From Gammaproteobacteria bacterium (GTDB lineage Bacteria > Pseudomonadota > Gammaproteobacteria > Arenicellales > JAJDZL01): DNA of 64,000 nucleotides. A model generated the notes under the pieces. The model made no database searches. It saw only the letters and a program-made list of their open reading frames with translations, and was not told the DNA's origin. The stretch covers positions 62,001 through 126,000 of the forward strand of contig JAJEHQ010000024.1 of the NCBI GenBank assembly GCA_022823625.1, in the 5' to 3' direction. Within the stretch, counting starts at the first letter, position 1; each line of letters begins with the position of its first letter. Made by a program: the position numbers and the translations under genes. This document shows, in pieces, positions 1 through 64,000 of this stretch.

Positions 1-1
1 T

Positions 2-1267
2 GTCATTTTTTCTTTGTTTGCCTTGTTGCTGGTGGTCTCGGCTGTATGGTTTATTGTGCCCGTCATACTGCGTGGAAGCAGAAGGGAGATTTCTGATCGG
101 CGGCAGAAAAACATAGAAGTTGCCAAACATCGACTGGCTGAATTGGAACAGCGTGAAAACACCGGTGAAGTAGACCCTGAGGATGCTGCTCAAATTCGTG
201 AAGAAATTGAAACTGAACTTTACCGGGATGTACACAACCTGACAGACTCCGCTGAGCCGGTTGCTAACAGCAGCACGGGAGCGACAAAGGGGGTAGCGGT
301 CGCTGTCTCAGTATTTGTGCCACTTGGGGCTGGCGTTCTCTATTTTCTTGTTGGCGAACCCTCTGGTATTTCCATCCAACCACCAGCTACCATGGCGACA
401 GTTCAAGAGTCCGAACAGGAAAATGATGAGACTGGTGTTGACGCGCAGGACTTAGAGCAACTCACACAGCGGCTGATGACACATTTGGCGACCAATACCG
501 ATGACGCACTCGGATGGAGCACCGTGGGACAGTTGTTTGTTGCACAGCAGAAATATGCTGAAGCTGCTGTTGCGTACAAGAAAGTACGTGAGTTGCAGGG
601 TGACAGTGCTGAATTTCTGGTGCGCGAAGCGGATGCTCGAGCAATGGCTAATGATGGCGTCTTACAGGGTCAGCCTGAAGCACTGATTTTGACTGCACTT
701 GAAATTGAGCCAGACAATACCGGTGGATTATGGTTGGCAGGACTTGCTGCTGGCGAGCGTGGTGAAGTGGAGGTTGCAATGGACTACTGGCAGCGAGCGG
801 AGCAAACCACGGACAACGAGGAAATGCTCAATCAGCTTCGTCAGTTGATTGAGGCCGGAACCGCAGAACTTGAGAGGGTTGGTAAGTCAGTTTCAAGCAG
901 GAGCGACCAGACTGTAGCTCCCGTAGTCAAAGTTCAGGTAAGTATTGAGTCTTCCATTTTGAGTAAGATTGATCCCGATGACACTGTATTTATCATCGCA
1001 CGTGCTTTCAACGGCCCGCCAGCGCCACTTGCTGCTGTCAAAAAGCAGGTGAAGGACCTGCCAATTTCTCTGGAACTGGATGATTCCCTTGCAATGCTCC
1101 CCAATCTTAATATTTCATCATTTGAACAGGTCCTCGTCATTGCCAGGGTTTCCCGCTCAGGAACTGCACAGTCGCAGAGTGGCGATTTCTTCGGCCAATC
1201 TGAACCCGTTCGACCGGGCGTTGATCATGCGGTCGTTGAGATTGTGATTTCGGAACAGGTTCCATAA
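2..1267 (+). CDS. ccmI: Cytochrome c maturation protein CcmI (5' end outside window)
   Basis: CcmI is the inner-membrane subunit of the System I haem lyase that holds apocytochrome c for haem attachment in the periplasm. The frame is open from base 2 with no ATG, so the true start is probably just upstream of the window. Visible parts: an N-terminal hydrophobic segment ending in VLRG-type basic residues, a coiled charged stretch rich in Glu and Arg (about residues 20-75), a second membrane segment (about residues 95-115), then a periplasmic TPR domain from about residue 155. The C-terminal 110 residues form a beta-rich domain like the one in the CcmH/CcmI family. ccmI is usually the last gene of a ccm operon, which fits the unrelated gene that follows. 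c-type cytochrome assembly is relevant to the di-haem MauG-like protein at 35815. Confidence 0.88.
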   Translation, partial: VIFSLFALLLVVSAVWFIVPVILRGSRREISDRRQKNIEVAKHRLAELEQRENTGEVDPEDAAQIREEIETELYRDVHNLTDSAEPVANSSTGATKGVAVAVSVFVPLGAGVLYFLVGEPSGISIQPPATMATVQESEQENDETGVDAQDLEQLTQRLMTHLATNTDDALGWSTVGQLFVAQQKYAEAAVAYKKVRELQGDSAEFLVREADARAMANDGVLQGQPEALILTALEIEPDNTGGLWLAGLAAGERGEVEVAMDYWQRAEQTTDNEEMLNQLRQLIEAGTAELERVGKSVSSRSDQTVAPVVKVQVSIESSILSKIDPDDTVFIIARAFNGPPAPLAAVKKQVKDLPISLELDDSLAMLPNLNISSFEQVLVIARVSRSGTAQSQSGDFFGQSEPVRPGVDHAVVEIVISEQVP

Positions 1268-1442
1268 TCAGGGCAGAAAATTTGTCGCAATAAAACTGAA
1301 CCTATGGCCAATGTTTCGGTCACAATTAATGTAGCTTCAGTCGACATCAATCAATTTTCATACATTGGCAGGTGTTTTTATAATGCGAAAGGAACTGGGC
1401 ATCGAAGGTGTCGCATCTCTACTTTAACTGAGGGATATTATC

Positions 1443-1976
1443 ATGAAGAAAATAATTGGATTCGCGATCAGCATGCTGGCTCTGACAGGTGTTGCGCTGA
1501 GTGGTGGTGCTCAAGCAGAATTTTCCGGTACCTACGAAATAGATGTTCCCGTTCTCGGTTATACCGAGCGGTACGTCACAGTGACAGAAGTGAGGCCGGT
1601 TCAGGAGTGTCGAGAAGTTGCAGTGAGTGTTGGTGGTTCGACCAGTTCCGATACACCAGAGTTGCTAGGTGCCATTATTGGCGGAGCAATTGGTAAAGAA
1701 ATTGATGATGACAGTAAGTCGAGTACTGTAATCGGTGCGCTATTAGGCGCCTCGATTGCAAGTGATCTTGAAAAGAAGAATGCGCAAAGTAAAGGTGGAA
1801 CTCGAATGGAAACGCGTTGTACAACGGTTGAGCGGCAAGTTGAAACTCAGAAGTTGAGCGGTTATTTTGTAAATTATGAGTTCCAGGGGCATGTTTTCCG
1901 AGCGACGGTACCTAGTCGTCCGGGTTCAATGATTAAAGTCAAGATTGTTGCAATTCCCGTAGACTACGCCAACTGA
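1443..1976 (+). CDS. Glycine-zipper 2TM-domain outer envelope protein
   Basis: 177-residue secreted protein. Residues 1-25 are a signal peptide (KK, hydrophobic core, AQA-E cleavage). The middle (about residues 75-112) has the glycine zipper LLGAIIGGAIGKEI followed by VIGALLGASIASDL, as in the Rickettsia 17-kDa surface antigen/YcfJ-type family, whose members sit in the outer membrane or periplasm. There is no lipobox Cys after the signal peptide, so it is probably not a lipoprotein. Two Cys (in QECRE and ETRCTT) may form a disulfide. A GAGGGA Shine-Dalgarno lies eight bases before the ATG. No functional partner is visible beside it. Family assignment is fairly sure; its role is unknown. Confidence 0.8.
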   Translation: MKKIIGFAISMLALTGVALSGGAQAEFSGTYEIDVPVLGYTERYVTVTEVRPVQECREVAVSVGGSTSSDTPELLGAIIGGAIGKEIDDDSKSSTVIGALLGASIASDLEKKNAQSKGGTRMETRCTTVERQVETQKLSGYFVNYEFQGHVFRATVPSRPGSMIKVKIVAIPVDYAN

Positions 1977-2018
1977 TTGCTGAGAGAACCGAATTCTTTT
2001 TGGTGCCAGCTAACAGTA

Positions 2019-4019
2019 TTAGAGCAGCAGGCTAACTTTGCGGCCTTCATAGGTTGCCGCTGGTGCTTGTCTGGGTGACAGGCAATCGCCGATGACATGG
2101 AGGTCAAATTCTAATGTTTGCTGACGCAGTTCCAGTTCAAGATCATTCACCGGCATGTTAACCGTGGCGAGCACCAGACTGTCGAACGGCATTTCGGTTT
2201 CCGACTCATCCAGTAAATCCATAACTCGGGCGCTTGTACCTTGCCATTCATTAACCACGGTTTCAGGATAGAATTGGGCTCCATACTGACGTAATTTCTC
2301 ACGAACCGCGTAGTCAGCTGCGGTTCGCACCAATTCCCTTCCAATGACTGCATAAGGTGTTACGATAGACACCGAGTGGCCTTTTTCCACCAGATATACA
2401 GCGGTGCCAAGAGACTTCCAGGTACCAACGTCGTCCAACAGCAGCACCGATTGGCCAAGTTTCGCTGAGCGATTCATCACATCTTCTGCGTGCCAAACGT
2501 TACCCTGGTCTATACCGGGCAATACATCCCGCGTTGGGATCCCACGTTGGTATCCAGTATCTGAGGGTAGCGATCCAGTTGCAAGAATAACCGCATCCGC
2601 CCCAAATTCAACGACATCTTCCGCGAAGAAGGGGGTGTTGAGACGTACCTCGACACCGAGTTTGTTTAACTGCCGTTCAAACCAGTCGATGTAGTCCAGA
2701 ATCTGTCCGCGTCTTGGTTGCATTCCAGCGAGACGAAATTGTCCGCCAAGTTGACCTGATGCTTCAACCAATGTTACTGTGTGGCCTCGTTCAGCTGCGA
2801 CTCGGGCGGCTTCACACCCAGCCGGTCCACCACCGACCACCAGAATCTTTTTCTGATCTTCGGCTTCTACAAAGCGATCGCCACCCCATTCGAACTCACG
2901 TCCGGCTGATGGGTTGATCAGACAGCTGATCCAGTAATCCTTGAATCGTCTTCCCCAGCACATCTGATTGCAGGAAAGGCAAGGTCGGATATCCTCTGCT
3001 CGTCCTTGCATGGCTTTATTGGCGAGATGTGGATCAGCAATCTGGCCGCGAACGATGCTCACCATATCAGCAGCTCCAGACCCGATCGCATAATCAGCGG
3101 CATCTGGTGTTCGAATGTGACTTTCAGCCTGCACTTTTGCGTGTTTGACTACTTCACGAATATTGGCAGCGAAAGGCATCCCAATTTGATCCTCGTGCAT
3201 GGCAGTCGGCATAATCAGGTAAAAGTTGTAATACCCACCGGTACCGATGGTTACGTAATCGAATAATCCCCGGAAATCGTGATAGGCGACAATTTCCTGC
3301 ATGGCCTCCATTGGCAGAACATCGGGTACGACCGGGTCATAACTGGTACAGACCCCGATGATGAAATCGTTCCCGACAGCATTTCGTATGGCGCTAAGCA
3401 GTTCTGTGGAAAATCGCATGCGATTTTCAAAGGAACCGCCGTAACAGTCTTCTCTACGGTTGTTGAATGGGGACCAGAATTGCTCTATGATGGCATTGTA
3501 GGCAGCCATCAATTCACAGCCGTCAAAACCCGCTTTTTTGGCACGAACCGCAGACGCGACAAAAGCCTCAATCACCTCATCAATCTGATATTTGGACATC
3601 GCCATGCTACCATCATGGTCATGCATGGAAGGCAGCCCCGACGGAGACCAGTTTGGCAGAAATGAGTTATCCCAGTCGCCGTGTTGCCCGACATGGTATA
3701 GCTGCTGAATCATCACGGTACCGTACTCATGACAGCTGTCGGTTATCCTGCGAAAATGGGGAATGACTGCATCATCGCTGTGGCGAAAGTTACCCCTAGT
3801 CAAAGTTGCAGGACCGTGTACCGGAACCGGTTCAACGACGATCATTGCTGCGCCACCGATGGCTCGCTCTAGATAGTAGCCGTGATGCCGTTCACCTGGC
3901 AGCCCGTCAACTGCCATATTGGCGGTATGAGCGCCAAAATTCAGCCGATGTTTGAGTGTTTTGTGTCCAACGTCGATTGGACGAAACAGGTGCTTGAACG
4001 AGGTATTTTGCGTAGACAT
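2019..4019 (-). CDS. DgcA/trimethylamine-dehydrogenase-like flavin oxidoreductase
   Basis: 666-residue two-part flavoprotein of the old yellow enzyme/TMADH/2,4-dienoyl-CoA reductase class. Residues 1-340 form the FMN-binding TIM barrel, with the QFWSPFNNRREDCYGGSFENR signature near 180-205. A 4Fe-4S motif CLSCNQMC plus a later Cys (in SCLINP) lies at about 348-370. The C-terminal half has an FAD/NAD(P) Rossmann motif (VVGGGPAGCEAARVAAERGH, about 395). Relatives demethylate dimethylglycine (DgcA), trimethylamine or dimethylamine. The catalytic Tyr/His positions of TMADH (YGAHSY) read MAAYNA here, so the substrate may be different. It precedes the TTT transporter remnant on the same strand. A demethylase role is inferred from family and from the MttB gene nearby. 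Confidence 0.8.
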   Translation of the reverse strand: MSTQNTSFKHLFRPIDVGHKTLKHRLNFGAHTANMAVDGLPGERHHGYYLERAIGGAAMIVVEPVPVHGPATLTRGNFRHSDDAVIPHFRRITDSCHEYGTVMIQQLYHVGQHGDWDNSFLPNWSPSGLPSMHDHDGSMAMSKYQIDEVIEAFVASAVRAKKAGFDGCELMAAYNAIIEQFWSPFNNRREDCYGGSFENRMRFSTELLSAIRNAVGNDFIIGVCTSYDPVVPDVLPMEAMQEIVAYHDFRGLFDYVTIGTGGYYNFYLIMPTAMHEDQIGMPFAANIREVVKHAKVQAESHIRTPDAADYAIGSGAADMVSIVRGQIADPHLANKAMQGRAEDIRPCLSCNQMCWGRRFKDYWISCLINPSAGREFEWGGDRFVEAEDQKKILVVGGGPAGCEAARVAAERGHTVTLVEASGQLGGQFRLAGMQPRRGQILDYIDWFERQLNKLGVEVRLNTPFFAEDVVEFGADAVILATGSLPSDTGYQRGIPTRDVLPGIDQGNVWHAEDVMNRSAKLGQSVLLLDDVGTWKSLGTAVYLVEKGHSVSIVTPYAVIGRELVRTAADYAVREKLRQYGAQFYPETVVNEWQGTSARVMDLLDESETEMPFDSLVLATVNMPVNDLELELRQQTLEFDLHVIGDCLSPRQAPAATYEGRKVSLLL

Positions 4020-4130
4020 GAACTGATTGGCGAATTGGTTTGCATCACCATATCACACACAATACTGCCCTCGCTTAAATTTATTCTGGATCAGTCTAGT
4101 GAGCGGCAGTATCAGCAAAAATATTCCCTA

Positions 4131-4211
4131 GAGCATGATTGAACCGATCGCACCACCATACATAGTACCGTCGTAGTAAATGGCAGCGAGAAAAATGATT
4201 GCGGATGTCGG
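4131..4211 (-). pseudogene. Fragment of a second tctA gene
   Basis: Read on the minus strand, 4211 to 4131 encodes PTSAIIFLAAIYY then DGTMYGGAIGSIML, ending at TAG (4130-4128). It matches the intact TctA at 4747-6270 (PTAAIIFLAAIYYGAMYGGAISSITL) at 22 of 26 aligned residues, with one extra Asp codon. No open frame continues on either side. It is a leftover from a second TTT permease gene, corresponding to about residues 58-84 of the protein. Confidence 0.8.
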
Positions 4212-4265
4212 CCTATCTTGTCAAGGCACCAACCCTGCTGAAGGTCAGGATGCTCTCGTGCTATA

Positions 4266-4691
4266 TTGGGGGTATTCTTTACTAGCCGAACCGTTTGTTA
4301 CAGCAATTTTCCATTGACCCACTTGCCCAAACAGATTGTCTCCGCTGCTGCAAGCAGGTTGGTTTTGAATTTTGCCGCTATGGTGTTTCTTGGTGTTACC
4401 TTCTTTCTAACTTGGCAAAATAGTGCCTGGCAAAACCTCTTTGATTGGGGAGGAATTGCATTTTTGATTTGTGGTCTGATTGTCTCAGGTGCTGTCATCG
4501 GCGCTGTGTCTACCCGTCTGCATCAGGGTATTGCAGCGATAGTTGTTTCTCGCAGCAACAAAGAACTCAGTTCCGCGCAAGTAGCCGTGATTCGTTGGAC
4601 TGGAACGGCCGTGTTGCTGGTACAGGTTTTACTGGTCTTTTATTTGACCGCTTGGGCATTCGAAGTATGGCTGGCAAATTCCGCGTCGTAA
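4266..4691 (+). CDS. Hypothetical small membrane protein
   Basis: Open frame of 141 codons from a TTG, with three hydrophobic segments: about residues 33-50, 62-82 and 110-135. An internal ATG at 4380 is an alternative start but would remove most of the first segment. No clear Shine-Dalgarno precedes either start. I do not recognise a family. It lies opposite in strand to the flanking flavoprotein and transporter genes, between the tctA fragment and intact tctA. It is probably real because of the alternating hydrophobic and polar pattern, but it could be a relic. Confidence 0.5.
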   Translation: MGVFFTSRTVCYSNFPLTHLPKQIVSAAASRLVLNFAAMVFLGVTFFLTWQNSAWQNLFDWGGIAFLICGLIVSGAVIGAVSTRLHQGIAAIVVSRSNKELSSAQVAVIRWTGTAVLLVQVLLVFYLTAWAFEVWLANSAS

Positions 4692-4746
4692 TCACGCGTC
4701 GTCCATTCTTGTGTTTGCTGTGATTGTAAATTTCTGGAGCCCATTG

Positions 4747-6270
4747 TCATCCCGTGCCCGTTCCAGTATCTGCCCGTCGGCGTTTTTGCAGTTTTTGCAC
4801 CAAGGGGTAGCAGATTAATGCGACGGCAATTGCAATACAGACCGCAGAGATGGGGCGGGTGAGGAAAATGCTGACATCGCCATGAGAACCCAGCAGGGAC
4901 TGTCGCAATGAGCGTTCAGCAAGAGGCCCAAGCACGATTGCCAGGACAGCTGGGGCGACTGGATAATTGAGTTTCCTGAGTAGATAACCGACAACTCCAA
5001 ATAGCAGCATCAGCCAAACGTCGTGCATGGTTTGGGTAGGTGCATAGCCTCCGACTACGCACAGAATGTATATTACCGGTGCGAGAATGCTGAAGGGCAG
5101 TGTAAGAATCTTGACGAATAATGGGATGAACGCCAGGTTGATCAGCAGCGTGGCAAAATTTGCAATGTACAAAGAACCGATTAGACCCCAGACGAATTCC
5201 GGGTTTTCAGTAAACAAGAGTGGTCCTGGTCGCAGTCCCCAGATTATCATGCCGCCGAGCAGAATCGCGGTCGTCGGGGATCCGGGGATTCCCAACGTGA
5301 TCATCGGCAACATGGAACCTGTCGAGGCAGCGTTGTTGGCTGCTTCTGGTGCAGCGACACCGGAAATATTCCCCTTACCAAAACTGTCTGGATCTTTGCT
5401 GAAGGTTTTTGCAAGACCGTAGGACATAAGTGATGCCGGGGTAGCGCCTGCCGCCGGCAGGGTTCCGACAAAATACCCCAAGGCTGAACCCATACTTGTC
5501 GTCTTGATGTAATTTTTGATGTCCTTGCAGTTGTGTTTCATCCGCTGCCAGGAAATGGTTACCTTATGAACCATTACCTCGCCTCTGGTGGTTTCAAGGG
5601 TCCAGAGCATCTCACCGATACCGTAGATACCGATCGCAAGCACCAAAAAGTTGATTCCATGGAGAAAACCGTCGATATCACCGAAGATCAGCCTTGGCTG
5701 ACCTGAGATGATGTCCAGTCCAACGGAAGCCATTACCAGTCCGACCAGGATTGAGAACACGGTTTTGGGAATGTCATCTCCACCGAGACCGATAAATGTC
5801 GCGAAGGCCAAAACCATGAGTGCGAATTCTTCAGGTGGACCAAACTTAAGTGCGAAAGATGCCAAAGGCGGTGCGAACGCGGTGAATAGCAGGACTGAAA
5901 TCGTACCGCCCACGAACGATGCAACAGCAGCAGCTGTCAATGCCCTGTCTGCATGCCCTGCCTGTGCCAGAGGTCGGCCATCAAAAACTGTTGCTACCGC
6001 AGTTGAAGCGCCTGGAATTCCCAGGGTAATTGAACTGATAGCGCCCCCATACATCGCACCGTAATAGATTGCAGCGAGGAAAATAATCGCTGCTGTCGGA
6101 GGCACTAGAAACGTAATTGGCAATAGAATTGCAACGCCGTTTACCGACCCGAGCCCTGGCATCGCTCCAATCAGCAGCCCCAGGGTACAGCCAGCAATAA
6201 TCATTGTCAGATTGAGCGGCTGCATCGCCTCCGTCAGTCCGCCAATTAAATGCAGGACGATATCTTCCAT
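4747..6270 (-). CDS. tctA: Tripartite tricarboxylate transporter, large permease TctA
   Basis: 507-residue, about 12-segment inner-membrane permease of the TctABC (TTT) family, which takes up carboxylates with a periplasmic binding protein at the expense of an ion gradient. The N-terminal signature GLLIGAMPGLGSVNGVAILL and the second conserved motif GTLPAAGATPASLMSYGLAK are present, as is the repeat of the first motif, GNISGVAAPEAANNAASTG. Length is normal for the family. It is the third gene of tctC-tctB-tctA on the minus strand, 150 bp after tctB. Family members carry citrate, tartrate, aromatic acids and small dicarboxylates, so the substrate cannot be named. The CoA-ligase genes on the other side of the operon suggest an organic acid that is activated with CoA. 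Confidence 0.95.
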   Translation of the reverse strand: MEDIVLHLIGGLTEAMQPLNLTMIIAGCTLGLLIGAMPGLGSVNGVAILLPITFLVPPTAAIIFLAAIYYGAMYGGAISSITLGIPGASTAVATVFDGRPLAQAGHADRALTAAAVASFVGGTISVLLFTAFAPPLASFALKFGPPEEFALMVLAFATFIGLGGDDIPKTVFSILVGLVMASVGLDIISGQPRLIFGDIDGFLHGINFLVLAIGIYGIGEMLWTLETTRGEVMVHKVTISWQRMKHNCKDIKNYIKTTSMGSALGYFVGTLPAAGATPASLMSYGLAKTFSKDPDSFGKGNISGVAAPEAANNAASTGSMLPMITLGIPGSPTTAILLGGMIIWGLRPGPLLFTENPEFVWGLIGSLYIANFATLLINLAFIPLFVKILTLPFSILAPVIYILCVVGGYAPTQTMHDVWLMLLFGVVGYLLRKLNYPVAPAVLAIVLGPLAERSLRQSLLGSHGDVSIFLTRPISAVCIAIAVALICYPLVQKLQKRRRADTGTGTG

Positions 6271-6420
6271 TGCTAGATCAGGTGTCGCTTAGTGTGAATT
6301 TGAATATTCCTGCTTTCTATGGAAATAGTTACAATTCCATAAGTTCCGATATCGGTCCTGCCGATAGAAGAATCGACTGTTGCGACAATTCTTGGTTACT
6401 GACGCATCTCAATTGGAGTT

Positions 6421-6933
6421 TTACGAATACATTAAGTCGTAAATCGGATAGAACAAAGGTTCTGATATCGATTTGGGAAGTGGAATCTTCAATGCCCATT
6501 CAAATAGGCAGAATATGAAGATTGGAACCACGATCATCATTGTGACTGTTACCAGCCAGGAGTGTCGGCCGACAAATTTCAAATAGAATAGAAGAAACAG
6601 AAAAAGTGCGACGTAGATGCCGAGCAGGTGCGTCACAACAAGCAGAAATACAATAGATCCGGCCGAAATCCCAACCAACAGGACGGTTTCACGTGTCATA
6701 AACAGATCAAGGTTTGTCGATTCCGGAGTTACTTTTCGAAACCATCGCACTATCGTAGCTAGGCACGCAAGCAGCATACCCGTCGATAGCCAGAATGGCC
6801 AGGCACCGGATCCCGGCCCACGATCGGGTACCCAATCGATACGAAGTTCGGCACTCTTGATCATCAACCCAATGGAGCAGAGCGCCAGCAATATAGCGAT
6901 TAAGAGTTCTGCGGTTCGAACTGTCATTGTCAC
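6421..6933 (-). CDS. tctB: Tripartite tricarboxylate transporter, small permease TctB
   Basis: 170-residue protein with four predicted membrane helices, as expected for the small TTT subunit: N-terminal AELLIAILLALCSIGLMI, then GAWPFWLSTGMLLACLATIV with the typical GPGSGAWPFW stretch, and two more helices in the second half. The frame starts with GTG at 6933; an ATG two codons later (6927) is equally likely. It lies 155 bp after tctC and 150 bp before tctA on the minus strand. TctB is poorly conserved across the family, so assignment rests on length, topology, the GxGxWPFW motif and context. Confidence 0.9.
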   Translation of the reverse strand: MTMTVRTAELLIAILLALCSIGLMIKSAELRIDWVPDRGPGSGAWPFWLSTGMLLACLATIVRWFRKVTPESTNLDLFMTRETVLLVGISAGSIVFLLVVTHLLGIYVALFLFLLFYLKFVGRHSWLVTVTMMIVVPIFIFCLFEWALKIPLPKSISEPLFYPIYDLMYS

Positions 6934-7035
6934 TTACCACTCAGTTTTGTTCTGCTGTTCCGGGTTGGGAACGTCTGAAATTTGAGCAAACCAATCCAAG
7001 TCGCGTTCACCCTAGACTGTTGCCAAGCACCGCAA

Positions 7036-7063
7036 ACCGGTACGACGCAAGTGTCGCACCGGT
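7036..7063 (-). other. Strong hairpin between tctC and tctB
   Basis: ACCGGT, one mismatch, CGAC, a 6-base loop, then GTCG and ACCGGT form a 10-bp stem with one internal mismatch. It lies 26 bases past the tctC stop codon. There is no U-tract after it, so it is more likely an mRNA-stabilising or partially attenuating structure than a full terminator. Such hairpins commonly let the binding-protein gene be expressed above its permease genes. Confidence 0.55.
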
Positions 7064-7088
7064 AAGCGTTGAAGTATGTATGAGCGAA

Positions 7089-8096
7089 TTATTCGCCGGT
7101 AATCGCGGATGCGCCGACTGATTCAATCAAGTCCCTATGCAGTGCGATTTGCTCTTGGTGATAAGTACCGAGGTCGTCACCTGCCAGCCACTGATCACAT
7201 GCCAGCCCGTCATCTGTACAAAACTGTTGCCACTCTGCCGAATCGAAGAGGGCTTTAAATAGACCAATGTACCAGTCCTGTGCTTCCTTGGACATACCCG
7301 GAGGACCGTTGATAGAGCGTTGCATGTAGTATTGCATGTCTACGCCAAGCTCCTTCGCGGTAGGAACATCAGGATAAGCTGGAAGGCGTTCTGCTGTGAA
7401 CTGAACAATTGGCTTGGTCTCACCAGCTCGGTAAAATTCGTTTTGTTCAGCTGGGTTGTTGACGGTTGAATCAACATGATTGCCAACCAGGTTTTTCGCT
7501 ACGGTCCCACCTCCGGGGAAAGGAATATAGGTTACGTCGTATCCAAATTCTTTTTCCATCATGGCGGTTAAGATCGAGTCTTCCTGACCGGTTCCGGTTC
7601 CACCGACTTTCCAGGTGTTACCAGCTGCTTTGACAGCTGCTATGTAACTGTCCAGATCAGTAATATCGTCGCGCGAGCTGTTCACCCAAAGCACGAAAGT
7701 GTCAATGGCCATACGACCAATTGGCGTGAAGTTTGACACATCGACACCAATACCTTTCTGGATGACAGGCGTCGTGTAGAAACTATTCAGCGTGACCAAA
7801 ATGGTGTGGTCGTCTCCTTCTTTGTCCTGAAGGTATCGAAGAGCTTCAGCTCCTGAACCCCCGGGCTTATTGATTGGAATGATCGGCCGCGGAGACAGGT
7901 CTTTTTGTTCAGCCAAGCCCTGCAGCAAACGCGCAATCTGGTCTGCGCCACCACCCGCGCCAGCCATAATGATCAACTCGATCGGTTTCTTGGGTGACCA
8001 ATCAGCTATAGCCGGTGATTGCAGTCCTAAGCATGTAACGACGACGGCTGCGATGAGCACGGCGGTCGTTTTCATTTTTGAAATGATTGTTACCAT
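7089..8096 (-). CDS. tctC: TTT transporter periplasmic binding protein TctC
   Basis: 335-residue extracytoplasmic solute receptor of the Bug/TctC family. I start it at the ATG at 8096 because a GAGGA Shine-Dalgarno lies 10-14 bases upstream; the longer open frame to 8258 enters an older tctC fragment. The signal peptide (KMKTTAVLIAAVVVTCLGLQ...AIA) is followed by DWSPKKPIELIIMAGAGGGADQIARLL, the ligand-cradling N-terminal loop of the family. A second signature, KVGGTGTGQEDSILTAMME, comes at about residue 165, then IPFPGGGTVAKNLVGNHVD. It is the first gene of tctCBA. The palindrome TGGTATACCA at 8140 lies 44 bp before the start and may be its operator. Bug proteins often bind carboxylates, but the ligand cannot be read from sequence. 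Confidence 0.93.
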   Translation of the reverse strand: MVTIISKMKTTAVLIAAVVVTCLGLQSPAIADWSPKKPIELIIMAGAGGGADQIARLLQGLAEQKDLSPRPIIPINKPGGSGAEALRYLQDKEGDDHTILVTLNSFYTTPVIQKGIGVDVSNFTPIGRMAIDTFVLWVNSSRDDITDLDSYIAAVKAAGNTWKVGGTGTGQEDSILTAMMEKEFGYDVTYIPFPGGGTVAKNLVGNHVDSTVNNPAEQNEFYRAGETKPIVQFTAERLPAYPDVPTAKELGVDMQYYMQRSINGPPGMSKEAQDWYIGLFKALFDSAEWQQFCTDDGLACDQWLAGDDLGTYHQEQIALHRDLIESVGASAITGE

Positions 8097-8139
8097 AAGT
8101 AAATATCCTCGTATTGGGAACTGTTTTAGGTTTAGCACG

Positions 8140-8149
8140 TGGTATACCA
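8140..8149. promoter_or_regulatory. Palindrome TGGTATACCA upstream of tctC
   Basis: A perfect 10-bp palindrome centred on GTATAC, 44 bp before the tctC start. TNGTATACNA-type sites are typical of FadR/UxuR-class GntR repressors. It shares its GTATAC core with the three longer sites at 8411, 14482 and 23064. Regulator identity is inferred; no GntR gene lies in this window. Confidence 0.45.
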
Positions 8150-8182
8150 AGTGCCGCGAGTAAAGGCATTGTAAAACAAAAC

Positions 8183-8380
8183 AAATGGAATTGTATTTTT
8201 GAGTGATGGTCTGCATCAATCGTGCCATTTTGTCCGCACTTCCGCCTTGACCAGCCAAAATTACGAAGTCGACCGATTTCGGGGTTCAAATGCAGAAGCA
8301 ACCTGCACCTGTGTCAGCGACATAACGGCCAGTGCGCATACACTGAATGCAACAGCCTTTGTTGTCTGAGATGTACACAT
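8183..8380 (-). pseudogene. 5' remnant of a second tctC gene, frameshifted
   Basis: The minus strand from the ATG at 8380 encodes a signal peptide (MCTSQTTKAVAFSVCALAVM...VASAFEP). A frameshift in the CCCC run near 8281 is followed in another frame by KSVDFVILAGQGGSADKMARLMQTI, the TctC/Bug N-terminal signature (compare LIIMAGAGGGADQIARLL in the intact gene). The frame then continues without recognisable homology into the leader of the intact tctC. So only about 60 codons of an older, different TctC persist. The operator-like palindrome at 8407-8426 lies 26 bp before its start codon, where its promoter would have been. Confidence 0.75.
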
Positions 8381-8406
8381 AGCATGCCGTGTGTTTACAA
8401 TACGTT

Positions 8407-8426
8407 GTATATTGTATACGATATAC
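8407..8426. promoter_or_regulatory. Near-perfect 20-bp palindrome, shared operator copy 1
   Basis: GTATATTGTATACGATATAC is a 20-bp inverted repeat with one mismatched pair, centred on GTATAC. The run ATTGTATACGATATACC (8411-8427) matches the sites at 14482-14498 and 23064-23080 at 16 of 17 bases. It lies between the tctC remnant (minus) and the CoA-ligase operon (plus, start 8589) and could serve both. I infer an operator for a GntR-type regulator. Confidence 0.65.
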
Positions 8427-8588
8427 CGCCTATGGCCTTGGTTTTTCTGGCAAATACCCACCTTCAACAGCGTATTTGGTGAATCAAGAAGAATACTTAA
8501 AATTCAAACGCAATATATGGGTCCGCGTGTCGTTTAAAATGAATTCCGTTATACACTCCAAGCTGATTCCTATTGACAGAGTTGACAG

Positions 8589-9752
8589 ATGTTTGTTCAT
8601 GAGTACCAGGCAAAGAAACTTCTGAAGAGATTCGGATTTTACTTTCCAGATGGTGAAGTAGCTCACTCTGCAGGAGAAGCGCGTGCACTGATAGATCGTT
8701 TGTCTGGTGACGAATGGGTAGTTAAGGCACAGATTCTGGCCGGCGACAGAGGAAGATTTGGGGGTATCAGGAAAGCGGATAGCGCCAGTGATGTCGAAAA
8801 AGAAACCAGGAATTTGTTGGGTAGCACTCTGGTTACGCCTCAAACCGGTGCAGATGGAATTAAAGTGAATACTGTCTACATTGAACAGGCGGTGAAAATT
8901 GAGTGCGAACTCTATCTTGCCATTCTGCTTGACCGCTATCAGCGCGAACTGGTGTTGCTGGCATCGCAGCGCGGCGGAACTGGAATTGAAACTGCACTGG
9001 AGGATGCCCCTGACACATTGCATCGACTAACTTTATCCGTCGATGAAGCCCCTGATGAAGCAGTTTTGCTTGGGTTGGCAGACAAGATGGGCTTGAGTGG
9101 TGAACTCGTAAATGACTACGTCGACACCTGCTCCAATTTGCATCGGGCGGTGAATGAACTGGATGCGCTGTCGATCGAACTGAATCCACTGGCTGTCGTT
9201 GAAGATAACCGGTTGGCGACACTAGATGTCAAAATGGAAATTGATGACAACGCACTCTTTCGACACGACGAGTACTCAGAAATTCGGGAACGCAATCGAT
9301 TGCATGACCGTAAATTTCGCGCCCAAAGCGGCTTCAACTACGTGCAGCTGGAAGGAAACATAGGGCTATTGGTTGGTGGAGCCGGATTGGCACTGGCGAC
9401 AATGGACCTGTTGAAACTGCATCAGCTTGAGCCCGCTAATTTCCTGGACCTGCCACCAATTGCAACCCGTCAGGATGTCGCAAATGCGTGTCAGACAGTT
9501 TTGCAAGGTGCATCGGTTGATGCACTGTTTGTCAATGCAGTGGGAGGCGGTCTAACGCACTGTGATACGATTGCAGAAGGGTTGATTACCGTTCACATGC
9601 AGGAGAAAATTCGCTGCCCGATTGTTGTTCGATTTGCTGGCACAAAACGCGAACACGGATTGACGCTGCTGAAGAACTACCGGGTCCCCATCGAGCATGC
9701 AGAAACGATGGATGAGGCAATCGATATTTTACGTCGCAAAAACAGGAGATGA
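8589..9752 (+). CDS. CoA ligase beta subunit, SucC/MtkA-like, divergent
   Basis: 387-residue ATP-grasp protein of the succinyl-CoA synthetase beta/malate thiokinase large-subunit family. It starts MFVHEYQAKKLL, the conserved N-terminus. ATP-grasp residues KAQILAGDRGR are at about 46-56, then LLDRYQRELVLLASQRGG (the ASQRGG form resembles MtkA), and the Mg-ligand region SIELNPLAV with LDVKMEIDDNALFR at about 195-225. The C-terminal CoA-ligase domain contains GNIGLLVGGAGLALATMD and a changed phosphohistidine-loop motif, NAVGGGLTHCDTIAEG in place of NIFGGIxxCDxIAxG. It forms a pair with the alpha subunit four bases downstream. Together they should make an acyl-CoA from a dicarboxylate, ATP and CoA. 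The altered loops suggest a substrate other than succinate; malate is one candidate. Confidence 0.85.
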   Translation: MFVHEYQAKKLLKRFGFYFPDGEVAHSAGEARALIDRLSGDEWVVKAQILAGDRGRFGGIRKADSASDVEKETRNLLGSTLVTPQTGADGIKVNTVYIEQAVKIECELYLAILLDRYQRELVLLASQRGGTGIETALEDAPDTLHRLTLSVDEAPDEAVLLGLADKMGLSGELVNDYVDTCSNLHRAVNELDALSIELNPLAVVEDNRLATLDVKMEIDDNALFRHDEYSEIRERNRLHDRKFRAQSGFNYVQLEGNIGLLVGGAGLALATMDLLKLHQLEPANFLDLPPIATRQDVANACQTVLQGASVDALFVNAVGGGLTHCDTIAEGLITVHMQEKIRCPIVVRFAGTKREHGLTLLKNYRVPIEHAETMDEAIDILRRKNRR

Positions 9753-9756
9753 CTGA

Positions 9757-10629
9757 ATGAGCATTCTGATCAACTCTAGAACTCGGGTGCTGTGTCAAGG
9801 TTTTACAGGTTACCGTGCCAGTTTTTTTGCGCATCGGGCAATTGAATACGGCACAAAAATTGTTGGCGGTGTGGTGCCTGGCCGCGGTGGTCAGACCCAC
9901 TTGAATCTGCCGGTTTTCAATACTGTGAAAGAGGCACGCGAACAGACGAACGCTTCAGCCTCGGTGCTGTTCGTACCACCGCAAGCCGCCAAGGACGCAG
10001 TGTTCGAGGCCATAGATGCTGGAATTGAACTCATTGTCTGCATTACCGAAGGCATACCCATCTTGGATATGCTGCGAATCAAGCAACACCTGCAAAACAC
10101 CTCGGCACGTCTGATTGGTCCCAATTGCCCCGGCGTCATTACCCCTGGACAGTGCAACATCGGTATTATGCCGGCATCCATTTATCAGCAGGGAAAAATC
10201 GGTGTAGTATCAAGGTCCGGTACTCTGTTCTATGAGGCGGTTGCACAGCTTTGTCGCGAAGGTCTCGGCCAGTCAACGTGTATTGGGATTGGTGCAGACG
10301 TCGTATCTGGAATGACCTTTGTCGATTGTCTCAAGCTTTACAAGCATGACCCAGGTACCGAAGCGGTTTTGCTGATCGGTGAAATTGGTGGTGCGGTGGA
10401 GGAGGAAGCCGCCGAATATCTTGCGAGCTTAAACTATCCAAAGCCGGTGGTTGCCTATATCGCCGGGCGGAATGCGCCTCCATACCTTCGTATGGGACAC
10501 TCAGGTGCCATCATCGCCGCTGGCAGGGGTGGTACCGATAAAAAGATTGAGGCACTGCGGGATGCCAACGTCACTGTAGTTAACTCACCAGTTGAAATCG
10601 GAACGACTGTTCGACGGGCAGTTCGTTAG
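9757..10629 (+). CDS. CoA ligase alpha subunit, SucD/MtkB-like, divergent
   Basis: 290-residue partner of the preceding beta subunit, starting four bases after its stop. The N-terminal CoA-binding Rossmann domain begins MSILINSRTRVLCQGFTG, but the usual SQGTFH after FTG reads YRASFF. The middle has the family signature [20 protein letters not shown] and SRSGTLFYEAV. GEIGG at about residue 209 and the active-site phosphohistidine in MGHSGAIIAAG at about 248 are intact, so it should be catalytic. It is the second gene of a probable four-gene operon (beta1-alpha1-beta2-alpha2). The altered CoA-loop and substrate region support a function distinct from alpha2. Confidence 0.85.
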   Translation: MSILINSRTRVLCQGFTGYRASFFAHRAIEYGTKIVGGVVPGRGGQTHLNLPVFNTVKEAREQTNASASVLFVPPQAAKDAVFEAIDAGIELIVCITEGIPILDMLRIKQHLQNTSARLIGPNCPGVITPGQCNIGIMPASIYQQGKIGVVSRSGTLFYEAVAQLCREGLGQSTCIGIGADVVSGMTFVDCLKLYKHDPGTEAVLLIGEIGGAVEEEAAEYLASLNYPKPVVAYIAGRNAPPYLRMGHSGAIIAAGRGGTDKKIEALRDANVTVVNSPVEIGTTVRRAVR

Positions 10630-10691
10630 TCGAATCTGCACATTTTTGTTGATTTCAACTATCAACCCCAATTGAATTACAGGGGGCTATC

Positions 10692-11855
10692 GTGAAGGTA
10701 CACGAATTTCAGGCTAAAGAGATTCTACGAAACGGTGAAGTCGAAACGCCGAGAGGTGTGGTTTGTCATTCACTGGATGAGGTGCCACAAGCTTTGAAGC
10801 AACTCGGAGGAAGTGTTTGGGTTGTCAAGGCTCAAATTCATGCCGGCGGTCGCGGTAAGGGTGGTGGAGTGCGTGTTGTTCAATCCGCGGAAGATGCACT
10901 CGGCGCCGCCCGGGACATCTTGCACCAGCCCCTGGTTACCCCACAAACCGGACCGGAAGGTCAAATCGTACGAAAACTGCTGATCGAAGAAGGCATCGGA
11001 ATCCAATCGGAAATCTATGCGGGGCTGGTAGTTGATCGAAGTTCGCAACGGGTTGTCTTGATGATCAGCCCGGAAGGCGGCATGGAGATCGAGGAAGTTG
11101 CAGCGGCGACTCCAGAAAAAATTCTAAAAACCCAAATTGATCCCGAAGTCGGATTGACCACTGAGGATGCAAGCGCTGCTGCCCGTTTTGCAGGTGTACC
11201 TGAACCATTGATTGAAAAAGCCGCTCGATTTCTTCAGGCACTCTATCGCGCCTTTTGGGACAATGATGCCTCACTTGCTGAAATTAACCCCTTGGTCGTA
11301 ACGACATCAGGCGATGTTATTGCTTTGGATGCGAAAATGACCTTTGATGAGAGCGCGCTGTTTCGTCATCCCGAAATCGTCAAATACCGAGATCTTGATG
11401 AAGAATCACCCGCTGAAATCGAAGCCTCGGATGCCGGTCTGTCTTACATCTCACTAGATGGTAATATTGGTTGTCTCGTGAATGGTGCAGGGTTGGCCAT
11501 GGCAACCATGGACATCATCAAATTGTATGATGGGGAGCCCGCCAACTTTCTGGATATAGGTGGTGGTGCGACAACTGAACAGGTTGTTGCAGCGTTTAAA
11601 ATCATGCTTCGAAACAAGCAGGTCGAGGCTGTACTTGTGAATATTTTTGGGGGCATTATGCGATGTGATGTGATTGCTGAAGGTCTGGTGACTGCGCTGA
11701 AGCAGATCGATACCAATGTGGCGGTTGTCGTACGTCTGGAAGGAACCAACGTTGAAACCGGACGACGCATTCTCGCAGAATCTGGATTAACTTTAACAAT
11801 TGCTGACGATATGGATGATGCCGCCGCCAAAGTCGTACAGGCTGCCAGGAGTTAA
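10692..11855 (+). CDS. CoA ligase beta subunit 2, SucC/MtkA-like
   Basis: 387-residue ATP-grasp protein with canonical motifs. The GTG start is supported by AGGGGG six bases upstream. [12 protein letters not shown] begins the protein; [18 protein letters not shown] is the ATP-binding loop; [11 protein letters not shown] and [15 protein letters not shown] are the Mg-binding region; and the C-terminal domain has [31 protein letters not shown] and [15 protein letters not shown]. It is the ordinary version of the pair that precedes it. In methylotrophs, genes of this length and type encode malate thiokinase (MtkA), while sucC is usually found with TCA genes. No TCA or malyl-CoA lyase gene is in the window, so malate versus succinate versus another acid cannot be settled. 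Confidence 0.9.
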
Positions 11856-11859
11856 CGAA

Positions 11860-12738
11860 ATGTCGATTTTGATCAACCGGAACACTCGCGTGATCACGCA
11901 GGGCATGACGGGCAAGACTGGCCGCTTCCATACAGGCAACTGCCGAGCTTATGCCAACGGTGAAGCGGCGTTTGTTGCAGGTGTGACGCCTGGTCGAGGT
12001 GGACAGGATGTTGATGGCATCCCAGTTTATGATTCAGTTGCAGAAGCCAAACGGGAGACCGGTGCAACAGTATCCGTTGTCTATGTACCACCGCCGTTCG
12101 CAGCCGCCGCAATCGACGAAGCGGTTGAAGCGGAACTGGAACTCGTCATATGCATCACGGAAGGCATTCCGGTATCTGACATGATTAAAACTCGCCGAAA
12201 AATGGAGTCGAGCAGAACGATTCTTGTTGGTCCGAACTGCCCGGGAGTGATCACGCCAGACGAAATCAAAATTGGAATAATGCCGGGCTATATTCATCAC
12301 AAGGGTCGAGTTGGTGTGGTGTCCCGTTCCGGCACTTTAACGTATGAGGTTGTCGGTCAGTTGAGAAAATTGGGCATCGGTCAGTCCACCTGTGTGGGTA
12401 TTGGTGGTGACCCGGTCAACGGTACCAAGCACAAGGATGTCATCAAGTGGTTCAATGATGACCCAGAAACAGATGCGATCGTCATGTGTGGGGAGATTGG
12501 TGGAACCGACGAAGAAGAGTGTGGTCGCTGGATTGCTGAAAACGCCACGAAACCCGTAGCAGCTTTCATTGCCGGTGCGACAGCCCCGCCCGGAAAGAGA
12601 ATGGGTCACGCGGGTGCCATCATTGCGGGTGGTAAGGGCACTGCAAGGGAAAAAATCTCCGTACTTAGGGAGTGCGGGGTGCACGTTACCGAAAACCCGG
12701 CGGGAATCGGGGAGCTCGTCAAAAGCCTGATCAGATAA
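11860..12738 (+). CDS. CoA ligase alpha subunit 2, SucD/MtkB-like
   Basis: 292-residue alpha subunit. I start it at the ATG at 11860 ([21 protein letters not shown]), five bases after the beta2 stop, not at the upstream in-frame ATG inside beta2. The CoA-binding domain is followed by [49 protein letters not shown] and [15 protein letters not shown], which carries the phosphohistidine. All core motifs are canonical. It ends the four-gene plus-strand operon and runs convergent with mttB, 46 bp away. Confidence 0.9.
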
Positions 12739-12784
12739 TCTGTAGTTGCGGTGCGAGGGCGGCTCGTACGACAGTTGGCGATCA

Positions 12785-14326
12785 TCAATGCCAGATATCA
12801 GGCATTTCGCCCTTACGTTTTTCCATGAAAGCCTGCAACTCCTCATCGATTGCTGGGTCCAATGGTGGCATTTCATATTCCGCTAGCATGCGTTTCCATT
12901 TGACATTTGCCCGTTGCGCGATGTCCGTTGAACCCTCTTCGACCCACTGCTCATAGGGCGGGGTTGTGAAGAGTTCAGATTCATAAAACGCATTTTCATA
13001 GTGTTCCAGGGTATGAGCGCTGCCGAAAAAGTGACCGCCCGGTCCAACCTCTTCGAACGATTCGGTTGTAAACTGGTCGGGTTCAAGTGAGACACCTTTC
13101 ACCATTGTATGGAGCGCTCCCAAGTAGTCTGCATCAATGACTAGTTTTTCGTAACTAACCGTCAGGGCACTCTCCATCCATCCGGCGGCATGCAATACAA
13201 AGTGTGCACCACAAAGTATTGCTGCATTGAGTGAATTGACACTTTCGTTGGTTGAGTGTGCATCAACGCAGAGTGAGCTGGTAAAACCTCCGCTGCAGCG
13301 AAGTGGCACACCGAATCGTCTGGCAATCTGACCAACAACATAGGAAGAAGCGACCGATTCTGCCGTGCCAAAAGTTGGCGAACCTGCTCGTAAATTGACG
13401 GTTGTAATGAAATTGCCAAAGACTGCGGGTGAACCGGGGCGCACCAACTGTCCGAGCGCGACACCAACCATGACTTCGGCAAGTGACTGAACGGTAGCAG
13501 CTGCAATTGTGACGGGTCCTGTGGCACCACTCAGTACAAACGGAACAACCACGGGGCATTGATTCGCTTCTGCATAAGCCCGCAAGGCGCCAGACATGGC
13601 ACCATCATACACCAATGGAGAATTCATGTTGATGTTGCCACTGATCACACAGTGGCTGTCGACAAATCCTTCGCCAAACAGAATCCGAGCCATTGCAATA
13701 GAATCCAGAGCTCTCTCTCGGGTGGTAACCGAGCCCATGAAGGGCATATCGGAATAACGCATGTGAGAGTAGACCATGTCGAGATGACGTTTGTTGACTG
13801 GCAGTTCAACCGGTTCACAAACAGTTCCTCCAGAGTGATGCAACCATGGCGACATATAGGCGATTTTGACAATATTCTGGAAATCTTCGATCGTTCCGTA
13901 GCGACGACCGCGGTCGAGGTCCGATACAAATGGAGAGCCATAAGCCGGTGCGAAAACAACATGCTTACCGCCCAGTGTGGCAGAGCGCTGTGGGTTTCGG
14001 CCATGCATTACAAATTCGCTGGGCGCTGTTTTGATCAAGCTGCGCAAATAACCCCGATCAAATCGTACCCGTACCCCCTTGACATCAGCGCCACCCGCCT
14101 GTTTCCAAATCCTCAGAGCTTCGTCATCTCCCCTGAACTCGACACCAACTTCTTGAAGCAGTTCTTCTGTCTTGTCCTCAATCAGCTCAAGACCTTCCTC
14201 ACTCATCATGTCGTAAGGCGGGATTTCCCTTACCAAGCCAGCGTTGATGACTGGCGCGCTGGTGAGTGAACTTCGCCGCTTGAGTCGCCCGCGGCTGGCT
14301 ACGGTTGTCTGAGGTGCAGTTGCCAT
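12785..14326 (-). CDS. MttB-family methyltransferase (non-pyrrolysine)
   Basis: 513-residue protein of the trimethylamine methyltransferase MttB superfamily (COG5598 type). Members move a methyl group from a quaternary or tertiary amine to a corrinoid protein. The frame is uninterrupted, so there is no amber/pyrrolysine codon; such MttB homologues act on glycine betaine, proline betaine, carnitine and similar compounds. Recognisable segments: a variable N-terminus, HGRNPQRSATLGGKHVVFAPAYG (about 103-125), and the Gly/Ser-rich barrel strands FVLSGATGPVTIAAAT and NFITTVNLRAGSPTFGTAE. Neither a corrinoid protein nor a RamA-type activase is in the window. It is divergent from formate dehydrogenase across a 258-bp region carrying a shared operator, which fits methyl-group oxidation to formate and CO2. 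Confidence 0.85.
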   Translation of the reverse strand: MATAPQTTVASRGRLKRRSSLTSAPVINAGLVREIPPYDMMSEEGLELIEDKTEELLQEVGVEFRGDDEALRIWKQAGGADVKGVRVRFDRGYLRSLIKTAPSEFVMHGRNPQRSATLGGKHVVFAPAYGSPFVSDLDRGRRYGTIEDFQNIVKIAYMSPWLHHSGGTVCEPVELPVNKRHLDMVYSHMRYSDMPFMGSVTTRERALDSIAMARILFGEGFVDSHCVISGNINMNSPLVYDGAMSGALRAYAEANQCPVVVPFVLSGATGPVTIAAATVQSLAEVMVGVALGQLVRPGSPAVFGNFITTVNLRAGSPTFGTAESVASSYVVGQIARRFGVPLRCSGGFTSSLCVDAHSTNESVNSLNAAILCGAHFVLHAAGWMESALTVSYEKLVIDADYLGALHTMVKGVSLEPDQFTTESFEEVGPGGHFFGSAHTLEHYENAFYESELFTTPPYEQWVEEGSTDIAQRANVKWKRMLAEYEMPPLDPAIDEELQAFMEKRKGEMPDIWH

Positions 14327-14481
14327 TAAATGCTCGAGATTTTCTTTACCAAGTTATTCAATCACGCTACGAATTTACTAAAATGATGAAGTAGCATTGA
14401 GTATTTTAGTGGTTCTACTTCGAATATCCGAGAAGATATCCAATGCTTTGGAAGCAGTAACGGAATATTATCAATCAAGGG

Positions 14482-14498
14482 ATTGTATACAATATACC
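14482..14498. promoter_or_regulatory. Shared operator copy 2, mttB/formate dehydrogenase divergent promoter
   Basis: ATTGTATACAATATACC: a 12-bp perfect palindrome (ATTGTATACAAT) with a right-hand extension. With two flanking bases on each side it is identical to the site at 23064 over 21 bases (14480-14500 versus 23062-23082). It lies 156 bp before the mttB start and 87 bp before the formate dehydrogenase start, suited to coregulate both. Confidence 0.7.
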
Positions 14499-14521
14499 AC
14501 CCTCGGGACTAAGCAGAATCG

Positions 14522-14571
14522 GTTAACCTGACAGGGGCTGGCTCAAGGTTGGAGCAGTCGGTCAGGTTAGC
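14522..14571 (+). other. Structured hairpin in the formate dehydrogenase leader
   Basis: The outer stem pairs 14522-14532 with 14561-14571 (11 bp including one G-U; core TAACCTGAC/GTCAGGTTA). After a small internal loop an inner helix pairs GGCT with AGTC and GCTC with GAGC, with one bulged G and the loop AAGGTTG. It ends 13 bases before the ATG of the formate dehydrogenase beta gene, which has no visible Shine-Dalgarno. It could be a leader RNA element or a large operator. I do not recognise a known riboswitch class. Confidence 0.5.
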
Positions 14572-14584
14572 AAAATAGAATATT

Positions 14585-16291
14585 ATGATCGCTGATTTGA
14601 ATAACTTAACGACTCGTCGACGCGGCTACGCGAGACCCACTTTTTTGCCTAAGGGCCGTCAGGTCAACCCGCAACACAGGGTTCAAGTTCAACAGCTGTT
14701 GGGATCTGATGAACTTCGACGGGACTTACTGATCGAATATCTACACCTGATTCAGGACCGTTTTGGTTGCCTGCATTCCGATCATCTGGTCGCTCTCGCA
14801 TCTTTAATGCACCTTCCGATGGCAGAAGTCTACGAGACAGCGACGTTCTATGCGCATTTTGACATCATTACTGAAGACGACAAAATACCACCACCGATCA
14901 CTGTTCGAGTCTGCGACAGCCTGACCTGCGAGATGTTCGGCGCTCAGGAACTGATGGCCCAGTTATCGAAAAAATCAACCTCAGAGGTGCGAGTCGTGCG
15001 AGCCCCCTGCATGGGGCGGTGCGACAAGGCGCCGGTCGCCGAAGTCGGTCACAATCATATTGATCACGCAGACGTCAACAGCATCTGCACGGCAATTGTT
15101 TCAAAAGATCTTCACCCCGTCATCCCACAATATGAAAGTTTTGAAGATTATCGCGCACAAGGTGGATATCAACTGCTTGAGCAGTGCTACAGCGGAGATA
15201 GAAGCGCTGATGAATTGGTGTCCATTCTCCAGGACTCTCCGCTTCGAGGTCTAGGTGGCGCAGGATTTCCGACTGGACTTAAGTGGAAAATCGTACGCGG
15301 TTACTCAGGTCCCAGGCTGATGGCAGTTAATGCGGATGAAGGTGAACCGGGCACATTTAAGGATCGATACTATCTTGAGCGCGAACCGCACCGTTTCCTG
15401 GAGGGAATGGCAATTGCAGCCTGGGTTGTCGAAGCTGAAACGGTTTACATTTACCTGCGTGATGAGTATCCAGCGGTGCGTGAAATATTGCTCACTGAAA
15501 TTGAAAAAATGAGGCAAGCGGGACTGTTTGGTAATTCCAGATTTGAATTGCGACGTGGAGCCGGCGCCTACATTTGTGGTGAAGAGTCATCGATGATTGA
15601 GTCAATTGAGGGTAAGCGCGGACTACCGCGGCATCGTCCGCCTTACGTTGCTGAGTGTGGAATTTTCGGCCGACCAACTCTGGTGCAGAATGTTGAAACG
15701 CTTTACTGGGTGCGCGACATTGTCGAAAGGGGTGTTGACTGGTTTGCAAGTCACGGCAGGAACGGTGGAAAAGGTCTTAGAAGCTACTCTGTTTCTGGAC
15801 GGGTTGCGAAGCCGGGGGTAAAACTCGCACCCGCCGGAGTCACGGTACGTGAACTGATTGACGAATTTAGCGGCGGCATGCTGCCGGGACACCAATTCAA
15901 AGCCTATTTACCAGGTGGCGCCTCGGGTGGAATTCTTCCGGCATCAATGGACAATTTACCACTCGATTTTGGCACTCTGGATCAGTATGGGTGTTTTGTC
16001 GGCTCGCATGCGGTTGTCATCTTGAGCGATCAGGACAATATGAAAGATGTCGCTCTAAATCTTATGCGGTTTTTTGAAGACGAAAGTTGCGGTCAGTGTA
16101 CACCATGCCGAGTCGGTACTGAAAAGGCGGTTAAACTGATGGAACGCGATATTTGGCAGGAGGGTGTTCTGAATGACATCAGCCAGGCGATGACTGATGC
16201 CTCGATCTGTGGATTGGGTCAGGCTGCAGCGAATCCGCTGCTATCGGTCATCAAGTATTTTGAGGATGATTTGACATGCAAAACGGTGTGA
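14585..16291 (+). CDS. NAD-dependent formate dehydrogenase, fused gamma-beta subunit
   Basis: 568-residue fusion of a NuoE-like 2Fe-2S domain (residues 1 to about 160; Cys in CDSLTCEMFG and CMGRCDKAP) with a NuoF-like FMN/NADH domain. The latter shows RGLGGAGFPTGLKWK (NADH site), NADEGEPGTFKDRYYLE (FMN site), GAGAYICGEESSMIESIEG and a 4Fe-4S motif CGQCTPCRVGT plus a distal Cys. In FdsGBA systems the first two parts are separate; here they are one chain, as in methylotroph Fdh1B. It takes electrons from the alpha subunit and reduces NAD+. The stop overlaps the alpha gene by 16 bases, so translation is probably coupled. An operator and a leader hairpin precede it. Confidence 0.93.
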   Translation: MIADLNNLTTRRRGYARPTFLPKGRQVNPQHRVQVQQLLGSDELRRDLLIEYLHLIQDRFGCLHSDHLVALASLMHLPMAEVYETATFYAHFDIITEDDKIPPPITVRVCDSLTCEMFGAQELMAQLSKKSTSEVRVVRAPCMGRCDKAPVAEVGHNHIDHADVNSICTAIVSKDLHPVIPQYESFEDYRAQGGYQLLEQCYSGDRSADELVSILQDSPLRGLGGAGFPTGLKWKIVRGYSGPRLMAVNADEGEPGTFKDRYYLEREPHRFLEGMAIAAWVVEAETVYIYLRDEYPAVREILLTEIEKMRQAGLFGNSRFELRRGAGAYICGEESSMIESIEGKRGLPRHRPPYVAECGIFGRPTLVQNVETLYWVRDIVERGVDWFASHGRNGGKGLRSYSVSGRVAKPGVKLAPAGVTVRELIDEFSGGMLPGHQFKAYLPGGASGGILPASMDNLPLDFGTLDQYGCFVGSHAVVILSDQDNMKDVALNLMRFFEDESCGQCTPCRVGTEKAVKLMERDIWQEGVLNDISQAMTDASICGLGQAAANPLLSVIKYFEDDLTCKTV

Positions 16292-19038
16292 GTATCAGTT
16301 TCCATCTTGACGGAGTCGAAGTCGAGGCATCTGCGAACGAAACCATTTGGCAGGTTGCCAACCGGCATCAGAATCAATTACCACATCTTTGTTACTTGCC
16401 AGAACCTGGATATCGGGCAGATGGCAATTGCCGGGCATGCATGGTGGAGATCGAAGGCGAGCGGGTTCTCGCTGCCTCGTGTATTCGCAAGCCTACCGAA
16501 GGAATGAAAGTCATTACCAACAGCCAACGGGCAAAGTTATCCCGCCAACTGGTATTCGAAATGCTGGCTGCTGACCAACCCGGCCAGGAAATTGCACATG
16601 ACCCTGATTCACGTTTCTGGCAATGGACTCGCGAGGTGCAACCTGATGTGGGACGAATGCCGCAACGGAGTTCTCCTTCCCCTGATCGCAGCCATTCAGC
16701 TATGGGTGTGTATCTTGATGCGTGCATTCACTGTAATCTTTGTGTACGAGCCTGTCGGGAAGTCCAGGTCAACGATGTCATTGGTTTGGCCTACCGGGGT
16801 CATCATTCGAAAATTGTGTTTGATTTCGATGATCCGATGGGCAACAGTACCTGTGTTGCTTGTGGTGAGTGTGTGCAAGCCTGCCCAACAGGCGCTTTAA
16901 TTGAGTCAGCGGTGATTGACAGGACCGGTGTCAACAAACGAATTCCGGTTAGCGAAGTCGAAAGTGTCTGTCCCTACTGCGGTGTGGGTTGCCAAATCAA
17001 ATACCAAATCAATGAAGACAAGATTATTGCGGTTCAGGGTAAAGATGGTCCTGCAAACCATAACCGACTCTGTGTCAAAGGCCGATTCGGGTTTGACTAT
17101 GTTCGTCATCCACACCGTTTGACCAAACCGTTGATTCGGCGAGATGGGGTCAGTAAGCATGCGGATGATAAAGTTGATCCTGCCGACCCGTCAAGCCATT
17201 TTCGTGAGGCAGAATGGGACGAAGCGCTGGATTTGGCAGCAGAGGGTTTTAGTAAAATTCTAGAACAATCCGGCTCAGCAGGTCTTGCGGGATTTGGCTC
17301 CGCCAAAGGCTCAAACGAGGAAGCCTATCTGGTTCAAAAGCTCGTCCGAACCGGATTTGGTACCAATAATGTTGATCACTGTACCCGATTATGTCACGCG
17401 TCTTCGGTCGCGGCGCTTTTGGAAGGTATTGGTTCTGGTGCAGTCACTGCACCATTCACCGCATGTGCGGATTCCGACGTCGTTATCGTCATCGGCGCCA
17501 ATCCAACCGAAAATCATCCAGTAGCCGCGACATTCTTCAAACAAGCTAGGAAAAGAGGTAGTGAACTAATCGTGATGGACCCGCGTGGGACGGTCTTGTC
17601 TCGACATGCCACCCACATGCTGCAATTCAATCCCGGTACCGATGTTGCACTACTCAATGCCTTGCTCAATGTCATCATTGACGAGGAACTCTATGACACA
17701 GATTATGTAGGCCAATTTACCGAAGGCTTTGAAAATCTGAAACAACACATCAAGCCATTCACTCCTGAAGAGATGTCCTTGATCTGCGGTATTGATGCGG
17801 AAACATTGCGTACGGTCGCGAGAAAGTTCGCCAACGCGGAGCGTGGCATCATATTTTGGGGAATGGGCATCTCACAGCATACACATGGTACCGACAATGC
17901 GCGCTGCCTGATAGCACTGGCGACGATTACCGGCCAAGTTGGTCGTGCCGGAACAGGTCTTCATCCGTTGCGCGGTCAGAATAACGTGCAGGGTGCTTCC
18001 GATGCCGGTCTGATCCCAATGGTCTATCCGGACTATCAGGCTGTCGATGCGGAAAATATTCGCGCCAAATTTGAAGATGCCTGGGGCACCAGCCTTGATC
18101 CGCAAAAGGGGTTAACGGTGGTGGAAATCATGGATGCGGTTTATGCAGGCGAAATACGCGGTATTTATGTCATGGGCGAAAATCCAGCGATGTCGGACCC
18201 GGATGTCCAGCATGCTCGCCAAGCACTGGCCCGACTCGATCATCTGGTCGTGCAGGACCTTTTTATGACCGAGACTGCGTTTCATGCTGATGTTGTGTTG
18301 CCTGCTTCGGCTTGGCCCGAAAAGGACGGTACGGTCACCAACACCAATCGTCAGGTTCAAATGGGTCGAAAGGCACTGTCACTTCCTGGTGATGCGAGAC
18401 AGGACTGGTGGATCATTCAAGAAATAGCCCGCCGACTGGGACTCGATTGGAATTATTCAGGTCCGGACGAAGTCTATGCGGAGATGGCCGAACTGATGCC
18501 GTCACTCGACAATATCTCCTGGCAACGGCTGGCAGATGAGAGTTCAGTTACCTATCCCTGTGATGCACCGGATGTCGCTGGCAATGAAATCGTGTTTGGT
18601 GATGGATTTCCAACTGGAACCGGGCGCGCAAGGCTTGTACCGACAACTTATACGCTCCCGGACGAGCAACCAGATGATCAGTTTCCAATGATTTTGACTA
18701 CTGGCCGACAACTGGAGCACTGGCATACGGGGACGATGACCCGTCGCAGTGCAATTTTGGACGAAATCGAACCGGAAGCTGTGGCTAGTCTCTCACCGAG
18801 TCAGTTAGAGATGCTTGAAATTCAGCCGGGTGAGATGGTCAGTATTGAGACTCGGCGCGGCAAAATTGAAATCATGACTCGAAGTGATAGTGCGGTGCCA
18901 GAAGGGGTTGTTTTCATCCCGTTCTGCTATACCGAAGCTGCGGCCAATCTTCTGACAAATCCCGCTTTGGACCCGATCGGCAAGATTCCGGAGTTTAAAT
19001 TTTGCGCGGCGCGCGTTGACAGATTACCTGTCGTATAG
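16276..19038 (+). CDS. NAD-dependent formate dehydrogenase, molybdopterin alpha subunit
   Basis: 920-residue catalytic subunit that oxidises formate to CO2. Order of domains: NuoG-like 2Fe-2S (HLCYLPEPG...GNCRACMVEIEG, residues about 35-75), ferredoxin-like 2x4Fe-4S (CIHCNLCVRAC and CVACGECVQAC, about 152-210), the Fe4S4-MGD domain (CPYCGVGCQIKYQI, about 234, with NRLCVKGRFG), then the large molybdopterin domains. The active-site ligand is Cys373 followed by His374 in VDHCTRLCHAS, so it is a cysteine and not a selenocysteine enzyme. The C-terminal MGD-binding domain shows TTGRQLEHWHTGTMTR. Length is similar to FdsA/Fdh1A. No FdsC or FdsD accessory gene follows; moaA and moaB for cofactor synthesis are at 58.8-60.4 kb. 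Confidence 0.95.
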   Translation: MQNGVSISFHLDGVEVEASANETIWQVANRHQNQLPHLCYLPEPGYRADGNCRACMVEIEGERVLAASCIRKPTEGMKVITNSQRAKLSRQLVFEMLAADQPGQEIAHDPDSRFWQWTREVQPDVGRMPQRSSPSPDRSHSAMGVYLDACIHCNLCVRACREVQVNDVIGLAYRGHHSKIVFDFDDPMGNSTCVACGECVQACPTGALIESAVIDRTGVNKRIPVSEVESVCPYCGVGCQIKYQINEDKIIAVQGKDGPANHNRLCVKGRFGFDYVRHPHRLTKPLIRRDGVSKHADDKVDPADPSSHFREAEWDEALDLAAEGFSKILEQSGSAGLAGFGSAKGSNEEAYLVQKLVRTGFGTNNVDHCTRLCHASSVAALLEGIGSGAVTAPFTACADSDVVIVIGANPTENHPVAATFFKQARKRGSELIVMDPRGTVLSRHATHMLQFNPGTDVALLNALLNVIIDEELYDTDYVGQFTEGFENLKQHIKPFTPEEMSLICGIDAETLRTVARKFANAERGIIFWGMGISQHTHGTDNARCLIALATITGQVGRAGTGLHPLRGQNNVQGASDAGLIPMVYPDYQAVDAENIRAKFEDAWGTSLDPQKGLTVVEIMDAVYAGEIRGIYVMGENPAMSDPDVQHARQALARLDHLVVQDLFMTETAFHADVVLPASAWPEKDGTVTNTNRQVQMGRKALSLPGDARQDWWIIQEIARRLGLDWNYSGPDEVYAEMAELMPSLDNISWQRLADESSVTYPCDAPDVAGNEIVFGDGFPTGTGRARLVPTTYTLPDEQPDDQFPMILTTGRQLEHWHTGTMTRRSAILDEIEPEAVASLSPSQLEMLEIQPGEMVSIETRRGKIEIMTRSDSAVPEGVVFIPFCYTEAAANLLTNPALDPIGKIPEFKFCAARVDRLPVV

Positions 19039-19084
19039 AACGCCGACTTTTCAGAGCGTCATTATCTGCAACGTTGGGTCTGAA

Positions 19085-19996
19085 TTACTCGCCCAACTTG
19101 TCGCCAGTTTTGATTTTGGATTCCTCAGCGAATTCCTGTGCGGAGACCTTGCCTGCATTTCCACGTAAACGCCGCACTACAATTTCTCCACCTTTGGCAG
19201 CGATGTGGATGCCCTGTTCAGTGATGTCTGTCACAGTTCCGGGAGCACTGTTGGATTCGCTGGATTTGTGGCAGTCGTAGACTCTGACGACGCCATCTCG
19301 ATAAATCGTCCATGCGCCAGGTTGTGGATTGGTTCCTCGAATCAGGTTGTACACTTGGTCCACCGGTTTATTCCAATCAATAGTCGCATCATTCTTTCCA
19401 CACCAGCCCTCATAACTGCCAGCGTTTGGATTTTGTGGAATACTTGGTGCGGTGCCATTTTTCACCATGTCCAGCGCTTCAATCATGGCATCGACGCCAA
19501 GCGGAAACAGTTTGTTGAAATAAAGGCTTCCTAGGGTGTCGTCAGGTTTGATATTAACCTTCTTTTGCAAAAGAATTGGTCCTGTATCCAAGCCATCATC
19601 CGGCCAGAATATCGTTATTCCTGTTTTTCGTTTACCCTGAATAATCGGCCAGTTTATGGAACTTGGCCCCTTGTGGTCCGGCAGCAGGGAAGGGTGGTAC
19701 TGAATCGATCCGTACTTTGGAATATTGAGAACGTAGGATGGAACGATCAGTGTGACGTATGCCATGATGCAAAGATCAGCATTGTGTGAACTCATCGAAT
19801 CCGCAGCTTCCTGAGTTTTATAAGATGCTGGCTGCAGCACAGGTATGCCTGCCTGTTCAGCCGCCTGTTTCAGTGGGTCGGGTCTGCTTCCGCTATCCGG
19901 TGCGCAATAGACGGCGACCACATTTTCACCCCGTTCCAACAGACGTTCGAGGACAGACTCTCCGAACGCTTGCTGACCGTGAACTATTAATCTCAT
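19085..19996 (-). CDS. Stand-alone 10-formyl-THF hydrolase/formyltransferase-type protein
   Basis: 303-residue protein that resembles the N-terminal hydrolase domain of 10-formyltetrahydrofolate dehydrogenase (ALDH1L1) along its whole length. Key matches are YHPSLLPDHKGPSSINWPII (catalytic His in HPSLLP, about residue 105) and FWPDDGLDTGPILLQK (catalytic Asp in DDGLDTG, about 141). The C-terminal OB-like domain has YEGW, TIDWNKP and IRGTNPQPGAWT. There is no aldehyde dehydrogenase domain. ALDH1L1-type domains release formate from 10-formyl-THF; Fmt and ArnA relatives move the formyl group. It is the last gene of an operon with Frc and the HACL-like enzyme, 11 bases after frc, with AAGGAG before its ATG. 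It probably handles a formyl group released by that pathway; hydrolysis or transfer between CoA and folate are both possible. Confidence 0.82.
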   Translation of the reverse strand: MRLIVHGQQAFGESVLERLLERGENVVAVYCAPDSGSRPDPLKQAAEQAGIPVLQPASYKTQEAADSMSSHNADLCIMAYVTLIVPSYVLNIPKYGSIQYHPSLLPDHKGPSSINWPIIQGKRKTGITIFWPDDGLDTGPILLQKKVNIKPDDTLGSLYFNKLFPLGVDAMIEALDMVKNGTAPSIPQNPNAGSYEGWCGKNDATIDWNKPVDQVYNLIRGTNPQPGAWTIYRDGVVRVYDCHKSSESNSAPGTVTDITEQGIHIAAKGGEIVVRRLRGNAGKVSAQEFAEESKIKTGDKLGE

Positions 19997-20007
19997 CCTG
20001 AATCTCC

Positions 20008-21249
20008 TTAAACTGCACCCGCCTCTCGGAGCGTTTCGATCTCATTTTCGTTGTAACCGAGCACATCGGTCAAAATTGCTTCGGTGTGTTCGCCAAGCAA
20101 CGGTGAGCGTTTTACCTCAGTTGGAGAGTTTGAAAGCTTGATCGGGTTACCAACCGTTCGGTATTTCCCGCGTTCTGGGTGATCAACCTCGACTACTGTG
20201 CCAGTTTTCATCAGGGCTTCTTCTTCAAGTAATTCTTCAATCGACAGTATTGGTCCACAGGGGACATTCAGCGGGTTAAGAGTTTCCATGACTTCGAATT
20301 TGGTTTTTGTCTTGGTCCACTCTTCAATCATTGCAAAACACTGATCCAATTTTGGCAGTCGAACCTGAGGGGTCGACCATTCAGGATCGTCAATCAATTC
20401 CTCACGCCCGATGACACGCATCAGGTGAGCCCAGCCCGGAGGTTGAATGATGACGTACACGTAGTCATTCGGCCCGCCGGGTTTGGTTTTGACTGCCCAA
20501 CCGGGTTGTCCGCCGCCCGAAGCATTCCCGCTTCTCGGTACGGAACTTCCAAACTCACCATTCGGGTATTGAGGGTATTCAGTCAATGGTCCGTGCTGCA
20601 GGCGCTGCTGATCGCGGAACTTCACACGGCACAGATTCATCACACCATCCTGCATGGCGCACTCCACTCGCTGGCCGAGCCCGGTTGATTGTCGATGCAC
20701 CAATGCAGCCAGAATGCCGATAGCTAGATGAAGTCCGGTACCGGTATCACCGATCTGTGCCCCCGTCACGGTTGGCGGGCCGTCATCAAAACCAGTGGTG
20801 CTGGCAGAACCACCTGTGCATTGAGCGACATTTTCGTAGACTTTGCAGTCCTGATACGGACCTTTTCCGAAGCCTTTGACAGACGCGTAGATAATTCCGG
20901 GGTTGATTTCATGAATTTTCTCCCAGGGAAACCCCATTCGGTCCAAGGCTCCTGGAGCGAAGTTTTCCACGAGTACATCACAACAGCGAAGAAGACGTTC
21001 AAATACCTCTTTACCCTTTTCGTTTTTGGTGTCAAGAGTAATTGAGCGCTTATTGTGGTTCAGCATCGTGAAGTAAAGACTGTCGACATCGGGAATGTCT
21101 CGCAGTTGACCGCGAGTCGCATCACCGACACCGGCCCGTTCCACCTTGATTACATCTGCTCCAAACCATGCGAGCAGTTGGGTGCATGTTGGACCCGACT
21201 GAACATGTGTCATGTCCAGGATTCGAACGCCTTCCAAGGCTTTACTCAT
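20008..21249 (-). CDS. frc: Formyl-CoA:oxalate CoA-transferase homologue (class III CoA-transferase)
   Basis: 413-residue CaiB/BaiF-family protein with extensive similarity to Oxalobacter Frc from end to end, e.g. [53 protein letters not shown] and [11 protein letters not shown]. The catalytic Asp is residue 168 ([10 protein letters not shown]), equivalent to Frc Asp169. The glycine loop reads [11 protein letters not shown] where Frc has GGGGQ. Frc Trp48 is Gln48 here (RGQLRD). The enzyme family moves CoA from formyl-CoA to oxalate or related acids. Its partner upstream is not a canonical oxalyl-CoA decarboxylase, so the acceptor may be a 2-hydroxyacid instead. GGAGAAA lies before the ATG; the gap to the ThDP gene is 37 bp. 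Confidence 0.87.
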
Positions 21250-21286
21250 TAAAGTTTCTCCCCAAATTCAATTTGAATACAAAAAA

Positions 21287-23020
21287 TTATTTATACATCG
21301 TTTGAGCCTTGGTCCCGGGAGCATATTCAGAGGGATCAACCCAGATGTTGATCACAGCAGACAGTCCGGATTTGTGGACTTGCTCTCTTGCGCGAAGCAG
21401 GGCAGGTTCAATCTGACTGGGGTCGTGTACTTCTTCACCATAGCCACCCAGCATTTCGGCAAAACGGGAAAAGGGTACGTCACCCAACAGGTTGCCGACA
21501 TCTCCGCGTTCGACCCCGTATTTGGCAATTTGACCATATCTGATCTGATTCATCGCACTGTTGTTTCCGATCACTGCAATATAAGGCGCACCAAACCGAT
21601 TGGCTGTTTCCATATCGAAAGCGGTCATGCCAAATGAGCCGTCTCCGTAATAACAGAGCACCTCTTTGTGCGGATGGGCAAGTTTGGATGCCATTGAAAA
21701 AGATGTTCCGACGCCCAGTGTTCCAAGCGGTCCCGGGTCCATCCAGTGTCCCGGTGTACGCGGTTGCACGGCCTGGGCAGATATCGTTACGACGTCTCCA
21801 CCATCGCCAATGTAAATTGTGTCTTCAGTGAGAAAATTGTTAATCTCCCAGGCCACCCGATACGGATGAATGGGGTTGCGATCCGACATAAACAGCGGCA
21901 TGAGTTTTTGTGTACGCTCATGTTCTTCCGCTCGCAGATTGTTCAGCCAGTTTTTTCGTCCTGTGGTATCGGCAGCTGTGTTACTTCCTGCCGCTTCGAT
22001 TATGGCGCTAAGAATAGTGCCAGGATTGCCAACAAGTCCGAGCGATATGTCGCGATTCTTGCCAACTGTTCGGTAGTCCATATCAATTTGAACAACAGTT
22101 GCCTCGGAACGAAGCCTTCTTCCGTATCCCATACGAAAATCAAAAGGCGTTCCCACAATTAGAATCAAATCTGCATTGTTGAATGCTGATCGTCGTGTTC
22201 GGTGAAAGTGGTTGACATCACCTGGAGGCAGAGTGCCGCGCGCGGAACCGTTAAAGTATGCTGGCAAATTGAAAGCACGAATGAATTCAATGGCGGCATC
22301 GGTTGAACCGGAAGTCCAGACTTGGGTGCCAAACAGGGCACAGGGACTCTTGGCATTGGCTAGGAGACCGGCCAACTTGTCAATATCTGCCGGATCGCCT
22401 AGTGCACTGGTAGAAGCGCGGTAAGCGTTTGGACTTGGAATTCGAGCGTCTTTCAGATCAATCTCTGCATCAAGAATGTCGCGAGGAATTTCGAGATACG
22501 ACGGACCAGGTGCGCCATTGTGGCTTTCCCTGGAAGCCATGGAAACCATATCGGCGATGCGTTCGGTGCTGCGCACACCCGCAGAGAATTTGGTGATGGG
22601 TGCCATCAAATCAACATGCGGCAAATCCTGCAAAGATCCCATTTTGTGCTGGCTGAGTGCGCCTTGGCCACCGATATGTAGAACGGGACTTTCAGCTCGA
22701 AAAGCATTGGCAATGCCAGTGACTGCATTGGTACAGCCAGGTCCGGCTGTGGTAACGACACAACCTGTTTTGAGCGTCTGCCGAGCGTACCCATCTGCAG
22801 CATGTGCTGCGACCTGTTCGTGTCGGACATCAATGATGCGTATGCCTTCGTCGATGCAGCCATCGTAGATGTCGATGATATGCCCGCCACAAAGTGTGAA
22901 AATCGTGTCAACCCCTTCATTCTTCAGGGCTTTGGCGACCAGATGACCGCCTGTAATTTTTTCCGAAACCGCAGCGAGTACCGGTTGTTCTAAGGTCTCG
23001 CTTGCTACTGCTTGAGCCAT
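21287..23020 (-). CDS. ThDP-dependent 2-hydroxyacyl-CoA lyase-like enzyme
   Basis: 577-residue thiamine-diphosphate enzyme. The Pyr domain has the catalytic Glu68 in RHEQVAAHAADGYAR and TTAGPGCTNAVTGIANAF; the central domain has LILIVGTPFDFRMGYGRRL; the PP domain has the ThDP-Mg motif GDGSFGMTAFDMETANRF...GNNSAMNQIRYGQ (about 455-485). The pattern GDGG-VTISAQAV and MDPGPLGTLGVG resembles bacterial HACL-type enzymes that cleave 2-hydroxyacyl-CoA into an aldehyde or ketone plus formyl-CoA, more than Oxc, Xsc or acetolactate synthase. It is first in the operon HACL-frc-formyl hydrolase. A GGGGAAG Shine-Dalgarno precedes the ATG, and the shared operator lies 44-60 bp upstream. Oxalyl-CoA decarboxylation remains possible. 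Confidence 0.8.
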   Translation of the reverse strand: MAQAVASETLEQPVLAAVSEKITGGHLVAKALKNEGVDTIFTLCGGHIIDIYDGCIDEGIRIIDVRHEQVAAHAADGYARQTLKTGCVVTTAGPGCTNAVTGIANAFRAESPVLHIGGQGALSQHKMGSLQDLPHVDLMAPITKFSAGVRSTERIADMVSMASRESHNGAPGPSYLEIPRDILDAEIDLKDARIPSPNAYRASTSALGDPADIDKLAGLLANAKSPCALFGTQVWTSGSTDAAIEFIRAFNLPAYFNGSARGTLPPGDVNHFHRTRRSAFNNADLILIVGTPFDFRMGYGRRLRSEATVVQIDMDYRTVGKNRDISLGLVGNPGTILSAIIEAAGSNTAADTTGRKNWLNNLRAEEHERTQKLMPLFMSDRNPIHPYRVAWEINNFLTEDTIYIGDGGDVVTISAQAVQPRTPGHWMDPGPLGTLGVGTSFSMASKLAHPHKEVLCYYGDGSFGMTAFDMETANRFGAPYIAVIGNNSAMNQIRYGQIAKYGVERGDVGNLLGDVPFSRFAEMLGGYGEEVHDPSQIEPALLRAREQVHKSGLSAVINIWVDPSEYAPGTKAQTMYK

Positions 23021-23063
23021 TATTCTTCCCCCTAATTTTGTGAATTTTTTAGGCTTCTATTGG

Positions 23064-23080
23064 ATTGTATACAATATACC
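23064..23080. promoter_or_regulatory. Shared operator copy 3, HACL-frc operon promoter
   Basis: ATTGTATACAATATACC, identical to the 14482 copy. On the minus strand a TTGATA (-35-like, 23097-23092) lies upstream and the palindrome would cover the -10 region, which suggests repression. It is 44 bp before the start codon at 23020. Confidence 0.7.
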
Positions 23081-23082
23081 AC

Positions 23083-23627
23083 ACGCATGTGTATCAAGTC
23101 AACATTGTGTCTTGCTTTAATACATAGAGGCAAATCAAGTAGCCAATTCGGTTGTGATGAAGTGCATTGTATTTTGCTCGATTGGGGTGAGCTGTCTGAG
23201 AACCTGGTGCAGTCGGTAGTGGTTGTAATGGCGCTAGTATCGTTCCAGTTACAGATTGAGCAATTCAACGTTCGAATCACCAAATAAAACGGGTAGAATG
23301 CGTAGCGGCTGGTACCGCTCGCACGCCATACAGCCATTCAAATTAAACGATTTTGGTGGCAGTGAGTAAAGGGGGGACGTTCAGACAATTTGCTGCCGCC
23401 ATTGTCCAAAATGCTCATATGGTTGATTCAGCTCATCGGACCGGGCTTTTGGGACTTGACCGCGTCGCGCGCTAGCTTTGGGTATGGCGTTTTTCTATAA
23501 CGGTTTGATTTTTTTTAAGAAGTTGCGAAGTAAATTACCCGCTATTGTTTTACTCATAGGTCACGATTCAGGGACAGAATTGTAACATCATCTCACAACG
23601 CCGTACCTTAACCCCCAAAAGATTCCT
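23083..23627. other. 545-bp gene-free stretch before the MFS gene
   Basis: Short frames exist on both strands but lack Shine-Dalgarno sites and resemble nothing. Base composition rises in GC from about 23300 towards the MFS gene, for example around the GACCGCGTCGCGCGCTAGC run at 23459. That suggests that the boundary of an imported segment lies here. No inverted repeat or integrase was seen. Confidence 0.5.
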
Positions 23628-24818
23628 ATGCAGCAGACCGCAGTCATCCAGCCGAGGCTCATCACGCTCATTCTGCTAAACGGCCTTGCAATTTCTTCGC
23701 TGAACCTGTTCCTCCCCTCCCTTCCAGGCATCTCGGCGGAATTCGAGACCAGTTATGCTCTCGTCAACCTTTCGATTGCAGGCTATGCGGCGATGACAGC
23801 GATCCTGCAACTTGTTCTGGGCCCCTTATCCGACCGTTTCGGACGACGGCCGGTCATCCTGTCCGGACTTCTGGTTTTTTCCCTCGCCTCACTCGGTTGT
23901 CTGCTGGCGACCGACATCGCCTCTTTTCTGTTCTTCCGGATGATGCAGGCCGCTGTCATATCCGCCCATACAGTATCCTATGCCGTCATTCGCGATTCAT
24001 CCCAAGAACGCAAAGCCGCTAGCCTCATGGGCTACGTCGCTATGGCGTGGGCCATCGCACCCATGCTGGCACCGGTGTTCGGCGGAACATTGGATGAACT
24101 TTTCGGCTGGCGCGCGAGTTTCTGGGCCTTTCTTCTTATCGGAACCGCGATTTTCGGACTGTGTCTGTTCGATTTGCACGAAACCAATATCCACCCCTCG
24201 GAAACACTACATGAGCAGTTCCAGACCTATCCGGAACTGCTTCGCTCCCGGCGGTTCTGGGGATATGCACTTTGTATGGCATTTTCCACTGGCGCGTTTT
24301 ACGCCTTCCTCGGCGGAGCACCGCTGGTGGCATCCACGCTGTTCGACATGTCCCCTGCAAGGCTCGGCCTCTACATGGGCAGCATAACAGCGGGGTTCAT
24401 ATTCGGTAGTTTTCTTGCCGGTCGTTATGCCGCGCGATTTCCGCTGACGACCATGATGATTTCCGGTCGTTTCGTGGCCTGCGCCGGATTGCTTGCAGGG
24501 CTCGTGGTCGTGTCAATGGGCTACTTGAATGAGTTTGCCTTGTTCGGCGCTTGCGTTTTCGTAGGCATCGGTAACGGAATCACCATGCCGAGTAGCAGTT
24601 CCGGTGCCTTGTCGGTCAGGCCGAAACTCGCGGGTAGCGCTTCGGGACTATCCGGGGCACTCGTGGTAGCAGACGGGGCCGCCGTGTCAGCCATCACCGG
24701 CTCGATTCTCACGGCGGGAAACGCAACCTACGGCCTGCTGGGTACGATGCTTGTGTCATCCGCCCTGGGACTTGGTGCCGCACTATACGTGCTGTATGTT
24801 GATCGGCTCGAAACCTGA
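23628..24818 (+). CDS. MFS multidrug efflux transporter, Bcr/CflA type
   Basis: 396-residue major facilitator with 12 predicted helices. LGPLSDRFGRRPVILSG at about residues 64-80 is MFS motif A of the drug:H+ antiporter-1 group, and the Bcr/CflA-type start (LPSLPGISAEF) precedes it. A second motif (LLATDIASFLFFRMMQA) and motif C-like MAWAIAPMLAPVFGG follow. It probably exports a drug or metabolite; the substrate is unknown. Codon use is visibly richer in GC than its neighbours (many GCC, GGC, CTG and CGG codons), and it stands alone between two gene-poor gaps, so horizontal transfer, perhaps from an alphaproteobacterium, is likely. Confidence 0.88.
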   Translation: MQQTAVIQPRLITLILLNGLAISSLNLFLPSLPGISAEFETSYALVNLSIAGYAAMTAILQLVLGPLSDRFGRRPVILSGLLVFSLASLGCLLATDIASFLFFRMMQAAVISAHTVSYAVIRDSSQERKAASLMGYVAMAWAIAPMLAPVFGGTLDELFGWRASFWAFLLIGTAIFGLCLFDLHETNIHPSETLHEQFQTYPELLRSRRFWGYALCMAFSTGAFYAFLGGAPLVASTLFDMSPARLGLYMGSITAGFIFGSFLAGRYAARFPLTTMMISGRFVACAGLLAGLVVVSMGYLNEFALFGACVFVGIGNGITMPSSSSGALSVRPKLAGSASGLSGALVVADGAAVSAITGSILTAGNATYGLLGTMLVSSALGLGAALYVLYVDRLET

Positions 24819-25102
24819 CTTGTCCCCTTGAAAATTCGCGGTATTTGTCTTTGTAGTGAACAACAAACGCAGTCACTCGCACAATCTGTCTAATTTAGCT
24901 GACTCCATCAGGGTAGCATCCGTAACATTTCTCAGAAAGCAAAGCACTTGCATTTGATGTATCCAATCAAGTTGTCGTCGAACACGAAATGACAAGTAAC
25001 TGGAATGATTGACTTTACAAGTCTAGTCTAGACCAAATGGCCTAAATCTACATTTTTGTGGAAAGCAAGGTCCGGGATTGAAAACCCATTGTTCTAAAAC
25101 CT
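24819..25102. other. 284-bp gap where zapA would be expected
   Basis: In many gammaproteobacteria the small ZapB-like coiled-coil gene is followed on its strand by zapA, 6S RNA and ygfA. Here the space downstream of that gene holds no frame of zapA size and no structure I can recognise as 6S RNA; the MFS gene lies beyond. Confidence 0.4.
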
Positions 25103-25318
25103 TTAATCAATCTCGACGAGCGATTGCAGTCTTTCTATCGTTGCTCGAACCTGTTCACTGGCAACCTCGTTGTTATTCAGCAACTGCTCGCGTTCCACCT
25201 CCGAGTCAGCTATCTTCTGCTTTAGATTTGAATTTTCATCTTTTAGTTGTTGACAAAAAGCAATCAGTTCAGAGACCTTCTGCTCTAGAAGTGCTAGATC
25301 TGTAGTTGAATTATCCAT
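25103..25318 (-). CDS. ZapB-like coiled-coil protein (TIGR02449 type)
   Basis: 71-residue acidic protein, starting at the ATG at 25318 (MDNSTTDLALLEQKVSELI). Nearly all of it is a leucine-heptad coiled coil: LALLEQKVSELIAFCQQLKDENSNLKQKI. Proteins of this type are found divergent from ygfB in gammaproteobacteria and are thought to act near the Z ring with ZapA. Here ygfB lies downstream on the opposite strand with one extra gene in between. An alternative start at 25378 would add 20 residues not typical of the family. Confidence 0.75.
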   Translation of the reverse strand: MDNSTTDLALLEQKVSELIAFCQQLKDENSNLKQKIADSEVEREQLLNNNEVASEQVRATIERLQSLVEID

Positions 25319-25469
25319 AGAATTTATTTTTTTATCCCATTGCCATATCAGAATACGCACTACACCTGAATTTGTCAAATCGAATATAAAAAATTAAGAA
25401 GTTGCTGTGCAGAAACGCAACAAAATCTGTATTTGGTAACCGATCGGGCCGGTATGAATTCATAGATCA

Positions 25470-25904
25470 ATGTTGCTAAAACTCTATCATCAATTGCCGC
25501 CAATCATCGCGGGCATTACATTGGCAAAGGCAGTTGCATTTCTCGCTGGAATCATTGTTTTTTTGCTGCTTCCAAGGTTTGTGCCTGATATTGACCCGCT
25601 CGCTCGCTGGGCTCTGCTCTTCTGGTACCCCACGATCGCTGGTGTTGCAGCCGCATCTAATGTTGCTGATTTTATTGACATTAAATTTATGCGGTGGCAA
25701 TGGTGGCAACGTTCAGTGCTGATCGGAGCATGGCTGAATCTGATTGTGACACTATTTGCTTTCGACACCATGCAAGACTACTCGATGCTGGCTCATTTGA
25801 GTTTCGGTTTGTTGAGTTCTCAATTCTGGTTTGTTGGCGATGGTGCAATTATCGGACTGATTGCAGGATTCACTTCAACCAGGATCCAACAGCGCGACGG
25901 ATGA
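25470..25904 (+). CDS. Hypothetical four-helix membrane protein
   Basis: 144 residues with four hydrophobic stretches: about 14-35 (GITLAKAVAFLAGIIVFLLL), 47-68, 84-100 and 110-135. A conserved-looking aromatic patch, KFMRWQWWQRS, separates helices two and three. The start is the ATG/TTG region at 25470; no strong Shine-Dalgarno is evident. I do not recognise the family. It lies between the ZapB-like gene and ygfB, an insertion relative to the usual order. Confidence 0.6.
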   Translation: MLLKLYHQLPPIIAGITLAKAVAFLAGIIVFLLLPRFVPDIDPLARWALLFWYPTIAGVAAASNVADFIDIKFMRWQWWQRSVLIGAWLNLIVTLFAFDTMQDYSMLAHLSFGLLSSQFWFVGDGAIIGLIAGFTSTRIQQRDG

Positions 25905-26130
25905 AAACGCAGTTGAATTAGATGTTTAATAACTGGAGTTCAAGATTGTCTGTGGCCGAAAGTCTATTCATGAATTAACGGGAAATGACTTCGAATGCAG
26001 ATGTTGCAACTTGTCATCGACAATAAAATGTGTATTGAATGATTTCTGAACAACTGAATGAATGAGAAACAGTTGCCCCGATTAATTCCGCACACTGTAC
26101 TAGTTGTATGCACAAAATTCAGGAAACCTC

Positions 26131-26673
26131 ATGAATCTGGTTTATATCGAAGTCGAACAAACGCTCAAACACTATGAGTCTGATGTTGATCCTGCCTATT
26201 TTCACGGCATGCTGTCGGGGCTGATTTGTGCCGGAGTTGAGGAGGACGAAATTGATGACTGGCTACCAACACTTTTTTCCGATCGGTTTATGAAACAGTC
26301 TGACTACGAACGATTTGCGGAGGATGTTCTGATGACGTTTCAGAGCTTGAGAGCGGAACTGGATCAGGATGGATTCGGATTCGAAATTCTGCTGCCAGAT
26401 GACGAAAATTCACTCGTTTACCGGGTCGGAAAGATGGGGTCGTGGTGTCGTGGCTACCTAGTGGCGTTTCTCGACTATGCTGAAACTGCTATAGAAAGCC
26501 TGCCGGATGACTGTGCGGAATTTATCGATGATGTTGAACAAATTGTAGACATAGAAATTGACGATGATGAGCCGGACGAAATTCTGGACGAATCATTTGT
26601 AATGCTTGAAGAGCACCTCAGAATCGGTGTTCAACTGGTCTATGAACATATGAATCCCTTGCAGCATGACTGA
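26131..26673 (+). CDS. ygfB: UPF0149 family protein YgfB
   Basis: 180-residue acidic YgfB-family protein. I choose the ATG at 26131 because AGGAA lies six bases upstream; the open frame extends nine codons further. Family marks: YFHGMLSGLICAG near residue 22, WLPTLFSD, and the aromatic WCRGYLVAFLDY near 108 (the usual W-x-GFLxG position), followed by an Asp/Glu-rich C-terminal half. YgfB proteins are all-helical; the Pseudomonas member affects expression of antibiotic resistance genes, but no general biochemical role is fixed. It is the first of ygfB-pepP-ubiH-ubiI, a conserved gammaproteobacterial set. Confidence 0.88.
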   Translation: MNLVYIEVEQTLKHYESDVDPAYFHGMLSGLICAGVEEDEIDDWLPTLFSDRFMKQSDYERFAEDVLMTFQSLRAELDQDGFGFEILLPDDENSLVYRVGKMGSWCRGYLVAFLDYAETAIESLPDDCAEFIDDVEQIVDIEIDDDEPDEILDESFVMLEEHLRIGVQLVYEHMNPLQHD

Positions 26674-26700
26674 CATCTCTGATCACTGGACAATAGAACC

Positions 26701-27987
26701 ATGACTGCCAATCGACGCACACAAGTACTTGCGAGCATTGGAGATGGAATTGGAATCATTCCAACCGCGCCACTACAGCGTCGTAACTCCGACGTTTTGT
26801 ACCCTTTTCGACCTGACAGCGACTTTTACTATTTGACGCACTTTCCAGAACCAGAGGCGGTTGCTGTATTAGCCCCGGGCAGTAAATTCGGTGATTACAT
26901 TCTCTTTTGCCGCGAACGCGACCCAAGGATGGAAATTTGGGATGGCCGTCGCGCAGGTGTTGAAGGAGCTGTAGAACACTACAAAGCCGACTGTGCCTAT
27001 GCGATTTCCAAGTTGGATGAATACTTGCCACAATTAATGGAAGAACGCGAACGTATCTATTACCCGGTAGGTCGCTATGCTGAATATGACGAGATGGTTG
27101 TCAAATGGTTGAATGCAGCTCGTCGCCGAGGTCGTGCCGGCATTCGATCGCCAGGTGAAATTGTCGATATCGGCCAGATTCTTCACGAGATGCGACTCAT
27201 CAAGCAGCGTGATGAAATTGAAATCATAAACCAAGCGGCAGAAATCTCTGCCAGTGCGCACCGACAGGCGATGCTGACAAGTAAGCCAGGAATGACAGAG
27301 TATCAGGTGCAGGCTGAGATTGAGCGCTGCTTCAGGCAGCACGGTTGTGAACCGGCTTATCCGAGCATTGTTGCCTCTGGTGAAAACGCCTGTGTTTTGC
27401 ACTACATAGAAAACTCTGATGAGTTAAGGGATGGCGATTTGCTACTGATCGACGCCGGTGCGGAACTCGATTGTTACGCCAGTGATATTACTCGCACCTT
27501 TCCGATCAATGGCCTGTTCAGCGGCCCTCAAAGGGCGGTTTATGAAGTGGTCCTTGAAGCTCAAAAGCGCGCTATAGAAGCAGCAAGACCCGGCAATCGG
27601 TACAGCGATGTCAATGATGCTGCTACCGAAGTGCTCGTTGATGGGTTAATTTCGCTCGGAATTCTCAAAGATTCAAAAGATGAAGCGCTGGAGAAAAAAA
27701 CTTACCAAACTTACTATATGCACAAGATTGGACACTGGATCGGTCTCGATGTACACGATGTGGGGACTTATCGCGATGATGTCGGGTGGCGCAAGCTTGA
27801 GCCTAATATCTACATGACTATCGAACCCGGGCTATACCTGTCGCCTTCTGAAGAACTCGATTCCAAGTGGCACGGAATTGGCATTCGAATTGAGGACGAT
27901 GTTTTGATCACCGAAACTGAACCCTTAATCCTGACCTCTAATGTGCCAAAAGAGATCAGCGAGATCGAGCAGCTGATGTCGGATTAG
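26701..27987 (+). CDS. pepP: Xaa-Pro aminopeptidase PepP
   Basis: 428-residue cytosolic metallopeptidase (M24B) that removes N-terminal residues preceding proline. The N-terminal non-catalytic domain (FRPDSDFYYLTHFPEPEAV) is followed by the pita-bread domain from about residue 170. All five metal ligands can be seen: Asp in LLLIDAGAELD, Asp in CYASDITRTFPI, His in HKIGHWIGLDVHD, Glu in MTIEPGLYL and Glu in GIRIEDDVLIT. Length is normal. It starts 27 bases after ygfB and is followed nine bases later by ubiH. Confidence 0.96.
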   Translation: MTANRRTQVLASIGDGIGIIPTAPLQRRNSDVLYPFRPDSDFYYLTHFPEPEAVAVLAPGSKFGDYILFCRERDPRMEIWDGRRAGVEGAVEHYKADCAYAISKLDEYLPQLMEERERIYYPVGRYAEYDEMVVKWLNAARRRGRAGIRSPGEIVDIGQILHEMRLIKQRDEIEIINQAAEISASAHRQAMLTSKPGMTEYQVQAEIERCFRQHGCEPAYPSIVASGENACVLHYIENSDELRDGDLLLIDAGAELDCYASDITRTFPINGLFSGPQRAVYEVVLEAQKRAIEAARPGNRYSDVNDAATEVLVDGLISLGILKDSKDEALEKKTYQTYYMHKIGHWIGLDVHDVGTYRDDVGWRKLEPNIYMTIEPGLYLSPSEELDSKWHGIGIRIEDDVLITETEPLILTSNVPKEISEIEQLMSD

Positions 27988-27996
27988 CCAGCAAAG

Positions 27997-29271
27997 GTGA
28001 CTGAAACACCAATATCGATGAAAACCGACAAATACGACCTGATAATCAGTGGTGGAGGCATGGTCGGAGCAAGTCTCGCCTGCATACTGATAGGGTACGG
28101 ATTTAAGGTTGCACTGGTTGAGACTACGGCGTACTCCAGCACCAATCAGCCCAGTTTTGATAGTCGGGCACTGGCACTCACCTACAGTTCTGGTGTTATT
28201 TTGCGAAATCTCAATGTCTGGCAAGGGCTGAGCACCACCGAGGCAACGTCGATTCGACAGATTGATGTCAGCGATACAGCGGCCGGTGGTCATGTCCGGC
28301 TTACAGCTAAAGACGTTGGACGAGAGGCACTGGGCTGGAATGTGGAAGCGCGTGCAATTGGCGCTCAATTGCTTCAGGCTCTCGAATCAAATGAATGCGT
28401 TTCGATATTGAGTCCGATGATTCTCAAGCAGGTCGAGATTAAAGACGCGGGTGTATTGGCGTTAGCAGACGACTTAGAGGGGGGAACCGGTCACCCGCTT
28501 TCTGCCAAATTGCTGGTCATTGCTGATGGTTCAAATTCAGCACTTCGGGAACAGTTAAAGTTTACGCCACGCAGCATTCCATATCGGCAGCGTGCACTGG
28601 TCTGCCGGGTCGAGACCGATCGCACAAACCGAGGCGGTGCCTATGAGCATTTCACCCGATCGGGTCCGCTAGCACTACTTCCTTTTGGTGAGAATGGTTA
28701 TTCGGTTGTCTGGACCCAGGAACCCGAAGATCTGGATGAAGTACTGCAGTTGTCCAGAAGCGAATTTCTAGTCAGATTACAGACTGTTTTTGGCGATCGT
28801 GCAGGACAATTCAAACAGCTTCTCGGAGAGCGCAAGGTGTACCCTCTGACACTTAGCCATCTGAAGAATTTTGTCAAACCGCGTGTCGTAGTCGTTGGCA
28901 ATGCTTCGCATACAGTTCATCCAGTGGCGGGACAGGGGTTTAATCTGGGTTTGCGAGACATTGCGGCATTAGCGCAAGTACTCAGAGACTCCCGCAATCG
29001 AGGTTGGGACATTGGAAATATCGAGGTACTGTCGAAATTTGAACGCTGGCGAAGCCAGGAAGGTGAATTTGTCACTTGGTTTACTGATGGGCTGATTCAG
29101 ATTTTTGCCAATGAATATCCGTTATTGACACCTGCACGAAATCTGGGTCTGGAATTGCTCCAATTATTGCCACCAGCGAAGCGATGGTTGCTGGCAAGGA
29201 CCATGGGTATGCATGGCAGACAGCCAGATCTTGCAACGAACGAGAGGGAAAACAGCGGCAAATCTCGATGA
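27997..29271 (+). CDS. ubiH: 2-polyprenyl-6-methoxyphenol hydroxylase UbiH
   Basis: FAD monooxygenase of ubiquinone synthesis, probably hydroxylating C1 of the ring. Motifs: N-terminal FAD-binding ISGGGMVGASLACILIGYG, the DSRALALTYSS segment, and the second FAD motif VVVGNASHTVHPVAGQGFNLGLRD at about 290-315. The frame opens with GTG at 27997; the ATG at 28018 (MKTDKYDLIISGGG) gives the length more usual for UbiH and may be the true start. It overlaps ubiI by four bases (ATGA). Distinction from UbiF/UbiI rests on gene order after pepP. Confidence 0.9.
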   Translation: MTETPISMKTDKYDLIISGGGMVGASLACILIGYGFKVALVETTAYSSTNQPSFDSRALALTYSSGVILRNLNVWQGLSTTEATSIRQIDVSDTAAGGHVRLTAKDVGREALGWNVEARAIGAQLLQALESNECVSILSPMILKQVEIKDAGVLALADDLEGGTGHPLSAKLLVIADGSNSALREQLKFTPRSIPYRQRALVCRVETDRTNRGGAYEHFTRSGPLALLPFGENGYSVVWTQEPEDLDEVLQLSRSEFLVRLQTVFGDRAGQFKQLLGERKVYPLTLSHLKNFVKPRVVVVGNASHTVHPVAGQGFNLGLRDIAALAQVLRDSRNRGWDIGNIEVLSKFERWRSQEGEFVTWFTDGLIQIFANEYPLLTPARNLGLELLQLLPPAKRWLLARTMGMHGRQPDLATNERENSGKSR

Positions 29272-30479
29272 CTCGATTCGATTTTGACATCATCATCGTT
29301 GGTGCCGGATCTGTTGGTCTGGCATTCGCTGCTGCTATGCGTGAATCCAACTATCGGATTCTGATACTCGATTCAGGCGATTTGCCACGCTTTGACGACT
29401 CCTCTTACGATCTCAGAGTAAACACACTGAATCTGGCGTCGGAAACGTTGTTGAATGCCGTTGGTGCTTGGTCCAATATGCAGACAAAACGGGTCAGTTC
29501 CTTTGACCGAATCAAGGTTTGGGATTCAGCGGGCGGGCGGATTCAGTTTCTGGCTGATGAAATTGGTGAACAGCATCTGGGGCATGTGGTGGAAGCCGGT
29601 GTGGTGACGACATCGCTGGTTGAGGCAATTGAAGGGTATGCCAATATTGAATTAAGGTTCGATATTCACCTTCAATCCGTGACACTGAGTGAAGACAGGG
29701 TTGAAGTGATTCTCGCGAACAACGAACGAATCAGTAGTCTGCTTTTGGTTGGTGCCGATGGTGGCAATTCGACCGTTCGCGAATCCATTGGCTTTAATGT
29801 GTCCATATCGAGTTACGACCAGAGAGCTCTGGTCGCACAGGTGGAAGCATCTGAACCTGCAAGGCAAACGGCCTTTCAGGTATTTCTGCCAACTGGACCG
29901 TTGGCATTTTTACCGCTCGCTGATGGTAGTTATTCCATCGTATGGAGTGCAGAAACATCTTTTGCCGCTCAACTGATGCAATTGACTGAAACAGGATTCG
30001 AGCAGCAATTGTCGGCTGCTGCGGACTATGAGTTGGGTGATTTACGTCTCATTAGTCAGCTTGCCTCATTTCAATTGAGAAAGCTTGAAGCAGACAATTA
30101 TTTTTCCGGCCGAGTTGTTCTAGCTGGTGATTCGGCACACATCATTCACCCCCTTGCTGGGATGGGCGTCAATCTTGGCCTGATGGATGCTGCTGTGCTC
30201 AGTGAAGTTCTACAGGAAGGTGGGTTAGAATCCAAGCCAGATCCGTTTCAGGATTCAAGACTGAGGCAATATCAGCGCTGGCGGAAGTCTTCAAATGTTC
30301 CGACGGCATATATCATGGATGGATTTGACTGGGGATTTCGACACCCTTCAAAACTGATTCAGACTGTTCTGGGAGCAGGATTAACGCTAACGAACCGAAT
30401 GGATTTCCCCAAGCAGGAAATCATCCGATTTGCATGTGGATTGAGAGGAGACTTGCCTTCTATCGCCAGACGAGTTTGA
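29268..30479 (+). CDS. ubiI: Ubiquinone biosynthesis hydroxylase UbiI/VisC family
   Basis: 403-residue FAD monooxygenase paralogous to UbiH. The start ATG at 29268 overlaps the ubiH stop (ATGA), giving MTRFDFDIIIVGAGSVGLAFAAA. The FAD motif, a DLRVNTLNLAS segment, LLVGADGGNSTVRESIGF and the C-terminal VVLAGDSAHIIHPLAGMGVNLGLMD are all present. It belongs to the UbiI/UbiF/VisC group that hydroxylates C5 or C6 of the quinone ring; which one cannot be told from sequence. It is the final gene of the ygfB-pepP-ubiH-ubiI operon and is convergent with apt. Confidence 0.87.
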   Translation: MTRFDFDIIIVGAGSVGLAFAAAMRESNYRILILDSGDLPRFDDSSYDLRVNTLNLASETLLNAVGAWSNMQTKRVSSFDRIKVWDSAGGRIQFLADEIGEQHLGHVVEAGVVTTSLVEAIEGYANIELRFDIHLQSVTLSEDRVEVILANNERISSLLLVGADGGNSTVRESIGFNVSISSYDQRALVAQVEASEPARQTAFQVFLPTGPLAFLPLADGSYSIVWSAETSFAAQLMQLTETGFEQQLSAAADYELGDLRLISQLASFQLRKLEADNYFSGRVVLAGDSAHIIHPLAGMGVNLGLMDAAVLSEVLQEGGLESKPDPFQDSRLRQYQRWRKSSNVPTAYIMDGFDWGFRHPSKLIQTVLGAGLTLTNRMDFPKQEIIRFACGLRGDLPSIARRV

Positions 30480-30505
30480 CTTTAATCACACAAGCTTCGG
30501 CTTGC

Positions 30506-31033
30506 TCAAAATTCATCTTCGCGAAAAGTTACCAGGCTATGAAGTGGAATGGGTGAAATTCGATCTCGACCACCCAAGTCCGTCAGTTCAACGACTACCG
30601 CACAAGCGACGACACTTCCACCGAGTTCATTGATCAACTTAACAGTTGCCATAGCCGTACCGCCAGTGGCGATAAGATCGTCAATGATCGCTACACGGGA
30701 TCCGGTTTCAAGCGAATCGATGTGTATTTCGAGACGATTGGTCGCGTACTCCAATTTGTAATCGGAACTTATGGTTTCTCCAGGCAGCTTGCCTTCTTTT
30801 CGTACCAGAAACAGTGGCAGATGAAGTTGGTATGCGAGTGCTGATGCGAAAAGAAACCCGCGTGCATCGACCGCAATCAGACCATCCAATTCAGTGCTGT
30901 GAAACTTCTGATACAGAAGATCGACGCTATAGCGAAATGCTTCCGGGTAGCATAACAGTGAGGTTATGTCCCGAAAGCGTATCCCTGGCTTTGGATAGTC
31001 AACGATTGTCCTAATGCTGGATTTCAGGTCCAT
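30506..31033 (-). CDS. apt: Adenine phosphoribosyltransferase
   Basis: 175-residue purine-salvage enzyme that joins adenine and PRPP to AMP. The APRT N-terminus MDLKSSIRTIVDYPKPGIRFRDIT, the substrate loop DARGFLFASALAYQL and the PRPP-binding signature VAIIDDLIATGGTAMAT are intact. Length is standard. It is a single gene facing ubiI. In organisms with active methylation it also recycles adenine from S-adenosylhomocysteine breakdown; ahcY and metK are 7 kb away but not linked in an operon. Confidence 0.95.
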   Translation of the reverse strand: MDLKSSIRTIVDYPKPGIRFRDITSLLCYPEAFRYSVDLLYQKFHSTELDGLIAVDARGFLFASALAYQLHLPLFLVRKEGKLPGETISSDYKLEYATNRLEIHIDSLETGSRVAIIDDLIATGGTAMATVKLINELGGSVVACAVVVELTDLGGRDRISPIPLHSLVTFREDEF

Positions 31034-31129
31034 ACCCGACCTCTAAACGCATTTCGCAATGCGCTACAACGCGTTTGATCAAAGAACTGTTGTACCAGTT
31101 CTACTGGCACTTCAGAAACAGGCGAACGC

Positions 31130-32479
31130 TTACCCCACGCCCAACACATCAATTGTAGCGGCGCGCAAAATCGCGGTCAATCGGTCAATTTCGGAATTTT
31201 CAATCACAATCGGTGGGGCTAGGCAGTAAACATCGCCACGCACTCGACTGAATAGACCGCGTTCTATTGCCGCATTCAAAATCTTGTCGCCGACTTTGTC
31301 AGCTGGATCAAAGGGTTCTTTGTTTGCCTTGTCTTTGACATATTCAACTCCACACAGCAGTCCCAATCCACGGATGTCGCCGACGTGGGGGTGGTCACCG
31401 ATGGCGCTAGCTAGATTGTCCTGCAGTCGCTGCCCCTTCTGTGCAGCCTGTGAAGGGAAATCTTCGCTTTCGACCAGGTCGATCATCGCACAAGCGATTG
31501 CACTACCGATTGGATGTGCACTGTAAGTATATGCGTGCATGAACGGCTCCGTACTGGCATCCATCGTACTCGCAATTTCGTCGCTGACACCAATGCCTCC
31601 GAAAGGAAAATAACCTGATGTAACCGCTTTTGCGAATTGAATGATGTCGGGCTGTACGCCCCAATGTTCCAGCGCGAACATTTTCCCGGTTCTGCCAAAT
31701 CCGGTAATCACCTCATCGGCAACCAGCAAGACTTCGTACTGATCACAAATTTCGCGAATTCTGGGAAAATAGTCATCCTGTGGTGGAATCACTCCGCCAG
31801 AACCTTGCACGGGTTCCGCAATAAACATGGCGACAGTTTCCGGTCCTTCTTCAAGAATTCGTTTTTCAAGTTCATTTGCTGCCGCTACACCTTGGGATAC
31901 GTTTGGGTCGCTTGACTCGTATCGATAGGGATAGGGAGACGGAATATGGGAGAATCCTGGAATGCGCGGCTCGAACATCGGCCAATAGACGGGCATGCCA
32001 GTAGCGCACATTGCAGCGAAGGTGACTCCGTGATATCCGAGCATTCGAGAGATCACTTTCGTTTTTTCGGACTTGCCTTTCAGTTTCCAGTAATATCTGG
32101 ACATCTTGATGGCTGAGTCAGTTGCTTCACCGCCACCAGAGGTCAAATAGAATCGGTTGATTTGCGGATAGCAGACGCGTGCAAGCTTTGCCGCAAGTTC
32201 AATCGCCCTGTCGTTTGAACTTCCGACGTAGCCAGACGCGTAAGGCAGTTTGGCGTACTGCGCTGCTGCTGCATCAATTAGCGATTGAGCACTATGCCCG
32301 GCAGTGTTATTCCACAGTCCAGCCAGACCGTCAATATACTCCTTGCCATTTGTGTCAACGAGTGTAGAGCCATAGCCTTCGGCCCAAATACGAGCGTTAT
32401 CGTGTCCTCCCTGCACGTGCAAGGGATGGATCAAGTGATTCTGATCAATTGCCAACATTTCAGCACTGCTTGTATTCAT
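31130..32479 (-). CDS. Class III omega-aminotransferase
   Basis: 449-residue PLP-dependent aminotransferase of the subgroup that includes beta-alanine/taurine/putrescine:pyruvate transaminases. Visible: WNNTAGHSAQSLIDAAAAQYAKLPY, the PLP-phosphate loop TSGGGEATDSAIKMSRYYW, YHGVTFAAM, ADEVITGFGRTGKMF with the PLP-ring Asp, and the Schiff-base Lys in IIQFAKAVTSGYFPFGG. The C-terminal RGDVYCLAPPIVI is typical. It stands alone on the minus strand after the spondin-type lipoprotein. The amino donor cannot be assigned; taurine, hypotaurine or polyamines would suit a methylated-sulfur and amine user. Confidence 0.87.
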   Translation of the reverse strand: MNTSSAEMLAIDQNHLIHPLHVQGGHDNARIWAEGYGSTLVDTNGKEYIDGLAGLWNNTAGHSAQSLIDAAAAQYAKLPYASGYVGSSNDRAIELAAKLARVCYPQINRFYLTSGGGEATDSAIKMSRYYWKLKGKSEKTKVISRMLGYHGVTFAAMCATGMPVYWPMFEPRIPGFSHIPSPYPYRYESSDPNVSQGVAAANELEKRILEEGPETVAMFIAEPVQGSGGVIPPQDDYFPRIREICDQYEVLLVADEVITGFGRTGKMFALEHWGVQPDIIQFAKAVTSGYFPFGGIGVSDEIASTMDASTEPFMHAYTYSAHPIGSAIACAMIDLVESEDFPSQAAQKGQRLQDNLASAIGDHPHVGDIRGLGLLCGVEYVKDKANKEPFDPADKVGDKILNAAIERGLFSRVRGDVYCLAPPIVIENSEIDRLTAILRAATIDVLGVG

Positions 32480-32509
32480 CTCAATTTTTCTCTTGTTTAG
32501 AAATCAGTC

Positions 32510-32546
32510 CGCCCAAAGCACTACCAAAATAGCAGTGTTTTGGGCG
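32510..32546. other. 13-bp stem inverted repeat between the lipoprotein and aminotransferase genes
   Basis: CGCCCAAAGCACT (32510-32522) pairs with AGTGTTTTGGGCG (32534-32546) with one G-U and an 11-base loop. It lies 35 bases past the lipoprotein stop and 31 bases before the aminotransferase start. There is no U-tract on the minus strand, so a Rho-independent terminator is doubtful; a stabilising or attenuating hairpin or an operator is possible. Confidence 0.5.
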
Positions 32547-32580
32547 AATACAGACTTACTGGTTTATTAGTATTTGTGAA

Positions 32581-33306
32581 TTATTCCGAAATTTCGATTG
32601 AAGCGATTGGGCCACTCCAGCCATGTATTTCCGGGTCTAGCGCAGATCCGGCTTCCCCCGAAATTCCGGGATGTCGGTCCACAGCGCCTTCAGCTTTAAC
32701 ACCGGAGATCCCGTTTGCGTTCATATCGGCCTTACCGCCCGGGTCCGCAGGAATGCCAGGCGTATTCGGTGCGCCACCACCGGTAACTTGCTCATCATTA
32801 GCTTCGGTGCCTGCGTCTAATGCATACAGAAATTGGGAGCCAGTGTGTAAATTCGCATTATCAAGAGCAATAAAACCGTCGTTGGTGGGCAAAATCATTG
32901 TTATCAGTGAAATTCGGGTGTTGTCTTTGGATAGAGTAAACGTGGTCATTTCGCCTGGACCGAGCAGATCACCTGCTGGATTTTCAACGACCTCGGCACC
33001 AGCGTCTTCAAATTGAGTTGCCAAGGCTTCAAAATTCCCGCCTTCTGCAACCGCCTGTACTTCTTCAGATGCAGCCTTTCCAAATGCGAACATTCTTGTT
33101 TGCTGATCGCTGTGTCCAACTGCGAGAATCGGGGTCAGATAAGCACCTGAAGTCAGGTTGGTGACTGTAATGGTGTATTGATCGGAATCTTTATCCCAAA
33201 ACTTTAATTTGGCTACAGAATTTTTCACAGAGGACATGCTAAAGTCCGCACATCCTGCAAGCGAAACACTGAGCAGGAACGTCAAAAGAACTGCAATTTT
33301 TTTCAT
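32581..33306 (-). CDS. Spondin-domain lipoprotein
   Basis: 241 residues with a lipoprotein signal peptide ending in LAG-Cys19. From about residue 42 a spondin_N-type beta domain follows: YTITVTNLTSGAYLTPILAVGHSDQQTRMFAFG, then LLGPGEMTTFTL and ISLITMILPTNDGFIALDN. The C-terminal 60 residues are Gly/Pro/Asn/Asp-rich (GGGAPNTPGIPADPGG, the likely Ca-binding tail seen in bacterial members), ending in a short beta strand. Bacterial spondin-domain proteins are exported; their role is unknown. Residue 20 after the lipid Cys is Ala, so outer-membrane sorting is expected. Confidence 0.78.
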   Translation of the reverse strand: MKKIAVLLTFLLSVSLAGCADFSMSSVKNSVAKLKFWDKDSDQYTITVTNLTSGAYLTPILAVGHSDQQTRMFAFGKAASEEVQAVAEGGNFEALATQFEDAGAEVVENPAGDLLGPGEMTTFTLSKDNTRISLITMILPTNDGFIALDNANLHTGSQFLYALDAGTEANDEQVTGGGAPNTPGIPADPGGKADMNANGISGVKAEGAVDRHPGISGEAGSALDPEIHGWSGPIASIEISE

Positions 33307-33662
33307 ACCAGGCTCCTGAAATTGGAAATAACTGAATTTAGATTACAACGACGGGTAGAAAACTAATGAGAGCAAAAACATCATCAAATTTTCGCTGTGC
33401 AATTCAATAAATATAACATGGTGGGGGTGTGATTCATCACCAAATTATGCGCGAAAGTTGTGTGCACTGCTCTATAACTAAATCTGTTGGGTTCAGGTTG
33501 CTTGAGTGGTAACCGAGGCCGACGAAATCACAGGAATCTGTTGAGAGTACAAGCAATATAAAACTTGATGTTGTATGATTGAGAGAGATGAATTTCATGG
33601 AGTGTATTTGCTTGCAAATATAGTGGAATGCTTTAACCAAAAACGAAATGAAGGAGAGTAAT
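33307..33662. other. 356-bp divergent intergenic region upstream of methanethiol oxidase
   Basis: AT-rich region between the divergent lipoprotein and mtoX genes, so it should hold promoters for both. No gene is convincing. I saw no copy of the GTATAC operator and no strong inverted repeat, only a short GTGATTCATCAC palindrome at 33430-33441. Confidence 0.4.
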
Positions 33663-35048
33663 ATGAAAAAACTGATTGCATTTTTTCTGACATTGAGCAT
33701 GCCGTTTCTGTTCAGTCTGCCAGTTCAGGCAGATGAAACTTGTATGTCTCCATATATTGCAAAAATTACCGGACAGGAAGACTATGTGTATGTCTGGACC
33801 CTAGGTGTGGAAGGCGTAGGCGATGAACAGGACAAGCTGGTTACGATAGGAGCCAATCCAAATGCCGATAATTACGGAAAAATTGTTCACGTACTTTCCG
33901 TTGGTGGCCGAAACGAAGCCCATCACTCTGGCTTAAGTGATGATCGAAGATATCTTTGGGCTGGCGGACTAGACACTAACAAAATCTTTATTTTCGATAT
34001 TCATACGGATCCAGCAGCGCCGAGCATCTCGAAAGTAATCACTGATTTTGCCGATGTGACGGGTGGATTGGTCGGGCCTCATACGTTTTATGCCTTGCCT
34101 GGTCGCATGATGGTGACCGCGTTGTCGAACAATGTCGATAATGGCGGACGTACCGGTATGGCTGAATATAACAACGAGGGCGAATTTATTGCCACGCACT
34201 GGATTCCCACAGATGAAGACCTGCGAGGTGCTACGAAATCGGGCCAGTTTGCTGACGGATATGGCTACGATGTGCGAGTCAAGGCTGATTTGAACATCAT
34301 GCTGACATCATCTTTTACCGGCTGGTCCAACTACATGATGGATTTCGGTGCAATGCTGGGTTCACCCGAAGCCATGCAGCGCTTCGGTAACACCATGGTT
34401 GTTTGGGATATGCATGCCCGTAAACCACTGAAAGTTCTGGATGTGCCGGGTGTCCCGTTAGAAATACGCTGTGCCTGGGATCCAGAAAACAAGTACTGCT
34501 TTACCAGTACCGCGCTGACTTCCCAAATATGGCTGATTTATGAAGACGATTCAGGGGAATGGCAGGCCAAAGCAGTTGCCGATATCGGTAATCCTGCTGA
34601 AGTTCCGCTGCCAGTTGATATTTCAATCACTGCAGATGATACCGGTCTGTGGGTCGATACCTTCCTGGAAGGCAAGGCGCGATATTTTGATATTTCGGAT
34701 CCGCATGCACCTAAGCAGGTGTACGAGCAAGTGATCGGCAGTCAGATTAATATGGTGTCTCAAAGCTGGGATGGAAAGCGTGTTTACTTTTCAAGTTCAC
34801 TGCTAGGGAACTGGGACAAAACCGGCGATGCTGATGAACAGTATGTCAAGCTTTATCACTGGGATGGTGAAACACTTGAACATCAGTGGTCAATCGATTT
34901 TTATGAGCACGGCCTTGGTCGCGCGCATCAGATGCGTTTTGGATCTTATGCCATGTACGGAATGCTAAATCCATATGTTGACAGCGTGCAGACAGCCGAG
35001 ATTCAGAAAAACAAAGAAGAGACGATTAAGGTTCAATCTGATAGTTGA
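33663..35048 (+). CDS. mtoX: Methanethiol oxidase, SBP56/selenium-binding family
   Basis: 461-residue periplasmic protein. Start at the ATG 33663, with AAGGAGAG six bases upstream; residues 1-24 are a signal peptide (PVQA-DE). The mature protein is the SBP56 beta-propeller: SPYIAKI, EAHHSGLSDDRRYLWAGGLD (HH is a likely metal ligand pair), GPHTFYALPGRMMVTALSN, a long conserved GYGYDV segment and GRAHQMRFG near the end. Bacterial periplasmic SBP56 proteins are copper-dependent methanethiol oxidases (MtoX) that give formaldehyde, sulfide and H2O2. The next two genes (SCO1, MauG-like) are the partners known from Hyphomicrobium mtoX loci, which supports this assignment and points to dimethylsulfide/DMSP-derived sulfur metabolism. 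Confidence 0.9.
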   Translation: MKKLIAFFLTLSMPFLFSLPVQADETCMSPYIAKITGQEDYVYVWTLGVEGVGDEQDKLVTIGANPNADNYGKIVHVLSVGGRNEAHHSGLSDDRRYLWAGGLDTNKIFIFDIHTDPAAPSISKVITDFADVTGGLVGPHTFYALPGRMMVTALSNNVDNGGRTGMAEYNNEGEFIATHWIPTDEDLRGATKSGQFADGYGYDVRVKADLNIMLTSSFTGWSNYMMDFGAMLGSPEAMQRFGNTMVVWDMHARKPLKVLDVPGVPLEIRCAWDPENKYCFTSTALTSQIWLIYEDDSGEWQAKAVADIGNPAEVPLPVDISITADDTGLWVDTFLEGKARYFDISDPHAPKQVYEQVIGSQINMVSQSWDGKRVYFSSSLLGNWDKTGDADEQYVKLYHWDGETLEHQWSIDFYEHGLGRAHQMRFGSYAMYGMLNPYVDSVQTAEIQKNKEETIKVQSDS

Positions 35049-35091
35049 AGCCTATCGACTGAAGATCCAGTTCAGATCAGTTTAATTTAAA

Positions 35092-35814
35092 GTGCTCGCG
35101 AAAAGGTCGGTGCATCAACTGGCAAAAATGCTCACCACCTTGAATGTGGTGATCACCTGTATTTGCCTGCCTGCTGTGGTGAATGCGTCGACCTCGACTC
35201 CTCCTAGAGCACCGGGTTGGGGTGAGTTAGCCTATATACCGCCAGCACCGGGAACTTATGAGTTGCCAGTAATAAAACTTGCAACGGATGGAGAGGTGTT
35301 GACGAACGATAACTCTCCATCCAATTTATTTGATCTGATGTCGGGAAAAATTGTTTTTTTGAGTTTTGTCTTTACTCGCTGTACTGATGAAAATGGTTGT
35401 CCTCTTGCGAATGCTGTTCTCTACAAGGTGCAGGCTCGTCTGAACCAGAACCCTGACTTGGCGAACAAGGTTTCTCTGCTTACCGTGTCTTTTGACCCGG
35501 AATATGACACGCCGGAAGTACTTTCAGCGATGAAAAACTTTTACAGTGAGGGATCTGCGAGTTGGCAGTTTCTAACAACCCGCAACTTGGATGCATTACA
35601 GCCAATATTAAATGGTTATGGGCAATTCCCGGTGCGGGTTGATCAGCATAATACACACAACGAGGGAGTTGTCGAATACATTCATTTACTTCGCGTCTAT
35701 CTCATTGACTTTGAAAAGCGGATCCGTAACATTTACAGTGTCTCGTTTCTGCATCCTGACATTCTGATGAACGATCTGGAGACGCTACTGATGGAGTCTC
35801 GCACCAACCAGTAA
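35092..35814 (+). CDS. SCO1/SenC-family copper protein of the mtoX operon
   Basis: 240-residue exported thioredoxin-fold protein. The frame starts with GTG at 35092; ATG 35128 (MLTTLNVVITCICL) is a good alternative giving a cleaner signal peptide. The metal site is FTRCTDENGCPLA, a Cys-x5-Cys variant of the SCO CxxxC motif, with the conserved His in VEYIHLLRVYLID. SCO proteins deliver copper; in mtoX loci one is thought to metallate the oxidase. It lies 43 bp after mtoX and abuts the MauG-like gene with no gap. Confidence 0.87.
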   Translation: MLAKRSVHQLAKMLTTLNVVITCICLPAVVNASTSTPPRAPGWGELAYIPPAPGTYELPVIKLATDGEVLTNDNSPSNLFDLMSGKIVFLSFVFTRCTDENGCPLANAVLYKVQARLNQNPDLANKVSLLTVSFDPEYDTPEVLSAMKNFYSEGSASWQFLTTRNLDALQPILNGYGQFPVRVDQHNTHNEGVVEYIHLLRVYLIDFEKRIRNIYSVSFLHPDILMNDLETLLMESRTNQ

Positions 35815-37185
35815 GTGCCAATGTGGCGCAAGACACAAGTCTTTGGATTTGCAGCATTCGTCTGGCTGATCGTACTTTTTGTCGGCTTGGAGGTACCCGC
35901 ACAGACCAGTGGCACTCTGGAATCGGGTCAGCAGTTTGATGCCAGTCAGGCTTTTGGACCGGGTGATGTCAAAGAGGGATATGAGAGTGCTGACTACCAG
36001 ACACAGTCCCGTAGCCTGCTCAGTCGTCGAGGCCTCAAGCAGGATCTCATTCAAATCGTTGAAAATCCTCCGCTTGGGTTGCCAGCCGTAGCATTTCCAG
36101 CCGATAATCCCATCACTCGTGCCAAGATTGATTTGGGGCGTCTGTTATTTTTTGATCGCAGGCTGTCTATCAACAACACCGTATCTTGTGCAAACTGTCA
36201 CATTCCAGAGCAAGGATTCACAAATAACGAAATCAGCACCGCCGTTGGTGTCGAAGGTCGACTCGTCATTAGAAACGCACCGACACTCTATAACGTTGCC
36301 TATCTGCAGCACATTTTCCTGGATGGGCGCGAAATAAGTCTCGAAAATCAGGTTTGGCAACCAATCACCGCACGTAATGAAATGGCTGCACCTTCGATTG
36401 GTTATGTAATCAACAAAATCAAGCGGATAAGTGATTATGATGGACTATTTGAAGCGGCATTTGATGGTCGTTCCGCGGATATCGCGACGGTCGGATACGC
36501 GCTTGCCAGCTATCAACGTACCTTACTATCCGCAGATTCACCCTTTGACCGGTGGTATTTTGGCAGGAATGAGGATGCGGTCAACGAGTCTGTTAAGCGG
36601 GGATTCGCAGTATTTGCGGGTAAAGGGCAATGTTCAGTCTGTCACCAGATCAATGAGGATTACGCATTGTTCATTGATCATCAGTTTCACAACACTGGTC
36701 TCGGATACGCAGTGTCTACTGGTAAAAAAGATGCTCAAATAAAAAAATCTACCCGTGTTCAACTAGCGCCGGGTGTGTTTGTTGACATGCCGAACGAGAC
36801 AATTCAGTCGGTATCAAGGGTTGAAAGCTTCAATGATCTCGGACTATATCGAGTCACTGAAAATCCAGCGGATCGCTGGAAGTTTCGTACCCAGACGTTG
36901 CGCAACGTCGCACTCACCGCACCGTATATGCATAACGGTCAGTTCGCGACACTGAGAGAAGTGATTGACTTTTATGATCAAGGCGGAATTCCGAATGAAT
37001 TGCTGTCCCCATTTATCCGCCCACTCGGTTTGACTGAATCTGAAAAGATAGATCTTGAAAGATTTCTCGAATCGCTGACCGGTCAAAATGTCCCACAGAT
37101 CGTCGCTGACGCATTTGCTGCACAAATTGGAGAATTGAGTAAAGATGATCCCAATTGGGCGCACCAAAACACCTTGGGATTTTGA
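35815..37185 (+). CDS. MauG/di-haem cytochrome c peroxidase family protein
   Basis: 456-residue periplasmic protein with two c-type haem motifs, C125-ANC-H129 and C273-SVC-H277, and the MauG/CCP signatures LGRLLFFDRRLS, SCANCHIPEQGFT, RNAPTLYNVAY and FRTQTLRNVALTAPYMHNGQFATLREVIDFY. The start is GTG 35815, directly after the SCO stop, or ATG 35821; an N-terminal hydrophobic anchor/signal follows. In mtoX loci such proteins are proposed to build a tryptophan-derived or other protein cofactor, or to deal with H2O2. Cytochrome maturation (ccmI at the window start) would be needed. Confidence 0.88.
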   Translation: MPMWRKTQVFGFAAFVWLIVLFVGLEVPAQTSGTLESGQQFDASQAFGPGDVKEGYESADYQTQSRSLLSRRGLKQDLIQIVENPPLGLPAVAFPADNPITRAKIDLGRLLFFDRRLSINNTVSCANCHIPEQGFTNNEISTAVGVEGRLVIRNAPTLYNVAYLQHIFLDGREISLENQVWQPITARNEMAAPSIGYVINKIKRISDYDGLFEAAFDGRSADIATVGYALASYQRTLLSADSPFDRWYFGRNEDAVNESVKRGFAVFAGKGQCSVCHQINEDYALFIDHQFHNTGLGYAVSTGKKDAQIKKSTRVQLAPGVFVDMPNETIQSVSRVESFNDLGLYRVTENPADRWKFRTQTLRNVALTAPYMHNGQFATLREVIDFYDQGGIPNELLSPFIRPLGLTESEKIDLERFLESLTGQNVPQIVADAFAAQIGELSKDDPNWAHQNTLGF

Positions 37186-37217
37186 TGGTTGATTTATGTA
37201 GAAATTAAATGTAAAAG

Positions 37218-37233
37218 GTGCTAATATTAGCAC
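37218..37233. repeat. Perfect 16-bp palindrome
   Basis: GTGCTAATATTAGCAC is fully self-complementary and sits alone in the 195-bp gap after the MauG-like gene and before the YdcH-family gene. The size and symmetry suit a dimeric repressor site; it could also be chance in AT-rich DNA. Confidence 0.4.
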
Positions 37234-37380
37234 TAACATGACAGAACTGAGTGCGCAAACACGTATTGCATTCTCTAGGTGATTAATCTTGAGAATTTAG
37301 AGATGATGCAATGCGTTTTTTATGTGCCTCTCTCCATCCCGCTTCAATCATCCAAAAGTAATTTTTCTGGACTCAAACTT

Positions 37381-37587
37381 ATGCAAGAGAATCATACTGA
37401 GGAACTTCAATCAAGGATAGAAAAACTAAAAACAGAACATCGGGATCTTGATGACGTACTGAAACGTCTAGCTGTTGACCCCAGTTCGGACGAGTTGCAA
37501 ATTCGCCGCCTGAAAAAACGTAAACTACAGCTCAAAGATTCCATAGTAATGCTGGAAAACCAGGCATTGCCAGATTTAACAGCCTGA
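37381..37587 (+). CDS. YdcH/DUF465-family small protein
   Basis: 68 residues, starting at the ATG 37381 (MQENHTEELQSRIEKLKTEH). The family pattern is complete: EHRDLDDVLKRL, then the basic RRLKKRKLQLKDSI, then LENQALPD. These are helical coiled-coil proteins of unknown function, common in proteobacteria. The frame extends 34 codons further upstream, but that part is not conserved in type. No operon partner. Confidence 0.82.
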   Translation: MQENHTEELQSRIEKLKTEHRDLDDVLKRLAVDPSSDELQIRRLKKRKLQLKDSIVMLENQALPDLTA

Positions 37588-37608
37588 GCTGTATCCCGAA
37601 AAATGGTT

Positions 37609-37632
37609 GGATTGCCCGCTAGGAGGCAATCC
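37609..37632. terminator. Hairpin between convergent ydcH-like and ahcY genes
   Basis: GGATTGCC (37609-37616) pairs with GGCAATCC (37625-37632), 8-base loop, followed by TTTG on the plus strand. The T-run is short, so it is a weak terminator; the position 22 bases past the plus-strand stop and five bases past the end of ahcY fits bidirectional use. Confidence 0.5.
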
Positions 37633-37637
37633 TTTGA

Positions 37638-38948
37638 TCAGTACCGGTAGTAGTCCGGTTTGTATGGACCTTCTACCGGTACACCTATGTATTTTGCCTG
37701 CTCTTTTGTCAGCTTGGTCAGTTTAGCGCCAACTTTGTCCAGGTGCAGCTGTGCGACTTCTTCGTCCAGGAATTTTGGTAGAACGTAGACATTGGTTTCG
37801 TATTTATCCGCGTTTTTCCATAACTCGATCTGTGCCAACACCTGGTTAGTAAACGAATTCGACATCACAAAACTCGGATGTCCGGTTGCACATCCCAAAT
37901 TAACTAGCCGTCCTTCAGCAAGCAGAATTAACCGCTTTCCATCCGGGAATATGATGTGATCGACTTGTGGTTTGATATTTTCCCAATCCAGTTTTTTCAA
38001 CGATTCCACATCAATTTCGCCGTCAAAGTGACCAATATTACAGATGATGGCCTGATCTTTCATGGCTTTCATGTGGTCCATTGTGATGACATGCCAGTTG
38101 CCGGTTGCAGTGACAAAAATATCTGCGATCGGTGCGGCTTCTTCCATCGTTACAACACGATAGCCTTCCATTGATGCCTGGAGTGCACAGATCGGGTCGA
38201 TTTCGGTAATCAGTACATTGGCACCTTGGCCTCGCAGCGACTGAGCACACCCTTTACCAACATCACCGTATCCACAGACGACCGCAACCTTGCCGGCTAT
38301 CATGACATCGGTTGCGCGCTTGATGCCATCCAAAAGAGATTCCCGGCAACCATAGAGATTATCAAATTTACTCTTGGTGACTGAATCATTGACGTTAAAA
38401 GCGGGGCAGAGTAATGTGCCTTGAGCCATCATTTCGTAAAGACGATGAACTCCGGTGGTTGTTTCTTCCGTTAGTCCGCGGATGTCATTCATCAGTTCTG
38501 GATGTTTTTCATGCAAAATCAGAGTCAAGTCGCCACCGTCATCAAGCAGCATGTTAGGTCGCCAGTTGTCCGGACCAAAAATTGTCTGATCTATGCACCA
38601 CCAGTACTCTTCTTCTGTTTCGCCCTTCCAGGCAAAAACTGGCGTTCCAGTTGCTGCGATAGCTGCTGCTGCGTGATCCTGAGTGGAAAATATGTTGCAA
38701 GATGACCACCTGACTTCGGCTCCAAGTTCTTGGAGCGTTTCAATGAGTACTGCAGTTTGAATAGTCATGTGCAGGCAACCAGCGATTCGAGCGCCTGTAA
38801 GCGGTTTTTCATTTGCGTATTTGCTTCGCAGTGCCATAAGGCCTGGCATTTCAGTTTCAGCGATCGCAATCTCCTTGCGTCCCCAACTAGCTAATTCAAA
38901 GTCAGCGACCTTATAGTCCTGAGTTACAGATTTCAATGCTGTTGGCAT
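37638..38948 (-). CDS. ahcY: S-adenosylhomocysteine hydrolase
   Basis: 436-residue cytosolic enzyme splitting S-adenosylhomocysteine into adenosine and homocysteine. NAD-binding [20 protein letters not shown], the substrate segment [22 protein letters not shown] (with the catalytic Lys and Asp), [13 protein letters not shown] and the C-terminal KPDYYRY are all present. Together with metK 45 bp upstream on the same strand it forms a methyl-cycle operon metK-ahcY. No S-adenosylhomocysteine riboswitch pattern was found in the short gap between them. Confidence 0.97.
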
Positions 38949-38993
38949 CGTTTCTTTCCTTTTGATTTACTTTTAAATTTGTAGTCGTTTACC

Positions 38994-40193
38994 TTAACTG
39001 GCAGCTTGCAGCAGTTCATCAACCTTGTTTGTATGCTCCCATGTGAATTCTTCTTCGGTTCGTCCGAAGTGCCCGTAAACTGCGGTCTGCTTGTATATTG
39101 GTCGTAGCAGATCAAGCTGATTGATGATGCTCTTCGGCTGTAAGTCGAAAACCTCGTCGATGATCTGAGCGAGTCGACTATCGTCCAGCCCTGACTTGGC
39201 TGTGCCAAAACTGTTAACCATCATTGATACTGGCTTTGCTACACCAATCGCATAAGCGATTTGAATCTCACAGCGTTCGACCAATCCGGCTTTAACCAAA
39301 TTCTTGGCCACATGCCGTGCAGCGTAGGCTGCTGAACGGTCGACCTTAGATGGATCTTTTCCTGAAAATGCACCACCACCATGTCGAGCCATTCCACCGT
39401 AGGTGTCGACAATAATTTTGCGTCCGGTCAATCCACAGTCAGCTTTCGGACCGCCTTCAATGAACTTGCCTGTCGGATTGATCAGGATACTTTCGCTTGC
39501 AGAGGGCATCCAGTCGTCTGGCACTATGGGTCGGATAATATGTTCGACCACACCTTCACGAATAGTGTCGCGATCAACTGAATCGCTGTGCTGGGTCGAG
39601 AGAACAATTTTGTCTACTGAAACGGCTTTACCGTTTGCATAAATGACACTGACCTGTGCCTTTGCATCGGGACCTAGCCAGTCGAGCGCGCCGCTTTTCC
39701 GAACCTGCGACTGCTGCTGTACCAATCGATGTGATAATGTGATTGGCAGTGGCATGAGCACGTCAGTTTCGTTACACGCATAGCCGAACATTAGCCCTTG
39801 GTCACCTGCCCCCTGTTCCTTGTCTTCACCTTCACCTTCGTTAACCCCTTGCGCGATGTCAGGTGACTGCTCGTTTAACAGGTTGGTGATGTTTACGGTT
39901 TTCCAGTCAAAGCCCAGGGCGTCACTGTCATATCCAATATCCCTGATGGTATCCCTTACGATTTGCTCATAGTCAATATCTTTGGCTTGGCTTCCGATTT
40001 CGCCGGCGAGAATCACGTGGTGAACTGGAGTGTTGTCACGGGTGGTTGATTTGACCAGAGTTTCGCATCCGGCGCGGCTGTTGCGGTCCTCAGATATCAA
40101 TGCATCCAGGATGGCATCAGAAATCTGATCACACATCTTGTCAGGATGCCCCTCTGACACAGATTCAGAAGTAAAAATATAACGATCGGGCAT
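38994..40193 (-). CDS. metK: S-adenosylmethionine synthetase
   Basis: 399-residue enzyme making SAM from methionine and ATP. N-terminal [63 protein letters not shown], the ATP loop [21 protein letters not shown] and [22 protein letters not shown] are canonical. It is the first gene of metK-ahcY. The ATG at 40193 is the clear start. Confidence 0.97.
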
Positions 40194-40528
40194 TGAACCT
40201 AATCCTTTAGAAGTGCTGATAATGAATGGACTGAGTGAAATCTTGCGTTATTTTACCAATTTGTTCGACTTCTGTGAGTCAACGGATCGTAGTCGTTGAA
40301 GTGTTAGTCGCGGCTTCAAGTTTTCGTTAAACCTTCTTCATAGTGCAGAAAAAGAGATGGGTATGTTAAGTTGAACTGGAGGGCTCGCACACATGCGATC
40401 AACATGTTTTTGGTGCAAAACCCTCAAAGTTCTAGTAAGTTCACAATCCAGTTGTCATCGACTTCATAAATCGTAGTTGTTTGGTATTATGTACAGAAAT
40501 TATGTATATGTAAGTCATTGAGAAGACA
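40194..40528. other. 335-bp divergent intergenic region, metK leader
   Basis: Carries the promoter side of metK (minus strand) and of the antitoxin gene (plus strand). A TTGACT and a TAAAAT are visible on the minus strand near 40277 and 40250, but their spacing is too long for a good sigma-70 promoter. I found no SAM or SAH riboswitch core. No gene seen. Confidence 0.4.
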
Positions 40529-40771
40529 GTGGTGAAAACGATTACTGCAACAGAATTCAAAGCTAAATGCCTCAGGGTAATTGGGCAGATGGTAAAGGAC
40601 CGTGAACCAATTACAATTACAAAACATGGTCGGCCAGTAGCGATATTGGCACCTCTGCCACAAGCGCATGAAACAGCGTCAATCGTTGGCGCGATGCCGG
40701 GTTCGGTACTCGCTTACAGTGAACCGTTTGAGCCCGTTGCCGATCCTTCCGACTGGACTGCATCCCGTTGA
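40529..40771 (+). CDS. Phd/YefM-type antitoxin
   Basis: 80-residue protein with the Phd/YefM DNA-binding fold: ITATEFKAKCLRVIGQMVKDREPITITKHGRPVAIL, then a less conserved toxin-binding tail. The GTG start (GTGGTGAAAACG) follows an AGAAG-type weak Shine-Dalgarno. It is the antitoxin of a type II pair, but the toxin frame overlapping its stop is broken by an early nonsense codon. It may survive as a repressor or an anti-addiction relic. Confidence 0.82.
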   Translation: MVKTITATEFKAKCLRVIGQMVKDREPITITKHGRPVAILAPLPQAHETASIVGAMPGSVLAYSEPFEPVADPSDWTASR

Positions 40772-40908
40772 TCATTCTTGATACGCATGTTTTGATTTAG
40801 GGCATTTCCGATGAAGCTCAGTTGGGACAATCTGTTCGACAGGAAATTGATCCTCTGCGGACCGGAATCAATTGTAAAAACAATCGATTTAATGGATTTT
40901 TCAGATAG
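40768..40908 (+). pseudogene. Truncated PIN-domain toxin remnant
   Basis: Overlapping the antitoxin stop, the plus strand reads LIILDTHVLI, a TAG (40798-40800), then GISDEAQLGQSVRQEIDPL and on to TAG 40906. The DTHVLIW start of VapC-like PIN toxins is recognisable, and the TAG replaces the Trp codon (TGG). About 40 codons remain of the usual 125-130, so the nuclease core is gone. Confidence 0.75.
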
Positions 40909-41021
40909 TAGACAACTTTCCCAACTGACCTGTCTCGCACCATTCACTTCTTGATTGTTTGTGGTCTGTATGGTGCAGATCGCGGATTACGCACCCAACG
41001 GAAAGGGTTAATGAATTCCGT

Positions 41022-41984
41022 CTACTGCATCAGTTGCAGAAGAAATTCGCCAGTCGCCCATGCTTCATTGGCGATGGCACCATGAATTGGCAGTTCGCCA
41101 TCTTCAGTTTGAGCATTTTCATCCGCACCGTACTGGATGAGTAGCTTCGCCACTTCAAGTGAATCATGCCATGCCGCCAGATGTAGCGGGGTGATGTCAT
41201 TCACGCTTTTGGCGTTTACATCTGCTCCACCATTGATTAACTCCAATGTGACATTTGTCGTATTGCCGATAGCAGCCCAATGCAGAGGTGTTGCATCAAA
41301 TTTTGCAGTTGCATCGACATCAGCTCCACTGTCAATCAGTATTTTCGCCAAGTGGAGTGCATCTTTTGACACGGTCCAATGTAGCGGTGTCGCACCATCC
41401 TTTTCTTTCGCATTGATGTCAGCATCACTGTGAATCAGTACGAGCATGACTTCTACAGAACCGGCATAAACTGCGAGATGGAGCGGGGTAACTCCGGAGA
41501 CGGTTTTGGCATTCGTGTTAGCATTCAGACGGACAAACTCTTGCGCCGCGGACATCGAGTTGCTCCAGGCTGCCCAGTGAAGTGGTGTGTATCCTAGACT
41601 TGCATATGTCGCTTCATCATCTACCAGCGGGGTCTGCCATCGATTTCGCGCTTTTCGAATCCCAATCGCGACTTCATCAGTGAATCGAACTTCATCAGAT
41701 TTGGTTCTGATGTCAATCGGGAGTCCCAGAGTCGCAAGCTGCTGGATGAGTTGAGGCAGATTAAGGGTAGCCGCCCAGTGCATGTCAGTCCAGCCGTTTT
41801 CATCAGCGAATTCAACTATAGGACAGCGACCCACAAAATCGAAAAACGTTTCAATTTCCTCTATAGGCAGACCTTCTGCTTCAACTGTATTTAGACAAAT
41901 TGACGAGTTATTCTGGGAATCAGCATGGATTAGGGGTGAGATCAGCAGTGTAAGAATGATCAAACACTTTTTCAGTTCCCGCAT
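41022..41984 (-). CDS. Exported ankyrin-repeat protein
   Basis: About 320 residues from the ATG 41984 (MRELKKCLIILTLLISPLIHA, a signal peptide); a start at 42005 is possible. After an N-terminal segment with a Cys pair, about seven ankyrin repeats follow: GWTDMHWAATLN, GYTPLHWAAWSN, GVTPLHLAVYAG, GATPLHWTVSKD, DATPLHWAAIGN, DITPLHLAAWHD and a final GELPIHGAIANE. Spacing is 32-33 residues in the C-terminal six. A periplasmic protein-protein interaction scaffold is likely; the partner is unknown. It lies downstream of the ntrC operon on the same strand with an 84-bp gap. Confidence 0.83.
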   Translation of the reverse strand: MRELKKCLIILTLLISPLIHADSQNNSSICLNTVEAEGLPIEEIETFFDFVGRCPIVEFADENGWTDMHWAATLNLPQLIQQLATLGLPIDIRTKSDEVRFTDEVAIGIRKARNRWQTPLVDDEATYASLGYTPLHWAAWSNSMSAAQEFVRLNANTNAKTVSGVTPLHLAVYAGSVEVMLVLIHSDADINAKEKDGATPLHWTVSKDALHLAKILIDSGADVDATAKFDATPLHWAAIGNTTNVTLELINGGADVNAKSVNDITPLHLAAWHDSLEVAKLLIQYGADENAQTEDGELPIHGAIANEAWATGEFLLQLMQ

Positions 41985-42068
41985 TGGATTTTTTTCCAGC
42001 TTCATATTTAACAAAGATGAATCGTGGCGGCAACGCAATAAAATTTGACACCTTGTAAAAGTGTAGAG

Positions 42069-43463
42069 TTACAGTTCTTTGCTCTTTCGAGCTATTGTGT
42101 TTCTACCCCAGCCCAGAATTTCAGCAGCTTTCTGTTTGGAGCCATCGGTATATTCCAGCACTGTTCGTAACATCGCCCGCTCAACAAACTCCCTGAGTTC
42201 TCCCTCTTTAATTTCAGAGGATTGATTCAAAACCTGTTTGATTGCACCCTGCAACACTGTTTCGGGATTGAGCGGCATTTCGTCGATTGGTTCAAAGCGG
42301 CCAAATACCTGAGGTAAGTCATTCAGCAGCACAGTTTGCGCTGGAACCATAGCGGTGACTGATCGACAAAAATTCTCAATTTCCCGGACGTTGCCTGGCC
42401 AACCATAGCTTTCAAGGTAATGTGTAACATCATCCGACAGCAATTTTTGTTTGGTGTTCAATTGCGCAGCGGACTGCTTCAGGAAGTGCTCCAGCAATTC
42501 AGGAACATCCTCGCGTCTCGAACGAATTGGTGTGAGAGCGATTCGCACAACATTCAGACGGTGATACAAGTCCGTTCGAAATTTGTTCTGCTTGACCAGT
42601 GCTTCCAGGTCCTGATTGGTTGCAGCGATTATTCGAACGTCAACGGTTACCTCAGAGGTGCCACCAACCCGATAGAACTTGTTCTCAGACATGACTCTGA
42701 GCAGGCGACTTTGCAATTCATGAGGCATGTCGCCAATTTCATCCAGAAACAACGTGCCTCGATTTGCCTGTTCAAAGCGGCCAACACGTCGTTGATTGGC
42801 TCCGGTAAATGCTCCTTTCTCATGTCCGAAGAGTTCAGATTCCAACAAATCGGCCGGAATTGCAGCAGCGTTAATCGCAATAAATACCTGATCACGCCGA
42901 ATGCTGTTTTCGTATAAAGCCCGTGCAACCAGTTCCTTGCCGGTTCCAGATTCACCAGTAATCAACACATTGAGATCAGAGTTTGACAATCGACCGATCG
43001 CTCGGAACAAGTCCTGCATTGCGGTAGATTTGCCGATCATCTGAGTCGCTTGAGGATTATTGGATGGTATGGTTGGGGAAATGCCGTTTGACTCTGTCAG
43101 TACCCGCTGAACCAGTGAAACAGCTTCATCAATGTCGAAGGGCTTTGCAAGATACTCCCTGGCTCCTCGCTGAAATGAATTTACAGTCGTGTCTAGATCG
43201 GAGTAGGCGGTCATAACAACCACCGGCAAATCAGGTCTAACTTTGTGAACTGATTCCAGAAGATCAAGTCCACTACTGCCTGCCATGCGAATGTCCGTAA
43301 CAATTGCCGTTGGTTGCTCGCGATTAAACATCTCAAGTGCATCGTCAGCATCACTGAACTGTCGGATGTTGAGCCCAGCCTGTTTAAGTGCTTGTGCGAG
43401 TACCCACCGTATTGACTCATCGTCGTCGACAATCCAGACGCTAGATTGATTTGCCTGTACCAT
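42069..43463 (-). CDS. glnG: Nitrogen regulation response regulator NtrC
   Basis: 464 residues; I use the ATG 43463 (MVQANQSSVWIVDDDESIRWVL), because the longer frame overlaps ntrB. Receiver domain residues 1-125 (acidic triad DDD, phospho-Asp in IVTDIRMAG, Lys in LAKPF). AAA+ sigma-54 activation domain: GESGTGKELVARAL (Walker A), ELFGHEKGAFTGA (sigma-54 contact loop), GTLFLDEIGDMP (Walker B). C-terminal Fis-type helix-turn-helix ending KQKAAEILGWGRNTIARKSKEL. It activates nitrogen-starvation promoters; candidate sites are visible before glnA. It starts 16 bp after ntrB. Confidence 0.95.
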   Translation of the reverse strand: MVQANQSSVWIVDDDESIRWVLAQALKQAGLNIRQFSDADDALEMFNREQPTAIVTDIRMAGSSGLDLLESVHKVRPDLPVVVMTAYSDLDTTVNSFQRGAREYLAKPFDIDEAVSLVQRVLTESNGISPTIPSNNPQATQMIGKSTAMQDLFRAIGRLSNSDLNVLITGESGTGKELVARALYENSIRRDQVFIAINAAAIPADLLESELFGHEKGAFTGANQRRVGRFEQANRGTLFLDEIGDMPHELQSRLLRVMSENKFYRVGGTSEVTVDVRIIAATNQDLEALVKQNKFRTDLYHRLNVVRIALTPIRSRREDVPELLEHFLKQSAAQLNTKQKLLSDDVTHYLESYGWPGNVREIENFCRSVTAMVPAQTVLLNDLPQVFGRFEPIDEMPLNPETVLQGAIKQVLNQSSEIKEGELREFVERAMLRTVLEYTDGSKQKAAEILGWGRNTIARKSKEL

Positions 43464-43479
43464 GGTTTGTATTATCGAT

Positions 43480-44592
43480 TTATGAGTTGCATCTGCTTGA
43501 GCCAGCAAACTTAAGGAGAGTGGTAAACACGGTTCGATCGGGTCGGCTCTCGCAACTGACCTTACCTCCATGGCGAGTAATGATATGGTGAACGATTGAT
43601 AACCCAAGCCCTTCTCCCCTTGGATTGCCGGAAATCATCGGGTAAAAAACCTGATCAATGAGATCGAGAGGGATGCCGCAACCATTGTCTTCAACATCAA
43701 TTCTAGCAACACTCATATGCCGCTCCTTTCCCAGCGTTACCTGTCGCTCAACGCGCGATCGTAACTTGATCAAACCCGAGTTTCCGCATGCTTCGACTGC
43801 ATTAAGCATCATGTTCATAAATGCCTGAATCAGTTGTTCACGGTCTCCAATTACCAGCGGAAGGCTGGGATCGTAATCCTGTTCAATTCTGATACTACCC
43901 GAAACTTCAACCAGAGTCAGGTGGCGTACATGTTCCAGAACTTCGTGGATGTTGATGTTCTCGAACTGCATGGGTGTGTGCGTGTGAGACATGCTGTCAA
44001 CCAGCCCGCACAGCCGATCCGTTTCTCGAACAATGATGTCTGTGTACACTTTGAGTTTGGATTGATTCCCGAGTTCGCGCTCAAGCAGCTGTGCTGCTCC
44101 TCGTAATCCACCCAATGGGTTTTTAATTTCGTGGCCGATCGCACGAATAACAGCAATGTTAGCGTGTTGCCCAATCTCCATGGAGTCTTCTTCAGTTTGA
44201 TGCACAGCCCGGTTGATTTCGTTAATTTCCAGAATCAGGTTATTCAAACCCTCGGTTTTTATCGGGCTAATGATGCAGTCTACCAATTTGGCCTGGTGAC
44301 TGGATGACAATATTTCAGTACGACGCAGTGTAGTCGCTTGTGAGGTTGCGAGGCATTTTCCAATAATCGTTTCAATGCTTTCAAGATTAAGAAAGTTAAG
44401 GACACTCTCGCCTTTTGCCTGCGATTCACTGAATTCAAACAGAGATTGAGCAGCAGGGTTGGTGTACTGGATGATCAGGTCTGAACTGCAGTAAATGATC
44501 GCGGTATTCAGTTCCTGAAGCAGATGTGAAAGTCCTTTCGGTTCATCACCGTAGAAAGGACTATTTGATTGAATGGAAATCTCTGCCGCCAC
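43480..44592 (-). CDS. glnL: Nitrogen regulation sensor kinase NtrB
   Basis: 370-residue cytosolic histidine kinase/phosphatase partner of NtrC. PAS domain, residues about 20-130 (LLQELNTAIIYCSSDLIIQYTNPAA). The phospho-His H-box IGHEIKNPLGGLRGAAQLLERELG lies at about 152-175. The ATPase domain has the N-box AFMNMMLNAVEACGN, DNGCGIPLDL and the G-box GNPRGEGLGLSIVHHIITRHGG. No membrane segment. Order glnA-ntrB-ntrC on one strand is the classic arrangement, with a 180-bp gap after glnA that contains two inverted repeats. Confidence 0.95.
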   Translation of the reverse strand: MAAEISIQSNSPFYGDEPKGLSHLLQELNTAIIYCSSDLIIQYTNPAAQSLFEFSESQAKGESVLNFLNLESIETIIGKCLATSQATTLRRTEILSSSHQAKLVDCIISPIKTEGLNNLILEINEINRAVHQTEEDSMEIGQHANIAVIRAIGHEIKNPLGGLRGAAQLLERELGNQSKLKVYTDIIVRETDRLCGLVDSMSHTHTPMQFENINIHEVLEHVRHLTLVEVSGSIRIEQDYDPSLPLVIGDREQLIQAFMNMMLNAVEACGNSGLIKLRSRVERQVTLGKERHMSVARIDVEDNGCGIPLDLIDQVFYPMISGNPRGEGLGLSIVHHIITRHGGKVSCESRPDRTVFTTLLKFAGSSRCNS

Positions 44593-44634
44593 TAGTGGAC
44601 ACGTGGGCTAAAGAGATAAACGAACTTCCTGGAA

Positions 44635-44689
44635 CTCTCGTATCATCGAGAGCTTGGCAAACTTGGCGGCCAAATTCGACCGCCAAGTT
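44635..44689. repeat. Two adjacent inverted repeats between glnA and ntrB
   Basis: CTCTCG-TATCAT-CGAGAG (44635-44652) and AACTTGGCGG-10 bases-CCGCCAAGTT (44660-44669 with 44680-44689) are both perfect. Neither has a U-tract on the minus strand. They could be a partial terminator region that lowers ntrBC relative to glnA, a REP-like element, or a regulator site. Confidence 0.55.
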
Positions 44690-44772
44690 GTCCAGTAGTT
44701 TGCAGCCAGTCAGCGTCAGGTGTGATGCCGGTTTCGTTTACCGAAAATCGGCGATTCACCCTATTCGGACTG

Positions 44773-46221
44773 TTATCTGCTGTAGTACATCTCAAATTCA
44801 AGAGGATGTGTAACAAGCCGGATAGCCTTGACATCTTCATTCAAGAGTTCAATATAGGCATCTATGGCCGTATCAGTGAATACGCCACCTTCCTTCAGAA
44901 AATCACGGTCATTGTCCAGTGCAATGAGCGCCTGATTCAAGGATGGCGCGACGTGAGGAATTTCCCGTTCCTCGGCTGCGGTCAACTCATAAAGGTCGCC
45001 TTCCGCAGGTTCACCGGGATCAATCTGATTCTTTATTCCGTCAAGCCCCGCCATCAGCATGGCTGAAAAAGCAAGGTACGGGTTCGCCGTTGGATCCGGG
45101 AAACGGATCTCCACTCGTCTGGCAGCATCCGTGGTGAACGGAATTCGGCAGGATGCCGATCGGTTGTACGCGGAGTACTCCAAAAGAACGGGCGCTTCAT
45201 AGCCGGGTACCAACCGTTTGTAACTGTTGGTTGTCGGATTGGTGAACGCATTGAGCGCTTTGGCGTGCTTGAAAATTCCGCCAATGTACCACAAGGCTTC
45301 CTGACTCAGTCCGCAGTGCTGATCGCCTGCAAACATTGATTGACCATCCTTTATCAAAGACTGATGGACATGCATACCCGAGCCGTTATCGCCGACCAGT
45401 GGTTTCGGCATGAATGTAGCCGTGTATCCATGTGCATTTGCGACGTTTTTCACGCAATACTTGTAGATCTGCGTTCGGTCGGCCATTTTCACCAGTGTGT
45501 TGTACCGAATGCCAATCTCTGCCTGACCGGCTGTCCCGACCTCGTGGTGATGTTTTTCAACATCGGCGCCCATGTCGAGCATTGCCTGACACATGGCAGA
45601 GCGGATATCGGTAAAAGAGTCAATTGGCGGAACTGGGAAATACCCACCCTTGACGCGTGGCCGGTGTCCCAGATTCGGACCCGCATCATAATCCTGCTTG
45701 CTGTTCCATGCACCTTCATAGGAGTTAATTTCATAGAAGCAGCTTTCCATGTGGGTGCTCCATCGAACCCCGTCGAAGATAAAAAATTCAGGTTCAGGCC
45801 CGAAATAAGCAGTGTCAGCGATGCCGGATGTGGCAAGATAATCCTCAGCTTTCTGACCGATGCTTCTAGGGTCTTTTTCGTACCACTCGTCTTTGCCTGG
45901 GTTATAAATGCTGCAGCGGATAGCCACCGTCGTTTCCTGCAAGAACGGGTCAATGACACTGGCAGTGGGGTCCAAAATCATACACATATCTGATTCGTTA
46001 ATCGGCTGCCATCCCTGAATTGACGAACCATCAAACATGACCGGTTCATCAAACATTTTTTCTGAAAAGTTAGTAATCGGCCAGCTGAGTTGCTGCACCG
46101 TCCCTAAAGTATCTGTAAAGCGAAAGCTGACCCATTTTGCATCGCTGTCCCTAATCAGCTGCATTGTTTCCTCAACAGCTTTTGGATTGCGAATTGCGCG
46201 AATTGCATTTTCCACTGACAT
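44773..46221 (-). CDS. glnA: Glutamine synthetase type I
   Basis: 482 residues from the ATG 46221 with GGAGG eight bases upstream; the longer frame is noncoding leader. Motifs: MFDGSSIQGW, the latch and metal region DPFLQETTVAIRCSIYNPGK, HHHEVGTAGQAEIGIRYNTL, FMPKPLVGDNGSGMHVHQSL, the ATP-binding NPTTNSYKRLVPGYEAP and PTANPYLAFSAMLMAGLDGI. The adenylylation Tyr is in GDLYELTAAE, so regulation by GlnE is expected. It converts glutamate, ammonia and ATP to glutamine. A sigma-54 promoter and two NtrC-like sites lie upstream. Confidence 0.97.
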   Translation of the reverse strand: MSVENAIRAIRNPKAVEETMQLIRDSDAKWVSFRFTDTLGTVQQLSWPITNFSEKMFDEPVMFDGSSIQGWQPINESDMCMILDPTASVIDPFLQETTVAIRCSIYNPGKDEWYEKDPRSIGQKAEDYLATSGIADTAYFGPEPEFFIFDGVRWSTHMESCFYEINSYEGAWNSKQDYDAGPNLGHRPRVKGGYFPVPPIDSFTDIRSAMCQAMLDMGADVEKHHHEVGTAGQAEIGIRYNTLVKMADRTQIYKYCVKNVANAHGYTATFMPKPLVGDNGSGMHVHQSLIKDGQSMFAGDQHCGLSQEALWYIGGIFKHAKALNAFTNPTTNSYKRLVPGYEAPVLLEYSAYNRSASCRIPFTTDAARRVEIRFPDPTANPYLAFSAMLMAGLDGIKNQIDPGEPAEGDLYELTAAEEREIPHVAPSLNQALIALDNDRDFLKEGGVFTDTAIDAYIELLNEDVKAIRLVTHPLEFEMYYSR

Positions 46222-46265
46222 TAGATATTCCTCCAAGAATTTAAAATGAACTACATCCTGTTTAC

Positions 46266-46281
46266 AGCAATTTCCATGCCA
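46266..46281 (-). promoter_or_regulatory. Sigma-54 (-24/-12) promoter of glnA
   Basis: On the minus strand this reads TGGCATG-GAAA-TTGCT, matching the consensus TGGCAYR-N4-TTGCW with the invariant GG and GC at the right spacing. It lies 45 bp before the glnA ATG, leaving a leader of about 30 bases. The neighbouring ntrBC genes encode its activator. Confidence 0.8.
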
Positions 46282-46318
46282 GCGCAAAGGGAGATTTGCT
46301 GGGAAATTGCTTAACAAA

Positions 46319-46341
46319 ACGCGCGATTATAGTGCGCGTTG
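46319..46341. promoter_or_regulatory. NtrC-like enhancer site 1 of glnA
   Basis: GCGCGATTATAGTGCGC is a near-palindrome with outer AAC/GTT arms, centred about 57 bp upstream of the -24/-12 element. It resembles the NtrC site TGCACYATWWTRGTGCA in spacing and symmetry; the outer half sites are GCGC. Confidence 0.55.
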
Positions 46342-46350
46342 ATCATTGAA

Positions 46351-46367
46351 TGCACCTAGATGGCGCG
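46351..46367. promoter_or_regulatory. NtrC-like enhancer site 2 of glnA
   Basis: TGCACC-TAGAT-GGCGCG matches the NtrC consensus TGCACC-N5-GGTGCA at 10 of 12 specified bases. Its centre is about 29 bp from site 1, close to three helical turns, so cooperative binding is plausible. Confidence 0.6.
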
Positions 46368-46430
46368 TGATGGCGTTAGTTGGTTGAAGGCAGTCTTAAC
46401 CCGACGTATGGAATGCGGTGGTTATTTGAG

Positions 46431-46667
46431 TTAGGAATCGCAAATCTGCAATTGAACTATGGCTTCATCGCCTACATTCTTGGCTGAGATAAGTTTGTGA
46501 CCGTGCACGCGACACCAGGCAGGAATATCCACCAGTGCGCCTGGATCAGTACACAACACCTCCAGAATTTGACCATTTTCCAATTCGCTGACAGCCTGCT
46601 GAGTACGGATGACAGGCATCGGGCAAATCAGATTCCTGGCATCCAGGGTCTGGTCTATACGTACCAT
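46431..46667 (-). CDS. TusA-family sulfurtransferase
   Basis: 78-residue small protein with the TusA/SirA fold: LDARNLICPMPVIRTQQAVSEL, where Cys in CPMPV carries the persulfide. TusA proteins pass sulfur to tRNA thiolases, molybdenum cofactor enzymes or sulfur oxidation enzymes. Its start codon lies inside the end of the PP-loop thiolase gene (13-base overlap), so the two are translationally coupled and probably partners. Confidence 0.88.
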   Translation of the reverse strand: MVRIDQTLDARNLICPMPVIRTQQAVSELENGQILEVLCTDPGALVDIPAWCRVHGHKLISAKNVGDEAIVQLQICDS

Positions 46668-47698
46668 TGCTGTTGTACTTCTACGGGCTGCATGGGTGCG
46701 ACTGATAGCATACGCTGCTGACCATTTTTGTCGGTGAACTGAACATCGACTTTCTCAGCGCTTCGCGAACTTCCAAATCGTGCGACAAGACGTGCTGCCA
46801 GTTCAACATCGCGACCCTGAATCGGACCATCAATTAAACTCAATGGACCGGAGTGACTGGTGATGGACAGGTGTGCAAATTTTGACCGATATCCGCGCAG
46901 GTATTGGGTTTCACCGGCATCACGTGCAATAATCAGTTTCCAATCGGTACCTGGACGCATGTGTCGGCCCACTTTGAGCAACATGATGTCGTCGAATTCG
47001 TAATCTTTGTTTTCTCGATGGTTCCAGAAATCTTGAAGTTTCCGGGAGTAAGATTCATCGGTCAAGAAACAGCAGCCGCCGGCGGGTTGTGCATAGTCTT
47101 CGATACCAAACTCTTCCGCCAGCGATATCTGGACGTGACGTCCCCGACCTGCAATGCCGTATAGTCTTTCCCGGTCTACCCAACCAGCTCTTTCCGGCAG
47201 CGTTTCCGGGAGTAGTTTGGCACTTAGGGGTCGAAGCAGACGGTCAAATGCACCAGATTCTCTGGCGACCACAGGAAACGTGCTGCGTCTTTGTGATTTT
47301 GGGCGCTGTCCAAGCACTTCTCCAGTAATGATGAAATCAAACCCATTTTGCTCCATCCATTCTCTCGCCTTGCCGACCATGAACCCCTTGCAGTCTAAGC
47401 AGGGATTCAGATGTGCGCCATATCCGTGCTTCGGATTGAGAACAATTTCTTTATAGGGTTCAATTGCTTCAATGATATGCAGTTTGATACCAATCTGTTC
47501 GGCAGACCATAAAGCATTGTTTCGCTTTTGTCGATTCTTGTCTCGATTACGTATGGCATGGGTATGACCTTCCACACAAAATCCGGTGAAAATATTCAAC
47601 CCTTCAACATGAATTCCTTGCTCTAGCATGAGACGGGCAGCCAGCATGGAGTCAAGGCCACCTGATATCAGAGCGATTGCTTTTCGTTTTACTGCCAT
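46655..47698 (-). CDS. PP-loop ATPase with NFACT-R-like tail, predicted RNA thiolase
   Basis: 347 residues from the ATG 47698 (GGGAC seven bases upstream). Residues about 6-25 hold the PP-loop ALISGGLDSMLAARLM, as in ThiI, MnmA and TtcA. HLNPCLDCKGFMVGKAREWM and AGGCCFLTDESYSRKL hold conserved-looking Cys. The C-terminal 120 residues (DIMLLKVGRHMRPGTDWKLIIARDAGETQYL) resemble the NFACT-R (DUF814) domain, linked in comparative work to RNA thiolation. I infer that it adenylates a uridine in RNA and inserts sulfur supplied by the overlapping TusA. It is not standard MnmA or ThiI (no THUMP domain). The RNA target is unknown. Confidence 0.75.
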   Translation of the reverse strand: MAVKRKAIALISGGLDSMLAARLMLEQGIHVEGLNIFTGFCVEGHTHAIRNRDKNRQKRNNALWSAEQIGIKLHIIEAIEPYKEIVLNPKHGYGAHLNPCLDCKGFMVGKAREWMEQNGFDFIITGEVLGQRPKSQRRSTFPVVARESGAFDRLLRPLSAKLLPETLPERAGWVDRERLYGIAGRGRHVQISLAEEFGIEDYAQPAGGCCFLTDESYSRKLQDFWNHRENKDYEFDDIMLLKVGRHMRPGTDWKLIIARDAGETQYLRGYRSKFAHLSITSHSGPLSLIDGPIQGRDVELAARLVARFGSSRSAEKVDVQFTDKNGQQRMLSVAPMQPVEVQQQWYV

Positions 47699-48137
47699 TT
47701 GTCCCTGATTGAAGTCAGTAAAGTACGCGGAAATGATATTGCTTAGTGTAGTCAAATCTGATAAGTTTTTTTAGGGTCTCACAGATAAGAGACTTAATAC
47801 CCTTGTCTCCAGTCGCATTTGCGTGCCTGAATCGTTGATGCTTATGTGGTGGCCGAAGTTGAGCCGGATGCGCTGTTTGACTTTACCGTCGGCTCGTTAG
47901 TTGCTGACCAGACGGATGTTGTAGCGGGGTGCGCCGTATTTGTCGGTACCAGTTTTGGTTTATCTGGCGAAGATGGGAGTAATTTACGGGACAGGGGAAG
48001 GCCAGTGGAGTCAATATCTAAAAGATTGGCACTACAATTACGCCAATAACCGACCGAATCAGGATTGAAATAACTCGAAAAGGAGCGAAATCAGGAAATT
48101 GCTGATTTCAGTAGCGGTAGAAATGTTAGTGATTGGC
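47699..48137. other. 439-bp region without a convincing gene
   Basis: A 67-codon plus-strand frame (47846-48049) has no Shine-Dalgarno and no recognisable product. An 8-bp stem hairpin GAAATCAG-GAAATTG-CTGATTTC (48088-48110) lies 27 bases past the vapC stop; without a T-run on the minus strand it is at best a weak terminator. A GTCTC...GAGAC repeat occurs at 47775-47792. Confidence 0.4.
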
Positions 48138-48548
48138 TCAGAGCCAATTTTCTAATTTCAACCCATCAAAGTTCTGAAAGTCTCTTTTGTTTAACGTAAC
48201 CAGAATCAGATTCTTGGAGAAGGCAACAGCTGCAATCTGACTGTCAGCAAATGAGGGTGTCAAACCAGTGGAAACTAATCGTGCCCGTTCACGCGCCTGC
48301 CATTCTGCAGCGACCCAGTCGTATTCCAGAATCGGAATACAATTCAGCACAACATCTTCAAGGTAGTGTTCGATTGTTTCTCGCCGGCTAGACTGCTCAA
48401 GTCGGAAACATTCAAGCAGCAGTTCGTGCCAGACCAGATTAGGAATTGCGATTTCGTATTGATGTTCCTTTAAGCGCAGGACAATGCTTACGTTTGGTTC
48501 CTGTCGCAACGGTTCCGAAACAGTATTCGCATCCAGCAAATATTTCAC
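48138..48548 (-). CDS. VapC-type PIN-domain toxin
   Basis: 136-residue predicted RNase toxin. The acidic PIN residues are in place: Asp in MKYLLDANTVSEPLR, Glu in VWHELLLECF, and Asp in TPSFADSQIAAVAFSKNLILVTLNKRDF. Length is complete. It follows its antitoxin by three bases. VapC toxins cleave tRNA or rRNA when the antitoxin is degraded. Confidence 0.9.
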   Translation of the reverse strand: MKYLLDANTVSEPLRQEPNVSIVLRLKEHQYEIAIPNLVWHELLLECFRLEQSSRRETIEHYLEDVVLNCIPILEYDWVAAEWQARERARLVSTGLTPSFADSQIAAVAFSKNLILVTLNKRDFQNFDGLKLENWL

Positions 48549-48551
48549 CGA

Positions 48552-48833
48552 TTAGAGATGAATTTCTCGGCCTGCAGTTGCTTCTCGCACATTGCTGAAC
48601 AACTCATCGGGGTTAAGATCAAGATCAATTAGGTTAGAGGTTTTCCTGAAATTCCGATACGCGGTTGCAAAGTCACCATGAGTTGATTTAAGTAGTTTGA
48701 ATGCCTTAACGCTAATCAACATTGCTACCGGTTCGCCTCTACGAGTCAGTTCAACTTCTTCGCCGTTTTCGGCTTCACGAATAATCGTTGGCAAGTTGCG
48801 GCGCGCATCGGCGATCGAATATCGATTTGTCAT
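48552..48833 (-). CDS. Phd/YefM-type antitoxin of the VapC toxin
   Basis: 93 residues starting at the ATG 48833 (MTNRYSIADARRNLPTIIREAENGEEVELTRRGEPVAML), the DNA-binding Phd fold, followed by a tail that should wrap the toxin. The frame is open to 48866 but that adds only a nonconserved leader. It is immediately upstream of the toxin and probably represses the pair. Confidence 0.87.
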   Translation of the reverse strand: MTNRYSIADARRNLPTIIREAENGEEVELTRRGEPVAMLISVKAFKLLKSTHGDFATAYRNFRKTSNLIDLDLNPDELFSNVREATAGREIHL

Positions 48834-49205
48834 TGGTTTATTTGAGATGTTCATCTTAAAGTACATTATCTCAGAATTCGCGAAGGTGTGGATGGTGCCG
48901 ATTGCCTGCGTCAGCCGTGCGCGGCACTCGGGATTGACTTACAAAGTCCACTACTGGGCATGTCGGACGATCTGACCGGCCTTTGCGTAGTAGCGCCAGC
49001 GTACCGTGATGACGCGGGGTCTGCCACAATTCTTGGGTAGCATTGCCACTCTTTCAGACAAAAATCAATCAGGTCGTGTCAGGTATAATTTTCATTGTCG
49101 ATAAACACAATCACAGCGTTTCGCACCCTCGTTTGGACTATTCAGGCAGTTCGACAAATATCTGCTAGTATGTCTTTCTGTTGCTTCTACACGCGTAAGT
49201 AACCT
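48834..49205. other. 372-bp gap before glyQS
   Basis: Divergent region between the antitoxin and glyQS. A GC-rich patch occurs at 48908-48980. No tRNA, T-box-like leader or gene was recognised. An in-frame TAA (49200-49202) immediately precedes the glyQS TTG start. Confidence 0.4.
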
Positions 49206-52200
49206 TTGAACTTCCAGCAAATCATTTCCGCTCTCAATCATTACTGGGGAGAGCAGGGCTGCGTTATTTTGCAACCCTATGACATGGAAGTTGGCGCCGG
49301 CACATTTCACCCGGCAACATTTCTCGGCGCGGTTGGCCCGGAACCCGCCCGCTCAGCTTACGTTCAGCCATCGAGACGACCAACTGATGGCCGTTATGGT
49401 GATAATCCCAACAGGCTGCAGCACTATTTCCAGTACCAGGTTGTACTAAAACCCTCGCCGGTTGATTTCCAAGATCTTTATCTGGGATCACTCAAATCAC
49501 TCGGTATCGCCCCATTGCTAGACGACATTCGGTTCGTAGAGGATGACTGGGAATCCCCAACACTGGGAGCATGGGGCCTGGGCTGGGAGGTCTGGCTAAA
49601 TGGCATGGAAATTACCCAGGTCACTTACTTTCAACAGGTTGGAGGGCTGGAATGCCGACCGGTAACTGGAGAAATTACCTATGGACTTGAACGGATTGCC
49701 ATGTATGTTCAAGGTGTCGACAGCATTTTTGACCTCGTTTGGAACGATGATGTCAGCTATGGCGACCTCTACCATCAAAATGAATACGAGCAGTCCAAAT
49801 ACAATTTTGAGACAGCCGACACGGAAACCCTGTTCCATCAGTTCAATGCTGCAGAAGCGGCCTGTAATTCACTGACTGAAATTGATTTACCACTGCCTGC
49901 CTATGAACAGGTGCTGAAAGCGTCTCATCTGTTCAACCTGTTGGATTCAAGACGAACGATTGGGGTAACTGAACGAGCTGTTTATATTGGTCGGGTGCGC
50001 GCCCTCGCTCGTAATGTTGCACTTTGCTATTACGAGAGCCGTGAGTCAAAGAACTTTCCGCGGCTTCGAGAACCTGCAGTTAAATTAGCTAGTGAATCAA
50101 ACCCTGATTCCATACTACCTGCTGATGTTTCAGATACCGCATCAATGCCACTGTTGTTTGAATTGGGCACCGAAGAACTTCCACCGCAAGCAGTCTCCAA
50201 ACTTGGTCAAGCGCTTGAAATTGAACTTAAGCGCGAACTTGTACAAACTGGATTGATTGAATCAGTTGATGCGGCATCAAATTGGTATGCGACACCCCGT
50301 AGAATTGCAGTCATCATTGAAAATGTTCTGACTCGCAGTCAGGATATAGAGAAAGTCAAGCGGGGTCCATCTCTAGAGCGGGCGTTCGAGCAGGATGGTT
50401 CACCTTCGAAGGCAGCACATGGGTTCGCAAAAGGTTGTGGCGTTACCGTTCAGGATCTCGATACACTGGAAAATGAGTCAGGTAAGTTTTTGGCCTACCG
50501 GTATAAGGAATTCGGTAAATCGGCCCAGGAAATGATTCCCAGATGTGCAGAGTCTGCTCTGTCTCGATTGCCAATTCCAAAGCGCATGCGTTGGGGAGAT
50601 TTCAGTCACGAGTTTGTTCGTCCTGTCCACTGGGTGGTGATAATGCATGGGAATCATGTCATTCCCTGTCAACTCCTGACTATTGAATCAGGTTCGTTGA
50701 CATTCGGACATCGATTTCACGCTTCTGATCCCATTCAGCTTAAAGAAGCAGGAAGCTACGCAACCGTGCTATTGGAACAAGGACGTGTAATGGCAGATCG
50801 GTCTGAACGCAAACAGACAATTCAGAATCAGTTGCGAGAGCTGGAAAATCGTTTCCAGGGAACTGCCATGAAGGATGATGATTTGCTGGATGAAGTTACC
50901 GACCTGGTGGAGTGGCCATTTGCGTTTTGCGGCACTTTCAGCACCGAGTTTCTGAAGTTGCCGCCTGAGGTTCTGATCTCATCCATGCGAAAACACCAAA
51001 AGTACTTTCCTGTATTTGATGAAAAGGGAGTCTTACAGCCAAAATTCTTCGCGGTTGCAAATATTGCACCTACGAATGAAGAGCGGGCAAACAGAATTGT
51101 TGTTGGCAATGAACGGGTCCTTCGGGCGCGGCTTTCTGATGCCAAATTCTTTTATGAGCAGGATTGCAAGAAACCGCTGCAGGACATGCTGCCTGGCTTG
51201 CAGCATCTGGTATTTCACCGCAAGCTCGGCTCCTATTCCGAAAAGTCTGAGCGCATCCAAATGTTGGCAGTTCGTATTGCCGATCAGGTGTTTACTGCGA
51301 GTGACAACTTTCGAGACGCATCACGACTTGCAAAAGCCGACTTGGTTAGTGAGATGGTCGGGGAATTTCCAGAACTGCAAGGCATTATGGGACGATATTA
51401 CGCAAAGCTCGATGGTTATCCAGATAGCGTCTGTCGTGCAGTTCAGGAACACTACATGCCAGTATCAGCTGCAGGTGAGTTGCCTGAAACGGATGTCGGA
51501 ATAGTTGTCGCAATTGCCGACCGGATTGACTCACTTGTCGGACTCACGAGTGCAGGCGAAGTTGCTAAAGGTGACCGTGACCCATTTTCATTGCGGCGCA
51601 TGGCACTGGCGGTCCTTTGCATCATCATTGAGCGCAATCTGAATCTGGATCTCCGACACGTATTGCAAATCTCGGCAAATATCTATCAGGAACAGGCGGA
51701 AGATTCGAAAATTGCTGATGCGCAGATTCCAACGAAAGATGACTTGACGCATATTTTTGAATTTATGCTCGAACGATTACGGCACTACTATCTGGAGCAA
51801 GGTTATGCCACGGATGAATTCAATGCGGTCATAGAACTCAAACCCAGTAGTCCTTTGGAAATTGAAAAAAGAATGAAGGCTGTGAGAAGCTTTCGGGAAA
51901 TGCCAGAGTATTCCGACTTAATTGCTGCGAACAAGCGGATTCGCAATATATTGAATCACGTAGACACCTTGAATGCTCGAGAAGTTGATTCCGACCGGCT
52001 GCAGGAACCGGCTGAAGTAGCACTGTATAACAAAGCGAAGCACCTTGCTGTGGAGGTTGAATCGCTAAGGGTGTCCTTCGGTTTTGATGCGATTCTTCGC
52101 ATGCTTGCTCAGCTCAGAGATCCAATCGATGATCTTTTCGACACTGTAATGGTGATGGATGAGAATATTGAACTCAGAGAAAATCGTATCGCTTTGGTCG

Positions 52201-52271
52201 GCTACGTCTACAACTTATTCTGCAAGGTGGCAGATCTGTCAAAACTTCAATCATCAAAGGACAAGTCATGA
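49206..52271 (+). CDS. glyQS: Glycyl-tRNA synthetase, fused alpha and beta subunits
   Basis: 1021-residue single chain. Residues 1 to about 300 are GlyQ ([57 protein letters not shown], with class II motif 2 and motif 3 [25 protein letters not shown]). After a short linker, GlyS begins at M314 ([17 protein letters not shown]) and runs to the anticodon-binding domain ([38 protein letters not shown]). Most gammaproteobacteria use two genes; a fusion is known in chlamydiae and a few others. The start is TTG, forced by an in-frame stop six bases upstream. The stop overlaps the MazG-like gene (ATGA). Confidence 0.95.
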
Positions 52272-52609
52272 ACCGCGATTCATATGACGAAATGCTGTCT
52301 GCTGTGCAGGACTTTCACAAAAAACACGATATGCAAAATACCGGTGGGCATGATCTCAAATTTCGAATCGCGCTGATGTGTGAAGAGTTGGGTGAAGTGG
52401 CCGCTGCAGTTACGAAAGGACAGGGTTCCGAAAAAATCGCTGAAGAGTGCGCAGATCTCTTGATATTGCTGCTTGGAACATCAATCGCTGCAAAGTTTGA
52501 TTTGAATCAGGCATTTTGGCAGAAAATGGAAAAAATCCAGCAAAGAAAGGGCAGGATAATTGACGGCACGTTACGAGTATCCGATTTCGATCTTAAGTCG
52601 AGCAGTTAA
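52268..52609 (+). CDS. MazG-like nucleotide pyrophosphohydrolase
   Basis: 113-residue all-alpha NTP pyrophosphatase. The metal-binding signature is [15 protein letters not shown]...[16 protein letters not shown] (ExxE...ExxD). It would hydrolyse (deoxy)nucleoside triphosphates to monophosphates, perhaps for house-cleaning. Its ATG overlaps the glyQS stop and plsC follows 21 bases later. In relatives the position between glyS and plsC usually holds gmhB, which is absent here. Confidence 0.83.
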
Positions 52610-52630
52610 CCGGATGAAAAATTCGGAATA

Positions 52631-53380
52631 TTGTCCGTTAAAGCTCCGCGTATCACGATGATCAGGCTTCGATCAATTCTCTTTATGACTCTCTTGATCT
52701 TGCTGACGCTGGTATATTGGCCAGTGGCTGTCGCAGTTTATTTCTGTGAACCGCATTTTCGCTCGCGCGTCATTGGTGGTTGGGCACACGCCAACATCTG
52801 GCTGTTGAAGGTGATATGTGGATTGCGTCACGAAGTTGAGGGACTTGAAACCCTTCCGGATCAGCCGGCAGTTATCTTTTCCAAACATCAGTCCGCTTGG
52901 GAAACAATTGCTTATCAGACAATTTTCCCAGCACAAGCCTGGGTGTTGAAGCGATCTTTACTCTATATCCCATTCTTTGGCTGGGGACTCGCTGCAACAC
53001 ATCCGATCAAAATTGACAGAGCTACTGTTAGAAAGGCACTTGAACAGGTTGTTAAGCAAGGAATTGAGGTCTTAAAGGAAGGTCGCTGGGTTGTTGTGTT
53101 TCCAGAAGGTACTCGAATTCCACCAGGTGAGCACGGTACCTATCACGCCAGTGCTTCGTTACTTGCAGTTCGTGCCGGTGCACCACTGGTGCCAGTGGCA
53201 CACAATGCTGGTGATTTTTGGCAGCGTCGGGCACTTACCAAACGTCCCGGTGTCATTCGCGTCAGAATCGGTGAGCCCATTTACCCAGAACGAATGAAAC
53301 CCAGGGAAATGAACCAGCAGGCTGAAGCATGGATTCGAAAGACGATGCCGGAAATCAGCGACGCTTACTCTTCGGAATGA
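52631..53380 (+). CDS. plsC: 1-acyl-sn-glycerol-3-phosphate acyltransferase
   Basis: 249-residue inner-membrane enzyme making phosphatidic acid. An N-terminal membrane helix (SILFMTLLILLTLVYWPVAVAVYF) is followed by the acyltransferase motif I FSKHQSAWETIAYQ (the HX4E form, common in gammaproteobacterial PlsC), then motif III VVVFPEGTRIPPGEHG and motif IV PLVPVAHNAG. Start codon: the frame opens with TTG 52631; ATG 52658 (MIRLRSILFM) is possible. It is the third gene of glyQS-mazG-plsC; the IS1595-like element begins 26 bp after its stop. Confidence 0.92.
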   Translation: MSVKAPRITMIRLRSILFMTLLILLTLVYWPVAVAVYFCEPHFRSRVIGGWAHANIWLLKVICGLRHEVEGLETLPDQPAVIFSKHQSAWETIAYQTIFPAQAWVLKRSLLYIPFFGWGLAATHPIKIDRATVRKALEQVVKQGIEVLKEGRWVVVFPEGTRIPPGEHGTYHASASLLAVRAGAPLVPVAHNAGDFWQRRALTKRPGVIRVRIGEPIYPERMKPREMNQQAEAWIRKTMPEISDAYSSE

Positions 53381-53398
53381 GTTCGATTTTGAACGAAT

Positions 53399-53406
53399 TT
53401 ATATAC
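53399..53406. repeat. Left target-site duplication and inverted end
   Basis: TTATATAC adjoins the left inverted end. A second GTCACATT copy at 53456-53463 lies just inside the left end and may be a subterminal transposase site. Confidence 0.6.
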
Positions 53407-53490
53407 GAAAGTCACATTTTGACTTGATTTAGCCAGCGTGATTGTTTATACTATAGTCACATTCGACGCTATGGGAGACGAATAATAGTT

Positions 53491-53940
53491 TTGAAAAGAG
53501 CGCTAGGAAAATCGTGTCGAAAGGGTATGACGCTTGTTCAGTTAAACAATTTGTTCCCTAATGATGAAAAGGCTCGTGAGTGGTTTGAAAAGCTGATATG
53601 GCCGGATGGCCCAAAGTGTCCTTATTGCGGTTCTGAGGATGTTCAGAGCAACATCAAGCATCATTCCATGACTCATCGTTGCAGGGTTAAGGGATGCGAT
53701 GGCAAGAAGAAGATGTTCTCTTTGAAGATTGGCACGGTCATGCAGGGTTCAAAGCTCGGTTATCAAGATTGGGCAATCGCTATCTATCTTCTGACTACCA
53801 GCCTTAAAGCCGTCTCCAGTATGAAGTTGCACCGAGACATTGGCGTTACGCAAAAGACAGCGTGGCATCTGGCGCACCGTCTCCGCAAAGCCCACGAACT
53901 CGACAATACCGAACTAGTCTCTGGCTTTGATGCAGGCTAA
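53491..53940 (+). pseudogene. Truncated IS1595-family transposase (zinc ribbon and HTH only)
   Basis: 149 codons remain of about 300. The frame opens at TTG 53491, but ATG 53527 (MTLVQLNNLFPNDEKAREWF) is the family-like start. The zinc ribbon CPYCGSEDV...HRCRVKGC, MFSLKIGTVMQGSKLGYQDWAIAIYLLTTS and the helix-turn-helix SSMKLHRDIGVTQKTAWHLAHRLRKAHE match IS1595-type transposases. The frame stops at GFDAG just where the first catalytic Asp of the DDE domain would follow. The methyltransferase start is nine bases later, as if the R-M genes replaced the 3' half. Confidence 0.82.
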
Positions 53941-53949
53941 ACTGTTAGC

Positions 53950-54882
53950 ATGAATATCAAGCGAAAGCACGGACAGTATTACACACGAGGCAATCCATTT
54001 GCACTTGACCCGTTTCTGGAATGGTCGAACAATGTCGATCTTGCTTCAAAGCGAATTCTTGAGCCATTTGCAGGCGCAAATAACATCATCAAAACGCTGG
54101 AAAGAGACGGCTTATGCAGTCAGTTCAGTTCTTACGATATTGATCCGGCAAGTGAGCATGTCAAAAAGAGAGACACAATAGAGTCCTTTCCAAAAGGCTT
54201 CGATACTTGTGTGACCAACCCACCATGGCTGGCAAGGAATTCAGCGACTAGAAGGCAACTGCCTTATCCTGATACGCAATACGATGACCTTTACAAGCAC
54301 TGCCTGGAATTGTGCTTGAATGGTTGCCCGCACGTAGCAGCCCTGATACCTGCCAGTTATCTTCAAAGCGGACTATTCAGAGAAAGACTTCACGCCTATG
54401 TCCTGTTGCATGACCGAAGCATGTTCAACGATACGGACAATCCTGTTTGTCTGGCCTTGTTCAATGAACAAATTAGTGAGCAGATAAGCATTTACTACGA
54501 TAACAGGTTCATCGGGATTTTGGATGACTTGGAAAGCAAGTTGCCTAATCCAATGAATAAGCTGAAAGTGCGATTCAATGACCCCTCTGGAGAATTAGGG
54601 TTCATCTCCTTTGACAATACTCGTGAACCGTCCATAAGATTCTGTGATGCCTCCGAGATTGATGATTACGAGATTAAGGTGTCCTCAAGGTTCTTTACAA
54701 GGATCAGCGGAGAGTTTGAGAATATTCCCAGGCTCATAGCGCGGCTAAACAGGATGATTGATACGCTCCGAGAGGAAACGCAGGATGTTTTCCTGACACC
54801 ATTCAAAGGCATTAGGAAGGACGGTTACTATCGAAGACGAATGGAATTTAGCTTAGCAAGGAAACTAATCAATGCCTCATGA
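53950..54882 (+). CDS. Adenine-specific DNA methyltransferase (N6, class I)
   Basis: 310 residues. The N-terminal GQYYTRGNPFALDPF is typical of N6-adenine methyltransferases linked to restriction enzymes. Motif I (SAM binding) is RILEPFAGANNIIKTL, an acidic residue in SSYDIDPASE follows, and motif IV is the catalytic CVTNPPWLAR at about residue 93. The target-recognition part in the C-terminal half is unlike anything I recognise. It overlaps the next gene by 11 bases, a usual arrangement for type II modification-restriction pairs. Confidence 0.87.
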   Translation: MNIKRKHGQYYTRGNPFALDPFLEWSNNVDLASKRILEPFAGANNIIKTLERDGLCSQFSSYDIDPASEHVKKRDTIESFPKGFDTCVTNPPWLARNSATRRQLPYPDTQYDDLYKHCLELCLNGCPHVAALIPASYLQSGLFRERLHAYVLLHDRSMFNDTDNPVCLALFNEQISEQISIYYDNRFIGILDDLESKLPNPMNKLKVRFNDPSGELGFISFDNTREPSIRFCDASEIDDYEIKVSSRFFTRISGEFENIPRLIARLNRMIDTLREETQDVFLTPFKGIRKDGYYRRRMEFSLARKLINAS

Positions 54883-55531
54883 TTACGAAAGTGCCTATAA
54901 GGAAGCTTATAAAGTAAATACTGACGATACACCAAGAGCTGTTAAAGACGGTGAATTGGATGTGAAGATTGATAATTTCTGTGAACTACATGGTTTCGAT
55001 AGAGATGCTGTAGCTAAAGAAATTCAAGAGAACCGAATACTTAGTGCGATATTCGCTAAAGATCCAGCTAAGCAGAAGTTTCACGAAAAGGAAGCTGCGA
55101 GACTCATAGAGACCATTGATAACGTAGAGAACTTCACAGATCTGCATAATTGCAAGTTGTATTTGGTTGGCGGTGCTGTGCTTGATAGAAATGTGATTGA
55201 GTCAGGTGCATATCCAAATGCGAAAACGATAGACTTTGAATGGGTGTACAGAGGCTGTCGATTCTACGCTTCACATAAATACACGAAATCCAGTGGTGGT
55301 TCTCAGGGTAGCGCGTATAAGGACTTGCAAATGTTCATTATCGAAGCTAATCTTACAACGCTTCAGCAGACTTTCTTTATTGCAATCGCAGATGGGGCGT
55401 TTTACCAAAAATTGAATGGTAAAGCAAATACAACTCGAATCCAGAGGCTTAAAGATATGGCCAACAAAAGCAAAGTCTTTGCCTGTGAGATTACTGAGCT
55501 GGAAAGCCTAATGGACAATCTGACCAATTAA
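54872..55531 (+). CDS. Putative restriction endonuclease of the R-M cargo
   Basis: 219-residue protein with no motif I can name with certainty. An acidic/basic core is seen in KLYLVGGAVLDRNVIESG...AKTIDFEWVYRGCRFYASHKYTKSSGGSQGSAYKDLQMFIIEA; the Asp/Glu and Lys here could form a PD-(D/E)xK-like site. Function as the endonuclease is inferred from size, overlap with the methyltransferase and position as cargo. The recognition sequence is unknown. Composition is AT-rich compared with flanking chromosomal genes. Confidence 0.6.
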   Translation: MPHDYESAYKEAYKVNTDDTPRAVKDGELDVKIDNFCELHGFDRDAVAKEIQENRILSAIFAKDPAKQKFHEKEAARLIETIDNVENFTDLHNCKLYLVGGAVLDRNVIESGAYPNAKTIDFEWVYRGCRFYASHKYTKSSGGSQGSAYKDLQMFIIEANLTTLQQTFFIAIADGAFYQKLNGKANTTRIQRLKDMANKSKVFACEITELESLMDNLTN

Positions 55532-55692
55532 GAGAGTCAATTATTACGCTGACAACTCAAATTTCCACTCAAAGAAAATTTGTAGTTGAATAGAAAAATG
55601 GAAAGGAATACAAATTCAATGTGACTTGAGTTTGTGAGCCGGATGATGAAAACTCCCATAGAACTATGTATGACGATCAATGAGCTTGAACA

Positions 55693-55857
55693 ATGACAAG
55701 GCGAGACAAACCTTCAAAACCAACCATCGAAATCAAGCCCAATCGCTACCAGCCAACGCGCCAGGAATTGCGCAAAGATAACCGTATTCCAGCCACTCCT
55801 GAAGCACTTGCCAGAGCAGTCGGACAGCAGGTCAAAGTCAAAGAAGTCAAAGACTGA
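55693..55857 (+). CDS. Small IS1595-associated protein
   Basis: 54-residue frame MTRRDKPSKPTIEIKPNRYQ then PTRQELRKDNRIPATPEALARAVGQQ, ending KEVKD. Proteins with the pattern RYQPTxxEL..D..I.ATPEELARA are, to my recollection, common next to IS1595-type transposases. It sits just inside the right inverted end. Role unknown. A short GAACA-type leader precedes its ATG; no strong Shine-Dalgarno. Confidence 0.65.
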   Translation: MTRRDKPSKPTIEIKPNRYQPTRQELRKDNRIPATPEALARAVGQQVKVKEVKD

Positions 55858-55916
55858 ACTTTTCTAATTTTAATCAACTAGGAACGAGTTGATTCACAAT
55901 TTAAAATGTGACTTTC

Positions 55917-55924
55917 TTATATAT
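55917..55924. repeat. Right target-site duplication
   Basis: TTATATAT follows the right inverted end and matches the left 8-mer at seven bases. Confidence 0.6.
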
Positions 55925-55967
55925 AGCCCATTTTGAAAGCTTGAATGTTGCAACCAGAAACTTGTCG

Positions 55968-56537
55968 CTATTCGGTTATCTGATGACACATTGATTCAAT
56001 CGGAAAAAACAGCTCTGCAGGCGGAATTGCACGAATGATGTATTGTTCGTTTTCGTACTCATAGATCAAATCGGCAGATTTTTCTTCAGTTTCAACAACC
56101 TGAGCAGAATCGAGGTCAACTGCGAATCCAGGTGTAAGGTAAATCGAAGTTGCTCGAACCGGTGCGTAGCCGTCCCTTACCCGACCAAAACTGATTGATT
56201 CGGTTATTTCAAGTGGAATGAGCCGTTCTCGAATACTTGGAGCCCATGCGTACAGAAATTTCCCGGTGGTATTCTGATTGGTCCTGAACACTGCGATCCC
56301 AGAATTTTTTCGTTCAGACCGAAGCTGGAAGTTGTTCTGCTGGTACTCAAGATATTGCTGTCTTGATATTGAGTCATTGATGTTGGTGACGTATCGTTCA
56401 GGGTCCATCAGAAAATTTGCCAGCATCAACTGATCAAATTCATCATAGACAACACTACAGTCAAAGTAGTTTGCTCTAGCTGGTAAAACTGCTAGCGAAA
56501 TAACAAATACCAGCGCAATGAGGGCACGACTAATCAT
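55968..56537 (-). CDS. Hypothetical exported protein downstream of rsmA
   Basis: 189 residues with a signal peptide (MISRALIALVFVISLAVLPARA-NYFDC). The mature part has Cys near both ends (FDCSVVYDEFDQLM and ESMCHQITE), which could form a disulfide, and is mostly beta-like with an acidic C-terminal third. I do not recognise a family. It overlaps the rsmA stop by eight bases and so is cotranscribed with pdxA-rsmA, in the place where apaG and apaH often lie in gammaproteobacteria. Confidence 0.65.
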   Translation of the reverse strand: MISRALIALVFVISLAVLPARANYFDCSVVYDEFDQLMLANFLMDPERYVTNINDSISRQQYLEYQQNNFQLRSERKNSGIAVFRTNQNTTGKFLYAWAPSIRERLIPLEITESISFGRVRDGYAPVRATSIYLTPGFAVDLDSAQVVETEEKSADLIYEYENEQYIIRAIPPAELFFPIESMCHQITE

Positions 56538-57351
56538 GATGAGTCAGTACTTTCGTTTTACTCCCTGAATCTCTCGCAACAGCGCATTTTGCCAATTCAA
56601 TATAGTCTTCGACATTCAAATTCTCAGCTCGTAAACTAGCATCAATTCCGGTTTCCTGAAACATGGCAACATCAATAACACCATTCAAGGAATTTCTCAG
56701 CGTTTTGCGACGCTTTCCGAACGCTAGCCGTACAAGTTCGGAAAAGAGGCGTTCGCTGTCTTCATCTAATGCTAACAAGGGCTTTGGTCGCATCACAATA
56801 ACGGACGAACGCACTTCTGGCGGAGGTGAAAAAGCGTCCGGTTCAACATGAAATACTGTTTCTACTTCGAAAGCACGGGTGACACAGACCGTCAGTCTAC
56901 CATAGTGGCTTGTTCCACACTTGGCGGTAAGCCTCTCAGCGACTTCGTACTGCACCATGAAGCACGTATCTTCAATAATATCAGTAAATTTGATAAGGTG
57001 AAGCATCAATGGCGTGGATATTGAATAGGGCAGATTTCCCACAATTCGCAGTCTCTGATCCTCGCGTTTGACAGAAGAGTAATCAAATTTGAGTGCGTCA
57101 ACGTGATGAATTGTTAGAGCATCACGGCTGAATAGTTTTTGTAGCTCCTGGACCAGACCCGGGTCAATTTCAATGGCATGCAATTCAGCTGGATATCTGA
57201 TGAGATGACTCGTGAGTGCTCCGCGCCCTGGACCAATTTCAACGAGTGTCTGATTGATCTGCGGCCTGATCAGCATGAGGATTTCGTCGATCACTTGTGT
57301 ATCAACCAGAAAGTGTTGACCCAAGCGTTTTCTTTTGCGGCTTGCGCTCAA
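56530..57351 (-). CDS. rsmA: 16S rRNA dimethyladenosine transferase RsmA (KsgA)
   Basis: 273-residue methyltransferase that dimethylates the two adjacent adenosines near the 3' end of 16S rRNA. N-terminal RKRLGQHFLVDTQVIDEIL, SAM motif VEIGPGRGALTSHLI, GNLPYSISTPLMLHL (catalytic motif IV) and VEPDAFSPPPEVRSSVIVM are all typical. Its ATG overlaps the pdxA stop by four bases. Confidence 0.96.
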   Translation of the reverse strand: MSASRKRKRLGQHFLVDTQVIDEILMLIRPQINQTLVEIGPGRGALTSHLIRYPAELHAIEIDPGLVQELQKLFSRDALTIHHVDALKFDYSSVKREDQRLRIVGNLPYSISTPLMLHLIKFTDIIEDTCFMVQYEVAERLTAKCGTSHYGRLTVCVTRAFEVETVFHVEPDAFSPPPEVRSSVIVMRPKPLLALDEDSERLFSELVRLAFGKRRKTLRNSLNGVIDVAMFQETGIDASLRAENLNVEDYIELAKCAVARDSGSKTKVLTHHD

Positions 57352-58325
57352 TTCTGACTTCTGGCTGATAGCTGGCTGGCGAGTGCCAGCGCTGCTTGAA
57401 GACTGCCGGCGTCGGCACCACCGCGGCCCGCAATGTCATAAGCGGTACCGTGATCAACTGATGTACGTATGATCGGCAGCCCCAAAGTAACATTGACAAT
57501 CTTACCAAATGCACTGTGTTTAATGACCGGTAGTCCCTGGTCGTGATACATTGCAAGAACCACATCAAAATTCGATAGCTGATGAGAGGTGAAAATGGTG
57601 TCAGCGGGGAATGGACCTGAAGCATTGATTCCCTCTTCGCGCAAAGAGTCTATTGCCGGGATGATATCGGTGATTTCTTCTCTACCGAGTTCTCCGCCTT
57701 CACCTGCATGCGGGTTGAGACCGCAAATTCCGATATGTGGTGAATCAAGTCCAAAGCGTTCCGTAAGGTCTTTGTGCAAAACCCGAACAATTGCAACAAT
57801 TCTTTCACGACTGATGTATCTCGGAACCTCACTGAGCGGAACATGAGTGGTTACCAGGGCAACTTTGAGCGACTGATTCATCAGCAGCATGACCGGAAGC
57901 TCCGCACCTGATTTTTTTGCGAGATACTCGGTGTGTCCCGAGAAGTCGAAGCCGCCTTGCATCATCTTTTCTTTGTTGACGGGCCCAGTGACCAGCGCAT
58001 CAAATTCTCCCGAAAGACAGCCTTCAACCGCCCGATTGAGAGTGTTAATGAGATAGCTGGAATGGCGATGATCACCTTCGCTAGGTGTAACTGGAAATTG
58101 GCAGTCAATATGAATGATCTCAACCCCTGGTGCGCGCTTTTCAGGCAAATAATCGCTAAAACTGGCATTTCTACCTAAAAGCTTCGCTCGTTCGGTCAGT
58201 ACATTGTGGTCAGCGATGACAACAATCCGATCGACTGTACGTGAATTGGCCAGCATAGCAACAAGGTCAGGCCCAATGCCTGCCGGGTCTCCAGGGGTCA
58301 GCGCCAGTGTGTGGGTTTTAGTCAT
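57348..58325 (-). CDS. pdxA: 4-hydroxythreonine-4-phosphate dehydrogenase PdxA
   Basis: 325-residue NAD-dependent enzyme of vitamin B6 synthesis. LALTPGDPAGIGPDLVAML (N-terminal signature), LVTGPVNKEKMMQGGFDFSGHTEYL (metal-binding His), ICGLNPHAGEGGELGREEI and MYHDQGLPVIKHSAFGKIVNVTLGLPIIRTSVDHGTAYDIAG are intact. First gene of pdxA-rsmA-hypothetical; the surA gene usually found upstream is not here. Confidence 0.96.
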   Translation of the reverse strand: MTKTHTLALTPGDPAGIGPDLVAMLANSRTVDRIVVIADHNVLTERAKLLGRNASFSDYLPEKRAPGVEIIHIDCQFPVTPSEGDHRHSSYLINTLNRAVEGCLSGEFDALVTGPVNKEKMMQGGFDFSGHTEYLAKKSGAELPVMLLMNQSLKVALVTTHVPLSEVPRYISRERIVAIVRVLHKDLTERFGLDSPHIGICGLNPHAGEGGELGREEITDIIPAIDSLREEGINASGPFPADTIFTSHQLSNFDVVLAMYHDQGLPVIKHSAFGKIVNVTLGLPIIRTSVDHGTAYDIAGRGGADAGSLQAALALASQLSARSQN

Positions 58326-58379
58326 CCAACTCCGCAGGGCTGGATAGAAGTGATCGAAGTGACTAGCTTTCGAGCTATG

Positions 58380-58619
58380 CTACGATAGGGAATTGTGGGT
58401 ACCATCACAAAACGGTTGTTTATTGGTGTGTTTGCAGCCACAGAACCAGTACTTACCTTCTTTGCCAATTTCCACTTTGACTGGTTCGAACTCCGTTCCC
58501 GCATGAGATCCATCACAAAATGGCTGTTTGCTTGACCGGCCGCATCGGCACCACCAAACTGTTCCGGGCTTTAGTTGCTTCTCAAACGGCGCTTTTTGCG
58601 CCACGACTGGTTCTGACAT
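58380..58619 (-). CDS. Protein with two CDGSH iron-sulfur domains
   Basis: 79 residues from the ATG 58619 (MSEPVVAQKAPFEKQLKPGT). Two tandem motifs, CRCGRSSKQPFCDGSH and CGCKHTNKQPFCDGTH, each supply three Cys and one His for a 2Fe-2S cluster. Such bacterial mitoNEET-like proteins may carry electrons or clusters; no specific role is shown by the context, with pdxA downstream on the same strand. The longer frame to 58661 adds a leader without a better Shine-Dalgarno. Confidence 0.9.
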   Translation of the reverse strand: MSEPVVAQKAPFEKQLKPGTVWWCRCGRSSKQPFCDGSHAGTEFEPVKVEIGKEGKYWFCGCKHTNKQPFCDGTHNSLS

Positions 58620-58816
58620 TGTTGACTCCTCAATAGAAATATTGACAAATTTGTGTCGCACTATTCAGTGATCAGTGAAGATCAAAGTATGTTTAGCTAA
58701 ATTGTATCGGTTTAGAATGGTGTAATTCATGCACCGAATCAGTCCGCAGGCGACTAACGCTGATGATCTAAAATTTACATAGTGATCCGATTCTACTTAT
58801 TTCAACAATTTCAACG

Positions 58817-59359
58817 ATGACAAAGATAGATACTTCTCGAGATTTCATTCCAGTTTCAATTGCGGTATTGACCATCTCCGATTCCAGAACTGAAGACAAT
58901 GACAAATCAGGCGGACTGCTTGTTGGTAGAGTGGAAAAATCGGGTCATCGCGTCGCTGACAAGAAGATCGTGCCCGATGACATTCATCAGGTGCGTGCGC
59001 AGGTCTGTCAATGGATTGTTGATTCAGAAATTCAGGTGATTTTAACGACAGGGGGCACTGGTGTTACTGGCAGAGACGGCACACCGGAAGCCATTCGACC
59101 GCTACTGGATAAGGAAATATCCGGATTTGGTGAAATGTTTCGAGTCTTGTCTTACGAAAAAATAGCAACCTCAACACTGCAGTCTCGAGCATTTGCCGGA
59201 GTTGCCAATGCAACCTATATCTTTTGCCTGCCTGGGTCCGCCAGTGCTTGTGCAGATGCCTGGGATATGTTGATTGAATTCCAGCTCGACTATCGAAGCC
59301 GCCCATGCAATCTGGTTGAATTGATGCCGCGACTATTGGAGCATCTGGTCAAGAAATAA
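58817..59359 (+). CDS. moaB: Molybdenum cofactor biosynthesis protein MoaB/MogA family
   Basis: 180-residue MPT adenylyltransferase-fold protein. VAVLTISDSRTEDNDKSGGLL begins the fold and LTTGGTGVTGRDGTPEAI is the MPT-binding loop; ISGFGEMFRVLSYEKIATSTLQSRAFAGV and FCLPGSASACADAWDMLI complete it. The features (SRT, GxGEMFR) match MoaB more than MogA. It faces moaA, with 48 bp between their ends. Cofactor made here would serve the formate dehydrogenase. Confidence 0.9.
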   Translation: MTKIDTSRDFIPVSIAVLTISDSRTEDNDKSGGLLVGRVEKSGHRVADKKIVPDDIHQVRAQVCQWIVDSEIQVILTTGGTGVTGRDGTPEAIRPLLDKEISGFGEMFRVLSYEKIATSTLQSRAFAGVANATYIFCLPGSASACADAWDMLIEFQLDYRSRPCNLVELMPRLLEHLVKK

Positions 59360-59407
59360 AAAAATCGCTCCGCTTTCGGGGAATTAATGTCCGACGATGG
59401 TGCTGAA

Positions 59408-60436
59408 CTAGCCGCCGACGTAGGACATTTCCACCTTGGGTAGGCTGACGGTGGCATTCGAGCGCAGCTCTGAGTATCGATCAGATCGTCCGGACCAAAG
59501 ATTTCGAACCAGCTCGGTGAGCTGATCAACGTCAGCGCCTTCCCTGATGTGTTTTCTAAGATCAAATCCGCTAGTTGCGAAAAGACAGGTGTATACCTTG
59601 CCTTCAGCTGTAAGTCTGGCACGGTTGCAGGTGCCGCAAAAAGGTTCCGTTACAGACGATATAACGCCTATTTCACCGCCACCATCTTCGTATATCCAGC
59701 GTTTAGCGACTTCGCCGCGATAGGTTGGTGAGACTGCCTTTAGAGGAAACTCGCGATGAATGATGTCGAGAATTTCTCTGGCTGAAATGACTTTATCCAT
59801 CTGCCAGTCATTGGTGTTTCCGACATCCATGAACTCAATGAATCGCAAGATGACATCGGTGTTTCGAAACTGTCGAACCATTGGCAGAATTTCATTCTCA
59901 TTCATGCCCCGCGCAACTACCATGTTGACCTTGATGGGAGACATTCCCGCCGCTTGAGCGTTTTCAATTCCGCTTAGTACCCGCGCGACTGGAAATTTAA
60001 CATCGTTGATCGCACTGAACACTTCGTTATCGATGGCATCCAGACTAATCGTTATTCTGCGAAGTCCTGCCTCATACAGTTTTTCAGCAGCACTATGTGT
60101 AAGCAGCGATGCGTTGGTTGTCATGCTCAAGTCTTCAACACTTGGAATCACCGCAAGTCTGGCAATCAAGTCAGTGAGGTCACGACGCACCATCGGTTCA
60201 CCACCCGTAATTCGGACTTTTTTTACTCCGTTCGCAACAAATGCGTACACTGAACGCTCAATTTCTTCGAAACTTAGAAGTTCCGCACGATGCAAGAACG
60301 CATGGTTTGAGCCGAAGAACTCTTTCGGCATACAGTAGACACAGCGGAAATTGCAGCGGTCTGTGATTGACACGCGCAAATCCCGAATTGGTCGGTTAAA
60401 CCGGTCGGTAACAGGAGTCGAGAGGGAAGTAATCAC
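59408..60436 (-). CDS. moaA: GTP 3',8-cyclase MoaA
   Basis: 342-residue radical SAM enzyme for the first step of molybdenum cofactor synthesis. The SAM cluster motif is RVSITDRCNFRCVYCMP (CxxxCxxC), then RITGGEPMVRRDL; the C-terminal cluster for GTP is FCGTCNRARLTAEGKVYTCLFA. The C-terminal tail ends SYVGG, containing the conserved double Gly. Start ATG at 60436. Confidence 0.95.
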   Translation of the reverse strand: MITSLSTPVTDRFNRPIRDLRVSITDRCNFRCVYCMPKEFFGSNHAFLHRAELLSFEEIERSVYAFVANGVKKVRITGGEPMVRRDLTDLIARLAVIPSVEDLSMTTNASLLTHSAAEKLYEAGLRRITISLDAIDNEVFSAINDVKFPVARVLSGIENAQAAGMSPIKVNMVVARGMNENEILPMVRQFRNTDVILRFIEFMDVGNTNDWQMDKVISAREILDIIHREFPLKAVSPTYRGEVAKRWIYEDGGGEIGVISSVTEPFCGTCNRARLTAEGKVYTCLFATSGFDLRKHIREGADVDQLTELVRNLWSGRSDRYSELRSNATVSLPKVEMSYVGG

Positions 60437-60551
60437 GATTATAGTGCAAATTAGTTCAGATGGTTATTGCATATTTTAGTGGAATGGACAAGATAGCAAG
60501 AGGCGGGTGCGTTAAATATCACCAATTGTTGATTCATTCATGCGATGCGTA

Positions 60552-61166
60552 TCAGTAATCAGCCAAGTTGAGCGTACGAAAGAAACTGCAAATTATCCGA
60601 TAAGTCAATCCCCAGATGATGCGGTTATCCTCATCACCGATTCGAAACCCTGAAAATACCCCATCATAATCTGGAGGTCGATACTCGGCGGTATGACTTT
60701 CGGGACGTAGAAGATAAGCAATTGGTATCCAGACCAGGTCGTGGACTTCTTCATTGGGGTCGAATTGTATTGGTCTTCGCGCTTCAAAAACGTGGCAGGA
60801 AATGATCAATCCGTGAGCGTGACTTAGTCTAGGCGCTACCAAATCATCTATTCGGCTGATTCGATTTTTGGCATCCAGATGAAAGCCAATTTCTTCGGCA
60901 GTTTCTCGAATGGCGGTTTCCAAAACCGATTCATCCTGGAGTTCGCGTCGTCCACCTGGAAACGCCATTTGTCCTGACCAGGGATCACCTTCTCGGTGTG
61001 CGCGTTCAATCAACAGCAGCTTTGCTCCCTGATAGTCCTCACTGAGCAGCAATGAGACTGCCGCCTCGCTACGGTCGCTAGTTTCGACTAATGCAGGTTT
61101 GCTGTCACGAAGAAGCTTCCTGATGTCAGCGAGATGAATTGACTGGTTAAGCGAATCGCTCATCAA
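60552..61166 (-). CDS. NUDIX hydrolase, CoA pyrophosphatase type
   Basis: 204 residues. The Nudix box lies at about 85-107: GGRRELQDESVLETAIRETAEEIGF. The preceding LLLIERAHREGDPWSGQMAFPGG matches the NudL/YeaB CoA-diphosphatase signature. It would cleave CoA or acyl-CoA to 4'-phosphopantetheine and 3',5'-ADP; the CoA-specific segment is recognisable by eye but not proven. It follows the moaA region on the same strand with a 115-bp gap. Confidence 0.85.
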   Translation of the reverse strand: MMSDSLNQSIHLADIRKLLRDSKPALVETSDRSEAAVSLLLSEDYQGAKLLLIERAHREGDPWSGQMAFPGGRRELQDESVLETAIRETAEEIGFHLDAKNRISRIDDLVAPRLSHAHGLIISCHVFEARRPIQFDPNEEVHDLVWIPIAYLLRPESHTAEYRPPDYDGVFSGFRIGDEDNRIIWGLTYRIICSFFRTLNLADY

Positions 61167-61381
61167 TGTGAATTCAGCAGTACTTAAAAATTGAATTTCG
61201 AGCTGGAAAGTGTAATGTACGAACTATGCTTTTTAGATTAGATGTCAATTTTTCGTGGAAACAGTTTAGTTTTCCTATAATCCACTAGTCATTAGTCAAT
61301 GTATTCTTATTGAGTATTTCATTGAGACCTGTATTGCAATTCCGCAGAACAGGTCAACTCATCTATGGAGGTATATAAATT

Positions 61382-62428
61382 ATGCTATCCCGAAAAGTAA
61401 TGGCAGTCATTGTTGCTGCCTGTTTTACCTTTGCCGGACTCGCTTCAACACCAGTTTCGGCGGACAAAGTTCGCTGGAAGATGGCAAGCTGGTTTGGACA
61501 GAATCTCACACAGTTGGGAACGCTTGGTCACCACGTAACTGGAACAATTGATCGAGTATCCGGTGGTGAATTTGAAATTAAATATTTCGATCCTGGTGCA
61601 CTTGTCCCACCGGCCGAGTGTTTTGATTCGGTTGCTTCCGGAGCAGTGGATGCATGCTGGTCGACGCCTGGTTACTGGTATGGAAAAAATTCCGCTTTAG
61701 CCATGTTCGCAGCTGTCCCATTTGGTCCCCAAGCCGGTGAATATGGTGCGTGGATCTATTTTGGTGGCGGACAGGAATTGATGAATGAGATCTATGCCGA
61801 ACATGGTCTTTATTCACTGATCTGCGGTGTTATCGCGCCTGAGGCGTCCGGATGGTTTCGAAGTGAAATTACATCTGTTGATGATCTTAAGGGGCTGAAG
61901 ATGCGATTCTTTGGCCTTGGCGCAAAAGTTATGGAGAAAATGGGAGTTTCAACCCAGTTAATTGCTGGCGGTGACATCTTTCCAGCACTTGAGCGCGGTT
62001 CGATTGATGCAACAGAGTTTTCAATGCCAGCTATCGATTTGAATCTCGGCTTCTACCAAGTTGCAAATCATTACTATTTTCCTGGCTGGCACCAGCAATC
62101 CACGTTGTTTGAAATTTTGATGAACAAGGAAAAGTGGGATGCTCTGTCTGACCAACAACAAGCCTGGCTTGAATTGTCCTGCGGCGACAACTTTCGTTAT
62201 GGCCTGCTTGAAGGGGAAGCCATTCAGTCCCCGGCACTGATCGAGCTGCAGGAAAAGGGTGTGAACATCCATCGCTGGCCACAAGAAATTCTGGATCAGC
62301 TTGAAGCTGCGTGGCTCGAAGTGGTTGCGGAAGAAAGTGCAGCCAATCCTGATTTCAAAAGAGTTTGGGATCATCTGCAGGCATTTAGAGAGCAGTATTC
62401 CGTTTGGGCTGAACTCGGTTACCTGTAA
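61382..62428 (+). CDS. dctP: TRAP transporter substrate-binding protein DctP, TakP-like
   Basis: 348-residue periplasmic receptor; residues 1-27 are a signal peptide (PVSA-DK). GWFRSEITSVDDLKGLKMRF holds the ligand-binding Arg of DctP proteins, and KVMEKMGVSTQLIAGGDIFPALERGSIDATEF closely follows the Rhodobacter TakP (2-oxo acid) pattern, with Phe in place of the usual Trp after DATE. YYFPGWHQQSTLFEILMNKEKW is also TakP-like. The ligand is probably a small monocarboxylate such as a 2-oxo or 2-hydroxy acid. A GGAGG site lies before the ATG. A terminator hairpin follows, then the permease genes. Confidence 0.92.
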   Translation: MLSRKVMAVIVAACFTFAGLASTPVSADKVRWKMASWFGQNLTQLGTLGHHVTGTIDRVSGGEFEIKYFDPGALVPPAECFDSVASGAVDACWSTPGYWYGKNSALAMFAAVPFGPQAGEYGAWIYFGGGQELMNEIYAEHGLYSLICGVIAPEASGWFRSEITSVDDLKGLKMRFFGLGAKVMEKMGVSTQLIAGGDIFPALERGSIDATEFSMPAIDLNLGFYQVANHYYFPGWHQQSTLFEILMNKEKWDALSDQQQAWLELSCGDNFRYGLLEGEAIQSPALIELQEKGVNIHRWPQEILDQLEAAWLEVVAEESAANPDFKRVWDHLQAFREQYSVWAELGYL

Positions 62429-62463
62429 AACCAGGATTCTCACCTGATTGGTGACTTTTCCAA

Positions 62464-62501
62464 AAACCAGGGATGCCTGAGTGCATCCCTGGTTTGAATT
62501 T
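62464..62501 (+). terminator. Strong hairpin between dctP and dctQ
   Basis: AAACCAGGGATGC (62464-62476) pairs perfectly with GCATCCCTGGTTT (62483-62495), 6-base loop, followed by GAATTTTTT. It has the form of a Rho-independent terminator and lies 36 bases after dctP. Partial read-through would give more receptor than permease, as is common in TRAP operons. Confidence 0.82.
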
Positions 62502-62527
62502 TTTAGCTGGCCAAAACCTGAATCGGC

Positions 62528-63121
62528 ATGAAATTCTTACTGCGACTTGATGAGATTACCGAAGCTTGGATTGTCTGGATCGGTAGAGTGACCGCATGGG
62601 TCGCGATCGCGCTCATGATTGTGATCGTTTTTGATGTCATTACCCGTCGCTTTCTTGTGCTTGGCTCAACCAAACTCCAGGAACTTGAGTGGCACATTCA
62701 TGCAGTCCTTTTTCTGTTTTGCCTGGGATATGCCTATCTCAAAGATGCACATGTAAGAATTGATTTGGTTCGGGAACGACTCAGCAGAAGATCGCAACTT
62801 TGGATTGAACTGATCGGTTGTCTGTTCTTTCTTATCCCCTATTGCATCATCGTGATCTACTACGGAGCAGACTGGTGGCATCGTTCATTCGAACAGAATG
62901 AAATGGCCGCCTCTGCGACCGGGTTGCCCTATCGCTGGATCATCAAAGCGGCGCTACCTATCGGGTTTGTAATTCTGTTACTTAGTGCCGTCGGTATGGC
63001 TTTTAGAAAGATTGTCCAGATTTTTGGAACTCCCGATTTGGTTCAGATTGTTGACGAAAGAGAGAAGGCTGAGACGGTCCACCTGGATGAGGTGGAACTA
63101 CCGGTCAATGGAGAGCGATGA
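62528..63121 (+). CDS. dctQ: TRAP transporter small permease DctQ
   Basis: 197 residues with four predicted helices: VTAWVAIALMIVIVFDVITRRF with the conserved VxxRxF end, LEWHIHAVLFLFCLGYAYL (the family ELxWHxxA segment), a third at LIGCLFFLIPYCIIVIYYG and a fourth at AALPIGFVILLLSAVGMAF. The intervening KDAHVRIDLVRERLS is also conserved in DctQ. It is followed 12 bp later by dctM. Confidence 0.92.
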   Translation: MKFLLRLDEITEAWIVWIGRVTAWVAIALMIVIVFDVITRRFLVLGSTKLQELEWHIHAVLFLFCLGYAYLKDAHVRIDLVRERLSRRSQLWIELIGCLFFLIPYCIIVIYYGADWWHRSFEQNEMAASATGLPYRWIIKAALPIGFVILLLSAVGMAFRKIVQIFGTPDLVQIVDEREKAETVHLDEVELPVNGER

Positions 63122-63133
63122 CGGAGCGAATTA

Positions 63134-64000
63134 ATGCTTGACTTCTTCATCGACTATATGCCGCTGTTCATGTTTCTTGCACTGGCGATACTGTTATTTT
63201 CCGGCTATCCGGTAGCCGCGGTGCTTGGTGGTATCGGTTTAGGATTTGGCTATCTCGGGGTTTACCTGGATGTATTTGTTCCGATTGAGTTTTTTAACAT
63301 CGTTGGTCGAATATGGAGTGGTATAGCAGACAATCTGGTTTTGGTGGCCATCCCAATGTTCATATTTATGGGGACCATGCTGGAAAAAAGCGGGGTCGCG
63401 CGCGATTTGCTCTATTGTCTTCAGGTTTTACTTAGACGGGTGCCCGGTGGTTTGGCGCTGTCCGTTACAGTTATGGGAACCATTATGGCTGCGACGACCG
63501 GAATCATTGGTGCGTCTGTCGTCATGATGACACTCATGGCTTTGCCCATCATGCTTCAGCGGCAATACAACATACCTCTCGCTACCGGTACAATTGCGGC
63601 ATCTGGAACATTGGGTATTCTGATCCCGCCAAGCATCATGCTCGTGATCATGGCTGACCTGCTCGGTCGCTCAGTAGGCAATTTGTTTGTTGCAGCAGTT
63701 TTTCCAGGACTGCTACTTGCCAGCATCTACGCAGTTTATATTTTTGTGATTTGTTCGATCAAACCCGAGCTTGCGCCCCCACTGCCGAAAGACTTGGGGC
63801 CACAGGACACCCGCGAATTTTGGAAAATGATTTTCAATGGCCTGATACCTCCAGTATTACTGATCGTACTGGTGTTGGGATCGATTGTTGCGGGATGGGC
63901 AACACCGACAGAAGCATCTGGAGTAGGTGCCGCGGGTGCGACTTTGATGGCGGCAATGAAAAAGAGGTTGAATTTTGCGACGCTGCGATCGGTAGTAGAG
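63134..64000 (+). CDS. dctM: TRAP transporter large permease DctM (3' end outside window)
   Basis: The frame from the ATG 63134 (MLDFFIDYMPLFMFLALAIL) is open to the window end, 289 codons of the usual 430-450. Seen: SGYPVAAVLGGIGLGFGYLG, VLVAIPMFIFMGTMLEKSGVARDLL, TTGIIGASVVMMTLMALPIML, GTIAASGTLGILIPPSIMLVIMADLLG and GWATPTEASGVGAAGATLMA, all signatures of the 12-helix Na+-coupled TRAP permease. Third gene of dctPQM. Confidence 0.95.
   Translation, partial: MLDFFIDYMPLFMFLALAILLFSGYPVAAVLGGIGLGFGYLGVYLDVFVPIEFFNIVGRIWSGIADNLVLVAIPMFIFMGTMLEKSGVARDLLYCLQVLLRRVPGGLALSVTVMGTIMAATTGIIGASVVMMTLMALPIMLQRQYNIPLATGTIAASGTLGILIPPSIMLVIMADLLGRSVGNLFVAAVFPGLLLASIYAVYIFVICSIKPELAPPLPKDLGPQDTREFWKMIFNGLIPPVLLIVLVLGSIVAGWATPTEASGVGAAGATLMAAMKKRLNFATLRSVVE

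Follow-up and report, generated by a model that had tools for sequence, protein, structure and literature searches.

The window analyzed here is a 64,000-nucleotide stretch of a gammaproteobacterial contig. An element of 2536 bp lies in it at positions 53394-55929, with bounds set by the layout of sister IS1595 ends, between plsC (stop codon at 53380) and a convergent ORF. No gene was broken by the insertion; the initial annotation had already described a real element behind plsC without gene damage, but its limits of 53399-55924 were too narrow. The inverted core GAAAGTCACATTTT is perfect over 14 bp (53407-53420 and, inverted, 55903-55916), as that annotation had reported, but the true ends run further out. 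The left terminal repeat CGAATTTATATACGAAAGTCACATTTT (53394-53420, plus strand) and the right terminal repeat GGGCTATATATAAGAAAGTCACATTTT (55903-55929, minus strand) are imperfect inverted repeats, complementary at 22 of 27 positions, and sister IS1595 elements of the genus have ends built as GGGAATTATA plus a variable core. The 8-mer ATTTTGAA flanks the element on both sides with 8/8 identity (53386-53393 and 55930-55937), and when offsets of 0-19 bp outside the core were scanned, 13 bp was the only equal offset that gave an 8/8 direct repeat. A 7/8 target duplication, TTATATA, had been proposed instead. That candidate was ruled out, since TATATA is its own reverse complement and part of the inverted repeat, which is why the repeat appears on both sides; a palindromic TATATA within an inverted repeat is a practical trap that can mimic a target duplication.

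The element contains 4 ORFs on the plus strand. The first, tnpN (53491-53940), encodes the N-terminus of an IS1595 transposase, a zinc ribbon and a helix-turn-helix (HTH), without the DDE domain. PF12760 was matched with E = 3.5e-9, and NF033547, the IS1595 transposase model of 215 positions, was matched over positions 2-57 only. Alignment with full-length transposases placed the end of the tnpN ORF where the DDE domain begins, in agreement with the cut described in the initial annotation. In many IS1595 transposases of the genus (L066, L069, L074, and others), the frame is broken close to GGLEKNKH in the DDE domain. The second ORF, M (53950-54882), encodes an N6-adenine-type DNA methyltransferase with an NPPW motif, and the third, R (54872-55531), encodes a probable restriction endonuclease of an unclassified family. 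M and R overlap by 11 bp, in agreement with the earlier reading of 2 overlapping restriction-modification (R-M)-like genes. That reading had overlooked 2 features: S (55693-55857), which is the fourth ORF, and, at 53455-53463, a further copy of the inverted repeat (IR) core inside the element. S is a 54-aa accessory ORF with an ATPExLARA motif; small ORFs of 45-67 aa with such a motif recur in about 9 IS1595 loci whose cargo is unrelated (the window, L064, L069, L070, L074, L089, L091, L096, and L150).

Two traits of the IS1595 family were found in the element, namely the N-terminal zinc ribbon and the 8-bp target duplication. Inverted repeats of the family begin with GG; the 22/27 repeats of the element read GGG at the right end and CG at the left. 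The DDE_Tnp_IS1595 catalytic domain is missing, and the element is therefore a derivative rather than an autonomous member of the family. Forms of IS1595-family elements with passenger genes, such as tISCpe8 and MTnSag1 with lincosamide resistance, are known as tIS (PMC8101967, PMC5704250). Their trait of genes dispensable for transposition between IS ends is present as well, with M and R both within 53394-55929.

M provides the DNA methyltransferase gene expected of a type II R-M system, with its NPPW motif and a weak match to PF07669 (Eco57I-type; E = 3.9e-4, below the gathering cut-off). Relatives of M share 42-97% identity with it, and one gene at 43% identity is a plasmid gene annotated as a SAM-dependent methyltransferase. 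R is a probable restriction endonuclease: it is adjacent to M, weak PD-(D/E)XK model matches were obtained, and known restriction endonucleases fill its slot in sister elements. R adjoins or overlaps M in 3 diverged lineages, represented by the window and L006, by L112 (R 33%), and by L009 (R 27%), and no IS1595 ends were noted at the M-R pairs of L009 and L112. The relatives of M in L007, L008, and L010 occur without an IS and without R. Invariant residues of R include E72, D121, H135, K136, and D174. Pfam, NCBIfam, PADLOC, and PHROGs gave no useful family match for R, no homologue was found in viral contigs, plasmids, or 397 other genomes of the phylum, and a search of the PDB by sequence returned no relevant match; the R of L112 had one 27% match in an unannotated 636-kb phage record. 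AlphaFold2 models of R, built with 3 sequences, were of low confidence (pLDDT 46.6 and 50.9), and Foldseek searches with these models gave weak matches only, none at E ≤ 0.001, with BstEII, XisH, McrBC, and Nt.BspD6I among the top matches and several PD-(D/E)XK nucleases among them all. An R outside known families with poor models, and an M with a weak Pfam match, are points against the main explanation given below. The genome also carries a solitary methyltransferase, 73% identical to M and without R (L113; contig C44:83946-84866), with ribosomal-protein genes on one side and an ABC transporter gene on the other; this enzyme could protect against R.

We performed a cargo-blind search for related transposases in 80 genomes of the order, which gave 42 places; 30 were assessed and scored by hand, and the remaining 12 either ran into contig ends or were not retrieved. 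R-M genes of unrelated types lay directly downstream of the transposase in 20 of the 30 assessable loci, or in 21 if L094, whose methyltransferase matches PHROGs only, is included; 9 loci were without R-M genes. Several of the R-M cargoes are enclosed by inverted repeats, and target duplications were 8/8 in L069, L151, L152, L157, and L166; end delimitation leaves out L068, L079, L154, L156, L159, and the inner element of L074. In the cargo-blind sample together with other loci of the genus, the pairs were a D12 methyltransferase with SacI (L068) or HaeIII (L074), C5 with NgoFVII (L155), N4/N6 with CfrBI (L165), ThaI (L156), or an endonuclease VII type (L064 and L090), and an EcoRI-type M with GmrSD/HNH (L079). 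Fusions of the methyltransferase with HNH (L069, L152, L154, and L157) or T5orf172 (L095 and L159) and a long N6 methyltransferase (L158) were also found. At L074:4481-10038, the methyltransferase gene of one IS1595 element is split by a second IS1595-type transposase with a D12 methyltransferase and a HaeIII-type endonuclease. Among 9 plasmid IS1595 loci of other groups, none had an annotated R-M gene and 2 had PIN/VapC genes. In these 2 (L173:4412-5965 and L176:1713-3310), a hypothetical gene stands between the IS1595 transposase and the PIN/VapC gene, which is followed by an ORF of 61-62 aa; the set may be a toxin-antitoxin unit carried as passenger. The counts of 20 of 30 in the order and 0 of 9 on plasmids elsewhere indicate that R-M cargo is frequent here and do not imply generality beyond the order. 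Earlier papers already describe transposons that carry R-M systems (PMC8649781) and passenger genes on IS1595 elements (PMC5704250, PMC8101967). We found no description of R-M systems as frequent IS1595 cargo in a literature search of incomplete coverage, and an earlier description is possible. In this order, it appears that R-M systems are often carried by small IS1595 elements with a single transposase, many unrelated enzyme types occupying one slot, and such frequent carriage would help explain how R-M systems spread.

Truncated transposases precede R-M pairs in 3 cases: the window, L064, and L068. A possible route to this state is provided by L064 and L090. L090 has a transposase with a long frame (its first bases lost at a contig end), a Panacea-like gene, M, R, an S-like ORF, and a matching right end. 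In L064, whose M and R are 83% and 82% identical to those of L090, tnpN, M, R, and S are present and approximately 1.7 kb that includes the DDE region is missing compared to L090. This sister pair is consistent with an internal deletion of the DDE domain, the order of events being our reading of the two sequences. A direct autonomous parent of the window element was not found. The ancestor would have had a full transposase with M-R and S between ends recognized by that transposase. The catalytic DDE domain would then have been lost through an internal deletion, and the unit that remained would be non-autonomous and resident for a long time.

The age of the insertion was judged from relatives. 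In a sister species (L006; G005), the same block follows plsC at the same position, and its ends have changed. In 3 congeners (L035, L036, and L037), plsC and the same convergent neighbor are adjacent and the element is absent, which supplies the empty sites that the initial annotation had proposed to seek. The same-site copy together with the empty sites indicates that the insertion is not recent, and the earlier statement that the element had just landed is ruled out by the sister copy. A related proposal in that annotation was that the element is non-autonomous yet currently mobile, moved in trans by a full-length transposase. The IR core is intact and the target duplication perfect in the window, and intact IS1595 transposases are present in the genome, which speaks for such mobility; however, a search of the genome for these ends turned up no further copy, no full-length transposase closer than about 61% identity was found in the genus, and the insertion is an old one shared with a species in which its ends have changed. 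We consider current mobility very improbable. What stands of the earlier reading is an IS1595-derived, non-autonomous unit in which an R-M-like pair replaces the catalytic domain; that reading noted neither the selection on the truncated transposase, described next, nor the frequency of R-M cargo on IS1595 elements of the order.

The window and L006 were also compared for selection. Values of dN/dS were 0.18 for tnpN and 0.09 each for M and R, so that all 3 main genes are under purifying selection; S had 0.28 and plsC 0.10. For tnpN in this single species pair, approximately 12 changes at 351 non-synonymous sites compared to 15 at 96 synonymous sites (Fisher p about 6e-5) show purifying selection on what remains of the transposase, and the gene keeps an intact frame, its zinc-ribbon cysteines, and its HTH. 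The element had a dS of 0.14-0.21, below the 0.28-0.33 of its flanks (Fisher p = 7e-5). Inheritance may therefore not have been purely vertical, and exchange of the element between the 2 species after their split is possible. TTTGTTTATACTATAGTCACATT is the same in both except for one flanking base gained or lost at the left edge, and the leader CTATGGGAGACGAAT is identical in both, while the terminal repeats differ. Positions 55573-55650 of the window, between R and S, with an IR-core-like copy near 55617, are missing from the L006 element.

The leader suggests what TnpN could do. A promoter was predicted at 53424-53452 on the plus strand (TTGATT-17-TATACT) by a consensus scan whose matches are about as frequent in shuffled sequence; TATACT and its surroundings are identical in L006. 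The internal IR-core copy AGTCACATT (53455-53463, plus strand), a candidate operator that is also identical in L006, overlaps this predicted promoter just past the predicted -10. Taken alone, the core match in the window is modest (p about 0.01). The ends of L155 carry the same core as the window, with a core copy at the corresponding leader position, and L091 and L157 have another core that is repeated at their promoters; most sister elements are without an internal copy. By analogy, this arrangement suggests repression of the operon by the tnpN product in the manner of InsA or a C protein. tnpN, M, and R would be transcribed, probably as a single operon; TnpN, through its zinc ribbon and HTH, would probably bind both the terminal IR core and the internal copy that overlaps the promoter; and this binding may limit operon expression, in the way known of InsA in IS1 and of C proteins in R-M systems, a step that we infer from anatomy and selection. 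We propose, tentatively and with some doubt, that the controller of this R-M operon is the former DNA-binding half of an IS1595 transposase, with the transposon's own end sequence as its operator. This gives a testable case of a transposase DNA-binding domain turned regulator of a defense operon.

The same data bear on whether TnpN is only a relic, so that M-R is an ordinary R-M pair in a dead IS and the transposase fragment has no regulatory role. Decay is the fate of most IS copies, and the transposase is frameshifted or decayed in sister elements L069, L070, L074, and L079. In the window, however, the tnpN frame, zinc-ribbon cysteines, and HTH have been kept at the above dN/dS since the split from L006, and the leader and internal core are unchanged although the terminal repeats differ; we regard a relic as unlikely, if still a serious alternative to the controller role. 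Selection on tnpN could otherwise reflect inhibition of related IS1595 transposases in trans, a form of immunity to full-length elements, rather than regulation of M-R. Inhibition by truncated transposases that retain the N-terminus is known, for example from IS1 InsA, and the genome has 4 other IS1595-type transposase loci, 3 with long open frames; yet these copies are only 30-47% identical, and both of those with delimited ends (L094 and L098) have different IR cores, which makes an inhibitor improbable. Taken together, the data probably describe an IS1595 transposon that carries R-M genes and has been reduced by deletion, in which M would methylate DNA, R would cut unmethylated incoming DNA, and TnpN would bind the IR core and restrain the operon.

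Known systems share parts of this arrangement. In IS1, the promoter lies at the ends, and these are bound by InsA, an N-terminal transposase product of zinc-finger/HTH type that acts as a repressor. TnpN is likewise a zinc-finger/HTH-type N-terminal product, but it stands alone with the catalytic frame gone and precedes R-M genes, and its repressor role is a prediction. In type II R-M systems that use a C (controller) protein, the operon of M and R opens with the gene for this small DNA-binding protein. The position of tnpN before M and R is the same, whereas its product is a transposase-derived zinc ribbon-HTH protein rather than an Xre-type one, with a predicted controller role. The element resembles IS1595 and tIS elements in its zinc-ribbon transposase, 8-bp target duplication, passengers between the ends, and, at least on the right, a GG-type end (PMC8101967, PMC5704250); it differs in that its transposase is without the DDE domain, its cargo is an R-M pair, and the DNA-binding part is kept under selection. 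Tn7-like transposons also carry and spread R-M systems as cargo (PMC8649781), but those are multi-gene elements and the ones described here are small, single-transposase IS1595 elements. The PaeR7I R-M system in E. coli was moved by insertion sequences, with IS1 or IS5 forming co-integrates with the R-M plasmid (PMC3031569); in contrast to that co-integration of an IS with a plasmid, the R-M genes of the window lie inside the element's own ends.
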